Shown here: positions 1-64,000 of the stretch, in pieces
Layout of the letters: every line of letters begins with the position of its first letter
How positions within the stretch are numbered: position 1 is the stretch's first letter
Source: an uncultured Flavobacteriaceae bacterium
GTDB taxonomy: Bacteria > Bacteroidota > Bacteroidia > Flavobacteriales > Flavobacteriaceae
Direction of reading: 5' to 3'
Length of the DNA stretch: 64,000 bases
Assembly: GCA_947494715.1 (NCBI GenBank)
Contig: CANLWG010000003.1
Coordinates: forward strand, 62,001-126,000
Program-made: the position numbers and the translations under genes
Notes under the pieces: generated by a model
The model's input: only the letters and a program-made list of their open reading frames with translations
Databases searched by the model: none
Told to the model about the DNA's origin: nothing

Positions 1-34
1 AATAAAAGGATACGAAAACACAAAACACCAGAAA

Positions 35-1141
35 ATGAAAACCAAACAGATTGCCACTTTTTTATTGATCCTTTGCACTTTAGGACTAAAGGCGCAAATA
101 AGCTTTCCGGCGGATGGAAACAAGAAAGCATCAGTATCGGAATTTATTGGAATTACGGAAGTAAAAATCAAGTATTCCCGGCCCGGGGTAAAGGGCAGGG
201 AGGGCAAAATCTGGGGCAACCTGGTGCATTACGGTTTTGCGGATCTGGGCTATGGTACCAGTAAGGCGGCACCTTGGCGTGCAGGAGCCAATGAAAATAC
301 CACCATTGAGTTTTCTACGGATGTATTTATCGAGGATCAACCTTTGGAGAAGGGCAAATATGGGTTCTTCATTGCTATGGGCCCTGAAAAAGCCACTCTG
401 GTCTTTTCTAAATTCAATACGGCCTGGGGCAGTTTTTATTACAAGGAAAAGGATGATGCCCTACGGGTTGAGGTTCCAGTGGTAAAGTTGGATGAAAGCA
501 TGGAATGGTTAAAATATGAATTCAACGACCAGACCAAGAACAGTGCCGTGGTCTCCTTGCAATGGGAAAAGATAAAGATTCCCTTTAAGGTCTCCGTAGA
601 CTTGAATAAAATTCAGGTAGAAGCCTTTCGAAGGGAGGTAGACTCCGGTATTTTCTACCGTTACTGGCAGAACTTGCACATGGCAGCCAATTATTGTTTG
701 GTAAACAACATCAATTTAGAGGAAGCTCTTAGTTGGGCCGATCGCTCCATCAATTCCTACTTTGGGGAATCCAATTTTAAGACACTGTCTACCTATGCCG
801 GATTGCTCGGAAAACTCGATCGGCAAAAGGAAGCCGATTCCATTATACAAAAGGCCCTTCCTATGGGCACCGCTCAGGATTTGTTTTCCTATGGCATTGG
901 CCTTAACAAAATGGAACAGCATGAGGAAGCTCTAAAAATCTTCAAAAGCAACTATGACCAAAACCCGGAGGATGTTTATGCTCATTTGGGGATGGTGAGT
1001 GGGCACTATCATATAGGCGATAAAAAGAAGGCCCTGAAATTTTGCAAATCGGCAAAGGAAAGAACTACCAATCAGATGTTCCTGTCCTATATAGAAGGTC
1101 TTATCAAGGACATAAACGAAGGCAATGAAATTTTCAAATAA
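35..1141 (+). CDS. Exported DUF2911 protein with C-terminal TPR-like repeats
   Basis: A 368-residue predicted exported protein. Residues 1-21 are a signal peptide (basic start, hydrophobic FLLILCTLGL, cleavage region KAQ). The DUF2911 pattern follows: SRPGVKGREGKIWG at 48-61 and WRAGANENTTIEFS at 81-94, within a domain reaching about residue 175. Residues about 200-360 are helical and TPR-like (for example a stretch with YAGLLGKLDRQKEADSIIQKAL, and another with AHLGMVSGHYHIGDKKKAL). DUF2911 has no settled biochemical role. The gene ends 12 nt before the first permease, so co-transcription is likely. The start was chosen because it gives a complete signal peptide. Family assignment is fairly sure; function is unknown. 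A link to the permeases is inferred only from position. Confidence 0.85.
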   Translation: MKTKQIATFLLILCTLGLKAQISFPADGNKKASVSEFIGITEVKIKYSRPGVKGREGKIWGNLVHYGFADLGYGTSKAAPWRAGANENTTIEFSTDVFIEDQPLEKGKYGFFIAMGPEKATLVFSKFNTAWGSFYYKEKDDALRVEVPVVKLDESMEWLKYEFNDQTKNSAVVSLQWEKIKIPFKVSVDLNKIQVEAFRREVDSGIFYRYWQNLHMAANYCLVNNINLEEALSWADRSINSYFGESNFKTLSTYAGLLGKLDRQKEADSIIQKALPMGTAQDLFSYGIGLNKMEQHEEALKIFKSNYDQNPEDVYAHLGMVSGHYHIGDKKKALKFCKSAKERTTNQMFLSYIEGLIKDINEGNEIFK

Positions 1142-1153
1142 ATAAGAAGAACC

Positions 1154-3553
1154 ATGCTAAAACATCATATAAAGATTGCCTGGCGAAACCTTTTGCGCAA
1201 CAAGGGCTATTCGGTCATTAACATTGGTGGCCTGGCCATGGGCATGGCTGTGGTCATGATGATAGGGCTATGGGTGATGGACGAATTTACCTTTAACAGC
1301 TACCATAAAAACAACAATCGGATTGCTCAGATTTATGAACGTGCTGAAAATCAGGATACAGGCGAGATTCAAGTAAGCAATGCCATGATGCATGTGACAG
1401 GAACCGTTCTAAAAGAAAATTACCAAGACCACTTTAAGCATATCCTAAGGGCTTTTTGGGTGCTTGATTACTCACTGGGTACCAATGGTAAGACATTTAC
1501 CCAAACTGGAGAATTTATAGAAGATGGTGCCTTGAAAATGCTTTCCCTTACTATGGTCGAAGGCACCTACGCCAGTTTGGAGAAAACTAATGCATTAGTA
1601 TTGTCCCAATCCGCGGCTTTGGCCCTTTTTGGGAAGGAAGACCCCATGGGGAAGCCCATAAAAATAAACAATAGCATGGATGCCGTTGTAACTGGCATCT
1701 ATAAGGACTTACCTAAAAATACCAGTTTTGAAAACGTACAGTTCTTTGCGAACTGGGATTTATTCGAGGCCCAGGATCAAGGCATAGCAAATTCAAGGGA
1801 TACATGGGACAACTATTCCTATAATCTGTATGTTGAACTTAAACCCGAATCCGATTTTGAATCGGTGGATGAAGCCCTCAATAACTTCTTTATCGATTAT
1901 GCTCCCAAGGAGTTTGCCCGATTGGAAAAGTATCATCCCAAATTGTTCATGCATACCATGAACAAATGGCACCTTTACTCGGAGTTTGAACAGGGGAAGG
2001 CCACAGCGGGTCGCATTACCTTTGTTTGGCTTTTTATCGGGATAGCCGTATTTGTCCTCTTCTTGGCTTGTATTAATTTTATGAACCTCAGTACGGCACG
2101 ATCCGAAAAAAGGGCCAAGGAAATTGGGGTTAGGAAAGCGGTAGGATCCGGGAGAAAGCAGTTGATCCATCAGTTTTTGGGAGAATCCCTTTTGGTCTCC
2201 GGAATGGCCCTTTTATGTGCGTTATTATTGGTCTTCATTTCTCTTCCCTGGTTCAATGAAATTGCGGATAAGAACATGGGTATTCTGTGGGGTAATCCCT
2301 GGTTTTGGTCCATGATTCTGGTCTTCACGCTATTAACAGGCCTATTGGCCGGAAGTTATCCAGCGTTGTATTTATCTTCATTCACACCCTTAAAAGCATT
2401 TAGGGGAGCATTTAAAGCGGGCTCGTATGCCTTCGCACCGCGCAAGGTTTTGGTGGTATTTCAGCTTTCGGTATCCCTTGTTCTTGCCATCGGCACTATA
2501 ATCGTCTTCGGTCAAATTCGGTTTACACAGGATAGGCCAATGGGGTATGATCATAGCCATTTAATTACTGTGGACATGAATAATCCTGATTATGGAGGGA
2601 AATACAATTTGCTCCGTAGCGAGCTAAAAAATACCGGAGCGGTCGAGGAAATGGCACAATGTTCCTCCCCCCTTTCCGCTGCGCATACAAGCTGGGGCGG
2701 GTTTGATTGGCAAGGTAAGGATCCGGATAGGGATACCAGCTTCAATATTTTTTGGGCAACCCATGATTATGGAAAAACCATAGGTTGGGAGTTTTTGGAG
2801 GGTAGGGATTTTTCCCGAGAATTCGCTTCGGATTCTACAGCCATAGTCATCAATGAACGTGCCGTGGAGTATATGGGTCTGGAAAACCCGGTAGGCACAT
2901 ATATTTCCCGGCAGGGCACACCTTTAAAAATCATCGGTGTAACCAAGGATATGATTACGGACTCTCCCTATGATCCCGTAAAACAGGCCGTATTTTTCCT
3001 GGATTATAGATATACCAATTTTATCCATATCAAAATAAAACCTGATGTAGGTACTCGATCGGCCATTGCCCGGATTGCATCGGTATTTGCCGAGGTAGTG
3101 CCTTCGGCAAACTTTGATTACAAATTTGTGGATCAGGAATACGGTCGCAAATTTGAATCCGAACAGCGGTTGGGAAATTTGGCCGGTGTGTTTACCCTTT
3201 TGGCCATTTTCATTAGTTGTTTGGGTCTTTTTGGTCTGGCGTCCTTTACGGCGGAACAACGTACCAAGGAAATAGGGGTACGTAAAGTTCTCGGAGCCTC
3301 TGTATACAATCTATGGCAAATGTTGTCCAAGGACTTTGTGTTGTTGGTACTGATTTCCTGTTTCATTGCCATCCCCATTGCCTATCATTTTATGGGGCGA
3401 TGGCTTCAGGGCTATGAGTACCGGGTGGATATTTCATGGGAGGTATTTGGTCTTGCCATTTTGGGAGCTTTGCTGGTTACCCTGTTGACCGTAAGTTTTC
3501 AGGCCATAAGGGCGGCAAACGCAAACCCGGTAAAAAGTTTGCGGACGGAATAA
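1154..3553 (+). CDS. FtsX/MacB-like ABC permease, array copy 1
   Basis: A 799-residue inner-membrane permease and the clearest example of the layout used by all copies. Helix 1 is near residues 20-43 and the first MacB_PCD-like periplasmic domain about 45-285. Helices 2-4 lie at about 288-312, 338-364 and 384-411. Helix 5 is at about 430-455 and the second periplasmic domain about 455-675. Helices 6-8 lie at about 675-700, 725-750 and 765-788. Cytoplasmic coupling helices are RAKEIGVRKAVGSGRKQL (about 318-335) and QRTKEIGVRKVLGASVYNL (about 702-720). The tail is NPVKSLRTE. There is no nucleotide-binding domain, so it needs a separate ATPase. Its closest relative by eye is the copy at 16105-18516, which shares long blocks such as SREFASDS and ENPVG in the second periplasmic domain. 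Substrate unknown. Confidence 0.93.
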   Translation: MLKHHIKIAWRNLLRNKGYSVINIGGLAMGMAVVMMIGLWVMDEFTFNSYHKNNNRIAQIYERAENQDTGEIQVSNAMMHVTGTVLKENYQDHFKHILRAFWVLDYSLGTNGKTFTQTGEFIEDGALKMLSLTMVEGTYASLEKTNALVLSQSAALALFGKEDPMGKPIKINNSMDAVVTGIYKDLPKNTSFENVQFFANWDLFEAQDQGIANSRDTWDNYSYNLYVELKPESDFESVDEALNNFFIDYAPKEFARLEKYHPKLFMHTMNKWHLYSEFEQGKATAGRITFVWLFIGIAVFVLFLACINFMNLSTARSEKRAKEIGVRKAVGSGRKQLIHQFLGESLLVSGMALLCALLLVFISLPWFNEIADKNMGILWGNPWFWSMILVFTLLTGLLAGSYPALYLSSFTPLKAFRGAFKAGSYAFAPRKVLVVFQLSVSLVLAIGTIIVFGQIRFTQDRPMGYDHSHLITVDMNNPDYGGKYNLLRSELKNTGAVEEMAQCSSPLSAAHTSWGGFDWQGKDPDRDTSFNIFWATHDYGKTIGWEFLEGRDFSREFASDSTAIVINERAVEYMGLENPVGTYISRQGTPLKIIGVTKDMITDSPYDPVKQAVFFLDYRYTNFIHIKIKPDVGTRSAIARIASVFAEVVPSANFDYKFVDQEYGRKFESEQRLGNLAGVFTLLAIFISCLGLFGLASFTAEQRTKEIGVRKVLGASVYNLWQMLSKDFVLLVLISCFIAIPIAYHFMGRWLQGYEYRVDISWEVFGLAILGALLVTLLTVSFQAIRAANANPVKSLRTE

Positions 3554-3561
3554 AAAGAATG

Positions 3562-3578
3562 TAGACCTGACAGGTCTA
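3562..3578. repeat. TAGACCTG-A-CAGGTCTA palindrome
   Basis: A perfect 8-bp-arm inverted repeat with a one-base centre, in the 45-nt gap between copies 1 and 2. The same AGACCTG/CAGGTCT core recurs at 16048-16087, 49040-49090 and 51492-51546, always between permease genes. It may be a dispersed extragenic palindrome or an mRNA hairpin. It lacks a T-run, so it is not a classical terminator. Confidence 0.75.
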
Positions 3579-3598
3579 AACCAAAAAACTGATTAGTC

Positions 3599-5956
3599 AT
3601 GTTCAAAAACTATCTAAAAATTGCTTGGCGCAACCTTTGGAAAAATAAGGGGTACAGTGCGTTGAATATCTTTGGGTTGGCAATTGGAATCACCTGTGCC
3701 AGCTTAATATTGCTTTGGGTGGAGGACGAAGTAAACTTCGATAGTGTTTTTCCAAAACAGGATCTGGTATACTATGTGCCCACAAATAATCAGTTTGAAG
3801 GTCAGTGGCGTACGTTTTATCAATCTACCCCCGGACCTTTGGCAAAGGCAATGAAAGACGAGATTCCCGGGATAGTCGGTAGTGCTAGGACAACTGGGGA
3901 AAATCTTTTGTTCACCGTTGGTGAAAAGGGCATCAATAGATTCGGGAGATTTGTGGACCCTGATTTTTTGGACATGTTCAGTCTTTCTTTTGTTGAGGGA
4001 GATGCTGCTACTGCCTTTGATGATTTTGATGCCATTGTGATTTCCAAGGAAACGGCCATGCAACTTTACGGAAGGAATACCACGGCCTTGGGAAGAGTAG
4101 TCCGGGTAAATAACGATACAAATTACCATATTACTGGGGTTTACGAAGATTTACCCGATAATGTGTCATTTGGTTTTCAATGGGCGGCCCCTTTTGAAAG
4201 GTACGCAATGGGCAAGGAATGGATGAATGAATACCGAAACGGTTTTGCCGATACGTTTGTAGAGCTTTCGCCAAAGGCCGATTTTGAAACAGTGGATCCC
4301 AAAGTACGCGAACTAATTCCCGCAAAAATAGAGGAAGAAGACAGATATGCTTTTCTACATCCTATGAGGGATTGGCGTTTAAGATCCAATTTTGAGAATG
4401 GAAAAAAGGTGGGCGGTCAAATTGTGTATGTCCGGTTGTTTTCCTTTATCGCCCTGATTATTCTATTGATCGCCTGTATCAATTTTATGAACCTTTCCAC
4501 GGCAAGGAGTGAAAAAAGAGCCAAGGAAGTAGGCGTACGCAAAGTGTTGGGTTCCGGTAAAAGTAAGTTGATGGCACAATTTATGGCCGAGGCACTGATT
4601 ACCACATCATTGGCGGCTCTGGCCAGTATCCTGTTCATTTGGATGTTGCTGCCGGAGTTCAACCTGCTCATCGGAAAACAACTTCAACTTCGTCTGTTTG
4701 ATGTCGTCCATCTACTTCCGCTTTTGGGAATTACCTTGATTTGCGGTCTCATTTCGGGCTGGTATCCGGCCCTTTACCTGTCCTCTTTCAAGCCTGTTGA
4801 AATAATGAAAGGAGTGAAAGCCAAGGAAGGAAGTGCCCACTTAATACGTAAGGGACTGGTCATTGCCCAATTTACAGTTTCCATAGTATTTATTATGGGT
4901 ACCATCGTGGTCTACCAACAAGTACGACACGTAAAAAGTAGGGAAATGGGGTATGAGCAGGAGAATCTTGTTCAACTTCCAGTAAATGGGGATGTACTAA
5001 TGAATTTTGGACCTATTAGACAGGAAATGATATCCACTGGTGCTGTTGAAAACGTAGCCTTGATGAATAGTAACATACTTTTTGGTGGTAATAACAGCTC
5101 CGGCCTTCAATGGGAGGGCGGCAAGGATACCGAGGACGTACTTATTTCCCAAAGATATATAAGTGCTCACTTTTTCGATACCGCAGGAATGGAAATTTTG
5201 GAAGGTCGTGGTTTTACCAACGATGTTGGAACGGATAGTGAAAACGTCTTGATTACCCAATCCTTTTCAAAACTAATGGGCACGGGAAGTGCCATTGGCA
5301 AGCGAATACGCAGGAACGATACTGAATACATCGTGATTGGGGTAGTAAAGGATTATTTATATGGGGATATGTACGGGTCGAGCGATCCGGTCATGTTCTA
5401 CAACAATCCCGAATATACCGGGAATATGTACGTGAGAATCAAGTCTGGTGTTCCTATGGCCAAGGCCCTTGCAGAAATGGAAGAAGTAATGAAAAGACAG
5501 AACCCGGCCTTTCCCTTTGAATATGAATTTGTGGAAGACACCTTTAATGCTATATTCACTAGTGAACAACTTGTAGGCAATCTTTCACGATCGTTCGCCC
5601 TTCTCGCTATCATCATTTCCTGTTTGGGCCTTTTTGGATTGTCTTCCTATACGGCCGAGCAACGAAGAAAGGAAATCGGAGTGCGCAAGGTCTTGGGAAG
5701 TAGCGTTGCCGGAATCGTCAAATTATTGTCAAAGGATTTCATGGGACTGGTTTTTGTAGCACTACTTATCTCAGGCCCATTTGCTTGGTGGATGATGCAA
5801 AAGTGGCTGGAAGGGTTTGCTTATCGCATTGAAATCGATGGATGGGTGTTTTTGATTGCTGGTTGCATTGCCATTTGTATTGCCCTATTGACCGTTAGTT
5901 TTCAGGCCATAAAGGCGGCGAGTGCTAATCCTGTAAAAAGTTTGAGGACCGAGTAA
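3599..5956 (+). CDS. FtsX/MacB-like ABC permease, array copy 2
   Basis: A 785-residue permease with the eight-helix double-module layout. It opens with MFKNYLKIAWRNLWKNKGY, then helix 1 (LNIFGLAIGITCASLILLW). The coupling helices are KRAKEVGVRKVLGSGKSKL (about 305-323) and QRRKEIGVRKVLGSSVAGI (about 688-706). Both carry SGS/SS in place of the usual GAS. The segment before helix 2 contains GGQIVYVRLFSFIALIILLI. The tail is NPVKSLRTE. It belongs with the AWRN-type copies (1, 6, 7, 8). The 45-nt gap upstream holds a short palindrome and no obvious promoter, so read-through from copy 1 is likely. No substrate can be inferred. Confidence 0.92.
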   Translation: MFKNYLKIAWRNLWKNKGYSALNIFGLAIGITCASLILLWVEDEVNFDSVFPKQDLVYYVPTNNQFEGQWRTFYQSTPGPLAKAMKDEIPGIVGSARTTGENLLFTVGEKGINRFGRFVDPDFLDMFSLSFVEGDAATAFDDFDAIVISKETAMQLYGRNTTALGRVVRVNNDTNYHITGVYEDLPDNVSFGFQWAAPFERYAMGKEWMNEYRNGFADTFVELSPKADFETVDPKVRELIPAKIEEEDRYAFLHPMRDWRLRSNFENGKKVGGQIVYVRLFSFIALIILLIACINFMNLSTARSEKRAKEVGVRKVLGSGKSKLMAQFMAEALITTSLAALASILFIWMLLPEFNLLIGKQLQLRLFDVVHLLPLLGITLICGLISGWYPALYLSSFKPVEIMKGVKAKEGSAHLIRKGLVIAQFTVSIVFIMGTIVVYQQVRHVKSREMGYEQENLVQLPVNGDVLMNFGPIRQEMISTGAVENVALMNSNILFGGNNSSGLQWEGGKDTEDVLISQRYISAHFFDTAGMEILEGRGFTNDVGTDSENVLITQSFSKLMGTGSAIGKRIRRNDTEYIVIGVVKDYLYGDMYGSSDPVMFYNNPEYTGNMYVRIKSGVPMAKALAEMEEVMKRQNPAFPFEYEFVEDTFNAIFTSEQLVGNLSRSFALLAIIISCLGLFGLSSYTAEQRRKEIGVRKVLGSSVAGIVKLLSKDFMGLVFVALLISGPFAWWMMQKWLEGFAYRIEIDGWVFLIAGCIAICIALLTVSFQAIKAASANPVKSLRTE

Positions 5957-6004
5957 TGAATTGATTTACACTATCTCATCGGACGGAAATTAAAAAAAGA
6001 ACCT

Positions 6005-8476
6005 ATGTTAAAAAATCACATCAAAATAGCACTTCGGTTTTTCGCAAAGAACAAACTCTTTACGATAATCAATATTTCGGGTTTGGCTATTGGAACAACA
6101 GCATTTTTGTTGCTGACCCAATATGTGGCTTTTGAAAAAAGTTATGATGTAGGACTGGATAATCTTTATCGAGTAACCCTTAAGAATAGTCGCGATGTAA
6201 ATGATTTTGATGCGGCGGCGACAAACCATCCTGCTGTTGGTCCATCTATGAAAGCTGATTTTCCCGAAGTAGAAAGTTATGCCAGATTGGTCGATGCCAA
6301 AGTTTTAGGCACTAGCGGTATTTTATCATATCAAAACGTTTCTGGCGAGGTTGTTAAGGCTAACTCTAAAGACTACAAGATGTATTATGCCGATAAGTCG
6401 CTTCTGACGATGTTTGATTTGCCAATGGCACAGGGCAATTCGGAAATCGCCCTTTCAGAACCGGGATCTTTACTCCTGTCTTCAAAGGCTGCACGCCGGT
6501 TTTTTGGTGCCGAAGACCCTATTGGAAAGGATATTGTTTTAAATGGAGAAAACAAAATTAAAGTAAAGGGCGTTTTTGAAGACCTGCCGCAAAATACCCA
6601 TTTGCAGTTTGATATGTTGATTTCATTTGCGTCATTAAATCAAGAATCTATGGCTACCACATGGGTATGGCCCGAATTTTATAATTACGTACAACTTAAA
6701 CCCGGTACCGACAGAGAAGTCGTTACCGCCAAGCTTCCCGATTTTATCCAAAAATATTTGGGTGAAATCATGAACGAATATGGTTTTCGAACAACATTCA
6801 GTCTTCAACCGGTAGGTGACATCCATCTAAAATCACATTTGAACAAAGAAATGTCTTCCAATTCCAGTGAGGGCACCCTTACTTTTTTAATTATAGTGGC
6901 AGCTTTCGTCATTGTTATTGCCCTCATAAACTTTATAAATCTTTCTACATCAAAATCTTTGGAACGGGCCAAAGAAGTAGGTATGAAAAAAGTGGTAGGG
7001 GCAAAGCGAAGCAGCTTGATCTATCAATTTCTATGCGAGTCGTCGATCATTAATTTTATAGCGATCATTATCGCGTTAGTGCTGGCGGGCTTGCTGATGC
7101 AACCCTTAAATACCTTAGTAGAATTAGAGGTAATTTCAATAGCTACATGGTCAAAACCGAGCATTTGGATTATTGTTTTATCTATTTTTATGACCGGCGG
7201 CATCCTGGCCGGACTATACCCGGCTTTTGTGTTATCCAGTTTTAAGCCTATAACCGTATTAAAAGGAAAATTTCATAAGTCTACCAAAGGCTCTCTTTTG
7301 CGAAAGGGTTTGGTAGTGGCTCAATTTGCGGTTTCCATTGCCCTTATATCCGGTACTTATATCGTATATGATCAGTTTTCATTTATGCGGGACCAAGAAT
7401 TGGGTTTTGAGGCCGATAAGAATTTGGTAATCAATGCCCCCATTGCCGTTGATTCTACTGTATCCTATAAAATGGAGGTTTTTGTAAAAGAGCTGCTGCG
7501 TTATCCCGATATAAACTCGGTAACGGCTACGTCCGATATTCCGGGCAAACCACTGTCATGGTCAGATGGCTTACGGATCAAAGGAAAGGGCAAAGAGGAT
7601 CACGTTCCGCTTAATTTTATGGCGGTAGACCCCGATTTTTTGGATACGTATAAAATCGATTTGCTCGCCGGACGTAATTTTAGCAAAGAAGACGTAAGTC
7701 AATTTTTTCAGATAGGGGAAAATGGGGATACAAACTTACACCGTGTACTGCTTAATGCCTTTGTTGTAAAATCGCTTGGCTACGCTACGCCCCAAGAAGC
7801 TATTGGGCAACGAGTTGTCTTTAAATACGGCCCCGTAGAAAGAACCGCCGAAGTTATTGGGGTGGTAGAAAATTATCATCAACAATCGTTACAGGCAGAT
7901 TTTGAAAACATCATGCTTGTCTATTCAGATCGTTACAGGGCAGATTATGTTACTATAAATATCAATGGGAGCAATGTCAACGGAAGCATAGCCACCATTG
8001 AAGAAAAATTCGATAGATTGTTTCCCAACGATCTGTTTACATTCTTTTTTCTAGACGATTATTTTGACCGACAATACCGAGCCGACCTTAAATTTAGCAC
8101 TATCTGCCTTCTATTTTCGGTTCTGGCCATTTTTATTGCCGCGCTGGGCCTATTCGGATTGGGTTCCCATATGGCATTGGAAAAAATAAAAGAAATAAGC
8201 GTGCGCAAAGTTATGGGTGCAACTGTAACGCAGGCGTTGGCTATAATTCCGAAAAGACTGTTAGGCCTTGTACTTATCGCCGGTGCGATTGCACTTCCTA
8301 TTATTTACCTAATTACCAAAAAATGGTTGGAGAACTATGCCTTTAAAATCCAAATCAATATTTGGATGTTTTTGACGCCCCTGCTTATTGTAATGGTAGT
8401 TGCCGCAATATCAATATTGGCTCAATCACTTAAATCAGCACTGGTAAATCCTGCGGAAGCATTACGAAACGAATGA
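6005..8476 (+). CDS. FtsX/MacB-like ABC permease, array copy 3
   Basis: An 823-residue permease, the longest intact copy. It begins MLKNHIKIALRFFAKNKLF, with FF replacing the usual RN pair. The coupling helices are LERAKEVGMKKVVGAKRSSL (about 319-338) and EKIKEISVRKVMGATVTQA (about 725-743). After the second one, the SKDF/SSEF motif seen in most copies is replaced by IIPKRLLGL. The end of periplasmic domain 1 (IHLKSHLNKEMSSNS) resembles copy 12 (IHLHSKLEKEMYPNS), and the SLERAKE stretch resembles copy 14, so these three probably share a recent ancestor. The tail is NPAEALRNE. It lies 48 nt after copy 2 and 19 nt before copy 4. Confidence 0.92.
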   Translation: MLKNHIKIALRFFAKNKLFTIINISGLAIGTTAFLLLTQYVAFEKSYDVGLDNLYRVTLKNSRDVNDFDAAATNHPAVGPSMKADFPEVESYARLVDAKVLGTSGILSYQNVSGEVVKANSKDYKMYYADKSLLTMFDLPMAQGNSEIALSEPGSLLLSSKAARRFFGAEDPIGKDIVLNGENKIKVKGVFEDLPQNTHLQFDMLISFASLNQESMATTWVWPEFYNYVQLKPGTDREVVTAKLPDFIQKYLGEIMNEYGFRTTFSLQPVGDIHLKSHLNKEMSSNSSEGTLTFLIIVAAFVIVIALINFINLSTSKSLERAKEVGMKKVVGAKRSSLIYQFLCESSIINFIAIIIALVLAGLLMQPLNTLVELEVISIATWSKPSIWIIVLSIFMTGGILAGLYPAFVLSSFKPITVLKGKFHKSTKGSLLRKGLVVAQFAVSIALISGTYIVYDQFSFMRDQELGFEADKNLVINAPIAVDSTVSYKMEVFVKELLRYPDINSVTATSDIPGKPLSWSDGLRIKGKGKEDHVPLNFMAVDPDFLDTYKIDLLAGRNFSKEDVSQFFQIGENGDTNLHRVLLNAFVVKSLGYATPQEAIGQRVVFKYGPVERTAEVIGVVENYHQQSLQADFENIMLVYSDRYRADYVTININGSNVNGSIATIEEKFDRLFPNDLFTFFFLDDYFDRQYRADLKFSTICLLFSVLAIFIAALGLFGLGSHMALEKIKEISVRKVMGATVTQALAIIPKRLLGLVLIAGAIALPIIYLITKKWLENYAFKIQINIWMFLTPLLIVMVVAAISILAQSLKSALVNPAEALRNE

Positions 8477-8495
8477 AACAATAAATAGAACAATC

Positions 8496-10944
8496 ATGTT
8501 CAAAAACTACATAAAAATCGCTTTCCGGAACATATGGAAGAACAAGGTATTTTCCTTAATCAACGTCATAGGCCTTTCCATTGGATTAAGTGCAGCTTTT
8601 GTTATCGGCGCAATCATCTATTACGATTTAACCTTTGATAAATTCCATCCTGATGGTGAGCGGATTTATCGTGTGACTACTGAATTCACATCACCAGATG
8701 GTAATTTTTATAATCCGGGCGTATCGGTACCATTGAGGCAGGCCTTAAAGGAAGAATTTGCCGGAATAGAAATCGTAAGCCCCCTATATACAATTTCCAT
8801 GCATCAAGTGGAGAATACCGAAACCGAAAAAATATTCAAAAGCCCCGAAAATATAATTCATACGGATGGTAATTACTTTCAATTGTTTCAATACAAATGG
8901 TTGGCCGGAGATGCAAATGGAATCCTATCAAATCCAAATGAGGTAGTGTTGACGGAAAACAGGGCCAAAAGGTATTTTCCAAACCTATCACCAAATGAGA
9001 TTGTTGGTAAGGTATTGACATACAATGACACCATATCTTTGAATGTCACCGGGGTTGTCGAAAATTTTAAAGACCGGAGCGACCTCATTTTTGAGGAATT
9101 TATTTCATATAGGACCATAGGGGATATAGGACTAAAGAACAGGTTGGGGAGCACAAATTGGTATAACACAAATAGCACATCCCAATTATTTGTAAAACTA
9201 AGCGAAAAAGCCAGTGTGGTATCCGTCCAAAAACAGCTGGACCTTTTGGCCGCCGAGCATCTCGATAAGGAAATGGTCGCGTTCGGCCAAAAAAGGAGGT
9301 TTGATTTACAGCCTTTGGCCGATATCCATTTTAATCCCAATTACGGAACGTATGACTACACAAGAAGTCAGGCCAGTAAACCCGTTTTAATCAGTTTATC
9401 ATTTGTTGCCCTGTTCCTTCTGCTTTTGGGCTGTATCAATTTCATTAACTTGAATACGGCGCAAGCGACACAACGTGCCAAGGAAATAGGGATTCGTAAA
9501 ACCCTTGGGGGGTTCTAAAAAACAATTGGTTTTTCAATTTTTGGGAGAGACTTTTTTATTGACCGCTACCGCCGCTGTAGTATCCTTGTTTTTTTCGTCT
9601 TGGTTGATTCGGTTATTTTCCGACTTTATTCCTCGAGGGGTAAGTTTTGGACTTTTTAATAGTCCGGTATTGATCGGTTCGGCGATTCTTTTAGTATTGG
9701 TATTAACTTTGTTATCAGGATTTTATCCTGCCCTTGTCCTTTCCCGTTTTAAGCCGGTATCTGTACTTAAAAATCAAATTTTACCGGGCAATGACAAAAC
9801 TTCCCTCCGAAAATATTTGACGGTTTTTCAATTCGCGATTGCACAAGTCTTTATCATTGCTACCGTACTGGTCGGTAAACAGATTCACTATTTGATGACC
9901 AAGGACATGGGCTTTAAGACCGAAGCCATTGCATATTTGAGGACGCCTTATAATGAGCCTTCAATCGACAAAAGAATCCGCCTTTTAGAAAAACTAAAAA
10001 CAGACCCTCATATACAGGACGTTGTTTTAGGGGGAAATCCACCAGCCTCTCGAAGTACTTTTTCCTCATCGGTTGTTTATCGAAATGAAGAAAATGAAGT
10101 GCAGGCCAGCCTACAATGGCTTTATGGGGGCATCGACTACAGACGCCTTTATGGAATACCTTTATTGGCAGGGAGGGATATATTGAATGATACCATCAAG
10201 GAGTATGTAATCAATGAAACCTATATGAAACTTTTGGGCTTCAAGGAACCCATTGAGGCGATTGGCAAATCTTTGATATTGGAAGGAGAGGCATATCCTA
10301 TAGTAGGAGTGATGAAAGATTTTTACCAACGTTCTTTAAGAACCACCATTAAACCCATGGCCTTGGTCGGCGATTGGGACCGTAACGAATATTCGCAGTT
10401 TAATACTATTCATTTTTCTATAGGAGGAAATAAGACATCAGATTTAACCAGTGATATTGCCTTGGTCGAAAATGCTTGGAAATCTGTTTATCCCAATTAC
10501 GATTTTGATCCTCGATTTATCGATGATACCGTTTCAAGGTTCTATGAACAAGAACGCAAAACCTCGGCCCTGTTAAAATGGGCCACTGGCCTTACTATCC
10601 TTATCAGTTGTTTGGGACTCTTAGGTCTGGTGATTCACACTACCGAACGCCGAACAAAGGAAATCGGAATTCGGAAAGTATTGGGTGCCACACTGGCACA
10701 GTTAAACCTATTGCTCTGTAAGGAGTTTTTGGTGTTGGTCGGCATTGCCTTCGCCATAGCCGCGCCAATAGCTTGGTGGGGCTTGGACTATTGGTTGCAG
10801 GGCTTTGCGCATAAGACGGTCCTAAGTTGGTGGGTCTTTTTCCTTGGTGGGATTACCATGCTCTTTATCGCCTTGGCAATTATCAGTATTCGGACGATTG
10901 CCGCGGCGAATGCCGATCCTGTAAAGAGTTTGAGGACTGAGTAA
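8496..10944 (+). pseudogene. FtsX/MacB-like ABC permease, array copy 4, split by a +1 frameshift
   Basis: Two overlapping reading frames together make one permease. Frame 1 (8496-9518, 340 residues) runs from MFKNYIKIAFRNIWKNK through helix 1, periplasmic domain 1, helix 2 and into the first coupling helix (QRAKEIGIRKTLGG), then reads F-stop. Frame 2 (from about 9505 to 10944, up to 479 residues) resumes with GGSKKQLVFQFLGETFLL and contains the rest, including RRTKEIGIRKVLGATLAQL and the tail DPVKSLRTE. Removing one G from the G6 run at 9507-9512 restores LGGSKKQ and an 815-residue protein, the normal length. Related copies are 10 and 24, which also have GG at this point. It may be a real disrupted gene, a phase-variable one, or an assembly or sequencing error. 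No internal start with a ribosome site is apparent at 9505 (TTG). Confidence 0.88.
9507..9512. other. G6 homopolymer at the frameshift in permease copy 4
   Basis: Six consecutive G are followed by TTCTAA. With six G the frame reads LGGF-stop; with five it reads LGGSKKQL, matching the aligned position of all sibling permeases. The tract therefore carries the disabling indel. Confidence 0.85.
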
Positions 10945-10998
10945 AGGGTTCTTTGACAATTGATTTTGTCTTTCTGATCGGTACTCTCCAAAAACGAT

Positions 10999-11035
10999 GT
11001 AAATATATTGTACACCTTCTGTCCAAATATTTTAC
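10999..11035. promoter_or_regulatory. Degenerate activator-type palindrome (copy A)
   Basis: Left half GTAAATATATTGTACA (10999-11014), spacer CCTTC, right half TGTCCAAATATTTTAC (11020-11035). The right half is identical to the right half of the perfect palindrome at 35706-35742. The left half matches the ideal complement at 11 of 16 positions. It lies about 65 nt upstream of a sigma-54-like box, a normal place for an enhancer-binding-protein site. Confidence 0.6.
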
Positions 11036-11098
11036 ACATAATTGCTTTTTTTCTTTGATTTTATCTATAAGATATTGATTTTAAGAGTTTTGCACATA

Positions 11099-11113
11099 TG
11101 GCATGAAGATCGA
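11099..11113 (+). promoter_or_regulatory. Candidate sigma-54-like -24/-12 element (copy A)
   Basis: TGGCATGAAGATCGA. The TGGCA block matches the -24 consensus. The -12 part reads TCGA rather than TTGC, so the match is incomplete. Its counterpart at 35807-35821 (TGGCATAGAAATCGA) keeps the same bases at the key positions and nearly the same distance from the palindrome. The start codon of copy 5 is about 165 nt downstream. Confidence 0.4.
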
Positions 11114-11277
11114 AGTCAATACCAATGGCTTTGGTTTCACTACTTGGCGGTGCATCTTGAGACAGCCGTACAAAATGAAACTTTTAACAACTTTGGAAAT
11201 ATCCATAAACACGAAATAAACTAGTTGAATCATATAACTAAATGTACTGAAAGGAAAATCATCAAAAAACGGAAATC

Positions 11278-13662
11278 ATGTTGTTGAACTTTATCAAAAT
11301 CGCGCGTCGAAAATTATGGAATAAAAAAGGAAGATCTTTTACCAAATTATTTAGCCTGGCCATTGGGATAGTGAGTCTGTTTTATATTGCCATATATCTG
11401 TATCAGGAGTTGAATTATGATAGTTTTCACTCCAACTATACCAAAATTGCCAAGATCAATACAACCATAGAGTCCCCTACTGGAAACCTTTCGCTGGGTC
11501 TTAGCGCCGTACCGGTAGGCCCCTATGTTAAGTCCAAATCCCCTGCGGTGGAGGAATTTGTTCGTATCAACAAGGAATATGGAAGTCATGCAATTAAACA
11601 TGGGGACAAACTATTTTCCGAAAGCGAGAACATTTTTTATGCGGATCCAGCCTTTTTTAAGGTGTTCGATTTTGACTTGATTGCCGGAAATCCGATATCT
11701 GCCTTGGATGGCCCGGATAAAATAATTATCACCGAAAGTACGGCCATAAAGTACTTTGGAAATGTAAATGCCTTGAACAAAGTATTGCTTTATGACGATG
11801 TGCCATTTACGGTATCCGGCATTATCGCTAATATCCCTTCCAATTCGCATTTGCAGTTCGATTTTTTGATTTCCATGGCGACTTTCCTTAAAAGCAGACC
11901 CAATGTAGATCAAAACTGGGAATGGTTCCCCATGAACACGTATTTCTTGTTAAAAGATACCCAAAGCGGTGCCAATTTAGGCGAAGTACTACGGACGGTT
12001 CCGCAGTACCTCGAGAAAAGTAGCACCAATGACCAATATAAATTATCCATTGAACCTCTTAACGGGTTACATTTCAGTTCTCCAAAATTGGGCGAATTGG
12101 GGACAAAAGGAAAGCGATCCAACCTGTATATCCTTTTTACCATAGGTGTTATGATACTCTTATTGGCGGTCTCCAATTTTATAAACCTAACTACGGCCCA
12201 ACTTTCTGTAGAAGCAAAGGATGTTTCCATAAAAAAGACCGTTGGGGCCTCTAAACGGGATATTTTTAAACAATTTTCGGTTGAATCGCTATTGCTCACG
12301 TCGTTTGCGACGATAGTATCGATATTGCTAATCCTGTTGACATTCCCAATTTTTGAAGACCTTTTGGGAGGTAACTTTGATACTGATTTCCTTTCAAATC
12401 CCCTTTTCATTTTACTTCTCCCTTTGAGTCCTATAGTACTCACTTTATTGGGAGGCATTTATCCGGCAGTCAAGTTCGCCAGGATTTCAACAATACATAA
12501 ACCCAAACCGGATGGCAAGTATAATAATGTCCTGAATACAAGGACATCTTTATTAATTTTTCAGTTTGCCATCACAAGTGCCCTGGTAATAGGATCATGT
12601 ATCATTTATTATCAATTGAACTACATCCAAAATCAGGATTTAGGGATGGATACAGCCCACAAAATTGTACTGGATTATGGGCCAAATTCAAAAATAGGGA
12701 CAGCCTTTGAGTCATTACAACAAGAATTAGGGGGTATTCCAGGAGTGGAGAGCGTAACCTTTAGCTCCCACGTACCTGGCCAGACGCCTAATGGAGTGGC
12801 AACACAACTATTGGATGTAAACGGACGAAGTAGCAACGGGGAAATAAATCTAAATCTCGTGGACTACAACTTTGTAGAAGATTATGGATTACAGCTAGTA
12901 GCAGGTAGGGATTTTAGGAAAGGAAAGGCGGACGAGACCTCGGCGCTTATCTTGAACGAGGCGGCCGTAAAGGCTTTTGGATATGAAAATCCGGAAGACA
13001 TTTTAGGGGCGTCCTTTGAACAATGGGGAGGGAACGGTACAGTAATCGGGGTGGTGAATGACTTTAACTATTTATCCCTTCATGAGGATGTAGGATTGCT
13101 ATCCTTAAAAGTGTGGCCGGAACAATTTATGAAAATTACGGTTACGATTGCACCCAACAATGTTAAGGGTACATTGGAAAAGTTGGAAAGTAAATGGGCT
13201 TCGCTTTATCCCAGTATCCCCTTCAACCATTATTTTGTAGATGACAACTTTAAGACCCAATATGATAAGGATCGGCAATTTGCTACTATTATTAATGTGT
13301 TTACTATCATTTCCATTTGTATCGGTATTTTGGGGTTGATAGCCTATGCCAGGTTCTGGTGCGAAAGACGCAGAAAGGAAATGTCCATACGCAAAGTTTT
13401 GGGCGCCAGTGCTATGCTGCTCGTTTGGAAACTCTTAAAAAGCTTTAGCATTCCAGTATTGATCGGTTTTAGTATTGCCATTCCTATCTCCTACTATTTG
13501 GGTGGGCAATGGTTACTTGAATTTGCCTATCGTTTTGATCTAAACTGGTATTTCTTTGCTTTGCCCTTGGCCCTACTTCTGGTATTTGTATGGTTGTCCG
13601 TAGGCACGCAGACCTTGAAGTTGGTCTTGGCCAATCCAGTAGATAATTTAAAAGAAGAATAA
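11278..13662 (+). CDS. FtsX/MacB-like ABC permease, array copy 5 (divergent)
   Basis: A 794-residue permease, one of the most divergent copies. It opens MLLNFIKIARRKLWNKKGR, lacking the AWRN signature. The first coupling helix is VEAKDVSIKKTVGASKRDI (about 311-329), where KDVSIKK replaces KEIGVRK. The second is RRRKEMSIRKVLGASAMLL (about 697-715). Helix 6 reads ICIGILGLIAYARFW instead of SCLGLFGLA. The tail is NPVDNLKEE. Both periplasmic domains are present and the length is normal, so it is probably functional but may couple differently. It is the first gene after the predicted promoter region 10945-11277 and is followed after only 11 nt by copy 6. Confidence 0.9.
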   Translation: MLLNFIKIARRKLWNKKGRSFTKLFSLAIGIVSLFYIAIYLYQELNYDSFHSNYTKIAKINTTIESPTGNLSLGLSAVPVGPYVKSKSPAVEEFVRINKEYGSHAIKHGDKLFSESENIFYADPAFFKVFDFDLIAGNPISALDGPDKIIITESTAIKYFGNVNALNKVLLYDDVPFTVSGIIANIPSNSHLQFDFLISMATFLKSRPNVDQNWEWFPMNTYFLLKDTQSGANLGEVLRTVPQYLEKSSTNDQYKLSIEPLNGLHFSSPKLGELGTKGKRSNLYILFTIGVMILLLAVSNFINLTTAQLSVEAKDVSIKKTVGASKRDIFKQFSVESLLLTSFATIVSILLILLTFPIFEDLLGGNFDTDFLSNPLFILLLPLSPIVLTLLGGIYPAVKFARISTIHKPKPDGKYNNVLNTRTSLLIFQFAITSALVIGSCIIYYQLNYIQNQDLGMDTAHKIVLDYGPNSKIGTAFESLQQELGGIPGVESVTFSSHVPGQTPNGVATQLLDVNGRSSNGEINLNLVDYNFVEDYGLQLVAGRDFRKGKADETSALILNEAAVKAFGYENPEDILGASFEQWGGNGTVIGVVNDFNYLSLHEDVGLLSLKVWPEQFMKITVTIAPNNVKGTLEKLESKWASLYPSIPFNHYFVDDNFKTQYDKDRQFATIINVFTIISICIGILGLIAYARFWCERRRKEMSIRKVLGASAMLLVWKLLKSFSIPVLIGFSIAIPISYYLGGQWLLEFAYRFDLNWYFFALPLALLLVFVWLSVGTQTLKLVLANPVDNLKEE

Positions 13663-13673
13663 AAGCACATAAA

Positions 13674-16043
13674 ATGTTTAAGAACTATCTAAAAATCGCT
13701 TGGCGTAACCTAATAAGGAATAAAGGCTACTTCGCCATTAATGTGTTGGGGCTAGCGATTGCTCTGACCGTATCCTTTCTCATGTTGCTTTGGGTACAGG
13801 ATGAGTATAGTAAGGATAAGTTTCATGCAAAGGACGATCAATTGTATCGTGTGAAACGTACTATCCCATTGGAGGAAGGGGTTTTGGATGTTTACGCTGG
13901 GATATCCTATCCATTTCTAAGGGCTGCTAAGGAACAACTGCCGGAAATCGAAAAATACATCGCCCTGGCCCGCAGTTTTGAGGACAATCTAAGGTTGGAG
14001 AATATTGATTTTAGGGCTTCGGGAACCTTCGCCAATGCGGATTTTTTCTCCAGCTTTTCGTATCCGATACTGCTTGGGGATATTACCCAGCTTGATGAAA
14101 AACCGGAAGCCTTGGCCATTTCGGAAAGTTTGGCAAAACGTTTTTGGGGATCGGAATGGTCGAAGAAGGCCATAGGAAGCAACGTAACTATTTTGGACAA
14201 TGGAGATTTTACCGTTGAAGCGGTATATAAGGATTTCCCCAAAAGTTCATCGATTCAAAACGACTTTTATTACAGTTTTGAAAAGTACCTAAAGGACAAT
14301 GATTGGATGCTGGAATGGAGCAACAACGGAATTCAAGGGGCCTTTTTGTTGCGACCCGATGCCGACCCTCAAGAGGTTTCCGCAAAATTGAACAAGCTGT
14401 TTCAAGACAATATAACAGGGGAGCTAAAAGAAGGCTGCTTCATCCAAAAATTTTCGGACGACTATCTATACAATCAGTTTGATGAAAAGGCCCAGGTAAG
14501 TGGCGGTCGCATAAGGTACGTTCGGATATTTACCATAGCCGCTATTTTTCTATTGATTATTTCATGTATCAATTTTGTGAACCTGTCAACGGCCCATGCC
14601 ACCAAAAGAGCAGGTGAAATAGGGATACGCAAGGTAATCGGTGCAAAAAGAAACAACCTCATGGGGCAATTTTTAACCGAGACGACCCTGATTACGGGGA
14701 TATCGTTTTTAATAGCCTATATATTTACCCTGTTGCTTTTACCCAGTGTCAATAGTCTGGCGGAAAAACAACTTGCATTGAATTTTACTGAACCGCTCAT
14801 TTGGCTGGGTGTTTTCGTGGTTTTTGTATGTACTACCCTGCTATCGGGAGTCTATCCGGCCCTGGTTATTTCATCTTTTAGACCCATTGCCGCTTTAAAG
14901 GATCAAAGTCAGGAGCAAAAAAACACCATATCCCTTAGAAAGTCTCTTGTGGTGCTTCAGTTCGGATTGACCTGTTTGCTCATTATAGCGGCCTTGACCG
15001 TAAGATTACAGATTGAATATATCAATCAAAAAGATCTTGGAATTGCAAAAGAACAACTGGTATCGATCCACCAGGACAAAGTATTGACCGATAAGTATGA
15101 AGTACTGCGAAACGAACTGCTTACTTCCAATGCTATTGAAGATGTGACCTTGGCCGGTCCTTCCCCGCTTAACATGGTGGCGTCATCCAGCGGTGTCAGT
15201 TGGCCGGGCAAGACCTTGGAACAAGGAAATATCGAGTTTTCCCTACTTTGGACAGCTCATAATTTTATAGATGTGTTCGATGTTCCATTAAAAGAGGGCA
15301 GTTATTATCGTGAAGGTAGCACCGATACTTTGAATATTGTTCTCAATGAAAAGGCCGTAGAGATTATGGGGATTAAAGATCCCATAGGAAAAAGCATTCA
15401 ACTATGGCGCAAACCCAGACAGATAATCGGGGTATTGAAGGATTTTCATAACCGGTCATTGTACGAGCCCATACAGCCCGCGGTCTTTCTCCTGGACCCC
15501 AATAATGCTGGGATGATGTTCGTAAAATTGGAGGCCGGAAAGACCAAGGAGGCATTGGCTTCATTACAGGCCTCCTTCACCAGAACATTGCCAGATCTAC
15601 CACTTCATTACAATTTTGTGGATGAGCAATACGCCGCTGAATATAAGAGCGAAAACTTGACCGGCACGTTGGCCTATTATTTTGCCATTATTTCCATTCT
15701 CATTTCATGTTTGGGTCTTTTTGGCCTGGCCACATTTATGGCAAAGCAGCGAACAAAGGAAATAGGCATCCGAAAAGTACTGGGCGCAAGCGTAGGAAGC
15801 ATTGTTGCACTTATCTCCAAGGATTTAATGAAACTGATAATACTGGCGGTATTGATAGCATCACCTGTTGCCTATTACTTTATGAATACTTGGCTACAAG
15901 GGTTTGCCTATAAAATTCAAATCCACTGGAGCGTATTTGTGGTAACGGGAGGGTTTGCGATACTCATCACCTTACTTACAGTAGGTTGGCAGTCCATAAA
16001 ATCGGCCAATGCAGATCCAGTAAAAAGTTTACGAACGGAATGA
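13674..16043 (+). CDS. FtsX/MacB-like ABC permease, array copy 6
   Basis: A 789-residue permease of the AWRN group (MFKNYLKIAWRNLIRNKGY). Its coupling helices are TKRAGEIGIRKVIGAKRNNL (about 309-328; AGE replaces the usual AKE) and QRTKEIGIRKVLGASVGSI (about 692-710). The segment before helix 2 is GGRIRYVRIFTIAAIFLLI. Helix 6 has the standard ISCLGLFGLATFMA. The tail is DPVKSLRTE, shared with copy 4. The 11-nt gap after copy 5 points to translational coupling. A 12-bp-arm inverted repeat lies in the 61-nt gap downstream. Confidence 0.92.
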   Translation: MFKNYLKIAWRNLIRNKGYFAINVLGLAIALTVSFLMLLWVQDEYSKDKFHAKDDQLYRVKRTIPLEEGVLDVYAGISYPFLRAAKEQLPEIEKYIALARSFEDNLRLENIDFRASGTFANADFFSSFSYPILLGDITQLDEKPEALAISESLAKRFWGSEWSKKAIGSNVTILDNGDFTVEAVYKDFPKSSSIQNDFYYSFEKYLKDNDWMLEWSNNGIQGAFLLRPDADPQEVSAKLNKLFQDNITGELKEGCFIQKFSDDYLYNQFDEKAQVSGGRIRYVRIFTIAAIFLLIISCINFVNLSTAHATKRAGEIGIRKVIGAKRNNLMGQFLTETTLITGISFLIAYIFTLLLLPSVNSLAEKQLALNFTEPLIWLGVFVVFVCTTLLSGVYPALVISSFRPIAALKDQSQEQKNTISLRKSLVVLQFGLTCLLIIAALTVRLQIEYINQKDLGIAKEQLVSIHQDKVLTDKYEVLRNELLTSNAIEDVTLAGPSPLNMVASSSGVSWPGKTLEQGNIEFSLLWTAHNFIDVFDVPLKEGSYYREGSTDTLNIVLNEKAVEIMGIKDPIGKSIQLWRKPRQIIGVLKDFHNRSLYEPIQPAVFLLDPNNAGMMFVKLEAGKTKEALASLQASFTRTLPDLPLHYNFVDEQYAAEYKSENLTGTLAYYFAIISILISCLGLFGLATFMAKQRTKEIGIRKVLGASVGSIVALISKDLMKLIILAVLIASPVAYYFMNTWLQGFAYKIQIHWSVFVVTGGFAILITLLTVGWQSIKSANADPVKSLRTE

Positions 16044-16047
16044 TGAA

Positions 16048-16087
16048 AGACCTGTCAGGCCTAGAACGAAATAAACCTGACAGGTCT
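16048..16087. repeat. AGACCTGTCAGG inverted repeat between copies 6 and 7
   Basis: AGACCTGTCAGG (16048-16059) and its exact complement CCTGACAGGTCT (16076-16087), separated by 16 nt. It belongs to the same family as the palindrome at 3562-3578 and the longer elements near 49.0 and 51.5 kb. It may be an extragenic palindrome or an intercistronic hairpin. Confidence 0.8.
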
Positions 16088-16104
16088 AAATAAAAAAAGA
16101 AAAC

Positions 16105-18516
16105 ATGTTCAAAAACTATTTAAAAATCGCCTGGCGGAACTTAAAAAGAAACAAAGGTTACTCAGCCATCAATATTGGTGGTTTGGCACTGGGAATGGCC
16201 GTAGTCATAATGATCGGGCTCTGGGTGCTGGATGAACTCACCTTTAATACCTATCATAAAAACCATGATAAAATAGCCCAGATCTATAATCGGGGAAAGA
16301 ACTTGGATACTGGAGAAATAGGGTCCTTCCCATCCACATTATATATTATGGGAAGTGTCATAAAAGAAAATCATTCCGATTATTTCGAATACGTTTTAAG
16401 GGCAAGTTGGGTCGGAGATTATGTGCTTACCAACTCTGGGGAAAATTACACACAAACCGGGCAGTTTATTGAAGGCCAGGCTTTGGATATGCTTTCCCTA
16501 AATATGATCCAAGGTTCCTATGCCAGTTTGGAGGATTTGAATGCAGTGGCCTTATCCGAATCTGCAGCACTGGCCATTTTTGGCGAAGAAGACCCTATAG
16601 GGAAATCCATAAAGATCAATAATGAAATGGATGCCGAGGTAAAAGCGGTTTATGAGGACTTGCCCAAAAACAACAGCTTTGAGAATGTAAAATTCTTTGC
16701 CAACTGGAATTTGATCGAGGCCAACGAACCCCAGCGATTTGCACGGGCCAAAACAGTATGGAACGATTGGTCTTTTCAACTCTATGTACAATTAAGGCCA
16801 GGAATGGATTTCGAAACGGCCAATACAGCCTTGAGAAACTTATATTCCCAGTACGGCCCTTCCGATTCAGTAGATGGGTATGAAGAAAGAGGCCTACATC
16901 CTTTTGCCTACCCTATGGACAAATGGCATTTATATTCTGAATTTGATGCTCTGGGCAAGCCTACCAAAGGACGTATCACTTTTGTTTGGCTGTTTATCGC
17001 CATAGGTATATTCGTGCTGTTTTTGGCCTGTATAAACTTTATGAACCTAAGTACGGCCCGTTCCGAAAAACGCTCAAAGGAAGTCGGCATCCGAAAGACC
17101 GTTGGATCTAGAAAGAAACAGTTGGTCGTACAGTTTTTGAGCGAATCGCTTTTGATTTCAAGTATTGCGCTGATGTTGGCGTTTGTTTTGGTATTGATCA
17201 CCCTTCCTTGGTTTAATACATTGGCCGGAAAGAATATGGGCATTCCGTTGGGCAATCCTATATTTTGGACAGCAATCCTATCCTTTACATTATTTACGGG
17301 ATTGTTGGCCGGTAGCTACCCCGCGCTCTACCTTTCTTCATTTAGCCCTATAAAAGTACTCAAGGGCACTTTTAAGGCGGGCCCGTACTCAGCGGTTCCA
17401 AGAAAGGTATTGGTGGTATTTCAATTCGCGGTCTCCATTATGCTCGCCGTGGGCACGGTCATCGTTTTTAACCAGATAGAATTTACCAAGGATAGACCTA
17501 TTGGATATGACCGAAACAATTTGATTTCGGTTCAAATGAACAATCCAGAATATGGGGGCAAATACGATTTGTTACGTGATGAGTTGAAGAATACGGGAGT
17601 AGTGGAAGAAATGACGCAATCATCTTCTCCTTTGATAGGCGTGTACAATAATGGTGGTAGTGGACTAAGTTGGACCGGTAAGGACCCTGAAATGAGTCCC
17701 GATTTCGGGCTTCTTTGGATTACCCACGACTATGGAAAAACGGTGGGATGGCAGTTTTTGAAAGGGAGGGATTTCTCAAGGGAATTTGCCTCGGACTCAT
17801 CGTCGGTTGTTATCAACGAAACGGCTGTCAGGTATATGGGGTTGGAAAACCCGGTAGGAAGTTATATTACAGCGGGTGACGAACGCTTAAAAATTATTGG
17901 TGTAACGAAGGACATGGTCATGCAATCTCCATACGAGCCGGTAAAACAGGCCCTATTTGTTATCGACTATGAAAATGTAAATTATATTAATATCAAGATA
18001 AAGCCAGATGCAAGTACCGGTGATGCCATTGCAAAGATCGAAGCGGTATTTGCCAAGGTAGTACCCTCCGCCAAATTTGATTATGGTTTTGTGGACGAGG
18101 CTTATGGCCAAAAATTCCAAGCCGAACAACGTTTGGGCAACCTTGCCGGAGTCTTTACCCTTTTGGCCATCCTTATAAGTTGCCTTGGTCTTTTTGGTCT
18201 GGCCTCATTTGTTGCCGAACAACGTACCAAGGAGATAGGTGTACGCAAGGTTTTAGGTGCCTCGGTGCTCAATCTCTGGAAAATGTTATCCAAGGATTTT
18301 GTTGTGTTGGTATTGATATCAGTTTTGGTCGCCATCCCTATCGCCTACCATTTTATGAGTGGATGGCTACAGAATTACGAATACCGAATGGAAATCTCGT
18401 GGTGGATTTTTGGTTTTGCAATTGCCGGGGCATTATTGGTAACACTTCTTACGGTAAGTTTTCAAGCGATCAAGGCGGCAAGTGTAAATCCTATAAAGAG
18501 TTTACGAACGGAATGA
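16105..18516 (+). CDS. FtsX/MacB-like ABC permease, array copy 7 (close paralogue of copy 1)
   Basis: An 803-residue permease. It matches copy 1 along its whole length, including both periplasmic domains: INIGGLA[LM]GMAVV in helix 1, TYHKNHDKIAQIYNRG, THDYGKTVGW, GRDFSREFASDS and AEQRLGNLAGVFTLLAI. The coupling helices are KRSKEVGIRKTVGSRKKQL (about 322-340) and QRTKEIGVRKVLGASVLNL (about 706-724). The tail is NPIKSLRTE. Five other copies separate the pair, so the duplication was not simple adjacent doubling, or later insertions and rearrangements separated them. The shared periplasmic domains suggest that the two see similar substrates or partners (inference). Confidence 0.93.
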   Translation: MFKNYLKIAWRNLKRNKGYSAINIGGLALGMAVVIMIGLWVLDELTFNTYHKNHDKIAQIYNRGKNLDTGEIGSFPSTLYIMGSVIKENHSDYFEYVLRASWVGDYVLTNSGENYTQTGQFIEGQALDMLSLNMIQGSYASLEDLNAVALSESAALAIFGEEDPIGKSIKINNEMDAEVKAVYEDLPKNNSFENVKFFANWNLIEANEPQRFARAKTVWNDWSFQLYVQLRPGMDFETANTALRNLYSQYGPSDSVDGYEERGLHPFAYPMDKWHLYSEFDALGKPTKGRITFVWLFIAIGIFVLFLACINFMNLSTARSEKRSKEVGIRKTVGSRKKQLVVQFLSESLLISSIALMLAFVLVLITLPWFNTLAGKNMGIPLGNPIFWTAILSFTLFTGLLAGSYPALYLSSFSPIKVLKGTFKAGPYSAVPRKVLVVFQFAVSIMLAVGTVIVFNQIEFTKDRPIGYDRNNLISVQMNNPEYGGKYDLLRDELKNTGVVEEMTQSSSPLIGVYNNGGSGLSWTGKDPEMSPDFGLLWITHDYGKTVGWQFLKGRDFSREFASDSSSVVINETAVRYMGLENPVGSYITAGDERLKIIGVTKDMVMQSPYEPVKQALFVIDYENVNYINIKIKPDASTGDAIAKIEAVFAKVVPSAKFDYGFVDEAYGQKFQAEQRLGNLAGVFTLLAILISCLGLFGLASFVAEQRTKEIGVRKVLGASVLNLWKMLSKDFVVLVLISVLVAIPIAYHFMSGWLQNYEYRMEISWWIFGFAIAGALLVTLLTVSFQAIKAASVNPIKSLRTE

Positions 18517-18535
18517 ACTACTGAAGTGGAAAGTT

Positions 18536-20896
18536 ATGATTAGGAATTATTTTAAAATTGCCTGGAGGAATTTACTCCGTAACAAAAGTTTTTCAATACT
18601 TAATATTGTTGGTCTTTCTATTGGTTTAGCGGTTACGGCCTTGATTCTGCTATGGATTAACTTCGAACTTGGATATGATCGATTTCATAAAAACAGTGAC
18701 CGCCTGTACGAAGTGAACAACGAATACCCCATAGAGGGCAAAATTTGGACTTGGAACTCCACACCGAAAATAATGGCCTCTGTAATCAAAAAAGATTATC
18801 CAGAAGTCGAAGGGGTTTCGAGGTACAACTATGAAGATACATTCTTGTTTTCGTTGGAGGATAAACGAATAAAGGCAACAGGTACCCTTGTAGATCCTGA
18901 TTTTTTGAAGATGTTTAGTTTTCCATTGTTGGAAGGAAATATTGAAAAGGTTCTTAGTGATGTAAATTCTGTCGTCATTACTGAAACATTTGCCCAAAAG
19001 CTTTTTGGCAATGAGAATCCCATTGGAAAAATGGTAAAGGTAGACAACGCCGATAATTTTAAGGTTACAGGTGTTCTAAAGGACTTACCTCCAAATACCG
19101 ATTTTAGTTTTGAATTTTTGATACCGTGGGCCTATTTGCGTCAAAAGGGGTGGGATGATGAAAACTGGAACAATAATTCCATCGCTACCTACGTAATGTT
19201 AAAAAAAGGAACGAATCATTCTGATTTTTCCAAAAAAATCAAAAACCTGCGTGAGAGATATGACAAGGACGCTCCCGATATGGAAACTATTTTGTATCCG
19301 TTTTCAAGAACATATCTCTATTCGGAATTTGAGGACGGAAAAGAGGTTGGTGGTAGGATCGATTTGATTCGAATGTTCGGTTTTATAGCTGCTTTTATCC
19401 TGCTTATAGCCTGCATCAATTTCATGAACTTAAGCACTGCAATAAGCGAAAAACGTGCCAAGGAAGTAGGGATACGTAAAGTGATCGGAGCTCAAAAAAA
19501 GGCATTGATCGTTCAGTTCTTGGGGGAGTCCATACTCATTTCATTTTTAGCCGCCGTGCTCGCGGTCGGTATTGTTTGGGCCGTACTTCCTCCATTCAAT
19601 ACTCTAATTGACAGACAATTGTCCATCGATTTTACCAATATCTGGTTCTGGATTTTCGCCATTGGAATAATCCTTTTTACCGGTGTGTTGGCCGGTAGCT
19701 ACCCTGCATTATACTTATCGACATTTAAACCGGTATCGGTATTAAAGGGGACTTTTCGAAAAATAAACACCCATTTCACTCCGAGAAAGGTATTGGTGGT
19801 ACTGCAATTCACTTTCGCCATTATTCTCATAACCGCTACCATTATTGTAAGACAGCAATTAAAGAAAGTACAGGATAGGCAATCTGGTTATGCGAAGGGC
19901 AACCTGGTATATTCGATGATGGAAGGCGATATGGAGAAAAACTATACCTTGATCAAGAACGAACTGTTATCCTCCGGAACTGCGGTATCCGTTACGAAAA
20001 CAGGTGCTCCCATTACGGAAAGCTGGAGTAATAGTTGGGGATTTTTTTGGAAAGGAAAAAAAGGGGACGACAAAACCTTGGTTCAAAGATTTATTGCAGA
20101 TGATGCCATTGTAAGGACTACCGGCCTAGAGCTTTTGCAGGGTCGTGATTTTGATTTGAGTAAATACCCCACCGATTCAACGGCAGCTATCATCAATGAA
20201 TCCGCAATGGCCCATATGGGTTTTAAGGAACCGATTGGTCAAATCATTAACGACAATGGTATCGATTGGCATGTGGTCGGCGTAGTAAAGGATTTCGTAC
20301 TAAAATCCCCCTTTCAGAAAGTGGATCCCATGGTCATAGAGGGAGCCAAAGCATGGTTCAATGTAATCCATATAAAACTCAATACGAAAAATAGTACTTC
20401 AGAAAGTTTGGCCAAAGCCGAAAACATATTCAAAAAGTATAATCCTGAATACCCCTTTAACTATGAATTTGTAGACCAAGAGTATGCCAAAAAATTCGAG
20501 GATGAAAAAAGAACGGGTGCGCTAGCGGGTCTATTTACATTGTTTACGATACTAATTTCCTGTTTGGGCCTTTTTGGACTCGCAACGTATTTGGCGGCCA
20601 ACAGAATAAAGGAAATTGGCATTCGCAAAGTCTTAGGTGCTTCAGTAGCCAATATAACAACACTGCTATCCAAAGAATTTTTAAAATTGGTAGTGATTGC
20701 CTGTGGCATTGCTATACCCATTTCGTGGTATTTTATGAGTAAGTGGTTAGAAGATTTTGCATATAGAATCACCATTTCATGGTGGATTTATGCCGCAGCA
20801 GGTCTTTTGGCAATATGTATTGCAATATTGACGGTAAGCTCACAGGCCATTAAAGCGGCCACAACAAACCCGGTCAAAAATTTGCGGAATGAATGA
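18536..20896 (+). CDS. FtsX/MacB-like ABC permease, array copy 8
   Basis: A 786-residue AWRN-type permease (MIRNYFKIAWRNLLRNKSF). The coupling helices are KRAKEVGIRKVIGAQKKAL (about 305-323) and NRIKEIGIRKVLGASVANI (about 688-706). Periplasmic domain 1 has the common DPDFLKMFSFPLLEGN block, and the second has LLQGRDFDLSKYPTDST. The tail is NPVKNLRNE. It resembles copy 2 in length and in the INFMNLSTAxSEKRAKEVG region. The gap is 19 nt from copy 7 and 29 nt to copy 9, with no sign of a promoter in either. Confidence 0.92.
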   Translation: MIRNYFKIAWRNLLRNKSFSILNIVGLSIGLAVTALILLWINFELGYDRFHKNSDRLYEVNNEYPIEGKIWTWNSTPKIMASVIKKDYPEVEGVSRYNYEDTFLFSLEDKRIKATGTLVDPDFLKMFSFPLLEGNIEKVLSDVNSVVITETFAQKLFGNENPIGKMVKVDNADNFKVTGVLKDLPPNTDFSFEFLIPWAYLRQKGWDDENWNNNSIATYVMLKKGTNHSDFSKKIKNLRERYDKDAPDMETILYPFSRTYLYSEFEDGKEVGGRIDLIRMFGFIAAFILLIACINFMNLSTAISEKRAKEVGIRKVIGAQKKALIVQFLGESILISFLAAVLAVGIVWAVLPPFNTLIDRQLSIDFTNIWFWIFAIGIILFTGVLAGSYPALYLSTFKPVSVLKGTFRKINTHFTPRKVLVVLQFTFAIILITATIIVRQQLKKVQDRQSGYAKGNLVYSMMEGDMEKNYTLIKNELLSSGTAVSVTKTGAPITESWSNSWGFFWKGKKGDDKTLVQRFIADDAIVRTTGLELLQGRDFDLSKYPTDSTAAIINESAMAHMGFKEPIGQIINDNGIDWHVVGVVKDFVLKSPFQKVDPMVIEGAKAWFNVIHIKLNTKNSTSESLAKAENIFKKYNPEYPFNYEFVDQEYAKKFEDEKRTGALAGLFTLFTILISCLGLFGLATYLAANRIKEIGIRKVLGASVANITTLLSKEFLKLVVIACGIAIPISWYFMSKWLEDFAYRITISWWIYAAAGLLAICIAILTVSSQAIKAATTNPVKNLRNE

Positions 20897-20925
20897 AAAC
20901 CATCTTCTAACAAAAAAATAGCATC

Positions 20926-23328
20926 ATGCTCAAAAACTATCTAAAAATCGCCTGGCGTAATATTAAAAGGAACAAGCTTCACGCCTTTATCAATATTGCC
21001 GGGTTGGCCGTAGCATTTTCGGTCTGTATCCTATTATTTCTGGTAGCCTATTTCCATTTGAGCTTTGATTCCTTTCATGAGGAGAAAAGCCAGCTGTTCA
21101 GAACATCACGTTTTACGAACAGTGTACAAGGCCCTGAAATGAGCTCCCAAATGCCATTGCCGGCGGCGGCGGCTTTTGAGGCCGAAATTCCCGAAATCGA
21201 AACTGCGGTAACCGTCAACAGGGGAATGCCGGAAAACATTGCCTATGGGAATAAAAATATTGAACGGCCAATTACCAGAACTGAACCCGATTTCTTGGAC
21301 CTATTCACTTTTCACATCATAAAGGGTAATAGAGAGACGACGCTTTCCGGTATACATAATATTGCTTTGAGCGAAAGTACGGCCAATGCCATTTTTGGAG
21401 AAACAGACCCTATCGGAAAAGAATTGAAAATAGGCAAATTGGGGGAAGAACAAATCTATTCGGTGTCCGCCGTATTAAAAGACGCTCCAAAAAATAGCAG
21501 TATTCGTTTTGATGCCGTTGCCCGAATCGAATCGCTCAATGGCTATACCGAAAACAAAAATAACTGGGCATCAAATGCATCCAATGTCTTTATCAAGATT
21601 GCCAAGAACACCGATTTTCGGATGGTTGAAAATAAATTGACCCCATTCGTGGAGAAATACTATCCCGAACAATTGGCGCAATTGAAATCCGAGCATCCCG
21701 AAGCGATGGAAACCCGTGAATTGCTCAATATAGGTCTGACCAACATTGAAGACATCCATTTTTCCGGAGAGCGGAGCGCACCGAAAGCATTAGTGTACGC
21801 TATTATGTCGTTGGGCATTTTTATTCTATTGATCGCCTGCTTCAATTTTGTGAACCTCAATATGGCACGCTCCTTTAAAAGAAGCCGTGAATTAGGGGTA
21901 CGGAAAACGCTGGGTGCCTTTAAGGGGCAACTTTTTCTACAACTTTGGGGAGAAGCGTTTCTGCTTTACTTTTTCGGTTTTATTATTGGTATGGCGGTCG
22001 CGTATCAACTATTACCGTCCTTCAGTGCGCAGTTTGGGGGCGGGCTAGACATTGCGGTCCTGTTCCATCCTACTTTTTTGGCAATACTAGTAGGTGTTTT
22101 CATAGGCGTCACTTTGATAGCCGGTGGATATCCTGCGCTTAAAATGGCCAATTTCCGACTGGTTGAAATTTTGAAGGGCAATGTATCCACAAAGAAACCC
22201 GGGGCGTTACGTAATACGCTTTTGGTAAGTCAGTTTGCAATTTCCAGTCTATTGATATGTATGAGTTGGATAGCCAGCCAACAACTTGATTTCTTGCGGG
22301 AAATACCCATAGGTTTTGAGAGGGATCAAGTGGTAAGCATTCCTGTGGGTTATCAGGAAGATGGCCGAAAGGTACTGGCTCGAATGCGAAATGAACTTGC
22401 CAATGATTCCAATATTATCTCCATTGCCGGAGCAGGGGGAAATTTGGGCAGGGGACGTGATCGTACAACTTCAACTTCGATTATCGGGTGGGATTACGAT
22501 CAAAAACAGATTTCAGCCTACAGGCTTTTAGGCGATTTCGATTATCTAAAAACGTTGCAGATTCCTATCCTAAAAGGAAGGGATTTTGACCCTGCTTTCA
22601 GTACGGACACCACAAATGCGGTGATTGTTACGGAAAGTTTTGTAAAGGCAATGGGAGAGTCCGATCCCGTTGGAAAGTATCTCGGTGGGGAGGAGGGTAA
22701 TCAAATAATCGGTGTAGTTCCGGATTTCAATGCCTACTCCCCATCCGAAAAAACACTGCCAATTCTCATTGATCTTTCCGCCGATGAAGCTATCAATTAT
22801 ATATTTCTAAAAGTGAGCACGGATAATCCGCAGACAGTTATGGAGCAGCTTGTTTCAGTTTGGGAAAAAGTTGCTCCCAGATCGATATTTAATGCTTCTT
22901 TTTTGAATGAAAACCTTCAAGCCTGGTACGAGGTGGAGAGTACGATGACCCGGATTTTTGGAATTGCTTCTGGCATAGCCATTTTACTCTCCTGTTTGGG
23001 GCTTTTTGCCATTTCCCTATTGGTCATAGAGTTGCGTACCAAGGAAATAGGTATTCGAAAAGTGATGGGCGCCTCGGTCAAGGGCATTGTACGGATGATT
23101 TCCATTCACTTTTTAAAATTGGTATTCATAAGCCTTGTCATTGCGGTGCCTTTGGCTTGGTATGCGATGCAAAATTGGATCGAAGGTTACGAGAACCGAA
23201 TAGCAATTGATCCGTTGACATTCATTTGGGTAGGTTTTCTGGTCGCTTTGGTTGCCATACTTACCGTAAGTTTTCATGCTATAAAAGCGGCTCTGGCCAA
23301 CCCGGTAAAAAGTTTAAAGACCGAATAG
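20926..23328 (+). CDS. FtsX/MacB-like ABC permease, array copy 9
   Basis: An 800-residue permease (MLKNYLKIAWRNIKRNKLH). It pairs with copy 22: both have helix 1 with GLxVAFxVxILL, a first-domain opening xFxLS[FY]D[SK]FH, and helix 6 reading SCIGLFAISLLV or SCLGLFAISLLV instead of CLGLFGLA. The coupling helices are FKRSRELGVRKTLGAFKGQL (about 316-335; RELG replaces KEIG) and LRTKEIGIRKVMGASVKGI (about 703-721). The segment before the first reads NFVNLNMARS. The tail is NPVKSLKTE. It ends 14 nt before the start of copy 10. Confidence 0.92.
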   Translation: MLKNYLKIAWRNIKRNKLHAFINIAGLAVAFSVCILLFLVAYFHLSFDSFHEEKSQLFRTSRFTNSVQGPEMSSQMPLPAAAAFEAEIPEIETAVTVNRGMPENIAYGNKNIERPITRTEPDFLDLFTFHIIKGNRETTLSGIHNIALSESTANAIFGETDPIGKELKIGKLGEEQIYSVSAVLKDAPKNSSIRFDAVARIESLNGYTENKNNWASNASNVFIKIAKNTDFRMVENKLTPFVEKYYPEQLAQLKSEHPEAMETRELLNIGLTNIEDIHFSGERSAPKALVYAIMSLGIFILLIACFNFVNLNMARSFKRSRELGVRKTLGAFKGQLFLQLWGEAFLLYFFGFIIGMAVAYQLLPSFSAQFGGGLDIAVLFHPTFLAILVGVFIGVTLIAGGYPALKMANFRLVEILKGNVSTKKPGALRNTLLVSQFAISSLLICMSWIASQQLDFLREIPIGFERDQVVSIPVGYQEDGRKVLARMRNELANDSNIISIAGAGGNLGRGRDRTTSTSIIGWDYDQKQISAYRLLGDFDYLKTLQIPILKGRDFDPAFSTDTTNAVIVTESFVKAMGESDPVGKYLGGEEGNQIIGVVPDFNAYSPSEKTLPILIDLSADEAINYIFLKVSTDNPQTVMEQLVSVWEKVAPRSIFNASFLNENLQAWYEVESTMTRIFGIASGIAILLSCLGLFAISLLVIELRTKEIGIRKVMGASVKGIVRMISIHFLKLVFISLVIAVPLAWYAMQNWIEGYENRIAIDPLTFIWVGFLVALVAILTVSFHAIKAALANPVKSLKTE

Positions 23329-23342
23329 AAAAATCAACTATT

Positions 23343-25757
23343 ATGTTAAAAAATCATTTAAAAGTAGCCGTTAGGAATCTTATCCGTCGAAAAAGCCATA
23401 CGCTGATTAATATCGGAGGTTTGGCCTTAGGTATTGCCATTTGTTTCATGATTTTTATCATTACCCAATTTGAATCGAGTTTTGATGATTACCATGAAAA
23501 CAAAGATCGCGTCTTCCGTGTTTTAACCGAGTACCATCATGCAGAACCTGAAATCTTCTATGGCAGCGGAGTTCCATATCCATTACCCGAAGAACTAAAA
23601 AATTCTTTTCCGGAATTGGAAAAGGTATCCGCAATATATTCCGATGGTGATGATCAAATATTGGTATTGGATCATAACGGAAATCCGGTTAAAAAGTTCA
23701 AGGAGAAAGATGGCGTGTTCTTGGCGGAACCTGCTTTGTTCGATATTTTGGATTACGAATGGTTGGCGGGCACACCAGCTTCATTAAAAGACCTAAATAA
23801 CGTAGTCCTCACAAAAGAAACTGCTGAGCGTTATTTTGACAGTTGGGAGAAAGCGGTAGGAAGGACCATTAAATGGAATAACGATGAAGTTCTGACCGTA
23901 ACCGGTATTCTTGGCACAATACCCACAAATACAGATTTACGGTTTAAGGCGGTTATCTCATATGGTACCGGTTATACAACCAACTTTCAAAACTCGGATA
24001 ACTGGAATGGTACCAACGGGAGGTTTGGTTGTTTTGTGCTATTGCCTCCAAATGTCTCCGAAGGTGATATCAATGCCCGGTTAAAAGTACTGTCCAAAGA
24101 AAAAAAGACAGGTGACAATAAGGATATTCATGTATTGCAATCATTGGATATGATTCATTATGATGCCCGGGCCGGAAATTATAGTGGCAAAACAATAAGC
24201 CAGCGACTCATAAACGTCCTTTGGCTTATCGGGGCTTTCATTCTTTTGATTGCCTGTATCAATTTCATCAACCTATCTACCGCACAGGCGGTAAACCGCT
24301 CAAAAGAAATAGGGGTGAGAAAGGTTATTGGCGGTACAAGAACTCAATTGAAAATACAATTTCTGGCCGAAACCTTCCTAATCGTTGTAGCCGCCAGTTG
24401 TATCGCATCCATAATCGTCGTTACGTTCTTACCGTCGGTCGGCAAGCTTCTTGATTTACCGCTCAATATTACCTCGGCCCTAGATTTTAAAACCTTGGTT
24501 TTAATGGGTGTACTGTCTGTTAGCGTAACTTTTTTGGCAGGGTTTTACCCCTCTTTGGTACTTTCTAGATTCAATCCTATTTCCGCCCTTAAAAATCAAG
24601 GAAAAGTTGGTAAAAACGAAGGCATTACCTTAAGGCGAAGTCTTGTTGTTTTTCAATTTGCAATTGCACAGGCACTTATTTTTGGAACAGTGATTATGGT
24701 AAAACAAATGGACTATTTCACCAACCAATCCATGGGTTATGATAAAGAGGCCATTGTAAACGTATTGATACCTACGGATAGTATTAGCATGGGTAAAATT
24801 GATTATCTGAGCAATACATTGTTGGCTACAAACGGCATCCAAAATGTTAGCTTTAGTTCAAATACGCCCACCGAGTATAGAACGAATAATTGGACGAGGT
24901 TCGTGTATGGCAACGCATCAAAAGAAACGGACTTTTATAGTATACGGAAAGGAATTGACCATAACTATTTGGAAACCTATGGGCTTTCCCTGGTGGCCGG
25001 CAGGAATGTAAAAAAATCTTCAGAAGCGATAGAAGTTCTGGTGAACGAAGATTTGATGAAACGCCTTGGAGTTACTGACCCAAATGAAATCCTGAACAAA
25101 AAGGCAAGCCTTTCAAGGGGCCGAATAGAAGGAGAAATAGTTGGCGTAGTAAAGGATTACCACAGCAGTACCTTTAAAGATGGAATGTCTTCCATAATAA
25201 TGGTCAATAGAAAAAGTTGGTTTGGTTTGGCGGGAATTAAATTGACTACGAATAATATTTCGAATTCCATATCGGCCATAGAAGAAATATGGGACGACAC
25301 CTTTCCTAATTATGCATTTGAATACCAGTTCTTGGATGATAAAATCGCCAATTTTTATCAAGAGGAAAAAAAGCTCTCCCAAATGTACAAGTTGTTTGCT
25401 ATCATAGCTATTCTATTGAGTTGTCTTGGGCTTTATGGATTGGCCTCCTTTATGGTGAACCAGCGCACAAAGGAAGCGGGCATCCGAAAAGTTCTGGGGG
25501 CAACGGTTAGCAATATCGTATATCTATTTTCGAAGGAATTTATCGTATTAATTGCAATAGCTTTTCTCATAGCCGCACCATTGGCCTGGCATTTTATGGG
25601 GCAATGGTTGGAGGAATACACCTACCACATTGATATTACTTGGGCGGTCTTTGTTCTCGGTGGGTTGGGAGCATTGCTAATCGCTTTGTCCACGGTTAGC
25701 TATCAGGCAATCAAGGCGGCAATAGCAAATCCCGTGGAAAGCTTACGAACGGAGTAA
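23343..25757 (+). CDS. FtsX/MacB-like ABC permease, array copy 10
   Basis: An 804-residue permease starting at the ATG at 23343 (MLKNHLKVAVRNLIRRKSH). The frame is open 39 codons further upstream into copy 9, but that extension would precede the conserved family N-terminus and is rejected. The coupling helices are NRSKEIGVRKVIGGTRTQL (about 318-336, with GG) and QRTKEAGIRKVLGATVSNI (about 706-724, where KEAG replaces KEIG). It groups with copies 4 and 24 by STAQAxxR, the GG and the LKNQGKxG linker before helix 5 (LRRSLVVFQFAIAQALIFG). The tail is NPVESLRTE. Confidence 0.92.
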   Translation: MLKNHLKVAVRNLIRRKSHTLINIGGLALGIAICFMIFIITQFESSFDDYHENKDRVFRVLTEYHHAEPEIFYGSGVPYPLPEELKNSFPELEKVSAIYSDGDDQILVLDHNGNPVKKFKEKDGVFLAEPALFDILDYEWLAGTPASLKDLNNVVLTKETAERYFDSWEKAVGRTIKWNNDEVLTVTGILGTIPTNTDLRFKAVISYGTGYTTNFQNSDNWNGTNGRFGCFVLLPPNVSEGDINARLKVLSKEKKTGDNKDIHVLQSLDMIHYDARAGNYSGKTISQRLINVLWLIGAFILLIACINFINLSTAQAVNRSKEIGVRKVIGGTRTQLKIQFLAETFLIVVAASCIASIIVVTFLPSVGKLLDLPLNITSALDFKTLVLMGVLSVSVTFLAGFYPSLVLSRFNPISALKNQGKVGKNEGITLRRSLVVFQFAIAQALIFGTVIMVKQMDYFTNQSMGYDKEAIVNVLIPTDSISMGKIDYLSNTLLATNGIQNVSFSSNTPTEYRTNNWTRFVYGNASKETDFYSIRKGIDHNYLETYGLSLVAGRNVKKSSEAIEVLVNEDLMKRLGVTDPNEILNKKASLSRGRIEGEIVGVVKDYHSSTFKDGMSSIIMVNRKSWFGLAGIKLTTNNISNSISAIEEIWDDTFPNYAFEYQFLDDKIANFYQEEKKLSQMYKLFAIIAILLSCLGLYGLASFMVNQRTKEAGIRKVLGATVSNIVYLFSKEFIVLIAIAFLIAAPLAWHFMGQWLEEYTYHIDITWAVFVLGGLGALLIALSTVSYQAIKAAIANPVESLRTE

Positions 25758-25764
25758 ATCTCTC

Positions 25765-25780
25765 TTCCTTTTAGAAGGAA
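25765..25780. repeat. TTCCTT-TTAG-AAGGAA hairpin with a G-rich tail
   Basis: A 6-bp perfect stem with a 4-nt loop, followed by CTTGGGGAGGTGGTG, in the 115-nt gap after copy 10. The form resembles REP-like dispersed hairpins of flavobacteria. Nothing else is evident in this gap. Confidence 0.45.
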
Positions 25781-25872
25781 CTTGGGGAGGTGGTGAAACG
25801 AAAAACCAAATGAAATAGTAGCGGAAACAACTCCGATTGTTATCAAGGGTCGTCCAAAAAAAACAAAAGCTC

Positions 25873-28239
25873 ATGTTAAGACATTATTTGAACCTTTTTA
25901 AGCGAAACATTTTAAGGTATAAGTTTTCCTTTTTTATAAATATGGTGGGGCTATCCACGGCCCTCGCCTGTGCCACCCTGATCTACTTGTGGGTAAATGA
26001 TGAGTTGCTTATCGACAAGTTCCATGAAAAAGATGATCGGATTTTTCATTTAATGGAGTTTTATGAATTTCCGCAACAGACCATTGCAAATGAGGTGACC
26101 TCCGGAAATATGGCCCATCTCTTGCTTGAGGAAATGCCGGAAGTGGTCCATGCGGTACAGGTAGCAAAATACTTGCACAACGCCACATTGTCCATTGAGG
26201 ATAAGACGTTAAAGGCAGTTGGCCATTATGTGAGCCAAGACTATTTTAAGGTGTTCTCCTTTCCCTTGATCGAAGGTGACAAAAATAATCTTTGGGCGGA
26301 TAAGAGCACTGTAGTACTGTCCGAAACCATAGCAAATTCCTTGTTCGGTTCTTCCCAAGAAGCTATGGGAAAGATGCTGGCCCTTCAAAATAAAAAACAA
26401 TTCACGGTATCCGGTGTTTTTAAGGATATTCCGAGGCAATCTTCCGAAAAATTCGATTTTGTGTTGTCGTACGAGGAACTCGTGCCTTCCCAACCCAACC
26501 TCATGGATTGGGGAAGTCAATCTACCTATCTATACCTTCAAATGGAACCTGGCGTCGATGTTCTGGCCTTTAATGAAAAGATCCATGATTTTATTCGGGA
26601 AAAGACGGGTAATAGACAAATGCATCGTACCCCTTTTATAAAAAAATACTCCGATGAATATTTGTATGGAAAATATGAGAATGGCATACAAACGGGAGGT
26701 AGGATTGCCTATGTAAAGCTGTTCTCCATCATCGCATTGTTTATTCTGATCATCGCCTGTATCAATTTTATGAATCTATCAACGGCAAGAGCATCACGCA
26801 GACTCAAGGAAATAGGGGTCAAGAAAGTAGTGGGGGCCAATAGAAAGACTTTGATTGTCCAATATCTAACGGAAGCGATAGCCTTAACCTGTATGGCATT
26901 GTTGCTTTCCCTAATTTATGTAGCTCTGCTACTACCGGAATTTAACCAGATTACGGGAAAGCAGTTGACCATGGATTTTAGTATCGGAGTTATACTTTCC
27001 CTATTGGCCATAACCCTCTTTACGGGGCTGCTTTCCGGCAGCTATCCAGCCCTATACCTTTCCGGTTTCAATCCCGTATCCATTTTAAAAGGGAAATTGA
27101 ATACATCCATCGGAGAGGTGTGGACCCGCAAGGGACTTGTTATCATCCAGTATACCGTATCGGTAATACTCATTGTCTCCGTTCTAGTGGTATACCGGCA
27201 AATCGAGTTTATACAGAACAAAAACCTGGGCTACAGTAAAGAACAGATTATTCATTTTGATCGGGAAGGAAAAACTATGGACCAAGATCGTATGGATACT
27301 TTTTTGGCCGAATTGGAAAAGGTACCTGGGGTCATCAGTGCCTCAAGTGGCAGAAACAAGATGACCAATCAAGGTTGGGGGGTAGGTGGCTTTGACTGGG
27401 AAGGAAAAGACCCGAATGACCATACCCAGTTTCAAAACATGATCGCCTATTATGGATTACTGGAAATGCTGGATATGGAGCTTGTGGAAGGCAGGACGTT
27501 CTCCAAAAATTTTGCTTCGGAGGATACCAAGGTCATTCTTAATGAAGCCGCCATCGCCCATATGCAATTGGAAGACCCTGTGGGAAAGACCATCAATTTT
27601 CGGGGAATGGACCGGGAAATCATCGCTGTTGTCAAAAACTTCCACTTTGAATCGCTACACGAGAACATTAAACCCATGATTATCAATTTGTGGCCAGATA
27701 GGATTAGCAAGTTTATGGTGAAAATTGCAACAGGTAGGGAAAGGGAGACTTTGGCTTTATTGGAGGATCTGTATCAGGAGTTTAATCCAGGCTTCCTTTT
27801 CGATTATAGGTTCTTGGACGAAAATTACCAAGAGCTTTACAAAGCGGAACAGCGTGTATCGGTTTTATCCGGATATTTTGCGGCTTTGGCCATCATCATT
27901 TCATGTTTGGGACTTTTTGGATTGGTCTCCTTTACTGCTGAGCGGAGAAAAAAGGAAATCGGAATTCGCAAAGTATTGGGAGGGAGCAGTGCCCGTATTT
28001 CTTTTTTGTTGTCCAGCGAATTTGTAAAACTGGTATTGGTAGCTATTGGAGTAGGACTGCCCATAAGTCATTTGCTTACCCATAACTGGCTTTCGGGATT
28101 TGCGTACAGGACCGGGACCAACCTTTGGTATTTTCTCTTGGCCGGAGCTTTTGTGGTCCTTTTTACTATTGTCATGGTAAGTGCGCAGACCCTGGTGGCT
28201 GCCAATCGGAACCCTGTGGACTCCCTAAGGAATGAATAA
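25873..28239 (+). CDS. FtsX/MacB-like ABC permease, array copy 11
   Basis: A 788-residue permease from the ATG at 25873 (MLRHYLNLFKRNILRYKFS). An upstream in-frame TTG at 25837 would add 12 residues outside the family alignment and is rejected. It is an outlying member of the second-half clade (copies 16 and 18-21): GLSTALACATLIYLWV in helix 1 and ASRRLKEIGVKKVVGANRKTL (about 308-328) with the VKK variant. Its second coupling helix, RRKKEIGIRKVLGGSSARI (about 691-709), has LGGS where that clade has LGQS. The tail is NPVDSLRNE. Its place among AWRN-type copies is at odds with its sequence relatives 11-25 kb downstream. Confidence 0.92.
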   Translation: MLRHYLNLFKRNILRYKFSFFINMVGLSTALACATLIYLWVNDELLIDKFHEKDDRIFHLMEFYEFPQQTIANEVTSGNMAHLLLEEMPEVVHAVQVAKYLHNATLSIEDKTLKAVGHYVSQDYFKVFSFPLIEGDKNNLWADKSTVVLSETIANSLFGSSQEAMGKMLALQNKKQFTVSGVFKDIPRQSSEKFDFVLSYEELVPSQPNLMDWGSQSTYLYLQMEPGVDVLAFNEKIHDFIREKTGNRQMHRTPFIKKYSDEYLYGKYENGIQTGGRIAYVKLFSIIALFILIIACINFMNLSTARASRRLKEIGVKKVVGANRKTLIVQYLTEAIALTCMALLLSLIYVALLLPEFNQITGKQLTMDFSIGVILSLLAITLFTGLLSGSYPALYLSGFNPVSILKGKLNTSIGEVWTRKGLVIIQYTVSVILIVSVLVVYRQIEFIQNKNLGYSKEQIIHFDREGKTMDQDRMDTFLAELEKVPGVISASSGRNKMTNQGWGVGGFDWEGKDPNDHTQFQNMIAYYGLLEMLDMELVEGRTFSKNFASEDTKVILNEAAIAHMQLEDPVGKTINFRGMDREIIAVVKNFHFESLHENIKPMIINLWPDRISKFMVKIATGRERETLALLEDLYQEFNPGFLFDYRFLDENYQELYKAEQRVSVLSGYFAALAIIISCLGLFGLVSFTAERRKKEIGIRKVLGGSSARISFLLSSEFVKLVLVAIGVGLPISHLLTHNWLSGFAYRTGTNLWYFLLAGAFVVLFTIVMVSAQTLVAANRNPVDSLRNE

Positions 28240-28253
28240 AAATTAGGATAATC

Positions 28254-30668
28254 ATGCTAAAAAGCTACCTAAAAATCGCTTGGCGAAGTTTGTTTAGAAG
28301 TCCTTTTCAAACTTTCATTAAAATTTTTGGGCTATCTATCGGGATTGCTAGTGTTATGCTCATTCTTTTTCATGTAAAGGACGAGCTGAGTTTTGACCAG
28401 GGGTTTTTGAAGTCCGATCGAATTTTTAGGGTAACGAACGAAAATTTGGGCGAAGGGGCCCGCCACTGGGCTGCGACCCCACCGCCTATGGGCCCCGAGA
28501 TGCAACAGCTATTGCCTGAAGTAGAATTAACCGTACGATTTCATCGTCCCTCGGCATATCAACTTCTGAGTCATACATCCAAAAGTGGAAATACAAGAAA
28601 GTTTGAAGAAAGAGGGGGTTTCATTGTTGATTCTGGGGCCGTAGAAATGTTTGACCTTGAATTTGTCCAAGGTGATGCTAACACAGCTCTCTCTGAAATA
28701 AACAGTATTATTTTGACCGAGGATATGGCCCAAAAGTATTTCGGCAATGAAAACCCCTTGGGGAAAATAATCATGGACAACATTGCCCGCATTCCCTTGA
28801 AAGTCTCTGGAGTTATTGCAAAATTTCCATTTCAGACACATCTTAAATTTGACTATTTACTTTCCATGCCCACCATAAACAATTATCAAGACCAAGGAGC
28901 CTTGTCAAGTCGGGGATGGTCCGGGTTCTATACTTATGTTCTATTGAAGGAAAATATATCATTGGCTTCGATGACATCTAAAATGGAAGAGTTCATGATT
29001 CAATTTTATGAACCTCATGGGGAGACCCCGTCGGAAACCTTGGCCGCACGAAAACTCCGCCTTCAACCCATTACTGATATTCACCTACATTCCAAATTGG
29101 AAAAGGAAATGTATCCTAATAGCGATATCACCTATGTATATATTTTTGGCTTTGTGGCTCTGTTTATTTTGCTTTTGGCAGCGGTCAATTTCATCAATAT
29201 TTCTACTACACAATCTTTCGGCAGAGTTAAGGAAATTGGTGTTCGAAAAGTTGTGGGAGCCAAACGGAAACAACTTATCCATCAGTTTTTAATGGACTCC
29301 CTGCTAGTCACATTTCTCTCTATGATAATTGCGTTGGTAATTTTCGCGTCGGCCATTCCCCACTATGATGACCTTGCCTCAAAACCATTTTACCAAGAGA
29401 ACATATTTACCCTATCCAATTTTGGCATTTTGTTATTGATGTTTATCAGCGTTGGAGTACTGGCCGGTCTTTATCCGGCTTTGTTCGTTTCTAGATTTAG
29501 CCTTGTTTCATCGCTTAAGAGTAAAAAGAATTCTGCCCCCCGGATACAAATAGTAAGGAACTCACTTATTGTTTTCCAATTTGTGATATCCGTGTTTATG
29601 ATTGTCGGAACCATAATCATTTACAATCAGATGAACTTGTTCCATCACAAGAATTTAGGTTTTGACAAAGAGCAGGTACTAGTGGTTACCATGCATAGGG
29701 ATATGTGGGAGAATTATGGGGCACTGAAAGCCAAGATGTTGGAAAACCCTGCGATAGAAAGTTTTTCAACCACTACGAATATTCCTGGAGATCGGTTTGG
29801 CTCTTACTTTTTTACACCTCTTGGCAATTCACAGCAGGTTACCGAAGGGTTTGATGCCCGACTGATGTTGTCCGATGACAAGTTTCTATCCACATTGGAC
29901 ATTCCCATAAAAGAGGGTCGGGACTTTTTCCGTCAAGAAGCCAATACGGGAAATACCGAATTTATCATCAATGAGGCTGCGGGAAAACTATTTGGACCCG
30001 GAAAGGTTGTAGGCAAAAGACTGACCATTGGAAGGGATACGGCAAACATTGTGGGTGTGGTAAAGGACTTCAATTTTGCCTCCCTTCATTCGCCAATTGA
30101 ACCTTTGGTAATACAGTATAATCCCTATGCGGGGGGCCACTTGCTTGTAAAGGTTCAGGAAAATCAATTGGCAGAAACTATTGCATTTATGGAGAAAAGC
30201 GTGGAATCTATAGCTCCTTCCAGTACGTTTTCCTATTCATTTGTAGATGATAGGTTAGACGCACTTTACAATACAGAAAATAGAATGAGCAAGGTTTTTA
30301 ATGTCTTTGCACTACTATCCTTATTGATTTCATGTCTTGGGCTTTATGGCCTTTCTGCGTATGCGGCCAGAATCCGGATAAAGGAAATAGGAATACGTAA
30401 GGTTCTTGGTTCGGGTAAAATGGATATCATAAAAATTCTGTCCAGGGATTTTTTAAAACTTATAAGTACTGCCATACTTATTGCCGCTCCCTTTACCTAT
30501 TTCACCATGAAAAGATGGCTTCAGGATTTCGCCTATCATATTGAAATACAATGGTGGATGTTCGGTTTGGCCGGGGTGCTTGTACTGTTCATTGCAATAG
30601 CCACCCTAAGCTATCAAGGTATAAAATCGGCAAATGCAAATCCGATAGAAAGCCTAAGAACTGAATAA
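28254..30668 (+). CDS. FtsX/MacB-like ABC permease, array copy 12
   Basis: An 804-residue permease (MLKSYLKIAWRSLFRSPFQ; RS replaces RN). Helix 1 is IKIFGLSIGIASVMLILFHV. The coupling helices are FGRVKEIGVRKVVGAKRKQL (about 321-340) and IRIKEIGIRKVLGSGKMDI (about 706-724). Helix 6 runs into GLYGLSAYAARIRIKE. It is related to copies 3 and 14 in the stretch just before and after helix 2 (TDIHLHSKLEKEM, then NFINISTTQS). The tail is NPIESLRTE. It is tightly packed, 14 nt after copy 11 and 17 nt before copy 13. Confidence 0.92.
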   Translation: MLKSYLKIAWRSLFRSPFQTFIKIFGLSIGIASVMLILFHVKDELSFDQGFLKSDRIFRVTNENLGEGARHWAATPPPMGPEMQQLLPEVELTVRFHRPSAYQLLSHTSKSGNTRKFEERGGFIVDSGAVEMFDLEFVQGDANTALSEINSIILTEDMAQKYFGNENPLGKIIMDNIARIPLKVSGVIAKFPFQTHLKFDYLLSMPTINNYQDQGALSSRGWSGFYTYVLLKENISLASMTSKMEEFMIQFYEPHGETPSETLAARKLRLQPITDIHLHSKLEKEMYPNSDITYVYIFGFVALFILLLAAVNFINISTTQSFGRVKEIGVRKVVGAKRKQLIHQFLMDSLLVTFLSMIIALVIFASAIPHYDDLASKPFYQENIFTLSNFGILLLMFISVGVLAGLYPALFVSRFSLVSSLKSKKNSAPRIQIVRNSLIVFQFVISVFMIVGTIIIYNQMNLFHHKNLGFDKEQVLVVTMHRDMWENYGALKAKMLENPAIESFSTTTNIPGDRFGSYFFTPLGNSQQVTEGFDARLMLSDDKFLSTLDIPIKEGRDFFRQEANTGNTEFIINEAAGKLFGPGKVVGKRLTIGRDTANIVGVVKDFNFASLHSPIEPLVIQYNPYAGGHLLVKVQENQLAETIAFMEKSVESIAPSSTFSYSFVDDRLDALYNTENRMSKVFNVFALLSLLISCLGLYGLSAYAARIRIKEIGIRKVLGSGKMDIIKILSRDFLKLISTAILIAAPFTYFTMKRWLQDFAYHIEIQWWMFGLAGVLVLFIAIATLSYQGIKSANANPIESLRTE

Positions 30669-30685
30669 AACCTCAAAAAGAAATC

Positions 30686-33067
30686 ATGATAAAAAACCAT
30701 TTGAAGATTGCTTGGAGAAACCTGAATACCAACCGCATGTTTTCGGGCATTAATATTTTGGGACTTTCCTTGGGCCTGGCCATTACCATTGTCCTTTTTT
30801 TGTTTATCCGGCATGAATTAAGTTTTGATTCCATGTATACGGAAAAAGCAAATATCCATCGGGTGTTGGTACATACCGAAGGGGATAATGGACATGAAAC
30901 CTATGCTACTGCATCACCGGCCTTGGCCCCAACTGCAATGCTGGATATTCCGGAAATTGAATATGCTGCTAGAATGTTAAAGAACGACTTTGGGGGAACG
31001 GCTTCCGTAAGGGCGAATGAGGAAAACTTTATGGAGAAAAGCTTCTTTTGGGTAGACAAGGAACTGTTGAATGTTTTTAAGGTGCCTTTTATAAAAGGAG
31101 AACCACAATCTGTTTTGAATCGCCCCAATACTGTAGTCCTGTCAGAAAGTACGGCTAAGAAATACTTTGGCAACAAGGACCCTTTAGGAGAAATTATCAA
31201 GGTCGATGGCCGTTATGAGCTTGAAGTCACTGGGGTTTATCAAGACTTTCCCGGCAACAGCACGGTAGATTGCCATGTAATGGCCACATTTAGTACCCTT
31301 TGGTTTTCCAAGAACCCTAGTTGGAACAATATTAGCTTTGAGACCTATTGCTTACTGAATACGAACGCCAATTTGCCTGACGTGGAATCCAAAATGATGC
31401 AGATGCTGGATGAAAACGTAGAGAAGCAAAATCAGTGGTATACCCTTGCCCTACAACCTTTGGAACAGGTACATCTCTACTCTTCCGATTTTTCAAGTTC
31501 CTATGCATCCCATATAGGGGATATTTTGGAAATTCGAAATTTATCGTTTTTGGCAGTTTTAATTCTGTTTATTGCCTGCATCAATTACATGAACCTGACT
31601 ACCGCCCGCTCCCAAAAAAGGGCAAAAGAGGTCGGCATCAATAAAACGCTGGGTGCGTCTAAAAAGAACTTGGTAAGCAGATTCTATATTGAAACGGGAC
31701 TACTCACCCTAATCTCAATTGGTATAGGAGTTATGCTGGCAATTTTGGCCATCCCCTTGTTCAATAGGATTATGGGGCAAAGTTTGGATATCAGCTTGCT
31801 TTTGACCATGGAATTTGGAGTTGCCCTGATGGTGGTTTGGTTAGTGACTACCTTAATTTCAGGTTTTTATCCCGCGTTATATCTTTCTCGTTTTTCTCCC
31901 AGAACTGTTTTAAAACCATCGCATACCCAGGGAAAGGATAATGCCCAGATAAGAAAAGGGCTGGTGGTGCTTCAATTTGCGGCGTCTGTTATTTTAATAA
32001 TAGGGATACTGGTCATCTATCAGCAACTTGAATTTATGCGAAACCAAAAATTGGGCTTTGATCCGGAAAATGTAATGGCCATTTCTACATCCGGTATTCG
32101 GGGCAATGAGCATACGGATGCCTTGATACAGGAATTTAAAGGGATAAGTGATGTATCCTATGTATCCATGGTTCAGGGCTTCCCAGGCATGGGTGTTAGT
32201 GGAAGGACTTTGAAAAAAAACCAAGAAGATCAGAATGGGTTGTATATACAAACCAATGTAACGGATGCAGGAATTATTGATGTGCTTCAATTAAAACTTT
32301 TGGCCGGCCGGACCTTACCCGAAATAAAGCAGCAGGGCGATACTTTGGTGCAGGTAATTCTCAATAAAAAGGCAATCGATTTTTTGGGATATTCCCCGGA
32401 AGAAGCCATCGGTAAGGAAGTACAAATTGGTGCCAAAAACACCATTGTGGGTGTTGTAGAGGATTTTAATCACGAATCCCTACATGTGCCAATAGGTGCT
32501 TATGCCTTTCATAACAATACGGGGGAACCCAAATCTTATTTGTTGGTTCGTTTCAATACCGTGGACGTTTCTACCATTATCCAAAAGTTTGAAAGTGCTT
32601 TTCTGAAAATAGCACCTGAGGCCGCTTTTGATTATTCCTTTTTGAATAAAAATCTAGAACGGCTCTACAAAAGGGAGCAACGAGCTGCCCATATAGGAAT
32701 CATTTTTTGTGCTCTTGCCATTTTTGTGGCCTGTTTGGGTCTTTTTGGTCTGGCCGCCTTTATGGCAGAGCAACGTAAAAAAGAAATTGGCATTCGCAAA
32801 GTATTGGGCGCAAGTATTTTAGGAATAACCCAATTGTTGTCCGGAGACTTTGTAAAATTGGTGCTAGTAGCGCTGGTCTTCGCTTTTCCAATTGCTTTTT
32901 GGATAATGGATAACTGGCTACAGGACTTTGCATACCGCATAAGTATTGATTGGACCGTTTTCGGGATTGCCGGATTAGCGGCTTTGGCCATTGCATTATT
33001 TACTGTGAGCTTTCAGTCTGTGAGAGCTGCATTGACCAATCCGGCAAAGAGTTTACGTACGGAGTAG
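30686..33067 (+). CDS. FtsX/MacB-like ABC permease, array copy 13
   Basis: A 793-residue permease (MIKNHLKIAWRNLNTNRMF). The first coupling helix reads QKRAKEVGINKTLGASKKNL (about 309-328), where N replaces the otherwise almost invariant Arg or Lys of G[IV][RK]K. The second is standard: QRKKEIGIRKVLGASILGI (about 696-714). Helix 2 flanks read CINYMNLTTARS. Periplasmic domain 1 is rich in Asn and short acidic stretches, and the second has GRTLPEIKQQGDT. The tail is NPAKSLRTE. It ends the densely packed run 28254-33067. A 156-nt gap follows in which no clear promoter or hairpin pair was found. Confidence 0.92.
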   Translation: MIKNHLKIAWRNLNTNRMFSGINILGLSLGLAITIVLFLFIRHELSFDSMYTEKANIHRVLVHTEGDNGHETYATASPALAPTAMLDIPEIEYAARMLKNDFGGTASVRANEENFMEKSFFWVDKELLNVFKVPFIKGEPQSVLNRPNTVVLSESTAKKYFGNKDPLGEIIKVDGRYELEVTGVYQDFPGNSTVDCHVMATFSTLWFSKNPSWNNISFETYCLLNTNANLPDVESKMMQMLDENVEKQNQWYTLALQPLEQVHLYSSDFSSSYASHIGDILEIRNLSFLAVLILFIACINYMNLTTARSQKRAKEVGINKTLGASKKNLVSRFYIETGLLTLISIGIGVMLAILAIPLFNRIMGQSLDISLLLTMEFGVALMVVWLVTTLISGFYPALYLSRFSPRTVLKPSHTQGKDNAQIRKGLVVLQFAASVILIIGILVIYQQLEFMRNQKLGFDPENVMAISTSGIRGNEHTDALIQEFKGISDVSYVSMVQGFPGMGVSGRTLKKNQEDQNGLYIQTNVTDAGIIDVLQLKLLAGRTLPEIKQQGDTLVQVILNKKAIDFLGYSPEEAIGKEVQIGAKNTIVGVVEDFNHESLHVPIGAYAFHNNTGEPKSYLLVRFNTVDVSTIIQKFESAFLKIAPEAAFDYSFLNKNLERLYKREQRAAHIGIIFCALAIFVACLGLFGLAAFMAEQRKKEIGIRKVLGASILGITQLLSGDFVKLVLVALVFAFPIAFWIMDNWLQDFAYRISIDWTVFGIAGLAALAIALFTVSFQSVRAALTNPAKSLRTE

Positions 33068-33223
33068 GAACTTGGTTAATTCCCTAAAACTGAAAACTGG
33101 ACCCGGATGTAACAATTCCATTTTAAGGTTGTCCCTTTAGTGCAACTGATGGAAGACCGTTAAAAGAAACTGTAAAATAAAACAGGATACTAAAAGTAAA
33201 GTCATCCTGAAAAGAGAAACTTT

Positions 33224-35641
33224 ATGTACAAACTATTCCTAAAAATTGCAACACGTTACCTGCTAAAGAACAAGTTGTATTCCTTTATCAACATTTTTGG
33301 CCTGGCTATTGGCATTGCTTCTTTTGTTCTGATTACGCTGTACGTCAATTACGAATATAGCTATGACATCTTTGAAGGTTCTGAAAACGTGCATCGCGTA
33401 TATATGGACTATACCGAAGAAGGAGTTTTTGTGCCCGGGGATGCGCAATCCTACAATTTAAGTGGGCCCACATTAAAAGAAGCGTTTCCCGAGATACGAG
33501 AGTTCGTGAGATTTTCCCACCTTACAGATGTTACTTTTAGGTATAACAATACCATTATAAATGGAGAGAAGGGAGCCTTGGCCGATGCTTCATATTTTGA
33601 TGTTTTTAAGTATCCCCTGCTCAAGGGCCATGTTAATGAAGTTTTGAAAGATCCCTATACCATTTTATTGACTGAATCGCTGGCAAAAAAGGTTTTTGGG
33701 GATGAGGATCCCATAGGAAAATCCCTAGAAATAATTTATGGAGGGAATACATTGTTTACGGTAAAGGGAATACTGAAAAACTTACCCAAAAACACCCATA
33801 TAAAAAACAATTTTTTGATTTCCTTCGATACGTACTTGACGTGGAGTGGATATCGAAATAAGAGGGAACTCAACTGGAACGGCAACAACTATTTTACCTA
33901 CATCAAGCTTGATGAAAATGCCGATGTCGCTCTTTTGAAAAAAAAGATAATGGATTTCAAGGTGGAGAGCCTTCCCTTTGAAAGACATAATATAGAGCCT
34001 TTGGAGGAAATCCACCTGTATTCCGATAAACCCTATGAAGCAGAGGCGAACGGTAGTGCGAGTAGGGTACATTTCCTAATGGCAATTGCATTGATCATCA
34101 TTGTACTTTCATGGTTGAACTATGTTAATCTGTCAACCGCCAAGTCTTTGGAACGGGCAAAGGAAACAGGAATCCGTAAAGTGGCCGGGGCACAAAGACC
34201 ACAAATTATAGTACAGTCGCTTTTGGAATCGTTACTGTTAAATTTCATTGCCATCGCAATAGGAATGGTCATCGTATTGATTGGGTTACCCTTGTTCAAT
34301 GTCTACGTTGGCCAAGAATTGACTTTGGGCCTTTCGAATATCAGGGCCTTTCTACCAATGATCGGATTTATTCTTTTTGGAACCGTAGTATCTGGAATGT
34401 ATCCAGCCTTTATGCTGAGTAACTTTACTCCTGCCAGAGCCTTAAAGGGAAAAATCCGCACTTCTAGAAATGGTTTGACCATTAGAAAAACATTGATCAT
34501 AGGTCAGTTTTTAGCTACTATCATTTTGCTTATCGGAACCATAGTAGTAACTCAACAGATCAAGTTTTTGCAGAATCAGCCTATTGGGGCGAATCTTGAT
34601 CAAGTGGTGGCTTTTAAAGGAAAAATGTTGGATACTAGACCGGACACCCTTTTGATAAAAGATATCAAAACCATAAAAAACGAATTGAAAAACCTTCCTT
34701 TTGTTAAGAACGCTGTTCTAGCCAATACCTATCCTGGGGAAGGCTATAACAATCTGGGGTCTAATGTAGGTATCACTTTTCCCAATGGAATAAGGGACGA
34801 TAGCCGAATATGGTACAATTATGCCGCTGGCCCCGATTATTTTGAATTGATGGAATTGGAGTTTGTCGCCGGAGGTCCTTTTTTGGAAAATTCAAGCGGG
34901 TATAGCCATCATATTGTTATGAACGAAAAATTTATCAAACATATGGGGATTGCCAAGATGGAGGACGCCATTGATCAAAAGGTAAAATTTTGGGGACAGG
35001 ATTGGATTATTTCCGGAGTCATCAAGGACTATCATCATTTTGGGTTAAAAACGGGGATTGAACCCATACTTTTGAGATATGGCACCAGCACCCGTAATCT
35101 TCTGGTAAAATTCGATAAAAGTGTGTTATCGACCGCTGGGTTAACTGGAGCGATTTCGCGGGTGGAGAATAAATGGAGGGAAACATTTCCCCAAAGCACA
35201 TTTGATTATACTTTTTTGGACCAAAAGTTCCAGGCGCAATATAACGAGGACAAGGCCTTCGGTTCCGCCTTTCAAATTTTTACGATTTTGGCAATACTTA
35301 TTGCATCCATGGGGCTTTTTGGGTTGACATCCTACACCTGTATCCAAAGAAAAAAAGAAATTGGTGTCCGAAAGGTCAATGGTGCAAGGATACGTGAAAT
35401 TCTTTCGCTACTGAACAAGGATTTTGTGAAATGGGTCGGTTTGGCTTTTGTCATCGCGGTGCCTATTTCGTGGTATGCCATGAACCAATGGTTACAAGGC
35501 TTTGCCTATAAAACGAACGTAAGTTGGTGGGTCTTCGCCCTGGCCGGGCTAACAGCTTTGGCCATTGCCCTGATTACGGTAAGTTGGCAAAGTTTTCAGG
35601 CCGCCGTGGCCAACCCAGTGGATGCCTTGAAGGACGAATAA
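33224..35641 (+). CDS. FtsX/MacB-like ABC permease, array copy 14
   Basis: An 805-residue permease (MYKLFLKIATRYLLKNKLY; ATRY replaces AWRN). The coupling helices are LERAKETGIRKVAGAQRPQI (about 309-328) and QRKKEIGVRKVNGARIREI (about 707-725). The second has NGAR where most copies have LGAS, a change shared only with copy 15. The last ~110 residues (SLLNKDFxKWV, WLxGFAYKTNxSWW, LTVSWQSF) are nearly the same as in copy 15, while the periplasmic domains differ. The tail is NPVDALKDE. It is the last gene before the second predicted promoter region. Confidence 0.92.
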   Translation: MYKLFLKIATRYLLKNKLYSFINIFGLAIGIASFVLITLYVNYEYSYDIFEGSENVHRVYMDYTEEGVFVPGDAQSYNLSGPTLKEAFPEIREFVRFSHLTDVTFRYNNTIINGEKGALADASYFDVFKYPLLKGHVNEVLKDPYTILLTESLAKKVFGDEDPIGKSLEIIYGGNTLFTVKGILKNLPKNTHIKNNFLISFDTYLTWSGYRNKRELNWNGNNYFTYIKLDENADVALLKKKIMDFKVESLPFERHNIEPLEEIHLYSDKPYEAEANGSASRVHFLMAIALIIIVLSWLNYVNLSTAKSLERAKETGIRKVAGAQRPQIIVQSLLESLLLNFIAIAIGMVIVLIGLPLFNVYVGQELTLGLSNIRAFLPMIGFILFGTVVSGMYPAFMLSNFTPARALKGKIRTSRNGLTIRKTLIIGQFLATIILLIGTIVVTQQIKFLQNQPIGANLDQVVAFKGKMLDTRPDTLLIKDIKTIKNELKNLPFVKNAVLANTYPGEGYNNLGSNVGITFPNGIRDDSRIWYNYAAGPDYFELMELEFVAGGPFLENSSGYSHHIVMNEKFIKHMGIAKMEDAIDQKVKFWGQDWIISGVIKDYHHFGLKTGIEPILLRYGTSTRNLLVKFDKSVLSTAGLTGAISRVENKWRETFPQSTFDYTFLDQKFQAQYNEDKAFGSAFQIFTILAILIASMGLFGLTSYTCIQRKKEIGVRKVNGARIREILSLLNKDFVKWVGLAFVIAVPISWYAMNQWLQGFAYKTNVSWWVFALAGLTALAIALITVSWQSFQAAVANPVDALKDE

Positions 35642-35705
35642 ATGCGCTTCCTAAAAAAAGGGGGCTACTGGGTACTTCTACAAAGAAAACACTCTATCTC
35701 GGATC

Positions 35706-35742
35706 GTAAAATATTTGGACAGCTCTTGTCCAAATATTTTAC
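35706..35742. promoter_or_regulatory. Perfect activator-type palindrome (copy B)
   Basis: GTAAAATATTTGGACA (35706-35721), spacer GCTCT, TGTCCAAATATTTTAC (35727-35742): 16 of 16 pairs match. The right half is repeated exactly at 11020-11035. A two-fold symmetric site upstream of a sigma-54-like box fits a dimeric enhancer-binding regulator. The regulator itself is not in the window. A hairpin terminator is less likely, because the stem is AT-rich and has no following T-run. Confidence 0.7.
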
Positions 35743-35806
35743 ATAAAATAGATTGAAAATTTTCCATTTACAATGTAAAGATTTGGCTGTAAGTCATTTA
35801 TGATTT

Positions 35807-35821
35807 TGGCATAGAAATCGA
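35807..35821 (+). promoter_or_regulatory. Candidate sigma-54-like -24/-12 element (copy B)
   Basis: TGGCATAGAAATCGA, with GG at 35808-35809 and the -12 G at 35820. It starts 64 nt after the palindrome (63 nt in copy A). The -12 half is off consensus (TCGA against TTGC) in both copies, so the sigma factor assignment is tentative. The distance to the start of copy 15 is about 100 nt. Confidence 0.4.
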
Positions 35822-35923
35822 TTTGAATTGCAACGTAGTTGCAGCTTTGGTTCTTGTTGCACGCTAAATGGTCATGCAAGAGCGAGGTAAAAGGAACTAT
35901 TTAGACCTTTAAAATAACGTCAC

Positions 35924-38290
35924 ATGTTGAAGCACCATCTATTTCTATTCTTTCGAAATATTAAGAAGAACAAAAGCATCTTTTTGATTAACACCGTAGG
36001 CCTTGGTATAGGAATCGCCTCTTTTTTGGTATTGGCCGTCTATGTATACAATGATCTTACCTATAATCATTTTAATACAAACCTTTCTAACATCTATCGT
36101 ATTCGCGAAGGGGAAAGTTTTCAGACCAAAGGACCTTTATTGCCTAAAATATTGGAAGATATCCCAGAAGTGGAAAACGGGACACGGGTTTTTGATTGGG
36201 ACGGATATCGATTGAGTTATGGGGAAGTGGCCTTTGAGGAAAATTTGAAGTATGTGGACAATGACTTTTTTTCCATATTTACCTTTCCATTTGTTGAGGG
36301 TTCTGCCAAAAATGCGATTCAAGATAAATTCGGGGTCGTCATAAGTACTGATTTTGCCAAAAAATATTTTGGCGATACCCAGGCCTTGGGCAAACAGTTT
36401 CAAGTAAAGTTCGAGGATGTATTCCTTACGGTAAATGGGGTGGTGGATATTCCCAGGAATTCTTCCATCCAATTCGATATTGTGGCCTCCTACGAAACGG
36501 GAGAAACCATCTCCCCGTGGATCAAGGAGGCACATGATTGGTATAACACCTTTTCCGAGAGCTATGTGCTTTTGGCGGATGGCACAAATCCTAAAAGTAT
36601 AAAAACTAAGTTGCAAACTATTGTAACGGAGAACTTTCTCCCCGTTGGTAAAAACGAGACCGATTTGAACTTGTTCCCTTTTGCCGACTATCACAGCACG
36701 GTGGAATCCAACAGTACGCTTATTGTGATTCTGGCCCTAGTCGCTTTGGGCATCTTAGGTATAGCCATTGTGAATTTTATCAATCTTACGATTACCAATT
36801 CCTTGACCCGTACGAAGGAAATAGGCATTAAAAAAGTTTTTGGGGCCACGGGGAATTTCTTGTTCCGCCAGATTATGACTGAAAGCATGCTAATGGGGCT
36901 GGGTGCCCTGTGCTTGGGAATAATCTTGACCTTGGCATTATTACCCACCTTTAACGGACTATTTGAAACGAACTTAAGCTTCAACCCTTGGGAAAACCCT
37001 TTCCTGATCTATGTCCTTTTGGGGATTTGGTTGATCGTTGGCATATTTTCTGGGATAGTACCATCGTTAGTATGGGCCCGTGGAAAATTGGTAGATAGCC
37101 TACAGGGTAAACTATCGAACCAGAATAAACCAGGGTTTTCCAGATATTCTTCGATAGTTGTGCAATTTGTAATCGCCATTGTACTTATATCTGGAACTTT
37201 TTTGATACGTAAGCAAATCAATTACATGATTGATAAGGACCCCAAGTTCGATAGCCAAAATAGTATTGTGGCCCAAACGGACTATTGGCAATATAAAAAT
37301 CTTGAGGCGGCTTCACAAAACCTAGAGATTATTTCCAAGGAGCTGGAAGCCACCCCTTACGTGGCCACAACAAGCTTTACAGGAAGCATACCCGGGGATT
37401 ATGATGAAAACTACAATACGTTCTACCCAGAGGCCAAAAGCAGTCTACCCAACATAGGTCTTAGAAAGTCTTATGTGGGAAAAAATTATTTTAAGACCAT
37501 GGGCATCCCTGTGTTGAACGGACACGGTTTTGACCAACCCCCGACATCCTTAAAAAATACCGTGGTCTTGAACAGAACTGCGATGAACAAGCTCGGTTTC
37601 GAAAAAGCGGAAGGGCAAATTATCCGTGAAAGCTCTGAAAGTGGACAACCCTACCGTATTATAGGAGTCATTGATGATTTTAGTTATCAAGGATCGCAAC
37701 ATGAGACACAGCCTTTGGCCCACTTTTATTCGGAACGTGAGAACTTTATGGATTGGGACTATCTAGTGGTAAGAGCTGAAAAAGGCGCAAGTTCGGCAGC
37801 AGTACGGTTGCTTCAAGAAAAATGGAAAGACTTACTGCCCGAGGGTTCCCTGACCCATTTTTTTACCGACAACAAGCTAAATGCATACTATACGGAATAT
37901 AAGCGGGTGAATACCCTTATTACATGTTTCTCCGCCTTGGCCATTATCCTTTCCTGCATAGGTCTTTTTGCCCTGGCATCTTATGCCATGGCCCGCAGGA
38001 CTAAGGAAATTGGTATTCGAAAGGTAAATGGTGCAACAATAACACAAATTCTATCGCTGCTGAACAAGGACTTTTTAAAGTGGGTGGTGCTTGCGTTTCT
38101 GATCGCTGTTCCCCTGGCATGGTATGGTTTGGAGAAATGGTTGGAAGGGTTTGCCTATAAAACAAACATGAGTTGGTGGATATTCGCTTTGGCAGGCCTC
38201 ATTACATTGACCATTGCATTGCTCACCGTAAGTTGGCAGAGCTTTAGGGCAGCGACAGCAAACCCGGTGGAAGCATTACGGGAAGAATAA
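35924..38290 (+). CDS. FtsX/MacB-like ABC permease, array copy 15
   Basis: A 788-residue permease (MLKHHLFLFFRNIKKNKSI). It is a chimera-like copy. Its N-terminus (LFFRNIKKNKS) resembles the 39-54 kb clade, whereas its last third matches copy 14 (RRTKEIGIRKVNGATITQI at about 690-708, then LSLLNKDFLKWV and SWWIFALAGL). The first coupling helix is LTRTKEIGIKKVFGATGNFL (about 294-312). Periplasmic domain 1 is about 20 residues shorter than usual. Helix 4 ends with SGIVPSLVWARG, in place of AGSYPALYLS. The tail is NPVEALREE. It is the first gene after the predicted promoter at 35.8 kb and is followed after 52 nt by the DUF2807 gene. Confidence 0.91.
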   Translation: MLKHHLFLFFRNIKKNKSIFLINTVGLGIGIASFLVLAVYVYNDLTYNHFNTNLSNIYRIREGESFQTKGPLLPKILEDIPEVENGTRVFDWDGYRLSYGEVAFEENLKYVDNDFFSIFTFPFVEGSAKNAIQDKFGVVISTDFAKKYFGDTQALGKQFQVKFEDVFLTVNGVVDIPRNSSIQFDIVASYETGETISPWIKEAHDWYNTFSESYVLLADGTNPKSIKTKLQTIVTENFLPVGKNETDLNLFPFADYHSTVESNSTLIVILALVALGILGIAIVNFINLTITNSLTRTKEIGIKKVFGATGNFLFRQIMTESMLMGLGALCLGIILTLALLPTFNGLFETNLSFNPWENPFLIYVLLGIWLIVGIFSGIVPSLVWARGKLVDSLQGKLSNQNKPGFSRYSSIVVQFVIAIVLISGTFLIRKQINYMIDKDPKFDSQNSIVAQTDYWQYKNLEAASQNLEIISKELEATPYVATTSFTGSIPGDYDENYNTFYPEAKSSLPNIGLRKSYVGKNYFKTMGIPVLNGHGFDQPPTSLKNTVVLNRTAMNKLGFEKAEGQIIRESSESGQPYRIIGVIDDFSYQGSQHETQPLAHFYSERENFMDWDYLVVRAEKGASSAAVRLLQEKWKDLLPEGSLTHFFTDNKLNAYYTEYKRVNTLITCFSALAIILSCIGLFALASYAMARRTKEIGIRKVNGATITQILSLLNKDFLKWVVLAFLIAVPLAWYGLEKWLEGFAYKTNMSWWIFALAGLITLTIALLTVSWQSFRAATANPVEALREE

Positions 38291-38342
38291 TCCCGATGAC
38301 CAGTAAAATAAAAATCAATTAAAAAAAGAAAAAGTACAGAAG

Positions 38343-39065
38343 ATGAAAAAATTAACAACGCTTATCGCGCTCACGTTATGTATTATGATGACCTATGCCC
38401 AACGTGGCAAAAAAGTTAAAGGGAATGGCCATGTCGTGACGGTTGAAAGAACTACAGATACATATGACGGCATTTCCGCTAGTGGATTTTATGATATTCA
38501 GCTAATCGATGGTGCAGAAGGGGAACTAACGCTCGAGGGGGAGGAAAATATCCTGGATAATATCGAAACCGAGGTCAAGAGAGGTACTTTGGTTATCAGA
38601 TCAAAGGATAACAAGCACCTGATTCCTTCTCGTGGCGAAGGCGTTTTTATAACAGTTTCTGTTGATGAAATCGATAAAATCCGCCTATCGGGATCTGGAG
38701 ATTTTATCGGAAAGAAGACACTCAGAACCCATGATATGGATATTCAAGTATCGGGCGCAAAGCATATCGATTTAACAATCGATGCAACCGATATTACAAT
38801 CGCAACATCAGGCTCTAGCAATATTGACTTAAAAGGGAATAGCGAAGAGCTTAGAATACGGTCTTCTGGCTCTTCCAATGTAAAGGCCTATGGATTGGAA
38901 GTAGATGACGCAACATTGGAACTCTCCGGTTCCTCCGATGTTGAGGTGACGGTAAACGAAACGTTGACATCTAGAGTTTCCGGGTCCGGGAATATCCAAT
39001 ATCGAGGCAATCCCGATAAAGTATTTAATCAAATTTCCGGGTCGGGATCGGTATCGAAGAATTAA
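38343..39065 (+). CDS. Exported DUF2807 (GIN-domain) beta-helix protein
   Basis: A 240-residue predicted exported protein. The signal peptide MKKLTTLIALTLCIMMTYA is followed by Q-R. The mature part carries the DUF2807 pattern: FDGIS-like TYDGISASGFYDIQLIDG at about 40-57, then repeated S-G-S/SGSG turns (LSGSGDF, SGSSNIDL, SGSSNVKA, SGSSDVEV, SGSGNIQY, SGSGSV) spaced about 20-25 residues apart. This suggests a right-handed beta-helix made of short coils. Such proteins are common at the Bacteroidota cell surface or periplasm; their function is unsettled. It stands between copies 15 and 16 on the same strand, so it is probably co-expressed with the permeases. No lipobox was seen. Confidence 0.85.
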   Translation: MKKLTTLIALTLCIMMTYAQRGKKVKGNGHVVTVERTTDTYDGISASGFYDIQLIDGAEGELTLEGEENILDNIETEVKRGTLVIRSKDNKHLIPSRGEGVFITVSVDEIDKIRLSGSGDFIGKKTLRTHDMDIQVSGAKHIDLTIDATDITIATSGSSNIDLKGNSEELRIRSSGSSNVKAYGLEVDDATLELSGSSDVEVTVNETLTSRVSGSGNIQYRGNPDKVFNQISGSGSVSKN

Positions 39066-39246
39066 AGGAAAGTTTACCTCCCTTCTAAAAGTCACATCTG
39101 GCATGTCCTGACAGTACATGTCCAAATCGAATGGAAGGGAAGAAAAATTCAATGACCATTGGGGTAGGAAGGAGCAAAACCAAATGTTGAGTACATGATG
39201 AAACTGCCCCGGTGGTTATTTGGCCCGCACAAGAAAATAACGAATT

Positions 39247-41667
39247 ATGCTAAAACACAATCTAAAACTATTTTTCAGGAACATAGGAAAGCATAAAAGC
39301 ACTTTTTTGATCAATGTTGTGGGCATGTCCACGGGACTTGTTTGTGCTTTGTTCATCACCCTTTGGGTATTGGATGAACTAAGCGTGGACCGGTTTCATG
39401 AAAAGGGTGATCGATTGGTCCAAATATTACAAAACTTGCCTACCCCTAATGGTATAGAAACCGATGAGGCAACGCAAGGGCCTTTGGCCAGTTCGCTCCT
39501 CGACGAGTTTCCCGAAGTGGTACAATCGGCTACTGTTCTGGATAATGCGTGGTTCGAAGGCGAAAAGTTTTTGTTGTCCGATGGAGGTAATCGGTTTTTC
39601 AACTCCGTGAATCAGTTTGTCGGCAAAGACTATTTTAACATGTTTACGTTTCCCCTGCTCTACGGAAATCCAGCGGAAGTACTTGCCCATACCAACTCGG
39701 TGGTCATTTCGGAAGAAATGGCCGAAAAGTTATTTAAAACTACAAATGCGGTAGGTAAAACATTGGAATGGTTGCATGATGAATATGGAGGCTCCTATAC
39801 GGTTTCCGGAGTTTTTAAGAAATTGCCCAAAAACTCCTCGGCACAATTTGATGCCGTGTTCAATATGGAGGTCTTTATTGCACAGAATGAGGATTTAAGG
39901 GATTGGCGCGATAGCGATGCAAAGACTTATGTTCTGCTCAAGCCAAACACGGATTTCATGGCATTCAATACCAAAATCAAAAATTTTCTAAAGACCAGGA
40001 ACGAAAATTTTCCGGAAACCTATCTGGCACAACGCTATTCCGAAAAGTATTTGCATGGCAATTACGAAAATGGTGTGGTTGCTGGCGGAAGAATCCAATA
40101 TGTTCGTTTGTTTTCCTTGATTGCCCTTTTGATATTGATCATTGCCTGTGTCAACTTTATCAATATGGCTACGGCTAAGGCTTCGACCCGTATAAAGGAA
40201 ATCGGCGTAAAAAAATCGGTAGGAGCCAAACGAAAAAGTTTAATGCTTCAATTTGTAATGGAATCGATTATGATGGTAACGGTCGCCATTCTAATAGCAT
40301 TGTTTATCGTTAAATTACTGTTGCCTCAGTTTAATGGTATTTCTGGAAAAGAACTGACCCTGTCTTTTGACCCCAACCTGATATTGGGCATAGTGTTTAT
40401 TACCCTGATAACAGGTATCGCGGCTGGGGCATATCCTGCACTATATCTATCCGGTCTTTCAGTACTGAATGGACTTAAAGGGCAGTTGCTCAAAAGTTTT
40501 GGCGGCAATTTTGCCCGAAAAGGCCTGGTCATATTCCAATTTGTGACATCGGTAATCCTCATTGTATCCGTCGTAATCGTTTACAAACAGATGGATTTTA
40601 TCCAAGACAAAAATTTGGGATTTAATCGTAATAATGTTATTTGGTTCTCATCAGGTGTAATGGGAGCGGACACCGGCAAGGCCGAAGATGTTAAGGAGAT
40701 GGGTACGACCGATATCGAGAACTTTGTACAACTGCTGAGAAATACACCCGGTGTCGTTAACGCCTCCAATTTTAGGCATACGATGATGGCCGATTTCGGG
40801 ACCACTACAGGACTCGATTGGTCAGGAAAGGATACGGAGCAAGATGCGCTTTTTGCTCAAATTGCCGGAGGGTATGATTTTATAGAGACACTACAAATGG
40901 AATTGAAGGAGGGAAGAACGTACTCCAAGAAATTTAAAACAGAAAAGGAAAAAATCATTTTTAATGAGGCGGCCATTGCCCAAATGGGCATGAAAGACCC
41001 GATTGGAAAAGTCATTAATCTTTGGGGAGAGGATCGAGAGATAATCGGAGTAGTAAAGGATTTTCATATCGACAAATTGTATAAAAAAGTCTTGCCCGTA
41101 TTTATGACTTTGAGCGATACCGGATTTGCTTCCAACATTATGGTACGAATGGAACCTGGAACAACAACCGCAACCGTAGGGCGCATAAAGCAGGTGTATC
41201 AGGACTATTTTCTTTCGGAGATGCCTTTTGAGTTCAATTTTTTGGATGATAATTATCAGTCACTTTATGAATCGGAAAAGCGGGTGGCGGCCCTATCCAA
41301 ATATTTTGCAGGTCTGGCCATATTAATCTCTTGTTTGGGGCTTTTCGGTCTGGCCATTTTTACCTCGGAACGAAGAAAAAAGGAAATCAGTATCCGTAAG
41401 GTGTTAGGGCAAAGTGCCGCACAGGTAACGGTTATGCTTTCCAGTGAATTTGCCAAGTTGGTCCTAATATCCGTTATCATTGGCCTTCCAATGGCCTATC
41501 TATTGGCCAAAAATTGGCTTTCAGGTTTTGCCTATCGTATTCCGTTGCAGCTATGGTATTTCTTGGGTGCTGGGATTGTTGCACTTGCCATAGCCATGCT
41601 TACTGTAGGCTCGCAGGCAATACGGGCCGCAAATAATAATCCCGTGGATGGATTAAGGGACGAATGA
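39247..41667 (+). CDS. FtsX/MacB-like ABC permease, array copy 16
   Basis: An 806-residue permease and first member of a tight clade (copies 16, 18, 19, 20, 21) with the opening MLKxxLxLFFRNIxKxKSTFLIN and helix 1 GxSTGLxxxLxI. The coupling helices are STRIKEIGVKKSVGAKRKSL (about 313-332) and RRKKEISIRKVLGQSAAQV (about 709-727), the clade's VKK/LGQS pair. INFINMATAKA replaces INFMNLSTARA. The tail is NPVDGLRDE. A 44-nt stretch at 41524-41567 is identical to one in copy 19 (48885-48928). The 181-nt gap upstream holds no convincing promoter. Confidence 0.92.
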   Translation: MLKHNLKLFFRNIGKHKSTFLINVVGMSTGLVCALFITLWVLDELSVDRFHEKGDRLVQILQNLPTPNGIETDEATQGPLASSLLDEFPEVVQSATVLDNAWFEGEKFLLSDGGNRFFNSVNQFVGKDYFNMFTFPLLYGNPAEVLAHTNSVVISEEMAEKLFKTTNAVGKTLEWLHDEYGGSYTVSGVFKKLPKNSSAQFDAVFNMEVFIAQNEDLRDWRDSDAKTYVLLKPNTDFMAFNTKIKNFLKTRNENFPETYLAQRYSEKYLHGNYENGVVAGGRIQYVRLFSLIALLILIIACVNFINMATAKASTRIKEIGVKKSVGAKRKSLMLQFVMESIMMVTVAILIALFIVKLLLPQFNGISGKELTLSFDPNLILGIVFITLITGIAAGAYPALYLSGLSVLNGLKGQLLKSFGGNFARKGLVIFQFVTSVILIVSVVIVYKQMDFIQDKNLGFNRNNVIWFSSGVMGADTGKAEDVKEMGTTDIENFVQLLRNTPGVVNASNFRHTMMADFGTTTGLDWSGKDTEQDALFAQIAGGYDFIETLQMELKEGRTYSKKFKTEKEKIIFNEAAIAQMGMKDPIGKVINLWGEDREIIGVVKDFHIDKLYKKVLPVFMTLSDTGFASNIMVRMEPGTTTATVGRIKQVYQDYFLSEMPFEFNFLDDNYQSLYESEKRVAALSKYFAGLAILISCLGLFGLAIFTSERRKKEISIRKVLGQSAAQVTVMLSSEFAKLVLISVIIGLPMAYLLAKNWLSGFAYRIPLQLWYFLGAGIVALAIAMLTVGSQAIRAANNNPVDGLRDE

Positions 41668-41729
41668 AAAAATAATGAACAGTTGCTGGTTCAAGATCAT
41701 TGGAGTTTCAGTACAGAAAAAGAAATACT

Positions 41730-44186
41730 ATGGTTATCAACTATCTTAAAGTCGCTTGGCGAAATTTCACAAAGTACAAAGGATATGCGGTTTTAAACAT
41801 ATCAGGTCTTGCTATAGGTCTAGCAGCGGTTATTCTGGTCTTTTTATATATCCAGGACGAAAATAGTTATGATACCATGCATCCTGATTCCGATACGCTA
41901 TTTGGCATTGGAGAGACCTTTATCGACGACAACGGGGAAAAGTTTGATATACCCGTTGTCCCCTCGGGATGGGCACAGCTACTTAAGGAAAGGGTTCCCG
42001 GTGTTGTTGGGACATCTCATGTGCTGCTGTATGGATATCCGCATTCTGTCCGTAATCCCGAAGATGATAAAACAATACTTACCCAAGATGGGGAAATTTT
42101 CATGGTGGATCAGTCATTTTCCGAAATGCTTTATTTCCCTTTAGTCCATGGAAATCGCGAAAAAGTCTTTGAGCGACCCAATAGTATTGTTTTGTCCGAA
42201 AAGGCTGCAAATATTCTATTTGGATCTACAGATGTTGTCGGTCAGATCCTGGAAATTAAGAATATTTTCGTTTCACAGGAATATGCAAATCTAATCGTTA
42301 CAGGTGTGGTACAGGATTACCCCTCCAATTCCCATATACGGCCTGACTATTTGATATCTAAAAAGTTTTTGAACACTTCTTCAAGTTTTCAGGAAATGAT
42401 AGGGATTCCCATAGCGGATTATTTTTCAAGTATTGACGGGTTTCAAATGCCAACCTACCTACGGATCGAGAAAGGAGCCAATATTGATTTAATAGAAACC
42501 GAATTTGAACGTTTACTGGTTGAAAATCTGCAGGAGAAGGCCAAGCAACATGACCCCTTCTTTCAAAAAATTACTGGCTTCCATTTTGATAAGAAGGTAA
42601 ATTGGTCTGGATGGAAAAGTGCCGCCAATTCCGATTTTATTATCGTTCTTGGTTTTATAGGCTTTATCATCCTACTAATTGCCAGTATCAATTATATGAA
42701 TCTTGCAACTGCGAGATCTATGAAAAGATCAAAGGAAGTTGGGGTCAGAAAGTCATTGGGAAGCAGTCGTTCCAGTCTTATATTCCAATTTTTTCAGGAG
42801 TCTTTGCTTACCTCATTTTTGGGCCTATTGATTGCGTTGGCATTGGTAGCTCTAATGCTTCCCGCATTCAATCATCTTGCCGATAAGACCTATACCATAG
42901 CTTCTTTTTTTCAAATAGAGATACTTGTTGGGCTGGTATCCATATGGTTGGTAATGGCCTTTATTGCTGGCAGTTATCCTGCCGTGGTCCTTTCCGGTTT
43001 TAAACCTATACAGGTATTAAAGGGCGGGCTGACCATTGGCAAGGGGCATTCTCGTCTTAGAAAGGCATTGGTCCTTTCACAGCTTACCATATCGGTGCTG
43101 TTGTTAATTTGTACGGGCATTATTCTTCAGCAAATGAATATGCTTCAAAGCTCCAAACTGTATGATAGTGCCAATCAAGTGGTATCCATACGATACGGAG
43201 GGGGCATAGCGCCTATTGAAGACTATAACACCTTGAAGAATGAAATATTAAGAGATCCGGATATTGAGGAAGTGACCTTATCTGTCCACCTACCCCAAAG
43301 ATGGGGGCCTTGGCAAGCTTCATTTGAACTTCCGGAAATCAGCGGAGAACAGAAATACGATTGGATTCAATTGCCCGGAGACTATGACTTCCCGGAAGTA
43401 TTTGATTTGGAATTTCTTGCTGGCAGAAGCTTTAGGACCGGAAGTCCGGCTGATTCCAGTAATGTTATTCTTAATGAGACCGCAGTTCGTAGTCTGGATA
43501 TGACTCCCAATGAGATATTGGGTCAATCAATAAAGGATGTCGCTACCGATATTCAAGGTACGGTGATAGGGGTTGTCAAGGATTTTTCGTTTGAGTCCAT
43601 ACGTACCCATATTAAACCGATGGCCATACAGGGCAAACCACAAGAGGAAGATCAAATTTTGTATGTAAAGATTCCAGTAACCAAATTGGGGGAAAAATTG
43701 ATGATGTTGGAAGGGGTATGGAAAAAAATATTGCCCGGAGTAGGATTTGATTATTGGTTCCTAAGTGAGGAGTTTGGGCGTATGTATGCTACGGAGCGGA
43801 AAATGTCCGATCTTATTTGGTTCTTTTCGGTGTTGGCCATATTTATAGCCTGTTTGGGGCTTTACGGCTTGGCCTCTTATATGGCCGAACAAAGGACCAA
43901 AGAGATAGGAGTTCGAAAAATATTAGGGGCCAGTGTTCCCCAAATACTTGTATTACTGGTTTCCGACTTTGTGAAATTGGTAGTAATCTCATGTCTTGTG
44001 GCCTTTCCTATAGGGTATTGGGTCATGAACAATTGGCTTCAAAACTTTGCGTATAAAATCAATATTGGCTGGGAGATTTTCGCCATTTCCCTTACGGTAA
44101 TCTTGGGGCTTACCCTGCTTACCATATCCTATGAAAGTATTAGGGCTTCTATTGAAAAGCCTACAAAATCATTGCGATATGAGTAA
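41730..44186 (+). CDS. FtsX/MacB-like ABC permease, array copy 17
   Basis: An 818-residue permease from the ATG at 41730 (MVINYLKVAWRNFTKYKGY). The in-frame ATG at 41700 adds ten residues outside the family pattern and is less likely. It is an AWRN-type copy inserted in the middle of the FFRN clade (copies 16 and 18-21). Its first periplasmic domain is about 20 residues longer than most and unlike the neighbours. The coupling helices are MKRSKEVGVRKSLGSSRSSL (about 331-350) and QRTKEIGVRKILGASVPQI (about 720-738). The tail is unusual: EKPTKSLRYE. The flanking gaps (62 and 73 nt) are AT-rich with no clear signals. Confidence 0.92.
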   Translation: MVINYLKVAWRNFTKYKGYAVLNISGLAIGLAAVILVFLYIQDENSYDTMHPDSDTLFGIGETFIDDNGEKFDIPVVPSGWAQLLKERVPGVVGTSHVLLYGYPHSVRNPEDDKTILTQDGEIFMVDQSFSEMLYFPLVHGNREKVFERPNSIVLSEKAANILFGSTDVVGQILEIKNIFVSQEYANLIVTGVVQDYPSNSHIRPDYLISKKFLNTSSSFQEMIGIPIADYFSSIDGFQMPTYLRIEKGANIDLIETEFERLLVENLQEKAKQHDPFFQKITGFHFDKKVNWSGWKSAANSDFIIVLGFIGFIILLIASINYMNLATARSMKRSKEVGVRKSLGSSRSSLIFQFFQESLLTSFLGLLIALALVALMLPAFNHLADKTYTIASFFQIEILVGLVSIWLVMAFIAGSYPAVVLSGFKPIQVLKGGLTIGKGHSRLRKALVLSQLTISVLLLICTGIILQQMNMLQSSKLYDSANQVVSIRYGGGIAPIEDYNTLKNEILRDPDIEEVTLSVHLPQRWGPWQASFELPEISGEQKYDWIQLPGDYDFPEVFDLEFLAGRSFRTGSPADSSNVILNETAVRSLDMTPNEILGQSIKDVATDIQGTVIGVVKDFSFESIRTHIKPMAIQGKPQEEDQILYVKIPVTKLGEKLMMLEGVWKKILPGVGFDYWFLSEEFGRMYATERKMSDLIWFFSVLAIFIACLGLYGLASYMAEQRTKEIGVRKILGASVPQILVLLVSDFVKLVVISCLVAFPIGYWVMNNWLQNFAYKINIGWEIFAISLTVILGLTLLTISYESIRASIEKPTKSLRYE

Positions 44187-44259
44187 AAATAGAATAGTTC
44201 TTGTTGAAATTTCACAATTGATATAAGAATTGAAAATTGTTAACTAAAAAATTAGAAGG

Positions 44260-46635
44260 ATGCTAAAACACAACATCTTACTCTACTTGCGGAACATCAA
44301 AAAACACAAAGGCAGTTTTTTGATCAATCTGGTCGGATTATCTACCGGTTTGGCCTGTGCCTTTTTGGTATATCTATGGGTCTCCGACGAAATGGCGATG
44401 GACAAATTTCATGAACACGATGCCCGTTTGTTTCAAGTAATGCGCAATGTCCCCAACGGCCAAGGAGAGGTTGCTACCCATACCTCCAACTCAAGCCTAA
44501 TGCTCACGGCCTTACAACAGGAATTTCCTGAGGTAGAAAGGGCCACTGCCGTTTTTGGGCTGGAAACAAATGCCATGCTCGAAAGTGATGAAAAAAAACT
44601 TAGCGCCATAGGGAATATGGTAAGCGAGGATTATTTCAACATGTTCTCGTATCCCCTGCTCTTGGGTAATAAGGACAATGTTTTAGAGGAGGCCGGCACT
44701 GTGGTGATTTCATCAACACTCGCCCATAGTTTTTTTGGGGAAGGTACCGATCCCATAGGCAAAACATTGACCGTAAAACATGGCGAGGAAGAGATTGAGG
44801 ACGTTTTTACGGTATCCGGTGTTTTTAAAATTCCCGCCAATTCTTCACAGCAATTTGATTTTGTTTTGCCCTATAAAAAGTTTTTGGAATTACGGAATCC
44901 CAAATACATCCATTGGGGCAGTAACAGTTCCAGCATGTATGCACTGCTCAAACCCGGGGTAGATATTATCAATTTCAATAAAAAAATTGCTGGTTTTATA
45001 AAAACCAAGGATGAAAACAACAGAGCGACGGTATTCTTGAGCCGTTATTCGGACAATTATTTAAAGGGGCGTTTTGAAAACGGAAAACAGGCTGGGGGCA
45101 GGATCAGCTATGTGTTCTTGTTTTCTCTGATAGCTCTTTTTGTATTAATGATTGCCTGTATCAACTTTATGAATTTGTCCACGGCAAGGGCATCAAGACG
45201 ATTGAAGGAAGTAGGGATAAAGAAGGCAGTGGGGGCCAGTAGAAAGTCATTGATTCTTCAATTTATGATAGAGTCCCTATTACTTTCGTTTTTTTCATTG
45301 ATATGTGCGGTGGTACTGGCAATCTACCTACTCCCTTGGTTCAACACAATTACGAACAAGGATCTCAGCTTCGTTTTGGAACCGCATATTCTTATGGGTA
45401 TTATAGGGATAACTTTGCTTACCGGATTGATTTCCGGAAGTTACCCCGCGCTATATCTATCCAAGTTTAATCCGGTTAAGGTATTGAAAGGTAAGATAAA
45501 CACCTCTTTTGGTGAACTCTTATTGCGTAAAGGTTTGGTCATCTTCCAGTTTGGTATCTCCATTTTGTTGATTGTGGCCGTTAGTATTATCTATAGGCAG
45601 CTGGAGTTTATCCAATCCAAAAATTTGGGTTACGATAAGGACAATGTACTTGTCTTTGAGCGTCAGGACGGCCTGCTAAATAACATGGAGGTCTTTCTTG
45701 AGGAAGCCAAACAATTGCCGGGGGTAGTAAATGCCTCTTTTATGATGGGCAGTATGACCAATTTTGACAATTCCTCCAGAGGGCACTCATGGCCTGGACA
45801 GATCGAGGAATCAAAAGGGCTCACATTTTGGCATTCCCATGTAGGTCCCGATTTCATTGAAACCATGGGCATTGAAATGAAGGAGGGAAGATCATATGTC
45901 AATGAAAAACCCAATAACGAATCAAAGATTATACTCAATGAGACTGCGGTTAAATTAATGGGTTTAGAGGATCCTGTGGGAAAGGTAATAGATATGCGTG
46001 GGCCCAACAGGGAAATCATTGGCGTAGTAAAGGATTTCAACATCCAATCGCTGTATGATGAGATTAAGCCCATGACGCTACTTTGCAGAACGGAATGGGT
46101 GAGCAACCTTGTGGTAAAAATAAAAGCAGGGGAAGAACAAATCGCCATTGATGGGCTAAACAAGTTATTTACTGAATTCAGTCCTGGACTCGCTTTTGAT
46201 TTTCGGTTTTTGGACAACCAATATCAGGCCCTGTATGTCTCCGAACAAAGGGTAGCCACGTTATCGAAATACTTTGCCGGTCTGGCCATTCTAATCTCTT
46301 GTTTGGGCCTTTTTGGATTGGCAACGTTTACCGCCGAACGTCGGCGAAAGGAAATTGGCATCCGCAAAGTATTGGGTCAAACCGCGGCGCAGGTTATGGT
46401 AATGCTATCCAGTGAATTTGCCAAGCTTGTAATCATTGCAATTTTGATCGCTTTGCCCATTGCCTATTTATTGGCCCAAAATTGGCTGTCCGGCTTTGCC
46501 TATCGTATTCCGTTACACGTATGGCATTTCTTGGGCGCAGGTGCCTTGGCGTTATTGGTGGCCCTATTTACGGTCGGGAGCCAAGCTGTAGGGGCTGCAA
46601 ATCGAAATCCAGTGAATTCCTTGCGAGAGGAGTAA
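44260..46635 (+). CDS. FtsX/MacB-like ABC permease, array copy 18
   Basis: A 791-residue FFRN-clade permease (MLKHNILLYLRNIKKHKGS). Helix 1 is LVGLSTGLACAFLVYLWV. The coupling helices are SRRLKEVGIKKAVGASRKSL (about 312-331) and RRRKEIGIRKVLGQTAAQV (about 694-712). Here EIG is kept where its siblings have EIS. Periplasmic domain 1 includes a short acidic insertion (HGEEEIEDVFTVSGVF). The second domain opens with a Met-rich stretch (SFMMGSMTN). The tail is NPVNSLREE, identical to copy 19. A CCCGATA palindrome lies between it and copy 19. Confidence 0.92.
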   Translation: MLKHNILLYLRNIKKHKGSFLINLVGLSTGLACAFLVYLWVSDEMAMDKFHEHDARLFQVMRNVPNGQGEVATHTSNSSLMLTALQQEFPEVERATAVFGLETNAMLESDEKKLSAIGNMVSEDYFNMFSYPLLLGNKDNVLEEAGTVVISSTLAHSFFGEGTDPIGKTLTVKHGEEEIEDVFTVSGVFKIPANSSQQFDFVLPYKKFLELRNPKYIHWGSNSSSMYALLKPGVDIINFNKKIAGFIKTKDENNRATVFLSRYSDNYLKGRFENGKQAGGRISYVFLFSLIALFVLMIACINFMNLSTARASRRLKEVGIKKAVGASRKSLILQFMIESLLLSFFSLICAVVLAIYLLPWFNTITNKDLSFVLEPHILMGIIGITLLTGLISGSYPALYLSKFNPVKVLKGKINTSFGELLLRKGLVIFQFGISILLIVAVSIIYRQLEFIQSKNLGYDKDNVLVFERQDGLLNNMEVFLEEAKQLPGVVNASFMMGSMTNFDNSSRGHSWPGQIEESKGLTFWHSHVGPDFIETMGIEMKEGRSYVNEKPNNESKIILNETAVKLMGLEDPVGKVIDMRGPNREIIGVVKDFNIQSLYDEIKPMTLLCRTEWVSNLVVKIKAGEEQIAIDGLNKLFTEFSPGLAFDFRFLDNQYQALYVSEQRVATLSKYFAGLAILISCLGLFGLATFTAERRRKEIGIRKVLGQTAAQVMVMLSSEFAKLVIIAILIALPIAYLLAQNWLSGFAYRIPLHVWHFLGAGALALLVALFTVGSQAVGAANRNPVNSLREE

Positions 46636-46636
46636 C

Positions 46637-46652
46637 CCCGATAACTATCGGG
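46637..46652. repeat. CCCGATA-AC-TATCGGG palindrome
   Basis: A perfect 7-bp-arm hairpin with a 2-nt centre directly after the stop codon of copy 18. There is no T-run behind it, so it is not a standard terminator. It may be a dispersed extragenic palindrome or an mRNA-stabilising hairpin. Confidence 0.65.
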
Positions 46653-46676
46653 ACATCAATCAAAAATTAAGAAATC

Positions 46677-49028
46677 ATGCTAAAACATCATCTAAAACTA
46701 TTTTTTAGGAACATTAAAAGGAACAAGAGCACTTTTTCGATTAACATCATTGGCCTGTCCACTGGGTTGGCCTGCGTATTATTGATCGTTCTCTGGGTCT
46801 TTGACGAACTGGGTGTGGACAAGTTCCATGCAAACGATGTTCGCTTATATCAGGTCGTAGAAACCCCCCAAGTGGATGGCCGTACGGTACAGAACCCCAG
46901 TACGGCAGGCCTGTTGGCGGAGACCCTGGCCCAGGAATTCCCAGAAATTGAGCATAGCACAAGTGTACGGGAAACAAGAGAATTATTGTTTTCCAAAGAG
47001 GAGACCAATTTTAAGGCACGGGGCCTATTTGCCAATAGGGAGTTTTTTAACGTGTTTTCCTTTCCCCTTCTTCAGGGAAATAGCGCTACTATACTTGGGG
47101 ATAAGAATTCCATAGTGATATCGGAGGATTTGGCCAAGCGGTTTTTTGGTCAAACGGATAACGTAATCGGTGAAACATTGGAACTGGATGGGAAAGCACC
47201 TTTTACGGTTTCCGGGATTTTGGAAAATGTACCTGCCAATTCCTCTATCCAATTCGATTTTGTGATGCCTTTTGAATTCTTTAAGGAGATAAACCCCAAT
47301 ACCCTGGATTGGGGCTACAACATCGTACAGGTTTATCTGGTTTTGAAAGAAGGGGCGAACATTACCGATTTCAATACCAAAATCAAGGGTTTCATGGGAA
47401 CCAAAACCAGTGACCAAGGCCGACCCTTGTCCACACGTTTGTTTTCCGATAACTATCTCTACGACAAATATCAAGATAGGGTGGAGAAGGCAGGTAGGAT
47501 TACATATGTGCGACTTTTTTCCCTAATCGCTTTTTTAATTTTGGTCATTGCCTGTATCAATTTCATGAACCTTTCTACGGCGAACGCGTCACGTAGGCTA
47601 AAGGAAATTGGTATAAAGAAGGCCTTGGGGTCCAAACGGAACGTTTTGGTATCCCAATATCTGGTGGAATCCCTATCTATAACCTTTTTGTCCCTTTTGA
47701 TCGCCCTCCTGGTCGTTGCTTTGTTGTTGCCCCAGTTCAATATCATTGCAGCAAAGCAGATAACACTGGACTTCAAAGCGCAATATATTTTGGCTCTGGG
47801 AATCATTTTAGTGATTACAGGCCTTTTGGCCGGCAGCTATCCTGCTTTTTATCTTTCGGGATTGAACGCCATCACAACACTGAAAGGGAAACTCAACACT
47901 TCAAAGGGGGAGGTGCTTGCCCGGAGGGGCCTTGTTATTTTTCAGTTTGTACTTTCCACTATTTTAATCGTTTCCGTACTGATTGTCTATAGACAGTTGG
48001 AATTTGCCCAAAATAAAAACTTGGGGTACAATAAGGACAATGTGGTGTACTTTGATATAGAGGGAAAGGCTAGACAAAACTTGGATACATTCTTATCCGC
48101 TGTGGAGCAGCTCGAGGGTATAGCCTCTGCCAGTAGCATTTCTACCAATATCGTAGGTGGGAACAACACCACTACCCGTTTGCAATGGCCTGGAAAAATA
48201 CCCGATGAAAAAGCAGTATTTCAGATACGTCCCGTAAACTATAACATGATTGAGACTTTTGATATCAATATCATTGAGGGGAGGTCCTTTTCCAAGGAGT
48301 ACGGAGCGGAAGGATCCAAGATTATCTTTAATCGGACAGCGGTCGACTTGATGGGGCTGGAAGATCCCATTGGGAAGGAAGTTTCTCTGGAGAACACCAA
48401 TTTTGAAATCGTGGGGGTTACGGAAGATTTCCATTTCGCTTCGCTCCATGAAGAGATCAAACCCTTATTCTTTGTTTTGCGACCCGAGTGGACGCGTACA
48501 GTTATGGCCAAAATCGAAGCAGGCCAGGAAAAAATCGCTTTGGGCAATCTTCAGGATTTTTACGAACGGTACAATCCCGGCATCGATTTCGATTTTAAAT
48601 TTTTGGATGACACCTATGCTGCGCAATATGCTTCGGAACAGCGAGTCTCCACACTGGCCAAGTATTTTGCGGGTCTCGCCATATTGATTTCCTGTTTGGG
48701 CCTCTTTGGACTGGCAACCTTTAATGCACAAAGGCGTCGAAAAGAAATCAGCATTCGGAAGGTATTGGGTCAGAGTGCCGCGCAGGTAACCCTTATGCTT
48801 TCCGGTGAATTTGCCAAGCTGGTCTTGATTGCGATGTTGATCGCCCTACCCATCGCCTATTTTTTGACTAGCAACTGGTTATCGGGTTTTGCCTATCGTA
48901 TTCCGTTGCAGCTATGGTATTTCTTGGGAGCAGGTTTGCTGGCCCTTCTGGTAGCCATGTTGACTGTTGGAAGTCAGGCCATTCAGGCCGCAAATAGGAA
49001 CCCGGTGAATTCGTTACGGGAGGAGTAA
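46677..49028 (+). CDS. FtsX/MacB-like ABC permease, array copy 19
   Basis: A 783-residue FFRN-clade permease (MLKHHLKLFFRNIKRNKST), the shortest intact copy. The coupling helices are SRRLKEIGIKKALGSKRNVL (about 305-324) and RRRKEISIRKVLGQSAAQV (about 686-704). Helix 6 is AGLAILISCLGLFGLATFNAQ. Its last ~100 residues are almost those of copy 16, including 44 identical nucleotides at 48885-48928. The tail is NPVNSLREE. It is followed by one of the two long palindromic elements of the AGACCTGTCAGG family. Confidence 0.92.
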   Translation: MLKHHLKLFFRNIKRNKSTFSINIIGLSTGLACVLLIVLWVFDELGVDKFHANDVRLYQVVETPQVDGRTVQNPSTAGLLAETLAQEFPEIEHSTSVRETRELLFSKEETNFKARGLFANREFFNVFSFPLLQGNSATILGDKNSIVISEDLAKRFFGQTDNVIGETLELDGKAPFTVSGILENVPANSSIQFDFVMPFEFFKEINPNTLDWGYNIVQVYLVLKEGANITDFNTKIKGFMGTKTSDQGRPLSTRLFSDNYLYDKYQDRVEKAGRITYVRLFSLIAFLILVIACINFMNLSTANASRRLKEIGIKKALGSKRNVLVSQYLVESLSITFLSLLIALLVVALLLPQFNIIAAKQITLDFKAQYILALGIILVITGLLAGSYPAFYLSGLNAITTLKGKLNTSKGEVLARRGLVIFQFVLSTILIVSVLIVYRQLEFAQNKNLGYNKDNVVYFDIEGKARQNLDTFLSAVEQLEGIASASSISTNIVGGNNTTTRLQWPGKIPDEKAVFQIRPVNYNMIETFDINIIEGRSFSKEYGAEGSKIIFNRTAVDLMGLEDPIGKEVSLENTNFEIVGVTEDFHFASLHEEIKPLFFVLRPEWTRTVMAKIEAGQEKIALGNLQDFYERYNPGIDFDFKFLDDTYAAQYASEQRVSTLAKYFAGLAILISCLGLFGLATFNAQRRRKEISIRKVLGQSAAQVTLMLSGEFAKLVLIAMLIALPIAYFLTSNWLSGFAYRIPLQLWYFLGAGLLALLVAMLTVGSQAIQAANRNPVNSLREE

Positions 49029-49039
49029 CCCGCTGTGTT

Positions 49040-49094
49040 ACCTGTCAGGTTGGAACCTGTTCGCCCTTTTTGGCGGAAAGCCTGACAGGTCTCA
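49040..49094. repeat. Nested palindromic element (55 nt), copy C
   Basis: Outer arms ACCTGTCAGG (49040-49049) and CCTGACAGGT (49081-49090) enclose an inner hairpin CGCC-CTTTTT-GGCG (49062-49075). The 55-nt unit differs at only two positions from 51494-51548, which lies at the same place after the next permease. The pair could be duplicated together with the gene, or be a mobile extragenic palindrome. Confidence 0.8.
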
Positions 49095-49124
49095 ATTAAG
49101 GCATCAATCAAAAAATAATGAACT

Positions 49125-51482
49125 ATGCTAAAACAAAATATCTTACTTTTTTTCAGGAACATCAAAAAGAACAAAAGCACCTTTTTGATCAATATTATAG
49201 GCCTATCTACGGGATTGGCATGTGTGTTATTAATTTGTCTATGGGTAAGCGACGAGTTAAAAATGGATGGGTTTCATGAGAATGAAGGCTTACTTTATCG
49301 GGTAATAGAACATGTACAATTCGATGGCAACAGCATAACGACTTGGAAAGAAACTTCAGGACCGATCGCTGAGGTATTGGTAGATGAAATGCCCGAAGTG
49401 GAATATGCCACTCCCGTTGTTCCAGGTTCTTGGTTTGGAAAGATTTCCCTTTCTGCCGGAGAGAACAATTTAAAAGCAGAAGGGAATTACGTCGGGAAGG
49501 ACTATTTTAATATTTTCTCCTATGGATTGGTCATTGGGGATAAGAATCAGGTACTCTCGAACAGGAATTCCATTGTACTATCCAAGGATTTGGCCATAAA
49601 ACTATTCCAAACGACTGAAAACATCATAGGTAAAGTGGTCGAGCTTGAACAGGAGCAACAATTTCTGGTCTCGGGAGTTTTCGAAGGAACACCTTCCAAT
49701 TCCACGGTTCAATTTGATTTTGCCCTACCTTTTGAATTACTTGAAGACAAACCTCTTGGGGTAGATAGTTGGGGCAGTCTAGGCCCCCAAGTATACGTAG
49801 TATTGAAGGAAGGGACCAATGTGGAAGAGTTGAATAAGAAAGTGGCCATGATCGTAAAGAACAGATATGAAGATTCTACACGTTCCCCGATGCTAGTTCC
49901 TTATTCACAGGATTACCTCTATGGAACGTATGAAAATGGCAAGCAGGTGGGAGGCAGAATCGAGTATGTAAGATTGTTCTCTTTCATCGCCTTGATTATT
50001 CTACTTATTGCTTGTATCAATTTTATGAATCTTTCCACCGCAAGAGCTTCCAGAAGGTTAAAAGAGATAGGCGTAAAAAAAGCTGTGGGCGCAAAACGCA
50101 AGGCTTTTATTTATCAATTTCTAAGCGAATCAATTGTGATGACTTTCATGGCCCTGACCATGGCCCTTGCGTTAGTAGTGCTCTTCCTCCCACAGTTTAA
50201 CATGATTATAGGAAAACAATTGGTGTTGAATTTTGATGGGAACCTTGTTCTTTTAATACTGGGAATTACCTTGTTTACAGGCCTAATAGCAGGAAGCTAC
50301 CCGGCACTTTATCTGTCTGGATTTAATGCGGTAACCGTTCTCAAGGGAAAGCTGGATAGTTCGCTTGGGGAATTGTGGACACGAAAAGGATTGGTCGTTG
50401 TTCAGTTTTCGCTCTCTATTATATTGATCGTGTCCGTTTTGGTGGTATATGGTCAAGTGGAATTTGTACAAAACAGAAATTTGGGATATAACAAGGAGAA
50501 TATTGTCCACTTTAAGGTAGAAGGGAAGATTAAGGAACAATTGGAGGCTTTTGTATCCCAAGTAAAAAAGATACCAGAAGTAGACAATGTATCCAGTACT
50601 ACCCATGATATGGTAGGTCATAATTGGTCCGTTGGGATCGATTGGGAAGGAAGGGATCAAGATAACCCGGTCTCTTTTCAGGTTGCCGGTGTAGACTATA
50701 ACTTAATCGAAACATTAGGAATGGAGATGACTAGCGGACATAGTTTTAGCCGTGATTTTGGGAGCGATAGTACAGGAATTATATTTAATGAAAGGGCCAT
50801 AAAAGCTATGGGCCTTAAGGATCCTATTGGTAAGACAGTACGTTTTATGGGTGAAAAAAAGATTATAGGAACCGTGAAGGATTTTCATTTTAAATCCCTT
50901 CATGAACCAGTAGAACCCCTTTTGATGATCATGATGCCCGATGCCGTAAAAAAGGTTATGGTTCGAATAGCAGCTGGAAAGGAAAAAGAAGCTCTTGCCA
51001 AAATCCAGGATTTTTATCGGTCATTTAATCCGGGGTTTCCATTTGAGTACGAATTTTTGGATGAAAACTACCAGGCACTTTATGAATCCGAACAACGTGT
51101 AGCCACGCTGTCCAAATATTTTGCGGCCATGGCTATATTGATTTCCTGTTTGGGATTATTTGGGTTGGCTATTTTTACCGCGGAGCGACGGCGTAAGGAA
51201 ATCAGTATTCGAAAAGTACTCGGGCAAAGTGTTACCCAGATTACGGTTATGCTCTCCAGCCAATTTGCAAAACTTGTTTTGGTCTCAATATTGGTAGCAC
51301 TGCCTTTAGCTTACATTTTGGTGAATAACTGGTTATCAGGATTCGCATATCGTATTCCCTTGGATGTTTGGTATTTCGTGGCGGCCGGATTGGTATCTTT
51401 GGGTATCGCGATGCTTACGGTAGGTAGCCAGGCCATTGGGGCTGCTAATAAAAATCCCGTAGATGGATTACGGGAAGAATGA
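49125..51482 (+). CDS. FtsX/MacB-like ABC permease, array copy 20
   Basis: A 785-residue FFRN-clade permease (MLKQNILLFFRNIKKNKST). Helix 1 is IIGLSTGLACVLLICLWV, nearly identical to copy 19. The coupling helices are SRRLKEIGVKKAVGAKRKAF (about 308-327) and RRRKEISIRKVLGQSVTQI (about 688-706). The segment before helix 2 is GGRIEYVRLFSFIALIILLI, matching copy 2 rather than its own clade. The second periplasmic domain has HSFSRDFGSDST. The tail is NPVDGLREE. It is bracketed by the two near-identical nested palindromes. Confidence 0.92.
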   Translation: MLKQNILLFFRNIKKNKSTFLINIIGLSTGLACVLLICLWVSDELKMDGFHENEGLLYRVIEHVQFDGNSITTWKETSGPIAEVLVDEMPEVEYATPVVPGSWFGKISLSAGENNLKAEGNYVGKDYFNIFSYGLVIGDKNQVLSNRNSIVLSKDLAIKLFQTTENIIGKVVELEQEQQFLVSGVFEGTPSNSTVQFDFALPFELLEDKPLGVDSWGSLGPQVYVVLKEGTNVEELNKKVAMIVKNRYEDSTRSPMLVPYSQDYLYGTYENGKQVGGRIEYVRLFSFIALIILLIACINFMNLSTARASRRLKEIGVKKAVGAKRKAFIYQFLSESIVMTFMALTMALALVVLFLPQFNMIIGKQLVLNFDGNLVLLILGITLFTGLIAGSYPALYLSGFNAVTVLKGKLDSSLGELWTRKGLVVVQFSLSIILIVSVLVVYGQVEFVQNRNLGYNKENIVHFKVEGKIKEQLEAFVSQVKKIPEVDNVSSTTHDMVGHNWSVGIDWEGRDQDNPVSFQVAGVDYNLIETLGMEMTSGHSFSRDFGSDSTGIIFNERAIKAMGLKDPIGKTVRFMGEKKIIGTVKDFHFKSLHEPVEPLLMIMMPDAVKKVMVRIAAGKEKEALAKIQDFYRSFNPGFPFEYEFLDENYQALYESEQRVATLSKYFAAMAILISCLGLFGLAIFTAERRRKEISIRKVLGQSVTQITVMLSSQFAKLVLVSILVALPLAYILVNNWLSGFAYRIPLDVWYFVAAGLVSLGIAMLTVGSQAIGAANKNPVDGLREE

Positions 51483-51491
51483 CCCGTTGTT

Positions 51492-51548
51492 AGACCTGTC
51501 AGGTTGGAACCTGTGCGCCCTTTTTGGCGGAAAACCTGACAGGTCTCA
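51492..51548. repeat. Nested palindromic element, copy D
   Basis: Outer arms AGACCTGTCAGGT (51492-51504) and ACCTGACAGGTCT (51534-51546), perfect over 13 bp. The inner hairpin is CGCC (51516-51519), CTTTTT, GGCG (51526-51529). It is near-identical to 49040-49094. It ends 30 nt before the start of copy 21. Confidence 0.82.
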
Positions 51549-51578
51549 AAAATATCATAATCAAAAAAGCTAAAAGCC

Positions 51579-53978
51579 GTGCTAAAACACAACATTGTAC
51601 TTTTTTTTAGGAACATCAAAAAGAACAGGAGTACTTTTTTAATCAATATTATTGGGCTTTCTACGGGAATCGCCTTTGTTATGTTGATATCCCTGTGGGT
51701 GACAGATGAGCTTAATATTGATACATTCCATGAAAATAACGATAGATTATTCCAAGTAATGAAAAATGTATCTTCTGAGAATGGGATATCAACGTTTGAA
51801 TATACTCCTGGGTTATTGGCAAATGCTCTTTCTATAGAAATACCGGAGATTGAAACTGCCGTTTCTGTAGTACCACCTACCAGATTTTCGAGTAAAGGAA
51901 TACTTTCCGGTGGCGATGATTCCATAAAAGCCAGTGGACAGTATATTGGAAGCGATTTCTTCGATGTTTTCACATATAAATTCATCCAAGGAAACGAAAA
52001 AGGTTTTTTTTCTGATAAACATAACATTGCCATATCCAACTCACTTGCCAAGAAATTGATTGGAACCGCTGAAAATGCGATTGGTAAGGTTGTGGAATGG
52101 GATCATGAAATGCTCGGGGGAAAGTATACAATTGTGGGTGTTTTTGAAGATTTACCATCAAACTCAACAAGTCAGTTTGATATTCTATTCAATTATAATC
52201 TATTTCTTGAGGAAAATCCTAAATTGAAAAATTGGGCAAACAGTGATCCTGCCACCTATATTGTGGTAAAAAAGGGCACAGATGTTACCACACTTGAAAA
52301 TAAAATTGTTGATTTCATCAAAGAAAAGAATCCCAATTCTAGTGAATCTTTGTTCCTTCAACAATACTCCAAAAAATATCTTTATGGAAATTATGAAAAT
52401 GGAAAACCTGCTGGTGGCAGGATTATCTATATCCGTTTGTTTTCTATTCTTGGAATATTCCTACTTATAATAGCATGTATAAATTTCATGAACCTTTCAA
52501 CTGCAACTGCTCTAAAAAGGTTGAAAGAGGTTGGGGTAAAAAAGGCGGTTGGGGCTAATCACAGAACATTGGTTTTTCAATATTTGGGGGAGTCTTTCCT
52601 AATGGTTTTTATTTCAAGTATTATTGCGATTTTGATAGTTATATTATTACTCCCCATGTTCAATGATTTGGCTGGGAAGTATCTTTCAATTGATTTCGAT
52701 CTTAACCTAGTTTTGAGGGTTTTGATTATTATCTTATTAACCGGATTCATTGCTGGCGGTTATCCTTCTTTATTTTTTTCAGGTTTCAACCCAGTTGCCA
52801 TGCTCAAGGGAAAAATCAGTTCTTCAAACGGAGGAGTATTAACACGCAGAGTCATGGTAGTCTTTCAATTTGCTGTATCTATTATTATGATGGTAGGAGT
52901 TTTGGTAGTTTATTATCAAACGGAATTGGTGAGGACAAAAAACATTGGATATAATCGTGAGAATATTATTTATTTTGAAAAAGGAAGTAAAGGAGATAAT
53001 CAGGAATCTGAAATATATGAACGTAATCTTGAGAACTTCCTCACTACAATCCGTAATACCCCAGGCGTAATAAGTGCGTCGAATTTTAGGCATAGTATAG
53101 TTGACCGTCAAGGGGGGACCACAAGCGTAAGCTGGCCGGGTAAATCAATGGAGACCAGTATTGTCTTCACGGATTATCCGGTCGGGTATGATTTTATAGA
53201 AACTTTGAACATTGAAATGAAAGAAGGGAATTCTTTCTCAAAGGAGTCGCATTCAGGGAAATCTATGGTGGTCTTTAACGAAACGGCAATAAAAAGTATG
53301 GGGCTTAAGGATCCGATAGGCAAGACTGTAAAGATATGGGGAGAGGATAGGAAGATTATAGGAGTTACAAGGGATTTTCATTTTCAGTCGTTTTACGAGG
53401 AAATAAAGCCATTATTTTTTGATTTCAGTGTTAATCCAAAAGTCTCTAATATCATTGTTAAAATAGCAGGGAGAGGAGAAAAGGAAACAATAGAAAGGTT
53501 ATCAAAACTATATATGGAGTTTAGCGATGGTCTTCCATTCGAATATTCTTTTTTGGATAAAGATTATCAAGCTTTCTATGAGTCGGAAAATCGTGTGGCT
53601 ACGCTTTTGCAATATTTTGCATGCATGGCAATACTTATTTCTTGTTTGGGAGTATTTGGTCTCGCAACCTTTACAGCAGAACGACGAAGAAAGGAAATCA
53701 GCATAAGAAAAGTGCTCGGGCAAAGTGCGGCACAGATAACGTTCATGTTATCCAATGAGTTTACAAAATTGGTTTTGTCATCCATTCTGATAGCATCTCC
53801 CATTGCTTATTTCTTGGCAAACCATTGGCTGTCCGATTTTGCTTATCGGATTCCATTGCGAGGATGGTTTTTTTTAGGTGCCGGACTGGCAGCTTTGTTG
53901 GTAGCGATGTTGGCAGTCGGAAGTCAAGCTATACAGGCCGCCAATAGAAATCCGGTAAATGCACTTCGAGATGAGTAG
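51579..53978 (+). CDS. FtsX/MacB-like ABC permease, array copy 21 (GTG start)
   Basis: A 799-residue FFRN-clade permease. The conserved N-terminus (MLKHNIVLFFRNIKKNRST) begins at a GTG; every other copy uses ATG. The coding sequence is visibly richer in A+T than its neighbours (for example ATT/AAT/AAA codons throughout 51.8-53.6 kb). The coupling helices are LKRLKEVGVKKAVGANHRTL (about 311-330; LKR and NH vary the clade pattern) and RRRKEISIRKVLGQSAAQI (about 702-720). The tail is NPVNALRDE. It is intact, so weak initiation may keep expression low (inference). The next gene starts 13 nt later. Confidence 0.91.
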   Translation: MLKHNIVLFFRNIKKNRSTFLINIIGLSTGIAFVMLISLWVTDELNIDTFHENNDRLFQVMKNVSSENGISTFEYTPGLLANALSIEIPEIETAVSVVPPTRFSSKGILSGGDDSIKASGQYIGSDFFDVFTYKFIQGNEKGFFSDKHNIAISNSLAKKLIGTAENAIGKVVEWDHEMLGGKYTIVGVFEDLPSNSTSQFDILFNYNLFLEENPKLKNWANSDPATYIVVKKGTDVTTLENKIVDFIKEKNPNSSESLFLQQYSKKYLYGNYENGKPAGGRIIYIRLFSILGIFLLIIACINFMNLSTATALKRLKEVGVKKAVGANHRTLVFQYLGESFLMVFISSIIAILIVILLLPMFNDLAGKYLSIDFDLNLVLRVLIIILLTGFIAGGYPSLFFSGFNPVAMLKGKISSSNGGVLTRRVMVVFQFAVSIIMMVGVLVVYYQTELVRTKNIGYNRENIIYFEKGSKGDNQESEIYERNLENFLTTIRNTPGVISASNFRHSIVDRQGGTTSVSWPGKSMETSIVFTDYPVGYDFIETLNIEMKEGNSFSKESHSGKSMVVFNETAIKSMGLKDPIGKTVKIWGEDRKIIGVTRDFHFQSFYEEIKPLFFDFSVNPKVSNIIVKIAGRGEKETIERLSKLYMEFSDGLPFEYSFLDKDYQAFYESENRVATLLQYFACMAILISCLGVFGLATFTAERRRKEISIRKVLGQSAAQITFMLSNEFTKLVLSSILIASPIAYFLANHWLSDFAYRIPLRGWFFLGAGLAALLVAMLAVGSQAIQAANRNPVNALRDE

Positions 53979-53991
53979 AACAAATTAAAAA

Positions 53992-55113
53992 ATGAATATC
54001 ATGAAAAAACTTCCATTACTTTTCTTCGTACTTTTTGGGATTTCTTTATTAGCCCAAAAGAAGGGAAAATATATTCCAATGAAGGCCGAAAAATGGGAAT
54101 TTAAGGCAGAAGCAGCAGAATTTATGGAATATAAATCCAGACCGGCGCTCAAAATTCTAACAAGTAGCGATAGGGTCATATTAAAGGATTTGAATTTCAC
54201 CAATGGAACCATAGAATATGATTTTGAGCCATTGGACCCTAGGTTTGCTTCCTTATATTTTAGATGGAAGGATGCCCTGGAGAATGAATGTTTTTATTTC
54301 CGCACGGGGGCGGCGGGAAATCCGTTCGCTGTGGATGCCATTCAATATGCTCCTCATGTTGATGGGATAAATCTTTGGGATATGCTCTTTCACTTTCAAT
54401 CCAATGCCGACTTTAAGACCGGAGACTGGAATCACGTAAAATTGGTGATTTCGGGCGAACAAATGAAAGTCTTTGTAAACGATATGGAGCATCCCGCATT
54501 GGTAGTACCAAAATTGGAGGGGAACGTTTCCGAAGGACTGTTGGCCTTTGATGGGCAGGGAATCATTTCTAATCTGGAAGTAAAGGCCGATGCTGTGGAA
54601 GGACTTTCTCCCGAACCTGGGCCGGATCCCACGGCCAATGACGCACGCTACCTCCGCAATTGGGAGGTTAGTGAAGTAATAGTTCCTCCCAAAAATATAG
54701 ATTTTGACTACGATTATTTTCCCAAAGAAGAAACCAAATGGGAGGAAATCATTTCAGAACGTAGGGGATTGATCAACCTCACCCGAAAGTTTGGAAAAGC
54801 GGAGGATCGGAGAATCGTCTGGTTAAGGACAACGATCAATTCTACAAAGGCCCAGGAAAGAATGCTCCATTTGGGTTTTGGCGATGAAGTTTGGGTTTTC
54901 ATAAACAAACGACCCCTATATATGGATAAAAACTACTATGGCACTCCGTTGATCAAGTCACCTGATGGACGTTGTTCCATTGAAAATGCAGTGATCAAGA
55001 CTCCCTTGAACGAGGGAGATAACGAATTACTGATCGGAGTGGCAAACAGCTTTTATGGCTGGGGAATAATCGCTCGTCTCGATAAACTAGTTGATTTAAA
55101 AATTGAGAATTAA
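53992..55113 (+). CDS. Exported two-domain protein with LamG/DUF1080-like and galactose-binding-like folds
   Basis: A 373-residue predicted exported protein. The signal peptide is hydrophobic LPLLFFVLFGISLLA followed by Q. An alternative ATG at 54001 gives a slightly shorter leader and is equally possible. Residues about 25-200 have the concanavalin-like pattern of 3-keto-disaccharide hydrolase/DUF1080 proteins: FTNGTIEYDFEPLD, ASLYFRWKDA, GDWNHVKLVISGEQMKVFVND. An acidic/proline linker (PEPGPDPTAND) follows. Residues about 215-373 look like a jelly-roll domain of the galactose-binding type (MLHLGFGDEVWVFINKRPLY, ELLIGVANSFYGWGII). No catalytic residues can be named with confidence. It is tightly packed (13 and 11 nt) between copies 21 and 22, so co-transcription is nearly certain. 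It may bind a glycan or act as a partner of the permeases (inference). Confidence 0.78.
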   Translation: MNIMKKLPLLFFVLFGISLLAQKKGKYIPMKAEKWEFKAEAAEFMEYKSRPALKILTSSDRVILKDLNFTNGTIEYDFEPLDPRFASLYFRWKDALENECFYFRTGAAGNPFAVDAIQYAPHVDGINLWDMLFHFQSNADFKTGDWNHVKLVISGEQMKVFVNDMEHPALVVPKLEGNVSEGLLAFDGQGIISNLEVKADAVEGLSPEPGPDPTANDARYLRNWEVSEVIVPPKNIDFDYDYFPKEETKWEEIISERRGLINLTRKFGKAEDRRIVWLRTTINSTKAQERMLHLGFGDEVWVFINKRPLYMDKNYYGTPLIKSPDGRCSIENAVIKTPLNEGDNELLIGVANSFYGWGIIARLDKLVDLKIEN

Positions 55114-55124
55114 ATTTAAAGGAC

Positions 55125-57539
55125 ATGCTAAAAAACTATTTAACAATCGGTTGGCGGAATTTAATGAAGGACAAGACCTTCACTTTTTTAAATGTATTGG
55201 GTCTTTCAGTAGCTTTTGGCGTGGCCATTCTGTTGTCGATGGCCGCTTTTTTTGATTTGTCCTATGATAAATTCCATGCAAATGTAGATAACATTTACAG
55301 AATACATACTTTGGAACAAACTGCCAAAGGACAAGGAGCAAGCGTAAGTCATCCTGCTCCTTTTGCAGAAGCTCTGAAAGCCAAAGTTCCCGGTGTGGAT
55401 AGAATTTCCCGCCACGTTCAAGATGATGCATTGACCATTTATGGCGATAAGGAATTGAATTTGGATGCTGTTTGGGTCGATGAAGATTTTTTTGCCATGT
55501 TTTCTTTCCCCGCTTTGAAGGGCAATATGGACAATCCATTGGAAAATCAATCTTCGATCGTAATTACAGAAAGTACGGCGGACAAGTTATTCGGGGAAGC
55601 GGAAGCGATTGGGCAAACCGTAAACATCTTAATAAGTGGTGAGGAACAACCATTTATAGTGTCAAGTGTGGTAGCGGACAATCCACCCCAGAGCACGTTG
55701 GAGTTTGAAGTGGCCATTCGTTTTGAAAAGCACTATGAATATAGCGGAAACAGAGAGTCGTGGGATAACAGATATCATGACATTTATGTACAATTACAAA
55801 ATGGCGTTTCTCCGGAACAATTCGAGAAAAGTAGTCGTCCGTTAATTGCACTTCGCTACCAAGAACAGATTGAGAATGCAAAACGTGACGGTGCACGCGC
55901 TAATGCGGATGGATTGTATTGGCAAATTGGGCTGTTGTCCATGACCGACGTGCATTTTGCGAGTTTTCCCAATGGATTTTTAAAAGTAAGTAGAACGGGA
56001 CCTTACCTTATTTTGGGTATCGCTTTTCTTATTCTTTTCATCGCTTGTGTAAATTTCATCAATATGAGTATTGCCAAGAGTGCACAGCGGTTGCGTGAAA
56101 TTGGAATGCGCAAGACCTTGGGCGCACAGAAGGCACAACTTTTCTTTCAATTCTGTAGCGAGAGTTTCTTTGTATTCATGGCTTCTGCAGGTATAGGTAT
56201 CGTTTTGAGTATTCTATTGCTCAATGATTTTAAGACTATTTTCCGTACGGATGTTTCACTGGACATGGTTGCCTCGCCATGGGCCATATCGGGTTTTTTG
56301 GGTGTTGTACTCCTAATTACGTTGATCGTTGGAGGATATCCCGCCTTGTTGATGAGCAAATTGGGCACCATACAATCCTTGAAGGGCAAGTTGGATGCTT
56401 CCGGAAAAAATAAGGTTCGAGATATTTTGATGGTGGTTCAGTTTAGCATCGCCATTTTATTAATTAGCGGAACTTTAATATTATGGGGTCAATTGGATTT
56501 CATGCGCAATAAGAACCTGGGCTATACCAAGGAACAGGTTATTTCTTTTCCTTTGGATGGAAAAAAGAACAGTTATGAGGCTGTTCAATTACTACGTGAC
56601 GAATTAAGAGGCAATCCGGATGTCTTGAATGTGACTGCGGCCGACAATAATTTGGGTTATGGTCTGGACGGTAGCTCATCCAAAAGTTTGTATGGGTATG
56701 AATATAAAGGCCGTATGGTAAGGACCAATTTTTTGACTGTGGATTACGATTATGTGGAGACTTTGGGTCTTGAAATGGTCGCAGGAAGAAATTTTCAGAG
56801 AGGTTTCGCAAACGATAGTTTGAGCGTAGTCATTAATGAGACTATGGCAAGGGAACTGGGCGAGGACGATCCACTTACCGCCTATGTGATGATGAACGAT
56901 AGTATTCAATATCCCGTTATCGGGGTGGTCAAGGATTACAACTTTGAACGATTAGATAAGGCGATCGAGCCCATGACCATGTTCATAAATAACAATTGGG
57001 ACCTCTATTACGCTTACGTAAAGGTCGCTCCAGGGCAAATGGTAAAAACCATGGATGCGGTACAAGAAGCTTGGGCACGTATTGAACCCAATGCTGAATT
57101 CCTGGGTTCTTTTTTGGACGAAAATGTAGATAGGACATTCCGTAGGGAAAAGGTTATGGCGACCTTAATAGCCAGTGGCTCGGTTATTGCCATAGTGTTG
57201 AGTTGTATTGGTCTTTTTGCTATTTCGTTATTGGTGGTCAATCAACGTACCAAGGAGATCGGTATCCGAAAGGTGATAGGTGCCAGTATTTCCTCCATAA
57301 CGTTTATGCTGACCAAGGATTTTCTAAAACTGGTGGTGATAGCCTTTTTAATAGCTTCGCCTATCGCATGGTGGTCCATGAATGAATGGCTCAAAGGGTA
57401 TGCGTTCCGGATAGAATTGAACGTGTGGGTTTTTATAAGTGCGGGAATGTTGGCCATGGTCATTGCTTTTTTGACCGTGGGTACGAGAACGGTCAAGGCG
57501 GCAAGACAAAACCCCGTAAAGAGTTTACGAACGGAATAA
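55125..57539 (+). CDS. FtsX/MacB-like ABC permease, array copy 22
   Basis: An 804-residue permease (MLKNYLTIGWRNLMKDKTF; IGWRN replaces IAWRN). It pairs with copy 9: VAFGVAILL in helix 1, NNLG[YR]G with a following DGSSS/RTTST stretch in the second periplasmic domain, and SCIGLFAISLLVVNQRTKE in and after helix 6. The coupling helices are AQRLREIGMRKTLGAQKAQL (about 321-340; LREIG) and QRTKEIGIRKVIGASISSI (about 707-725). The second domain has a less conserved stretch (EDDPLTAYVMMND) where others read DPIGK. The tail is NPVKSLRTE. It lies 11 nt after the exported two-domain protein. Confidence 0.92.
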   Translation: MLKNYLTIGWRNLMKDKTFTFLNVLGLSVAFGVAILLSMAAFFDLSYDKFHANVDNIYRIHTLEQTAKGQGASVSHPAPFAEALKAKVPGVDRISRHVQDDALTIYGDKELNLDAVWVDEDFFAMFSFPALKGNMDNPLENQSSIVITESTADKLFGEAEAIGQTVNILISGEEQPFIVSSVVADNPPQSTLEFEVAIRFEKHYEYSGNRESWDNRYHDIYVQLQNGVSPEQFEKSSRPLIALRYQEQIENAKRDGARANADGLYWQIGLLSMTDVHFASFPNGFLKVSRTGPYLILGIAFLILFIACVNFINMSIAKSAQRLREIGMRKTLGAQKAQLFFQFCSESFFVFMASAGIGIVLSILLLNDFKTIFRTDVSLDMVASPWAISGFLGVVLLITLIVGGYPALLMSKLGTIQSLKGKLDASGKNKVRDILMVVQFSIAILLISGTLILWGQLDFMRNKNLGYTKEQVISFPLDGKKNSYEAVQLLRDELRGNPDVLNVTAADNNLGYGLDGSSSKSLYGYEYKGRMVRTNFLTVDYDYVETLGLEMVAGRNFQRGFANDSLSVVINETMARELGEDDPLTAYVMMNDSIQYPVIGVVKDYNFERLDKAIEPMTMFINNNWDLYYAYVKVAPGQMVKTMDAVQEAWARIEPNAEFLGSFLDENVDRTFRREKVMATLIASGSVIAIVLSCIGLFAISLLVVNQRTKEIGIRKVIGASISSITFMLTKDFLKLVVIAFLIASPIAWWSMNEWLKGYAFRIELNVWVFISAGMLAMVIAFLTVGTRTVKAARQNPVKSLRTE

Positions 57540-57555
57540 TTAAGATAGCTATACT

Positions 57556-60018
57556 ATGCTAAGGAACTATTTAAAAGTTGCGTTACGGAATATTTTGAAA
57601 CACAAAATGTTTTCATTGATCAATGTTTTTGGTCTCTCTGTGAGCATAGCAACCTGTCTGCTTATAATCCTACTTATATACGGACAAAAAAAGGTAGACA
57701 GTTTTCATAAAGAACGAAATCGGATTGTTCGCGTTTTAAGTATGGACGAAACACGTTCCTTTGCCTCTACGCCGTTGCCCCTTGCCCCTATTTTATTGGA
57801 AGAATACCCCCATATAATAGAAGATGCCGTACGTATAAAATCCAGTTTTGTTGGTGGGGACGTGGTTTATGGCAATAATCGAATTCCCTTGGCAGGACGC
57901 TATACGGATGATAGTTTTTTCAGGATATTCAGTTTTAAGTTGATCAAGGGAGATGTCGCAACGGTATTGGAAGCGCCTTTCTCCATAGTACTTACAAAGG
58001 AATCCGCTGAAAAAATCTTCGGAAAAGAAGACCCTATTGGCAAATCGGTCAGACTCAATGATATTGGCCTTAATACCATGGACATTGATTTGATTCCAAC
58101 GGAGAATACCGAAACCCTACTTGGCGATTTTGTAGTGACAGGTGTTGTGGATAATACATTGCCTTCCCATATCCAATTTGAATTTTTAATCTCGATGTCT
58201 ACCATTCCTTCTCTGGTAAAAGAAGGTAAAAGCCAAGCGACTTTTGATGGCTGGAAAAACTATTTTGACAGCTATCTCTATGTATTGTTAAGGGAAGGTA
58301 GGACCGATAAGGATCTGGCCCCTATTTTGGCGAACATTTCCAAAGAAAGATATGCCGCCATGGAGGACATGAAGATTTCTTTTGGATCGGAGCAACTAGC
58401 GCAGATTACCCCGGGAGCATTTCACCAAAACCCGATTAGCTTGCGCATGCCTATAGAGGCTATCTATTTCCTTTCGTTTTTAGGATTAGTGGTACTGTTT
58501 TCCGCATGCTTCAATTACGTAAACCTTTCTTTTGCAAGATCACTGACCCGCTCTAAGGAAGTTGGCGTGAGAAAAACTATGGGAGCTGCACGTTACCAGG
58601 TGTTTACACAGTTTATCATTGAATCCGTTATCATTGCGCTCTTGTCCCTGGTGGTTGCCATTGGCCTACTTCAAGTACTTAGTGTTGTCTTTTTAGGTCT
58701 TTGGATCAATCAGTTTCTGATCTTGGATCTTACACCGGATCTGATGCTATTCGTTCTGTTTATTGGATTCAGTGTTTTGGTCGGCTGTCTAGCCGGATTG
58801 CTACCTGCCTCTTTTCTTTCCTCTTTCACCCCGATCAAGGCACTACGGAATTTTTCAGGAATATCGCTTGGGAACGGCAAACGCTTTACATTAAGAAAAG
58901 GCCTGGTCCTGGTGCAGTTTTGTGCCTCCCTATTTTTTATCATTACCACACTCTTAATTTTCTCGCAGCTGAATTATCTACTGGAAAAGGAATATGGTTT
59001 TGATCAGGGCAATATGGTCAATATAAAACTTCAAGGCATCGAATATGAGGCCCTCGCCAATGAGCTTAGGCAAAATCCGGCTATTCAAACCATATCGGCC
59101 AGTTCGTTCGTTCCCGGTACCGGAGGGTATAGTGGGAGTACGGAGATTAAAACCCTACAAATGCCGGATGCCGATTTAACATCCAGTTACATTGGTATAG
59201 ACCAGAATTTTATACCCAATCTAAAACTATCATTGATTGCCGGCAATAACTTTTCTGCTTCCATCCCAAAAAAAGATGAAACTATGGTTGTTGTCAATGA
59301 GGCTCTTGCCCAATTATTGGGATATAAGGAACCCAAAAGCATTGTGGGAGAAACCATTTTAATGGGAAAGGATCAAAGTGCAGTACAAGTTATCGGCCTA
59401 ACCGGGAACTTCATATTTGATTTATTAACGGAAGCAGAACAAAATGAACCACTGTTACTGCGTTATCTCCCGAATGAATTTGCCTTTATGAACGTGCGTT
59501 ACCATGGCACCTCGGATATTAGCTCAATGCTTACGTTCATGGAGGAAAAATGGAAGAAGTTGGATAAGGCACATTCTTTTAAATATGAACTATATGAAGA
59601 TGAATTAAAGGCGACAAATTCCATATTTACCGATATGATGTACATTTTAGGGTTTATTTCATTTTTAGCCGTTACCATCGCATCACTGGGCCTTTTGGGA
59701 ATGTCGGCGTTTACCGTTGAATCAAAGAAAAAGGAAATCGGAATTCGAAAAGTACATGGTGCCGGGGTTAGGCACATTGCTCTTTTGTTATCCAATAGCT
59801 ATCTATGGTTGTTCGCGCTGGCAATTTTGATAACCATTCCCATCACATATTTTATAAATACCCTTTGGCTGGAAGAAATTTCGTATCGCGTCAATTTTAG
59901 TATTTGGATCATAGCTGCTGGAATCGGGATTATGTTTGTTCTTGGGTCAAGTAGCGTCTTATCCCAAACTGTCAAGGCGGCCATGAACAATCCCATAAAA
60001 GGTCTAAGAGAGGAGTAA
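57556..60018 (+). CDS. FtsX/MacB-like ABC permease, array copy 23
   Basis: An 820-residue permease (MLRNYLKVALRNILKHKMF). The extra length is mainly an insertion of about 20 residues in periplasmic domain 1 (around 170-195: LNTMDIDLIPTENTETLLGD). The coupling helices are LTRSKEVGVRKTMGAARYQV (about 330-349) and SKKKEIGIRKVHGAGVRHI (about 724-742). The latter has HGAG where others have LGAS. Helix 6 reads ASLGLLGMSAF, lacking the Cys of SCLGLFG. The tail is NPIKGLREE. Gaps are 16 and 13 nt, so it is part of the terminal unit that includes the ATPase. Confidence 0.92.
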   Translation: MLRNYLKVALRNILKHKMFSLINVFGLSVSIATCLLIILLIYGQKKVDSFHKERNRIVRVLSMDETRSFASTPLPLAPILLEEYPHIIEDAVRIKSSFVGGDVVYGNNRIPLAGRYTDDSFFRIFSFKLIKGDVATVLEAPFSIVLTKESAEKIFGKEDPIGKSVRLNDIGLNTMDIDLIPTENTETLLGDFVVTGVVDNTLPSHIQFEFLISMSTIPSLVKEGKSQATFDGWKNYFDSYLYVLLREGRTDKDLAPILANISKERYAAMEDMKISFGSEQLAQITPGAFHQNPISLRMPIEAIYFLSFLGLVVLFSACFNYVNLSFARSLTRSKEVGVRKTMGAARYQVFTQFIIESVIIALLSLVVAIGLLQVLSVVFLGLWINQFLILDLTPDLMLFVLFIGFSVLVGCLAGLLPASFLSSFTPIKALRNFSGISLGNGKRFTLRKGLVLVQFCASLFFIITTLLIFSQLNYLLEKEYGFDQGNMVNIKLQGIEYEALANELRQNPAIQTISASSFVPGTGGYSGSTEIKTLQMPDADLTSSYIGIDQNFIPNLKLSLIAGNNFSASIPKKDETMVVVNEALAQLLGYKEPKSIVGETILMGKDQSAVQVIGLTGNFIFDLLTEAEQNEPLLLRYLPNEFAFMNVRYHGTSDISSMLTFMEEKWKKLDKAHSFKYELYEDELKATNSIFTDMMYILGFISFLAVTIASLGLLGMSAFTVESKKKEIGIRKVHGAGVRHIALLLSNSYLWLFALAILITIPITYFINTLWLEEISYRVNFSIWIIAAGIGIMFVLGSSSVLSQTVKAAMNNPIKGLREE

Positions 60019-60031
60019 AAAGAAAAGAGTT

Positions 60032-62437
60032 ATGTTAAGGAATTACTTTAAAATCGCGTGGAGAAATTTGTTGAAAAACAGATTGAGTTCTTTTATCAAT
60101 ATTGTGGGTCTGACCATAGGAATCAGTGCCTGTATGGTGATTCTGATCTTTGTGCGATATGAGTCTACTTTTGATGGCCATCATTCCAATGCGGACCAAA
60201 CGTATCGCGTGGTTCAACACAATACTTTACCAGATCAAATGGTATATTGGAACACAACGGCCTATCCCTTGGCAGAGGCATTACGCAATGATTTTCCTGA
60301 AATAGATGTTGTTACCCAAATCTCAGGACCAGTTAGTCGAGTGTTTAAAGTAGAGGATAATTTTGGGAACGTAAAACGATTTGAAGAATCACAGGTGCTA
60401 TTTGTGGATGCCTATTATCCCAAAACCTTCAATATACAATGGTTGGCCGGAGATTCAAATTCTGCACTTTCCGGAATAAATTCCGTAGTGTTGACAGCGG
60501 AACTTGCCAAAAAGTTTTTCGGACTGGAAAAAGAGAATTACAACTCGATTATTGGCCAGACCATTTTTTTGCAAAATAAGGACGCCTTAACAGTTACAGG
60601 TGTTGTTGCAAATCCTCCAGGGAATTCCGATCATCAATATTCCATGCTTATTCCTTATAAGTTCTTTAAAATCAATAACGAATATTTTTCTATGAATTGG
60701 TCCGGGAATTACCAAGGGACCACTTTTGTTGTTTTACGGAATGCCAAAATTAGGGAGACCCTGGAAAAGAAAATTACCGGATGGAAGAAAAAATACTTGA
60801 ACCCACAGGACGATAAACGAATCTCGTACGCGCTTCAACCCCTTAAGGAAATACATGACGAAACCTTATATGGCAGTAGTCCTGGGGGCTATATTATGCC
60901 GGCAAACATACTTAACACGGCACTAATAGTGGCGTTATTTATTCTTCTTATCGCTATTATCAACTTTGTAAACTTGTTAACGGCACAATCCAATTCACGA
61001 TCAAAGGAGGTAGGCATACGAAAAGTAATGGGAGGTGGGCGTTTTAACTTGATCGTCCAATTCATTTTTGAAAATAGTCTAGTTATAATCGGCATTTTGG
61101 CACTCTCGGTCTTTGTAGTAAGGATTTTGTTGAATTTTCTCAATACGAATTTATCGGTTATCGACGTGCAACTTGAGCTGGGTTGGAGCCATTTAGGCAT
61201 ACTTCTTTTGATAGGAGGCCTTACCTTGGTATTGGCAGCCGTTTACCCTGCTTTGGTGGTTTCGGCATTTAAACCTATACAAGCTCTAAAGAATAACATA
61301 CGGTTTTCCGGTACAAATCGATTTAATCTTAGGAAATCGTTGGTTACCTTTCAATTTGCGATAGTACAGCTTTTTATAATCGCCGCTATTGTTTTGGCCA
61401 TGCAGATGAGTCATTTTAGAGAGATGGACCTCGGTTTTTCATCCGATGCCGTAGTCATTACGGAAACACCGGAATTTGAAAAATTGGAAGTCTACAGAGA
61501 AAGGCTTCTAGGGGATATGGGGATCAACAAGGTAGCTTTTGGTTCTGGGCCCCCAATGGCCGTGGATGGTTTTCAACTAGGTACTACATATCGTTTGCCG
61601 GAACAACCCCAGGAAAAATCCTTGGAGGCCGAGATGAAAATTGCGGATATCCATTATTTGGATTTTTATGATATGGAATTGGTCGCAGGGCGAAATTTTC
61701 TGGGTAATAAAGAAGCGTTCGACGAATTTATTGTAAATGAAACGCTCTTAAAGCCCTTTGGCTGGAATGCAGAGGAAGCTATCGGAAAAAGAATCCAAAT
61801 AAACGAAGGACAAGCAACGATTGTAGGAGTGGTGAAGGACTTCAACAATAATTCGCTACAAAACGAAATTTCACCTTGTATCCTATTAAATTGGACGTAC
61901 TATCAAAGCAATGCTTTTATAAAAATCTCGGATGCCAACCATCTTTCATTAGGAGTGATTAAAAATATCTGGGAACAGACTTTTAGTAATTCAATATATG
62001 ACTATCATTTTTTGGAGGATTCCATTGAAAAGGAGTACATGGTAGAAAATTTGGTGTTTACCGGTTTTGGAATTTTTTCGATTTTGGCCATCAGTATAGG
62101 ATGTTTGGGACTTTTTGGATTAATGTCTTTTATGATATCGAAAAAAGCGAAGGAAATTGGTATACGAAAAGTCCTGGGTGCAACCCTATTCGAAAACCTT
62201 TCCCTTTTTACAAAAGAATACATAGGATTAGTTTCTTTGGCCTTTCTAATTGCCGCACCTCTTGTGTACTATTTTATGAACCAATGGCTGGAAGGTTTTA
62301 CATATCGAATTGAACTATCTTTTTGGATGTTTTTAAGTGGGGGATTTGTAACCCTAATAATCGCTATATTAACCTGTAGTTTTCAATCCATAAAAGCCGC
62401 ATTGGCCAATCCGATATATGCCTTACGTGAGGAATAA
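60032..62437 (+). CDS. FtsX/MacB-like ABC permease, array copy 24 (next to the ATPase)
   Basis: An 801-residue permease (MLRNYFKIAWRNLLKNRLS), the last of the array and the only one adjacent to an ATPase gene (26-nt gap). The coupling helices are NSRSKEVGIRKVMGGGRFNL (about 320-339) and SKKAKEIGIRKVLGATLFEN (about 703-722). The GGG and LTAQSNSRSKE stretch and the linker LKNNIRFSGTNRFNLRKSL place it with copies 4 and 10. Helix 6 is SIGCLGLFGLMSFM. The tail is NPIYALREE. By position it is the best candidate for the ATPase's cognate permease; nothing in its coupling helices is exclusive to it. Confidence 0.93.
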   Translation: MLRNYFKIAWRNLLKNRLSSFINIVGLTIGISACMVILIFVRYESTFDGHHSNADQTYRVVQHNTLPDQMVYWNTTAYPLAEALRNDFPEIDVVTQISGPVSRVFKVEDNFGNVKRFEESQVLFVDAYYPKTFNIQWLAGDSNSALSGINSVVLTAELAKKFFGLEKENYNSIIGQTIFLQNKDALTVTGVVANPPGNSDHQYSMLIPYKFFKINNEYFSMNWSGNYQGTTFVVLRNAKIRETLEKKITGWKKKYLNPQDDKRISYALQPLKEIHDETLYGSSPGGYIMPANILNTALIVALFILLIAIINFVNLLTAQSNSRSKEVGIRKVMGGGRFNLIVQFIFENSLVIIGILALSVFVVRILLNFLNTNLSVIDVQLELGWSHLGILLLIGGLTLVLAAVYPALVVSAFKPIQALKNNIRFSGTNRFNLRKSLVTFQFAIVQLFIIAAIVLAMQMSHFREMDLGFSSDAVVITETPEFEKLEVYRERLLGDMGINKVAFGSGPPMAVDGFQLGTTYRLPEQPQEKSLEAEMKIADIHYLDFYDMELVAGRNFLGNKEAFDEFIVNETLLKPFGWNAEEAIGKRIQINEGQATIVGVVKDFNNNSLQNEISPCILLNWTYYQSNAFIKISDANHLSLGVIKNIWEQTFSNSIYDYHFLEDSIEKEYMVENLVFTGFGIFSILAISIGCLGLFGLMSFMISKKAKEIGIRKVLGATLFENLSLFTKEYIGLVSLAFLIAAPLVYYFMNQWLEGFTYRIELSFWMFLSGGFVTLIIAILTCSFQSIKAALANPIYALREE

Positions 62438-62463
62438 ATAAATCATAAATTAAAACGAAAAAT

Positions 62464-63129
62464 ATGCTGTTACAACTAAGAAACATTTTTAAATGGGTAA
62501 ATTCAGGAGGCCAACGTCTCTTCTTGCTAAAAGATATCAATCTTAATGTGGAGGAAGGGGAATTTATCTCGGTTATGGGCCCATCGGGTTCTGGAAAATC
62601 TACCCTGCTCAATGTTATTGGGATGTTGGATAATTTTGATGAGGGAGAGTACGAATTTCTTCATGAACCGGTACATACCCTAAAGGAAAAACATAGGGCC
62701 AATCTGTATAAGGAGTACATTGGTTTTGTATTTCAATCCTATCATTTGTTGGACGAGCTTACTGTGAAGGAAAATCTGGAAATGCCCCTGCTGTATAAAA
62801 AATTCAAGGGTACGGAACGTAGGGCCATGGTTGCGGATATGTTGGACCGATTTAATATCGTTGGAAAAAAAGATCTTTTCCCCACACAATTGAGCGGAGG
62901 CCAACAACAACTCGTAGGGGTGGCTAGGGCATTGATCGCCAACCCCAAACTGATTTTGGCTGATGAGCCTACGGGCAACCTGAATTCCGCGCAGAGTGAA
63001 GAAATTATGGGGCTTTTTAAGCAATTGAATTCCGAGGGTGTTACCATTATCCAAGTGACGCATTCTGAAAAGAATGCTGCCTACGGATCAAGGGTTATTA
63101 ACTTATTGGATGGAAGGATGATCAAGTAG
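62464..63129 (+). CDS. ABC transporter ATPase, LolD/MacB type
   Basis: A 221-residue cytoplasmic ATP-hydrolysing subunit with all core motifs: Walker A GPSGSGKST (39-47, Lys45), Q-loop FQSYHLL (Gln91), signature LSGGQQQ (143-149), Walker B LILADE (163-168, catalytic Glu168), D-loop GNLNS (171-175) and switch His200 in VTHSEK. Length and motifs match the LolD/MacB/FtsE branch, which drives FtsX-like permeases. The usual Arg after LSGGQQQ is Leu150 (LSGGQQQLVGVARAL). It is the only nucleotide-binding protein in the window, is encoded last in the array, and is co-directional with and 26 nt from copy 24. It probably energises copy 24 and perhaps many others. The family is certain; the partner set is inferred. 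Confidence 0.95.
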   Translation: MLLQLRNIFKWVNSGGQRLFLLKDINLNVEEGEFISVMGPSGSGKSTLLNVIGMLDNFDEGEYEFLHEPVHTLKEKHRANLYKEYIGFVFQSYHLLDELTVKENLEMPLLYKKFKGTERRAMVADMLDRFNIVGKKDLFPTQLSGGQQQLVGVARALIANPKLILADEPTGNLNSAQSEEIMGLFKQLNSEGVTIIQVTHSEKNAAYGSRVINLLDGRMIK

Positions 63130-63137
63130 TTACCTAA

Positions 63138-63298
63138 GAGCCTGTTTTGAAATATGTCAATTGTTTTTTTATGGTTCTTTTTGCGCCTAACTTCGTTAAA
63201 ATTTTCGGCCGTAGCCCTGCTATGCCCTTAAATTTTGCCTAGTTATGCATCAAAAACAGCCTATAAGAAATTTCAATCACATATTTCAAAACAGGCTC
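63138..63298. mobile_element. MITE-like element with 20-bp perfect terminal inverted repeats
   Basis: GAGCCTGTTTTGAAATATGT (63138-63157) and its exact complement (63279-63298) bound a 161-bp non-coding unit. The interior is itself an imperfect palindrome (AAAATTTT near 63199 against AAATTTT near 63230, around GTAGCCCTGCTATGC). No transposase frame is present and no target-site duplication is obvious. This suggests a miniature inverted-repeat element or an insertion-sequence remnant just after the ATPase gene. It could also form a long RNA hairpin and help end transcription of the array. Confidence 0.65.
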
Positions 63299-63299
63299 C

Positions 63300-63330
63300 A
63301 AAAAAACCGGTGCGCGAGACGCACCGGTTT
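63300..63330 (-). terminator. Rho-independent terminator hairpin, strongest on the minus strand
   Basis: AAACCGGTGCG (63304-63314), loop CGAGA, CGCACCGGTTT (63320-63330): a perfect 11-bp stem. On the minus strand it is followed by seven T (complement of 63300-63306), a classical terminator. On the plus strand only three T follow, so it would end transcription from the array less efficiently. No minus-strand gene is visible upstream of it in the window. Confidence 0.7.
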
Positions 63331-63698
63331 CAACAAACTAACTCAAACTAGACTAACTCAAATAATCACATTGCAAAACTCGTGGTTCAACTTGTATTGA
63401 TGGTTAATATAACATGAAGGAAACATCATAAAAACCCATTCCTTAATTTTCTATGATTTGAATAGAGTTCCTACTTCTTTCCAGACATGAAAATACCACA
63501 CCCCAAAAGAGGCGAACGCTCCAAAAAAAATGCGGCTATGTTTTCTACTAAGTTTCAAAAATCAGGGATTAGTTTACAAAAGGTAAATTATTTGAAGTAA
63601 AGAAAAGCCTACCAAGTATTTATGGAATTCTAAACTTGTTCTTAAAATGAAGCGAAATTCAACAAAAGGAATTCTCTGAAGATGATTTTTAGATTTAG
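63331..63698. other. Non-coding region between the terminator and the kelch lipoprotein gene
   Basis: No credible gene. Directly beside the terminator, a 10-bp direct repeat CTAACTCAAA occurs at 63338-63347 and 63353-63362. Read on the minus strand, this leads into the T-tailed hairpin and might be the 3' part of a small RNA. The rest (about 63370-63698) is AT-rich, and I see no further structure in it. Confidence 0.4.
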
Positions 63699-63706
63699 TA
63701 CATTTG
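63699..63706 (+). promoter_or_regulatory. Candidate Bacteroidota -7 promoter element (TACATTTG)
   Basis: TACATTTG fits the TAnnTTTG consensus of the Bacteroidota housekeeping promoter and lies about 30 nt upstream of the lipoprotein start codon. No clear TTG -33 element was found at the expected distance, so support is moderate. Confidence 0.4.
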
Positions 63707-63735
63707 GCTATATCAAGAATTTAATTCAACGTCAA

Positions 63736-64000
63736 ATGAAAAATGTATTTGTTCTCCTCTGCTTTCTCCTGATTATTGCGGCATGTAAAGAAGCACCAAA
63801 AAACATCAATGAAACGACAGCCCAAGAACAGGTCATGGAACCTTTGTGGGAATCGGTTGTTTCCAAAGATGGCAGTAAACCGGTACAACGTCATGAGGCC
63901 GCTTTTGTTAGGGTTGAGGATAAATTTTATCTGTTCGGAGGTCGTGGAATACGGCCAGTAAGTATTTATGATACGCAAACGGAAACGTGGTCTCAAGGCA
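63736..64000 (+). CDS. Kelch-repeat lipoprotein, 5' part only
   Basis: The first 88 codons of a gene that runs off the window. Residues 1-17 form a lipoprotein signal (MKNVFVLLCFLLIIAAC) with lipobox IAAC and the acylated Cys at 17. A polar linker follows, then a kelch-type blade: RHEAAFVRVEDKFYLFGGRG, then SIYDTQTETW (the FGGRG and xYDxxTxTW pattern). Kelch propellers at the cell surface bind proteins or glycans and occur in galactose-oxidase-like enzymes; the truncated part does not decide which. It lies beyond the MITE-like element and terminator and has its own candidate -7 element, so it is probably not part of the permease array. Confidence 0.8.
   Translation, partial: MKNVFVLLCFLLIIAACKEAPKNINETTAQEQVMEPLWESVVSKDGSKPVQRHEAAFVRVEDKFYLFGGRGIRPVSIYDTQTETWSQG

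Follow-up and report, generated by a model that had tools for sequence, protein, structure and literature searches.

Organization of the permease array

The window analysed here is a stretch of 64,000 nucleotides (C3:62001-126000, where C3 denotes contig CANLWG010000003.1) from the 5.97-Mb genome of an uncultured Flavobacteriaceae bacterium (G000). Positions 1-63129 of the window, together with the sequence upstream, make up an array of about 107 kb (C3:18374-125129) in which all genes lie on one strand. The array encodes a TolC-type outer membrane protein, an HlyD-type adaptor, an ABC ATPase, 42 permease frames, a few other products and a second ATPase, with families assigned for a sample of its genes. 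BLAST searches with two permeases from the window resolved the 42 frames into 38 full-length permeases and two split pairs, and each of the split permeases consists of two overlapping frames (window 8496-10944 and C3:56331-58762). About 40 double permeases are thus accompanied by one TolC, one adaptor and two ATPases. We know of no established role for large tandem MacB/FtsX permease arrays in Bacteroidota.

The largest gaps between array genes of at least 200 aa measure 333 and 282 bp, and the preliminary description of this DNA had singled out the same two. Each contains one copy of the element described below, referred to as A or B, and a third copy precedes the TolC gene. Because the elements occupy the two largest gaps and the position before TolC, the array is probably divided into three units. 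The first gene behind promoter A (35924-38290, + strand) encodes a MacB_PCD/FtsX double permease of 788 aa, and a DUF2807 gene (38343-39065, +) follows within the same putative unit. Behind promoter B, the first gene (11278-13662, +) encodes a MacB_PCD/FtsX permease of 794 aa. The array is closed by an ABC ATPase gene (62464-63129, +) whose best NCBIfam match, DarD, is below the cut-off, and two permeases tested against the ADOP model (TIGR03434) also scored below cut-off, at 280 and 207 of 622 bits.

A 39-bp element in the two largest gaps

What drew attention to the locus was a palindrome at 35706-35742, GTAAAATATTTGGACA-N5-TGTCCAAATATTTTAC. Its arms are perfect, as had been claimed, and it is the sole match within the window when up to three mismatches are allowed; 100 dinucleotide shuffles gave 0. 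For the second gap, the preliminary description reported an exact copy of the right half, TGTCCAAATATTTTAC, at 11020-11035, next to a degenerate left half with 11 of 16 agreeing positions. Both observations were correct (11 of 16 on a recount by eye), but what was taken for half a site belongs to a full second element at 10998-11036. The statement that no other full copy lies between the genes applies to the palindrome, at up to three mismatches within the window, and not to the element.

The true length of the element is 39 bp. Putative upstream activating element A, at 35705-35743, is composed of 17-bp dyads at 35705-35721 and 35727-35743 with a 5-bp gap between them, and includes the palindrome. 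Putative upstream activating element B, at 10998-11036, reads TGTAAATATATTGTACA-N5-TGTCCAAATATTTTACA; both elements are annotated without a strand. When compared with the rule TGT-N11-ACA-N5-TGT-N11-ACA, B shows zero mismatches and A shows one (C at 35705). When 135 kb around the array was scanned with a weight matrix, three sites exceeded 8 bits, namely A, B and the copy at C3:18231, which lies outside the window. Half matches inside genes, at 41294-41310 and 51109-51125, were rejected as sites, as they represent codons of the conserved permease peptide L-S-K-Y-F-A. Two further half-site matches were seen within permease frames on C22 (85999 and 88684).

A pattern search with up to three mismatches in three genomes of the genus returned 8, 5 and 4 sites, and the reversed-pattern control returned 0. 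Ten sites, aligned without gaps in both orientations, gave the consensus TGTAAAATAATTGGACA-N5-TGTCCAATTATTTTACA. Since GT..A.....T..AC is invariant in each half of these ten sites, each half can be read as a loose 17-bp dyad, and the two dyads are spaced 22 bp apart, or two helical turns. The ten pattern-found sites were used to build a sequence model, R1, which they necessarily fit; the tests of promoter, spacer, neighbours and co-occurrence described below did not feed into R1. Searching 40 relatives with R1 at E <= 0.01 yielded 46 merged sites in 7 genomes (G000, 13; G001, 11; G002, 5; G020, 14; G003, G013 and G023, 1 each), and the surroundings of all 46 were read. With the weight matrix reversed, 0 matches at 20 bits were found in the 1.96 million positions of the loci examined.

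The preliminary description interpreted the palindrome as the binding site of a dimeric regulator that controls parts of the array. A regulator site of this sort is supported by the sequence comparisons, but the pairing inside each 17-bp half disfavours a single dimer on the 37-bp palindrome and suggests that the element consists of two dyads side by side. Across the 46 sites, 65% of the position pairs inside these halves are complementary, and the figure is 76% for 52 footprint sites located upstream of regulator orthologues (see below). When the same halves are slid by 1-2 columns, complementarity is 28-55%. Pairs 2/16, 3/15 and 6/12 are near invariant. Column composition alone explains these counts, with no covariation, and the pairing therefore supports the existence of two dyads rather than proving it.

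The distribution of the sites is summarized by their neighbours. All 46 are intergenic in the sense that they lie outside kept reading frames of at least 100 aa, with a few located inside shorter frames of 61-80 aa. MacB/FtsX permeases follow 33 of the sites, 7 are found between TolC and response-regulator genes, and 6 fit neither category. The preliminary description, which reported no other full copy between the genes, had proposed a genome-wide motif search and held that many copies within genes, or unrelated to permease operons, would count against a regulatory site. That search found 13 copies in this genome, and the adverse pattern was not found.

A sigma-54-like promoter at a fixed distance

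Promoters recognized by sigma-54 have the form TGGCAC-N5-TTGC, with the two parts at -24 and -12. When both sides of the 46 sites were searched for TGGCAY at offsets 0-250, 35 sites had a match at offsets 61-65, and in 26 of them the offset was exactly 63; the remaining 246 offsets gave 20 matches in total. Among the 35 promoter-bearing sites, 33 have T at +11 and 34 have G at +13, although the search specified neither base. The resulting pattern, TGGCAY-N5-T-N-G, can be described as sigma-54-like: it appears to follow the -24/-12 layout with a looser -12 part, where the second T and the final C of TTGC are not conserved.

In the window, sigma-54-like promoter A is located at 35807-35820 (+), with TGGCAT at 35807-35812, T-C-G at 35818-35820 and a predicted start near 35833. 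Sigma-54-like promoter B is located at 11099-11112 (+), with TGGCAT at 11099-11104, T-C-G at 11110-11112 and a predicted start near 11125. Measured from the start that the promoter-like sequence implies, the dyad centre would lie at about -109, within the 80-150 bp range of enhancers. The genome has one Sigma54_DBD match (171 bits), which represents rpoN.

In G000, 11 of the 13 sites have the promoter at 62-63; at the C5 site it is found at 51, and the C4 site, which is the weakest match, has none. Outside the array, permeases with a site are located on C34, C22, C1, C2, C25, C30 and C5. Altogether, 11 of the 46 sites are without TGGCAY at 58-68 bp. Near variants (TCGGCAT, ACGGCAT, TTGGTAC and TTGGAAT) are present at some of these, two carry TTGGCAY at 51-52, and the others show nothing clear. 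Seven of the 11 precede a permease, 1 is in a TolC/regulator gap and 3 have neither neighbour; of these three, one in G002 precedes a gene of the beta-lactamase family. At the 35 sites with a promoter, the promoter side faces a permease in 26 cases, TolC in 6 and another gene in 3. The last group consists of two DUF2807 genes with their own copy of the element (G001 and G020) and one small HTH gene (L108).

Other permeases of G000 are found apart from the element. Longer permeases (open frames of 885-898) are encoded near PadR genes on C16 (about 8.9-14.7 kb) and C27 (about 22-23 kb), where the element is absent, and they perhaps constitute a second, separately regulated class. Near the permease unit of C22, a Pycsar-effector-like (PycTM) protein with an HD domain is encoded (L022:11630-12841).

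A conserved block between element and promoter

The spacer between element and promoter was analysed for sites with the promoter at the expected place, which were 35 of 46 in the regulon set and 51 of 52 in the footprint set. The spacers of 62-63 bp are no mere duplicates of each other: their mean pairwise identity is 43% in G000 (32% when shuffled) and 38% in G020 (29% when shuffled), whereas four orthologous spacer pairs are 67-75% identical. The columns in common are TAA at -31, YTGATT at -24, A at -15 and TT at -9. The consensus for IHF is WATCAANNNNTTR, and TAA-N4-TTGATT of the spacer corresponds to this consensus read from the other strand. Allowing one mismatch, 25 of the 35 regulon spacers contain YAANNNNTTGATW, against about 4 expected from shuffles, and 23 of the matches are exactly at -31; in the footprint set it is present in 33 of the 51 spacers (about 7 expected), with 30 of the matches at -31. 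Behind element B, the first half of this IHF-like block is an exact YAANNNNTTGATW (11068-11080, +). Behind element A it reads TAA-N4-TTGGCT (35776-35788, +), which has 2 mismatches to YAANNNNTTGATW and begins 31 bases before the -24 element.

The block (window 11068-11092, for example) is a dyad centred at -19, where complementarity reached 49% and 53%, the top values among the 21 centres tried. In the opposite orientation, the IHF consensus matches 27 of the 51 footprint spacers against about 6 expected, with most matches at -19, but only 3 of the 35 regulon spacers, where about 3 were expected. Both halves of the dyad are clear in the regulator/TolC gaps, as TTGAT and ATCAA; at permease promoters it is mainly the first half that is seen.

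A plain IHF reading of the block is weakened by its being two-sided, with no effect on the main explanation given below. Because of this two-sidedness, and of the opposite-orientation matches in the footprint loci, another dimeric protein could own the block. The genome encodes two PF00216 (HU/IHF-family) proteins, one nearest HU-beta and one nearest IHF-alpha, both of which score below cut-offs. A symmetric site of this kind could suit an HU/IHF-family homodimer or some other dimeric protein. Whatever its nature, a protein bound between enhancer and promoter would provide a reason for the fixed spacing of the two.

A candidate regulator at the head of the array

The third copy of the element (C3:18231-18269) is located between the TolC gene and a divergent pair encoding a response regulator and a histidine kinase. 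The regulator (C3:16696-18057, at the array head and outside the window) matches Response_reg, Sigma54_activat and HTH_8, which correspond to receiver, AAA+ and Fis-type HTH domains. Its NCBIfam scores are all below cut-off (AtoC, 369/714; NtrC, 359/559; ZraR, 342/760 bits), and a copy that is 97% identical is present in Ulvibacterium marinum CCMM003. The loop motif of the protein reads GAFTDA in place of GAFTGA; PMC4641369 lists GAFTDA among the variants that would keep activity.

We compared the presence of the motif with that of the regulator. Among the 40 relatives, the motif was found in 7, and these are the same 7 that carry a regulator orthologue of at least 62% identity; the next best protein has 52% identity and the motif is absent from its genome. 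In 149 genomes of the family, searched with stricter filters than the 40, the motif was found in 18 and a regulator orthologue (E <= 1e-150) in 19, with an overlap of 18; both comparisons count related genomes, uncorrected for ancestry, and not independent draws. The lone mismatch, G054, has an orthologue without the motif; its contig breaks off 72 bases before the regulator gene. The site adjoins the regulator gene in all 18 cases that could be read: 16 were listed by the search, and 2 weaker ones (G121 and G125), each with TGGCAC at 63, were found by reading the DNA.

A footprint set was assembled from the best 80 of 552 relatives and, as a consequence of that choice, represents the closest named orthologue loci. 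The scan covered 78 of the 80, L156 and L201 being too short, and used a 30-bit cut-off chosen after the scores were known. A site of at least 30 bits lies just upstream of the regulator gene in 52 of the 78. At 50 of these 52 sites TGGCAY is present at 62-65 on the TolC side, facing away from the regulator gene. The regulator gene has no TGGCAY at 62-65 on its own side, and thus gives no sign of autoregulation. The 26 orthologue loci below 30 bits (53-65% identity), which were excluded from the 52, carry mostly Bacteroidales-type names, plus two Aquimarina loci (L202 and L203), and 4 of the 26 still have TGGCAY at 62-65. Orthologue loci with a site include Ulvibacterium, Maribacter, Aquimarina and Zobellia.

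Two further features of these loci were noted. In 42 of the 52 scored regulator/TolC gaps (L150-L200, L205 and L212), a second TGGCAY is found 23 bp past the first, at 85-88, an arrangement that looks like a stack of two sigma-54 promoters. The double dyad is altered in L225, an orthologue locus labelled Bacteroides, where TGTC-N9-GACA occurs twice, 5 bp apart, with TGGCAT at 63; motif and regulator HTH may have drifted in concert here.

Proposed mechanism and alternatives

We consider it highly probable that the palindrome is part of an enhancer for a sigma-54-dependent response regulator, most likely the C3:16696-18057 protein. Candidates of the NtrC family had already been suggested from the window sequence, and comparison across genomes strengthens that guess, because the site has a sigma-54-like promoter at a fixed distance, adjoins an NtrC-type gene at the array head and matches that gene in its presence across the 149 genomes. 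Two dimers of the regulator would bind the two 17-bp dyads, whose 22-bp spacing would place both on one face of the helix. A bend in the spacer, perhaps introduced by an IHF/HU-type protein on the spacer dyad, would then allow the activator to meet sigma-54 RNA polymerase at TGGCAY-N5-T-N-G; we put the chance that a protein of this type bends the DNA there at roughly even. ATP hydrolysis by the AAA+ domain of the activator would open the promoter. The histidine kinase encoded beside the regulator would be the partner of the candidate activator. By this mechanism the elements at C3:18231, B and A would together switch on the array of about 107 kb, with some 40 permeases in three units.

Six strong Sigma54_activat proteins are encoded in this genome, and the element could be a sigma-54 enhancer that is served by a different activator or shared by several. 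Such an arrangement is improbable, given that the close C3:16696 orthologue is the only sigma-54 activator that tracks the motif (18 genomes shared; 18 versus 19 in 149). Moreover, 33 of the 40 relatives are without this orthologue and have other activators at E <= 1e-40, yet the motif is absent from them at E <= 0.01, and in all 18 readable cases it is a C3:16696-type gene that stands beside the site. The element could also be the operator of a regulator independent of sigma-54. TGT-N11-ACA dyads resemble operators of the PadR, AraC or TetR type, PadR genes are located near other permeases of the genome (C16 and C27), and the C5 site has an AraC gene as its neighbour. Nonetheless, the presence of a sigma-54-like promoter at a fixed distance makes an operator of this kind very unlikely. 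Considered individually, PadR was rejected, as two of the five genes are on C16 and one is on C27 and neither contig has a site at E <= 0.01, and AraC was rejected with a gene adjoining 1 of the 46 sites (C5).

A perfect inverted repeat between two genes can also mark the end of a mobile element or act at the RNA level, as a hairpin or terminator. We attach almost no weight to these readings of the palindrome, which precedes a promoter-like sequence at a distance that is fixed across copies and is followed by no T-run, and whose copies keep particular letters in fixed columns, beyond what mere pairing would demand.

The sigma-54 enhancer reading can be taken one step further, although here we are tentative and incline slightly towards doubt. 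Instead of acting from a freely looping enhancer, the activator might be built into a single fixed nucleoprotein complex in which the spacer dyad is bound by a second dimeric protein. One two-component system would also command a dispersed family of exporter-type permeases, and new members of the family would gain a ready-made promoter cassette. The suggestion of a fixed complex comes from the rigid geometry (63 bp in 26 of 35 cases, and a second -24-like element at 85-88 in 42 of 52 gaps), which enhancer, spacer dyad and promoter keep among paralogous promoters whose spacers have only a few fixed columns in common.

Discussion

If the proposed assignment is correct, the candidate activator, the motif and the promoter would offer a direct handle on what the array exports, resists or repairs. 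Searches for the regulon in marine flavobacteria could use the motif, and the rigid layout offers a way to probe the extent to which geometry matters to sigma-54 enhancers. Activators of sigma-54, dyad enhancers and IHF-bent promoters are already known; the regulon itself appears to be new. No published account of it was found in the titles and abstract beginnings among the matches listed, a search that left most subscription journals uncovered. The text of PMC3162934 has no occurrence of Bacteroid, Flavobacteri, FtsX or MacB, and the texts of PMC2725144 and PMC3844500 contained nothing useful on IHF.

Several known systems resemble parts of the one described here. A 2025 survey predicts sigma-54 promoters before COG0577 (FtsX-like) permeases, with Bacteroidota included, and presents this as first evidence of such a link; in the parts consulted, permease enrichment is stated for class Bacteroidia and not for Flavobacteriia (PMC12316311). 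The same parts of the survey name no activator, enhancer motif or array, and its filter kept GAFTGA only, whereas the candidate regulator here has GAFTDA. Among exporters, ADOP and the darobactin exporter DarB/DarC/DarD (NCBIfam) match the permeases, adaptor and ATPases of the array, all below curated cut-offs. The array differs from them in composition, having about 40 permeases to a single TolC, a single adaptor and two ATPases.

In its order of enhancer, IHF-like block and -24/-12-like promoter, the layout resembles that of IHF-aided sigma-54 activators, whose enhancers are located 80-150 bp upstream with looping that is often aided by IHF (PMC4987338). In contrast to those systems, the spacer block here is a two-sided dyad, and both PF00216 proteins score below the HU/IHF cut-offs. 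The closest parallel for the regulator is enteric NtrC, with which it has in common the receiver, AAA+ and Fis-type HTH domains, the use of 17-bp dyad sites and a position of the site about 110 bp before a -24/-12-like promoter. The NtrC site is given in PMC8743547 as the 17-bp dyad TGCACCAnnnTGGTGCA. The element described here differs in the letters of its dyads, in the pairing of two dyads 22 bp apart, in its nearly fixed distance to the promoter and in having exporter-type permeases as targets. What would remain unusual about this system is the rigidity of its layout and the size of the permease family that appears to be under one regulator.
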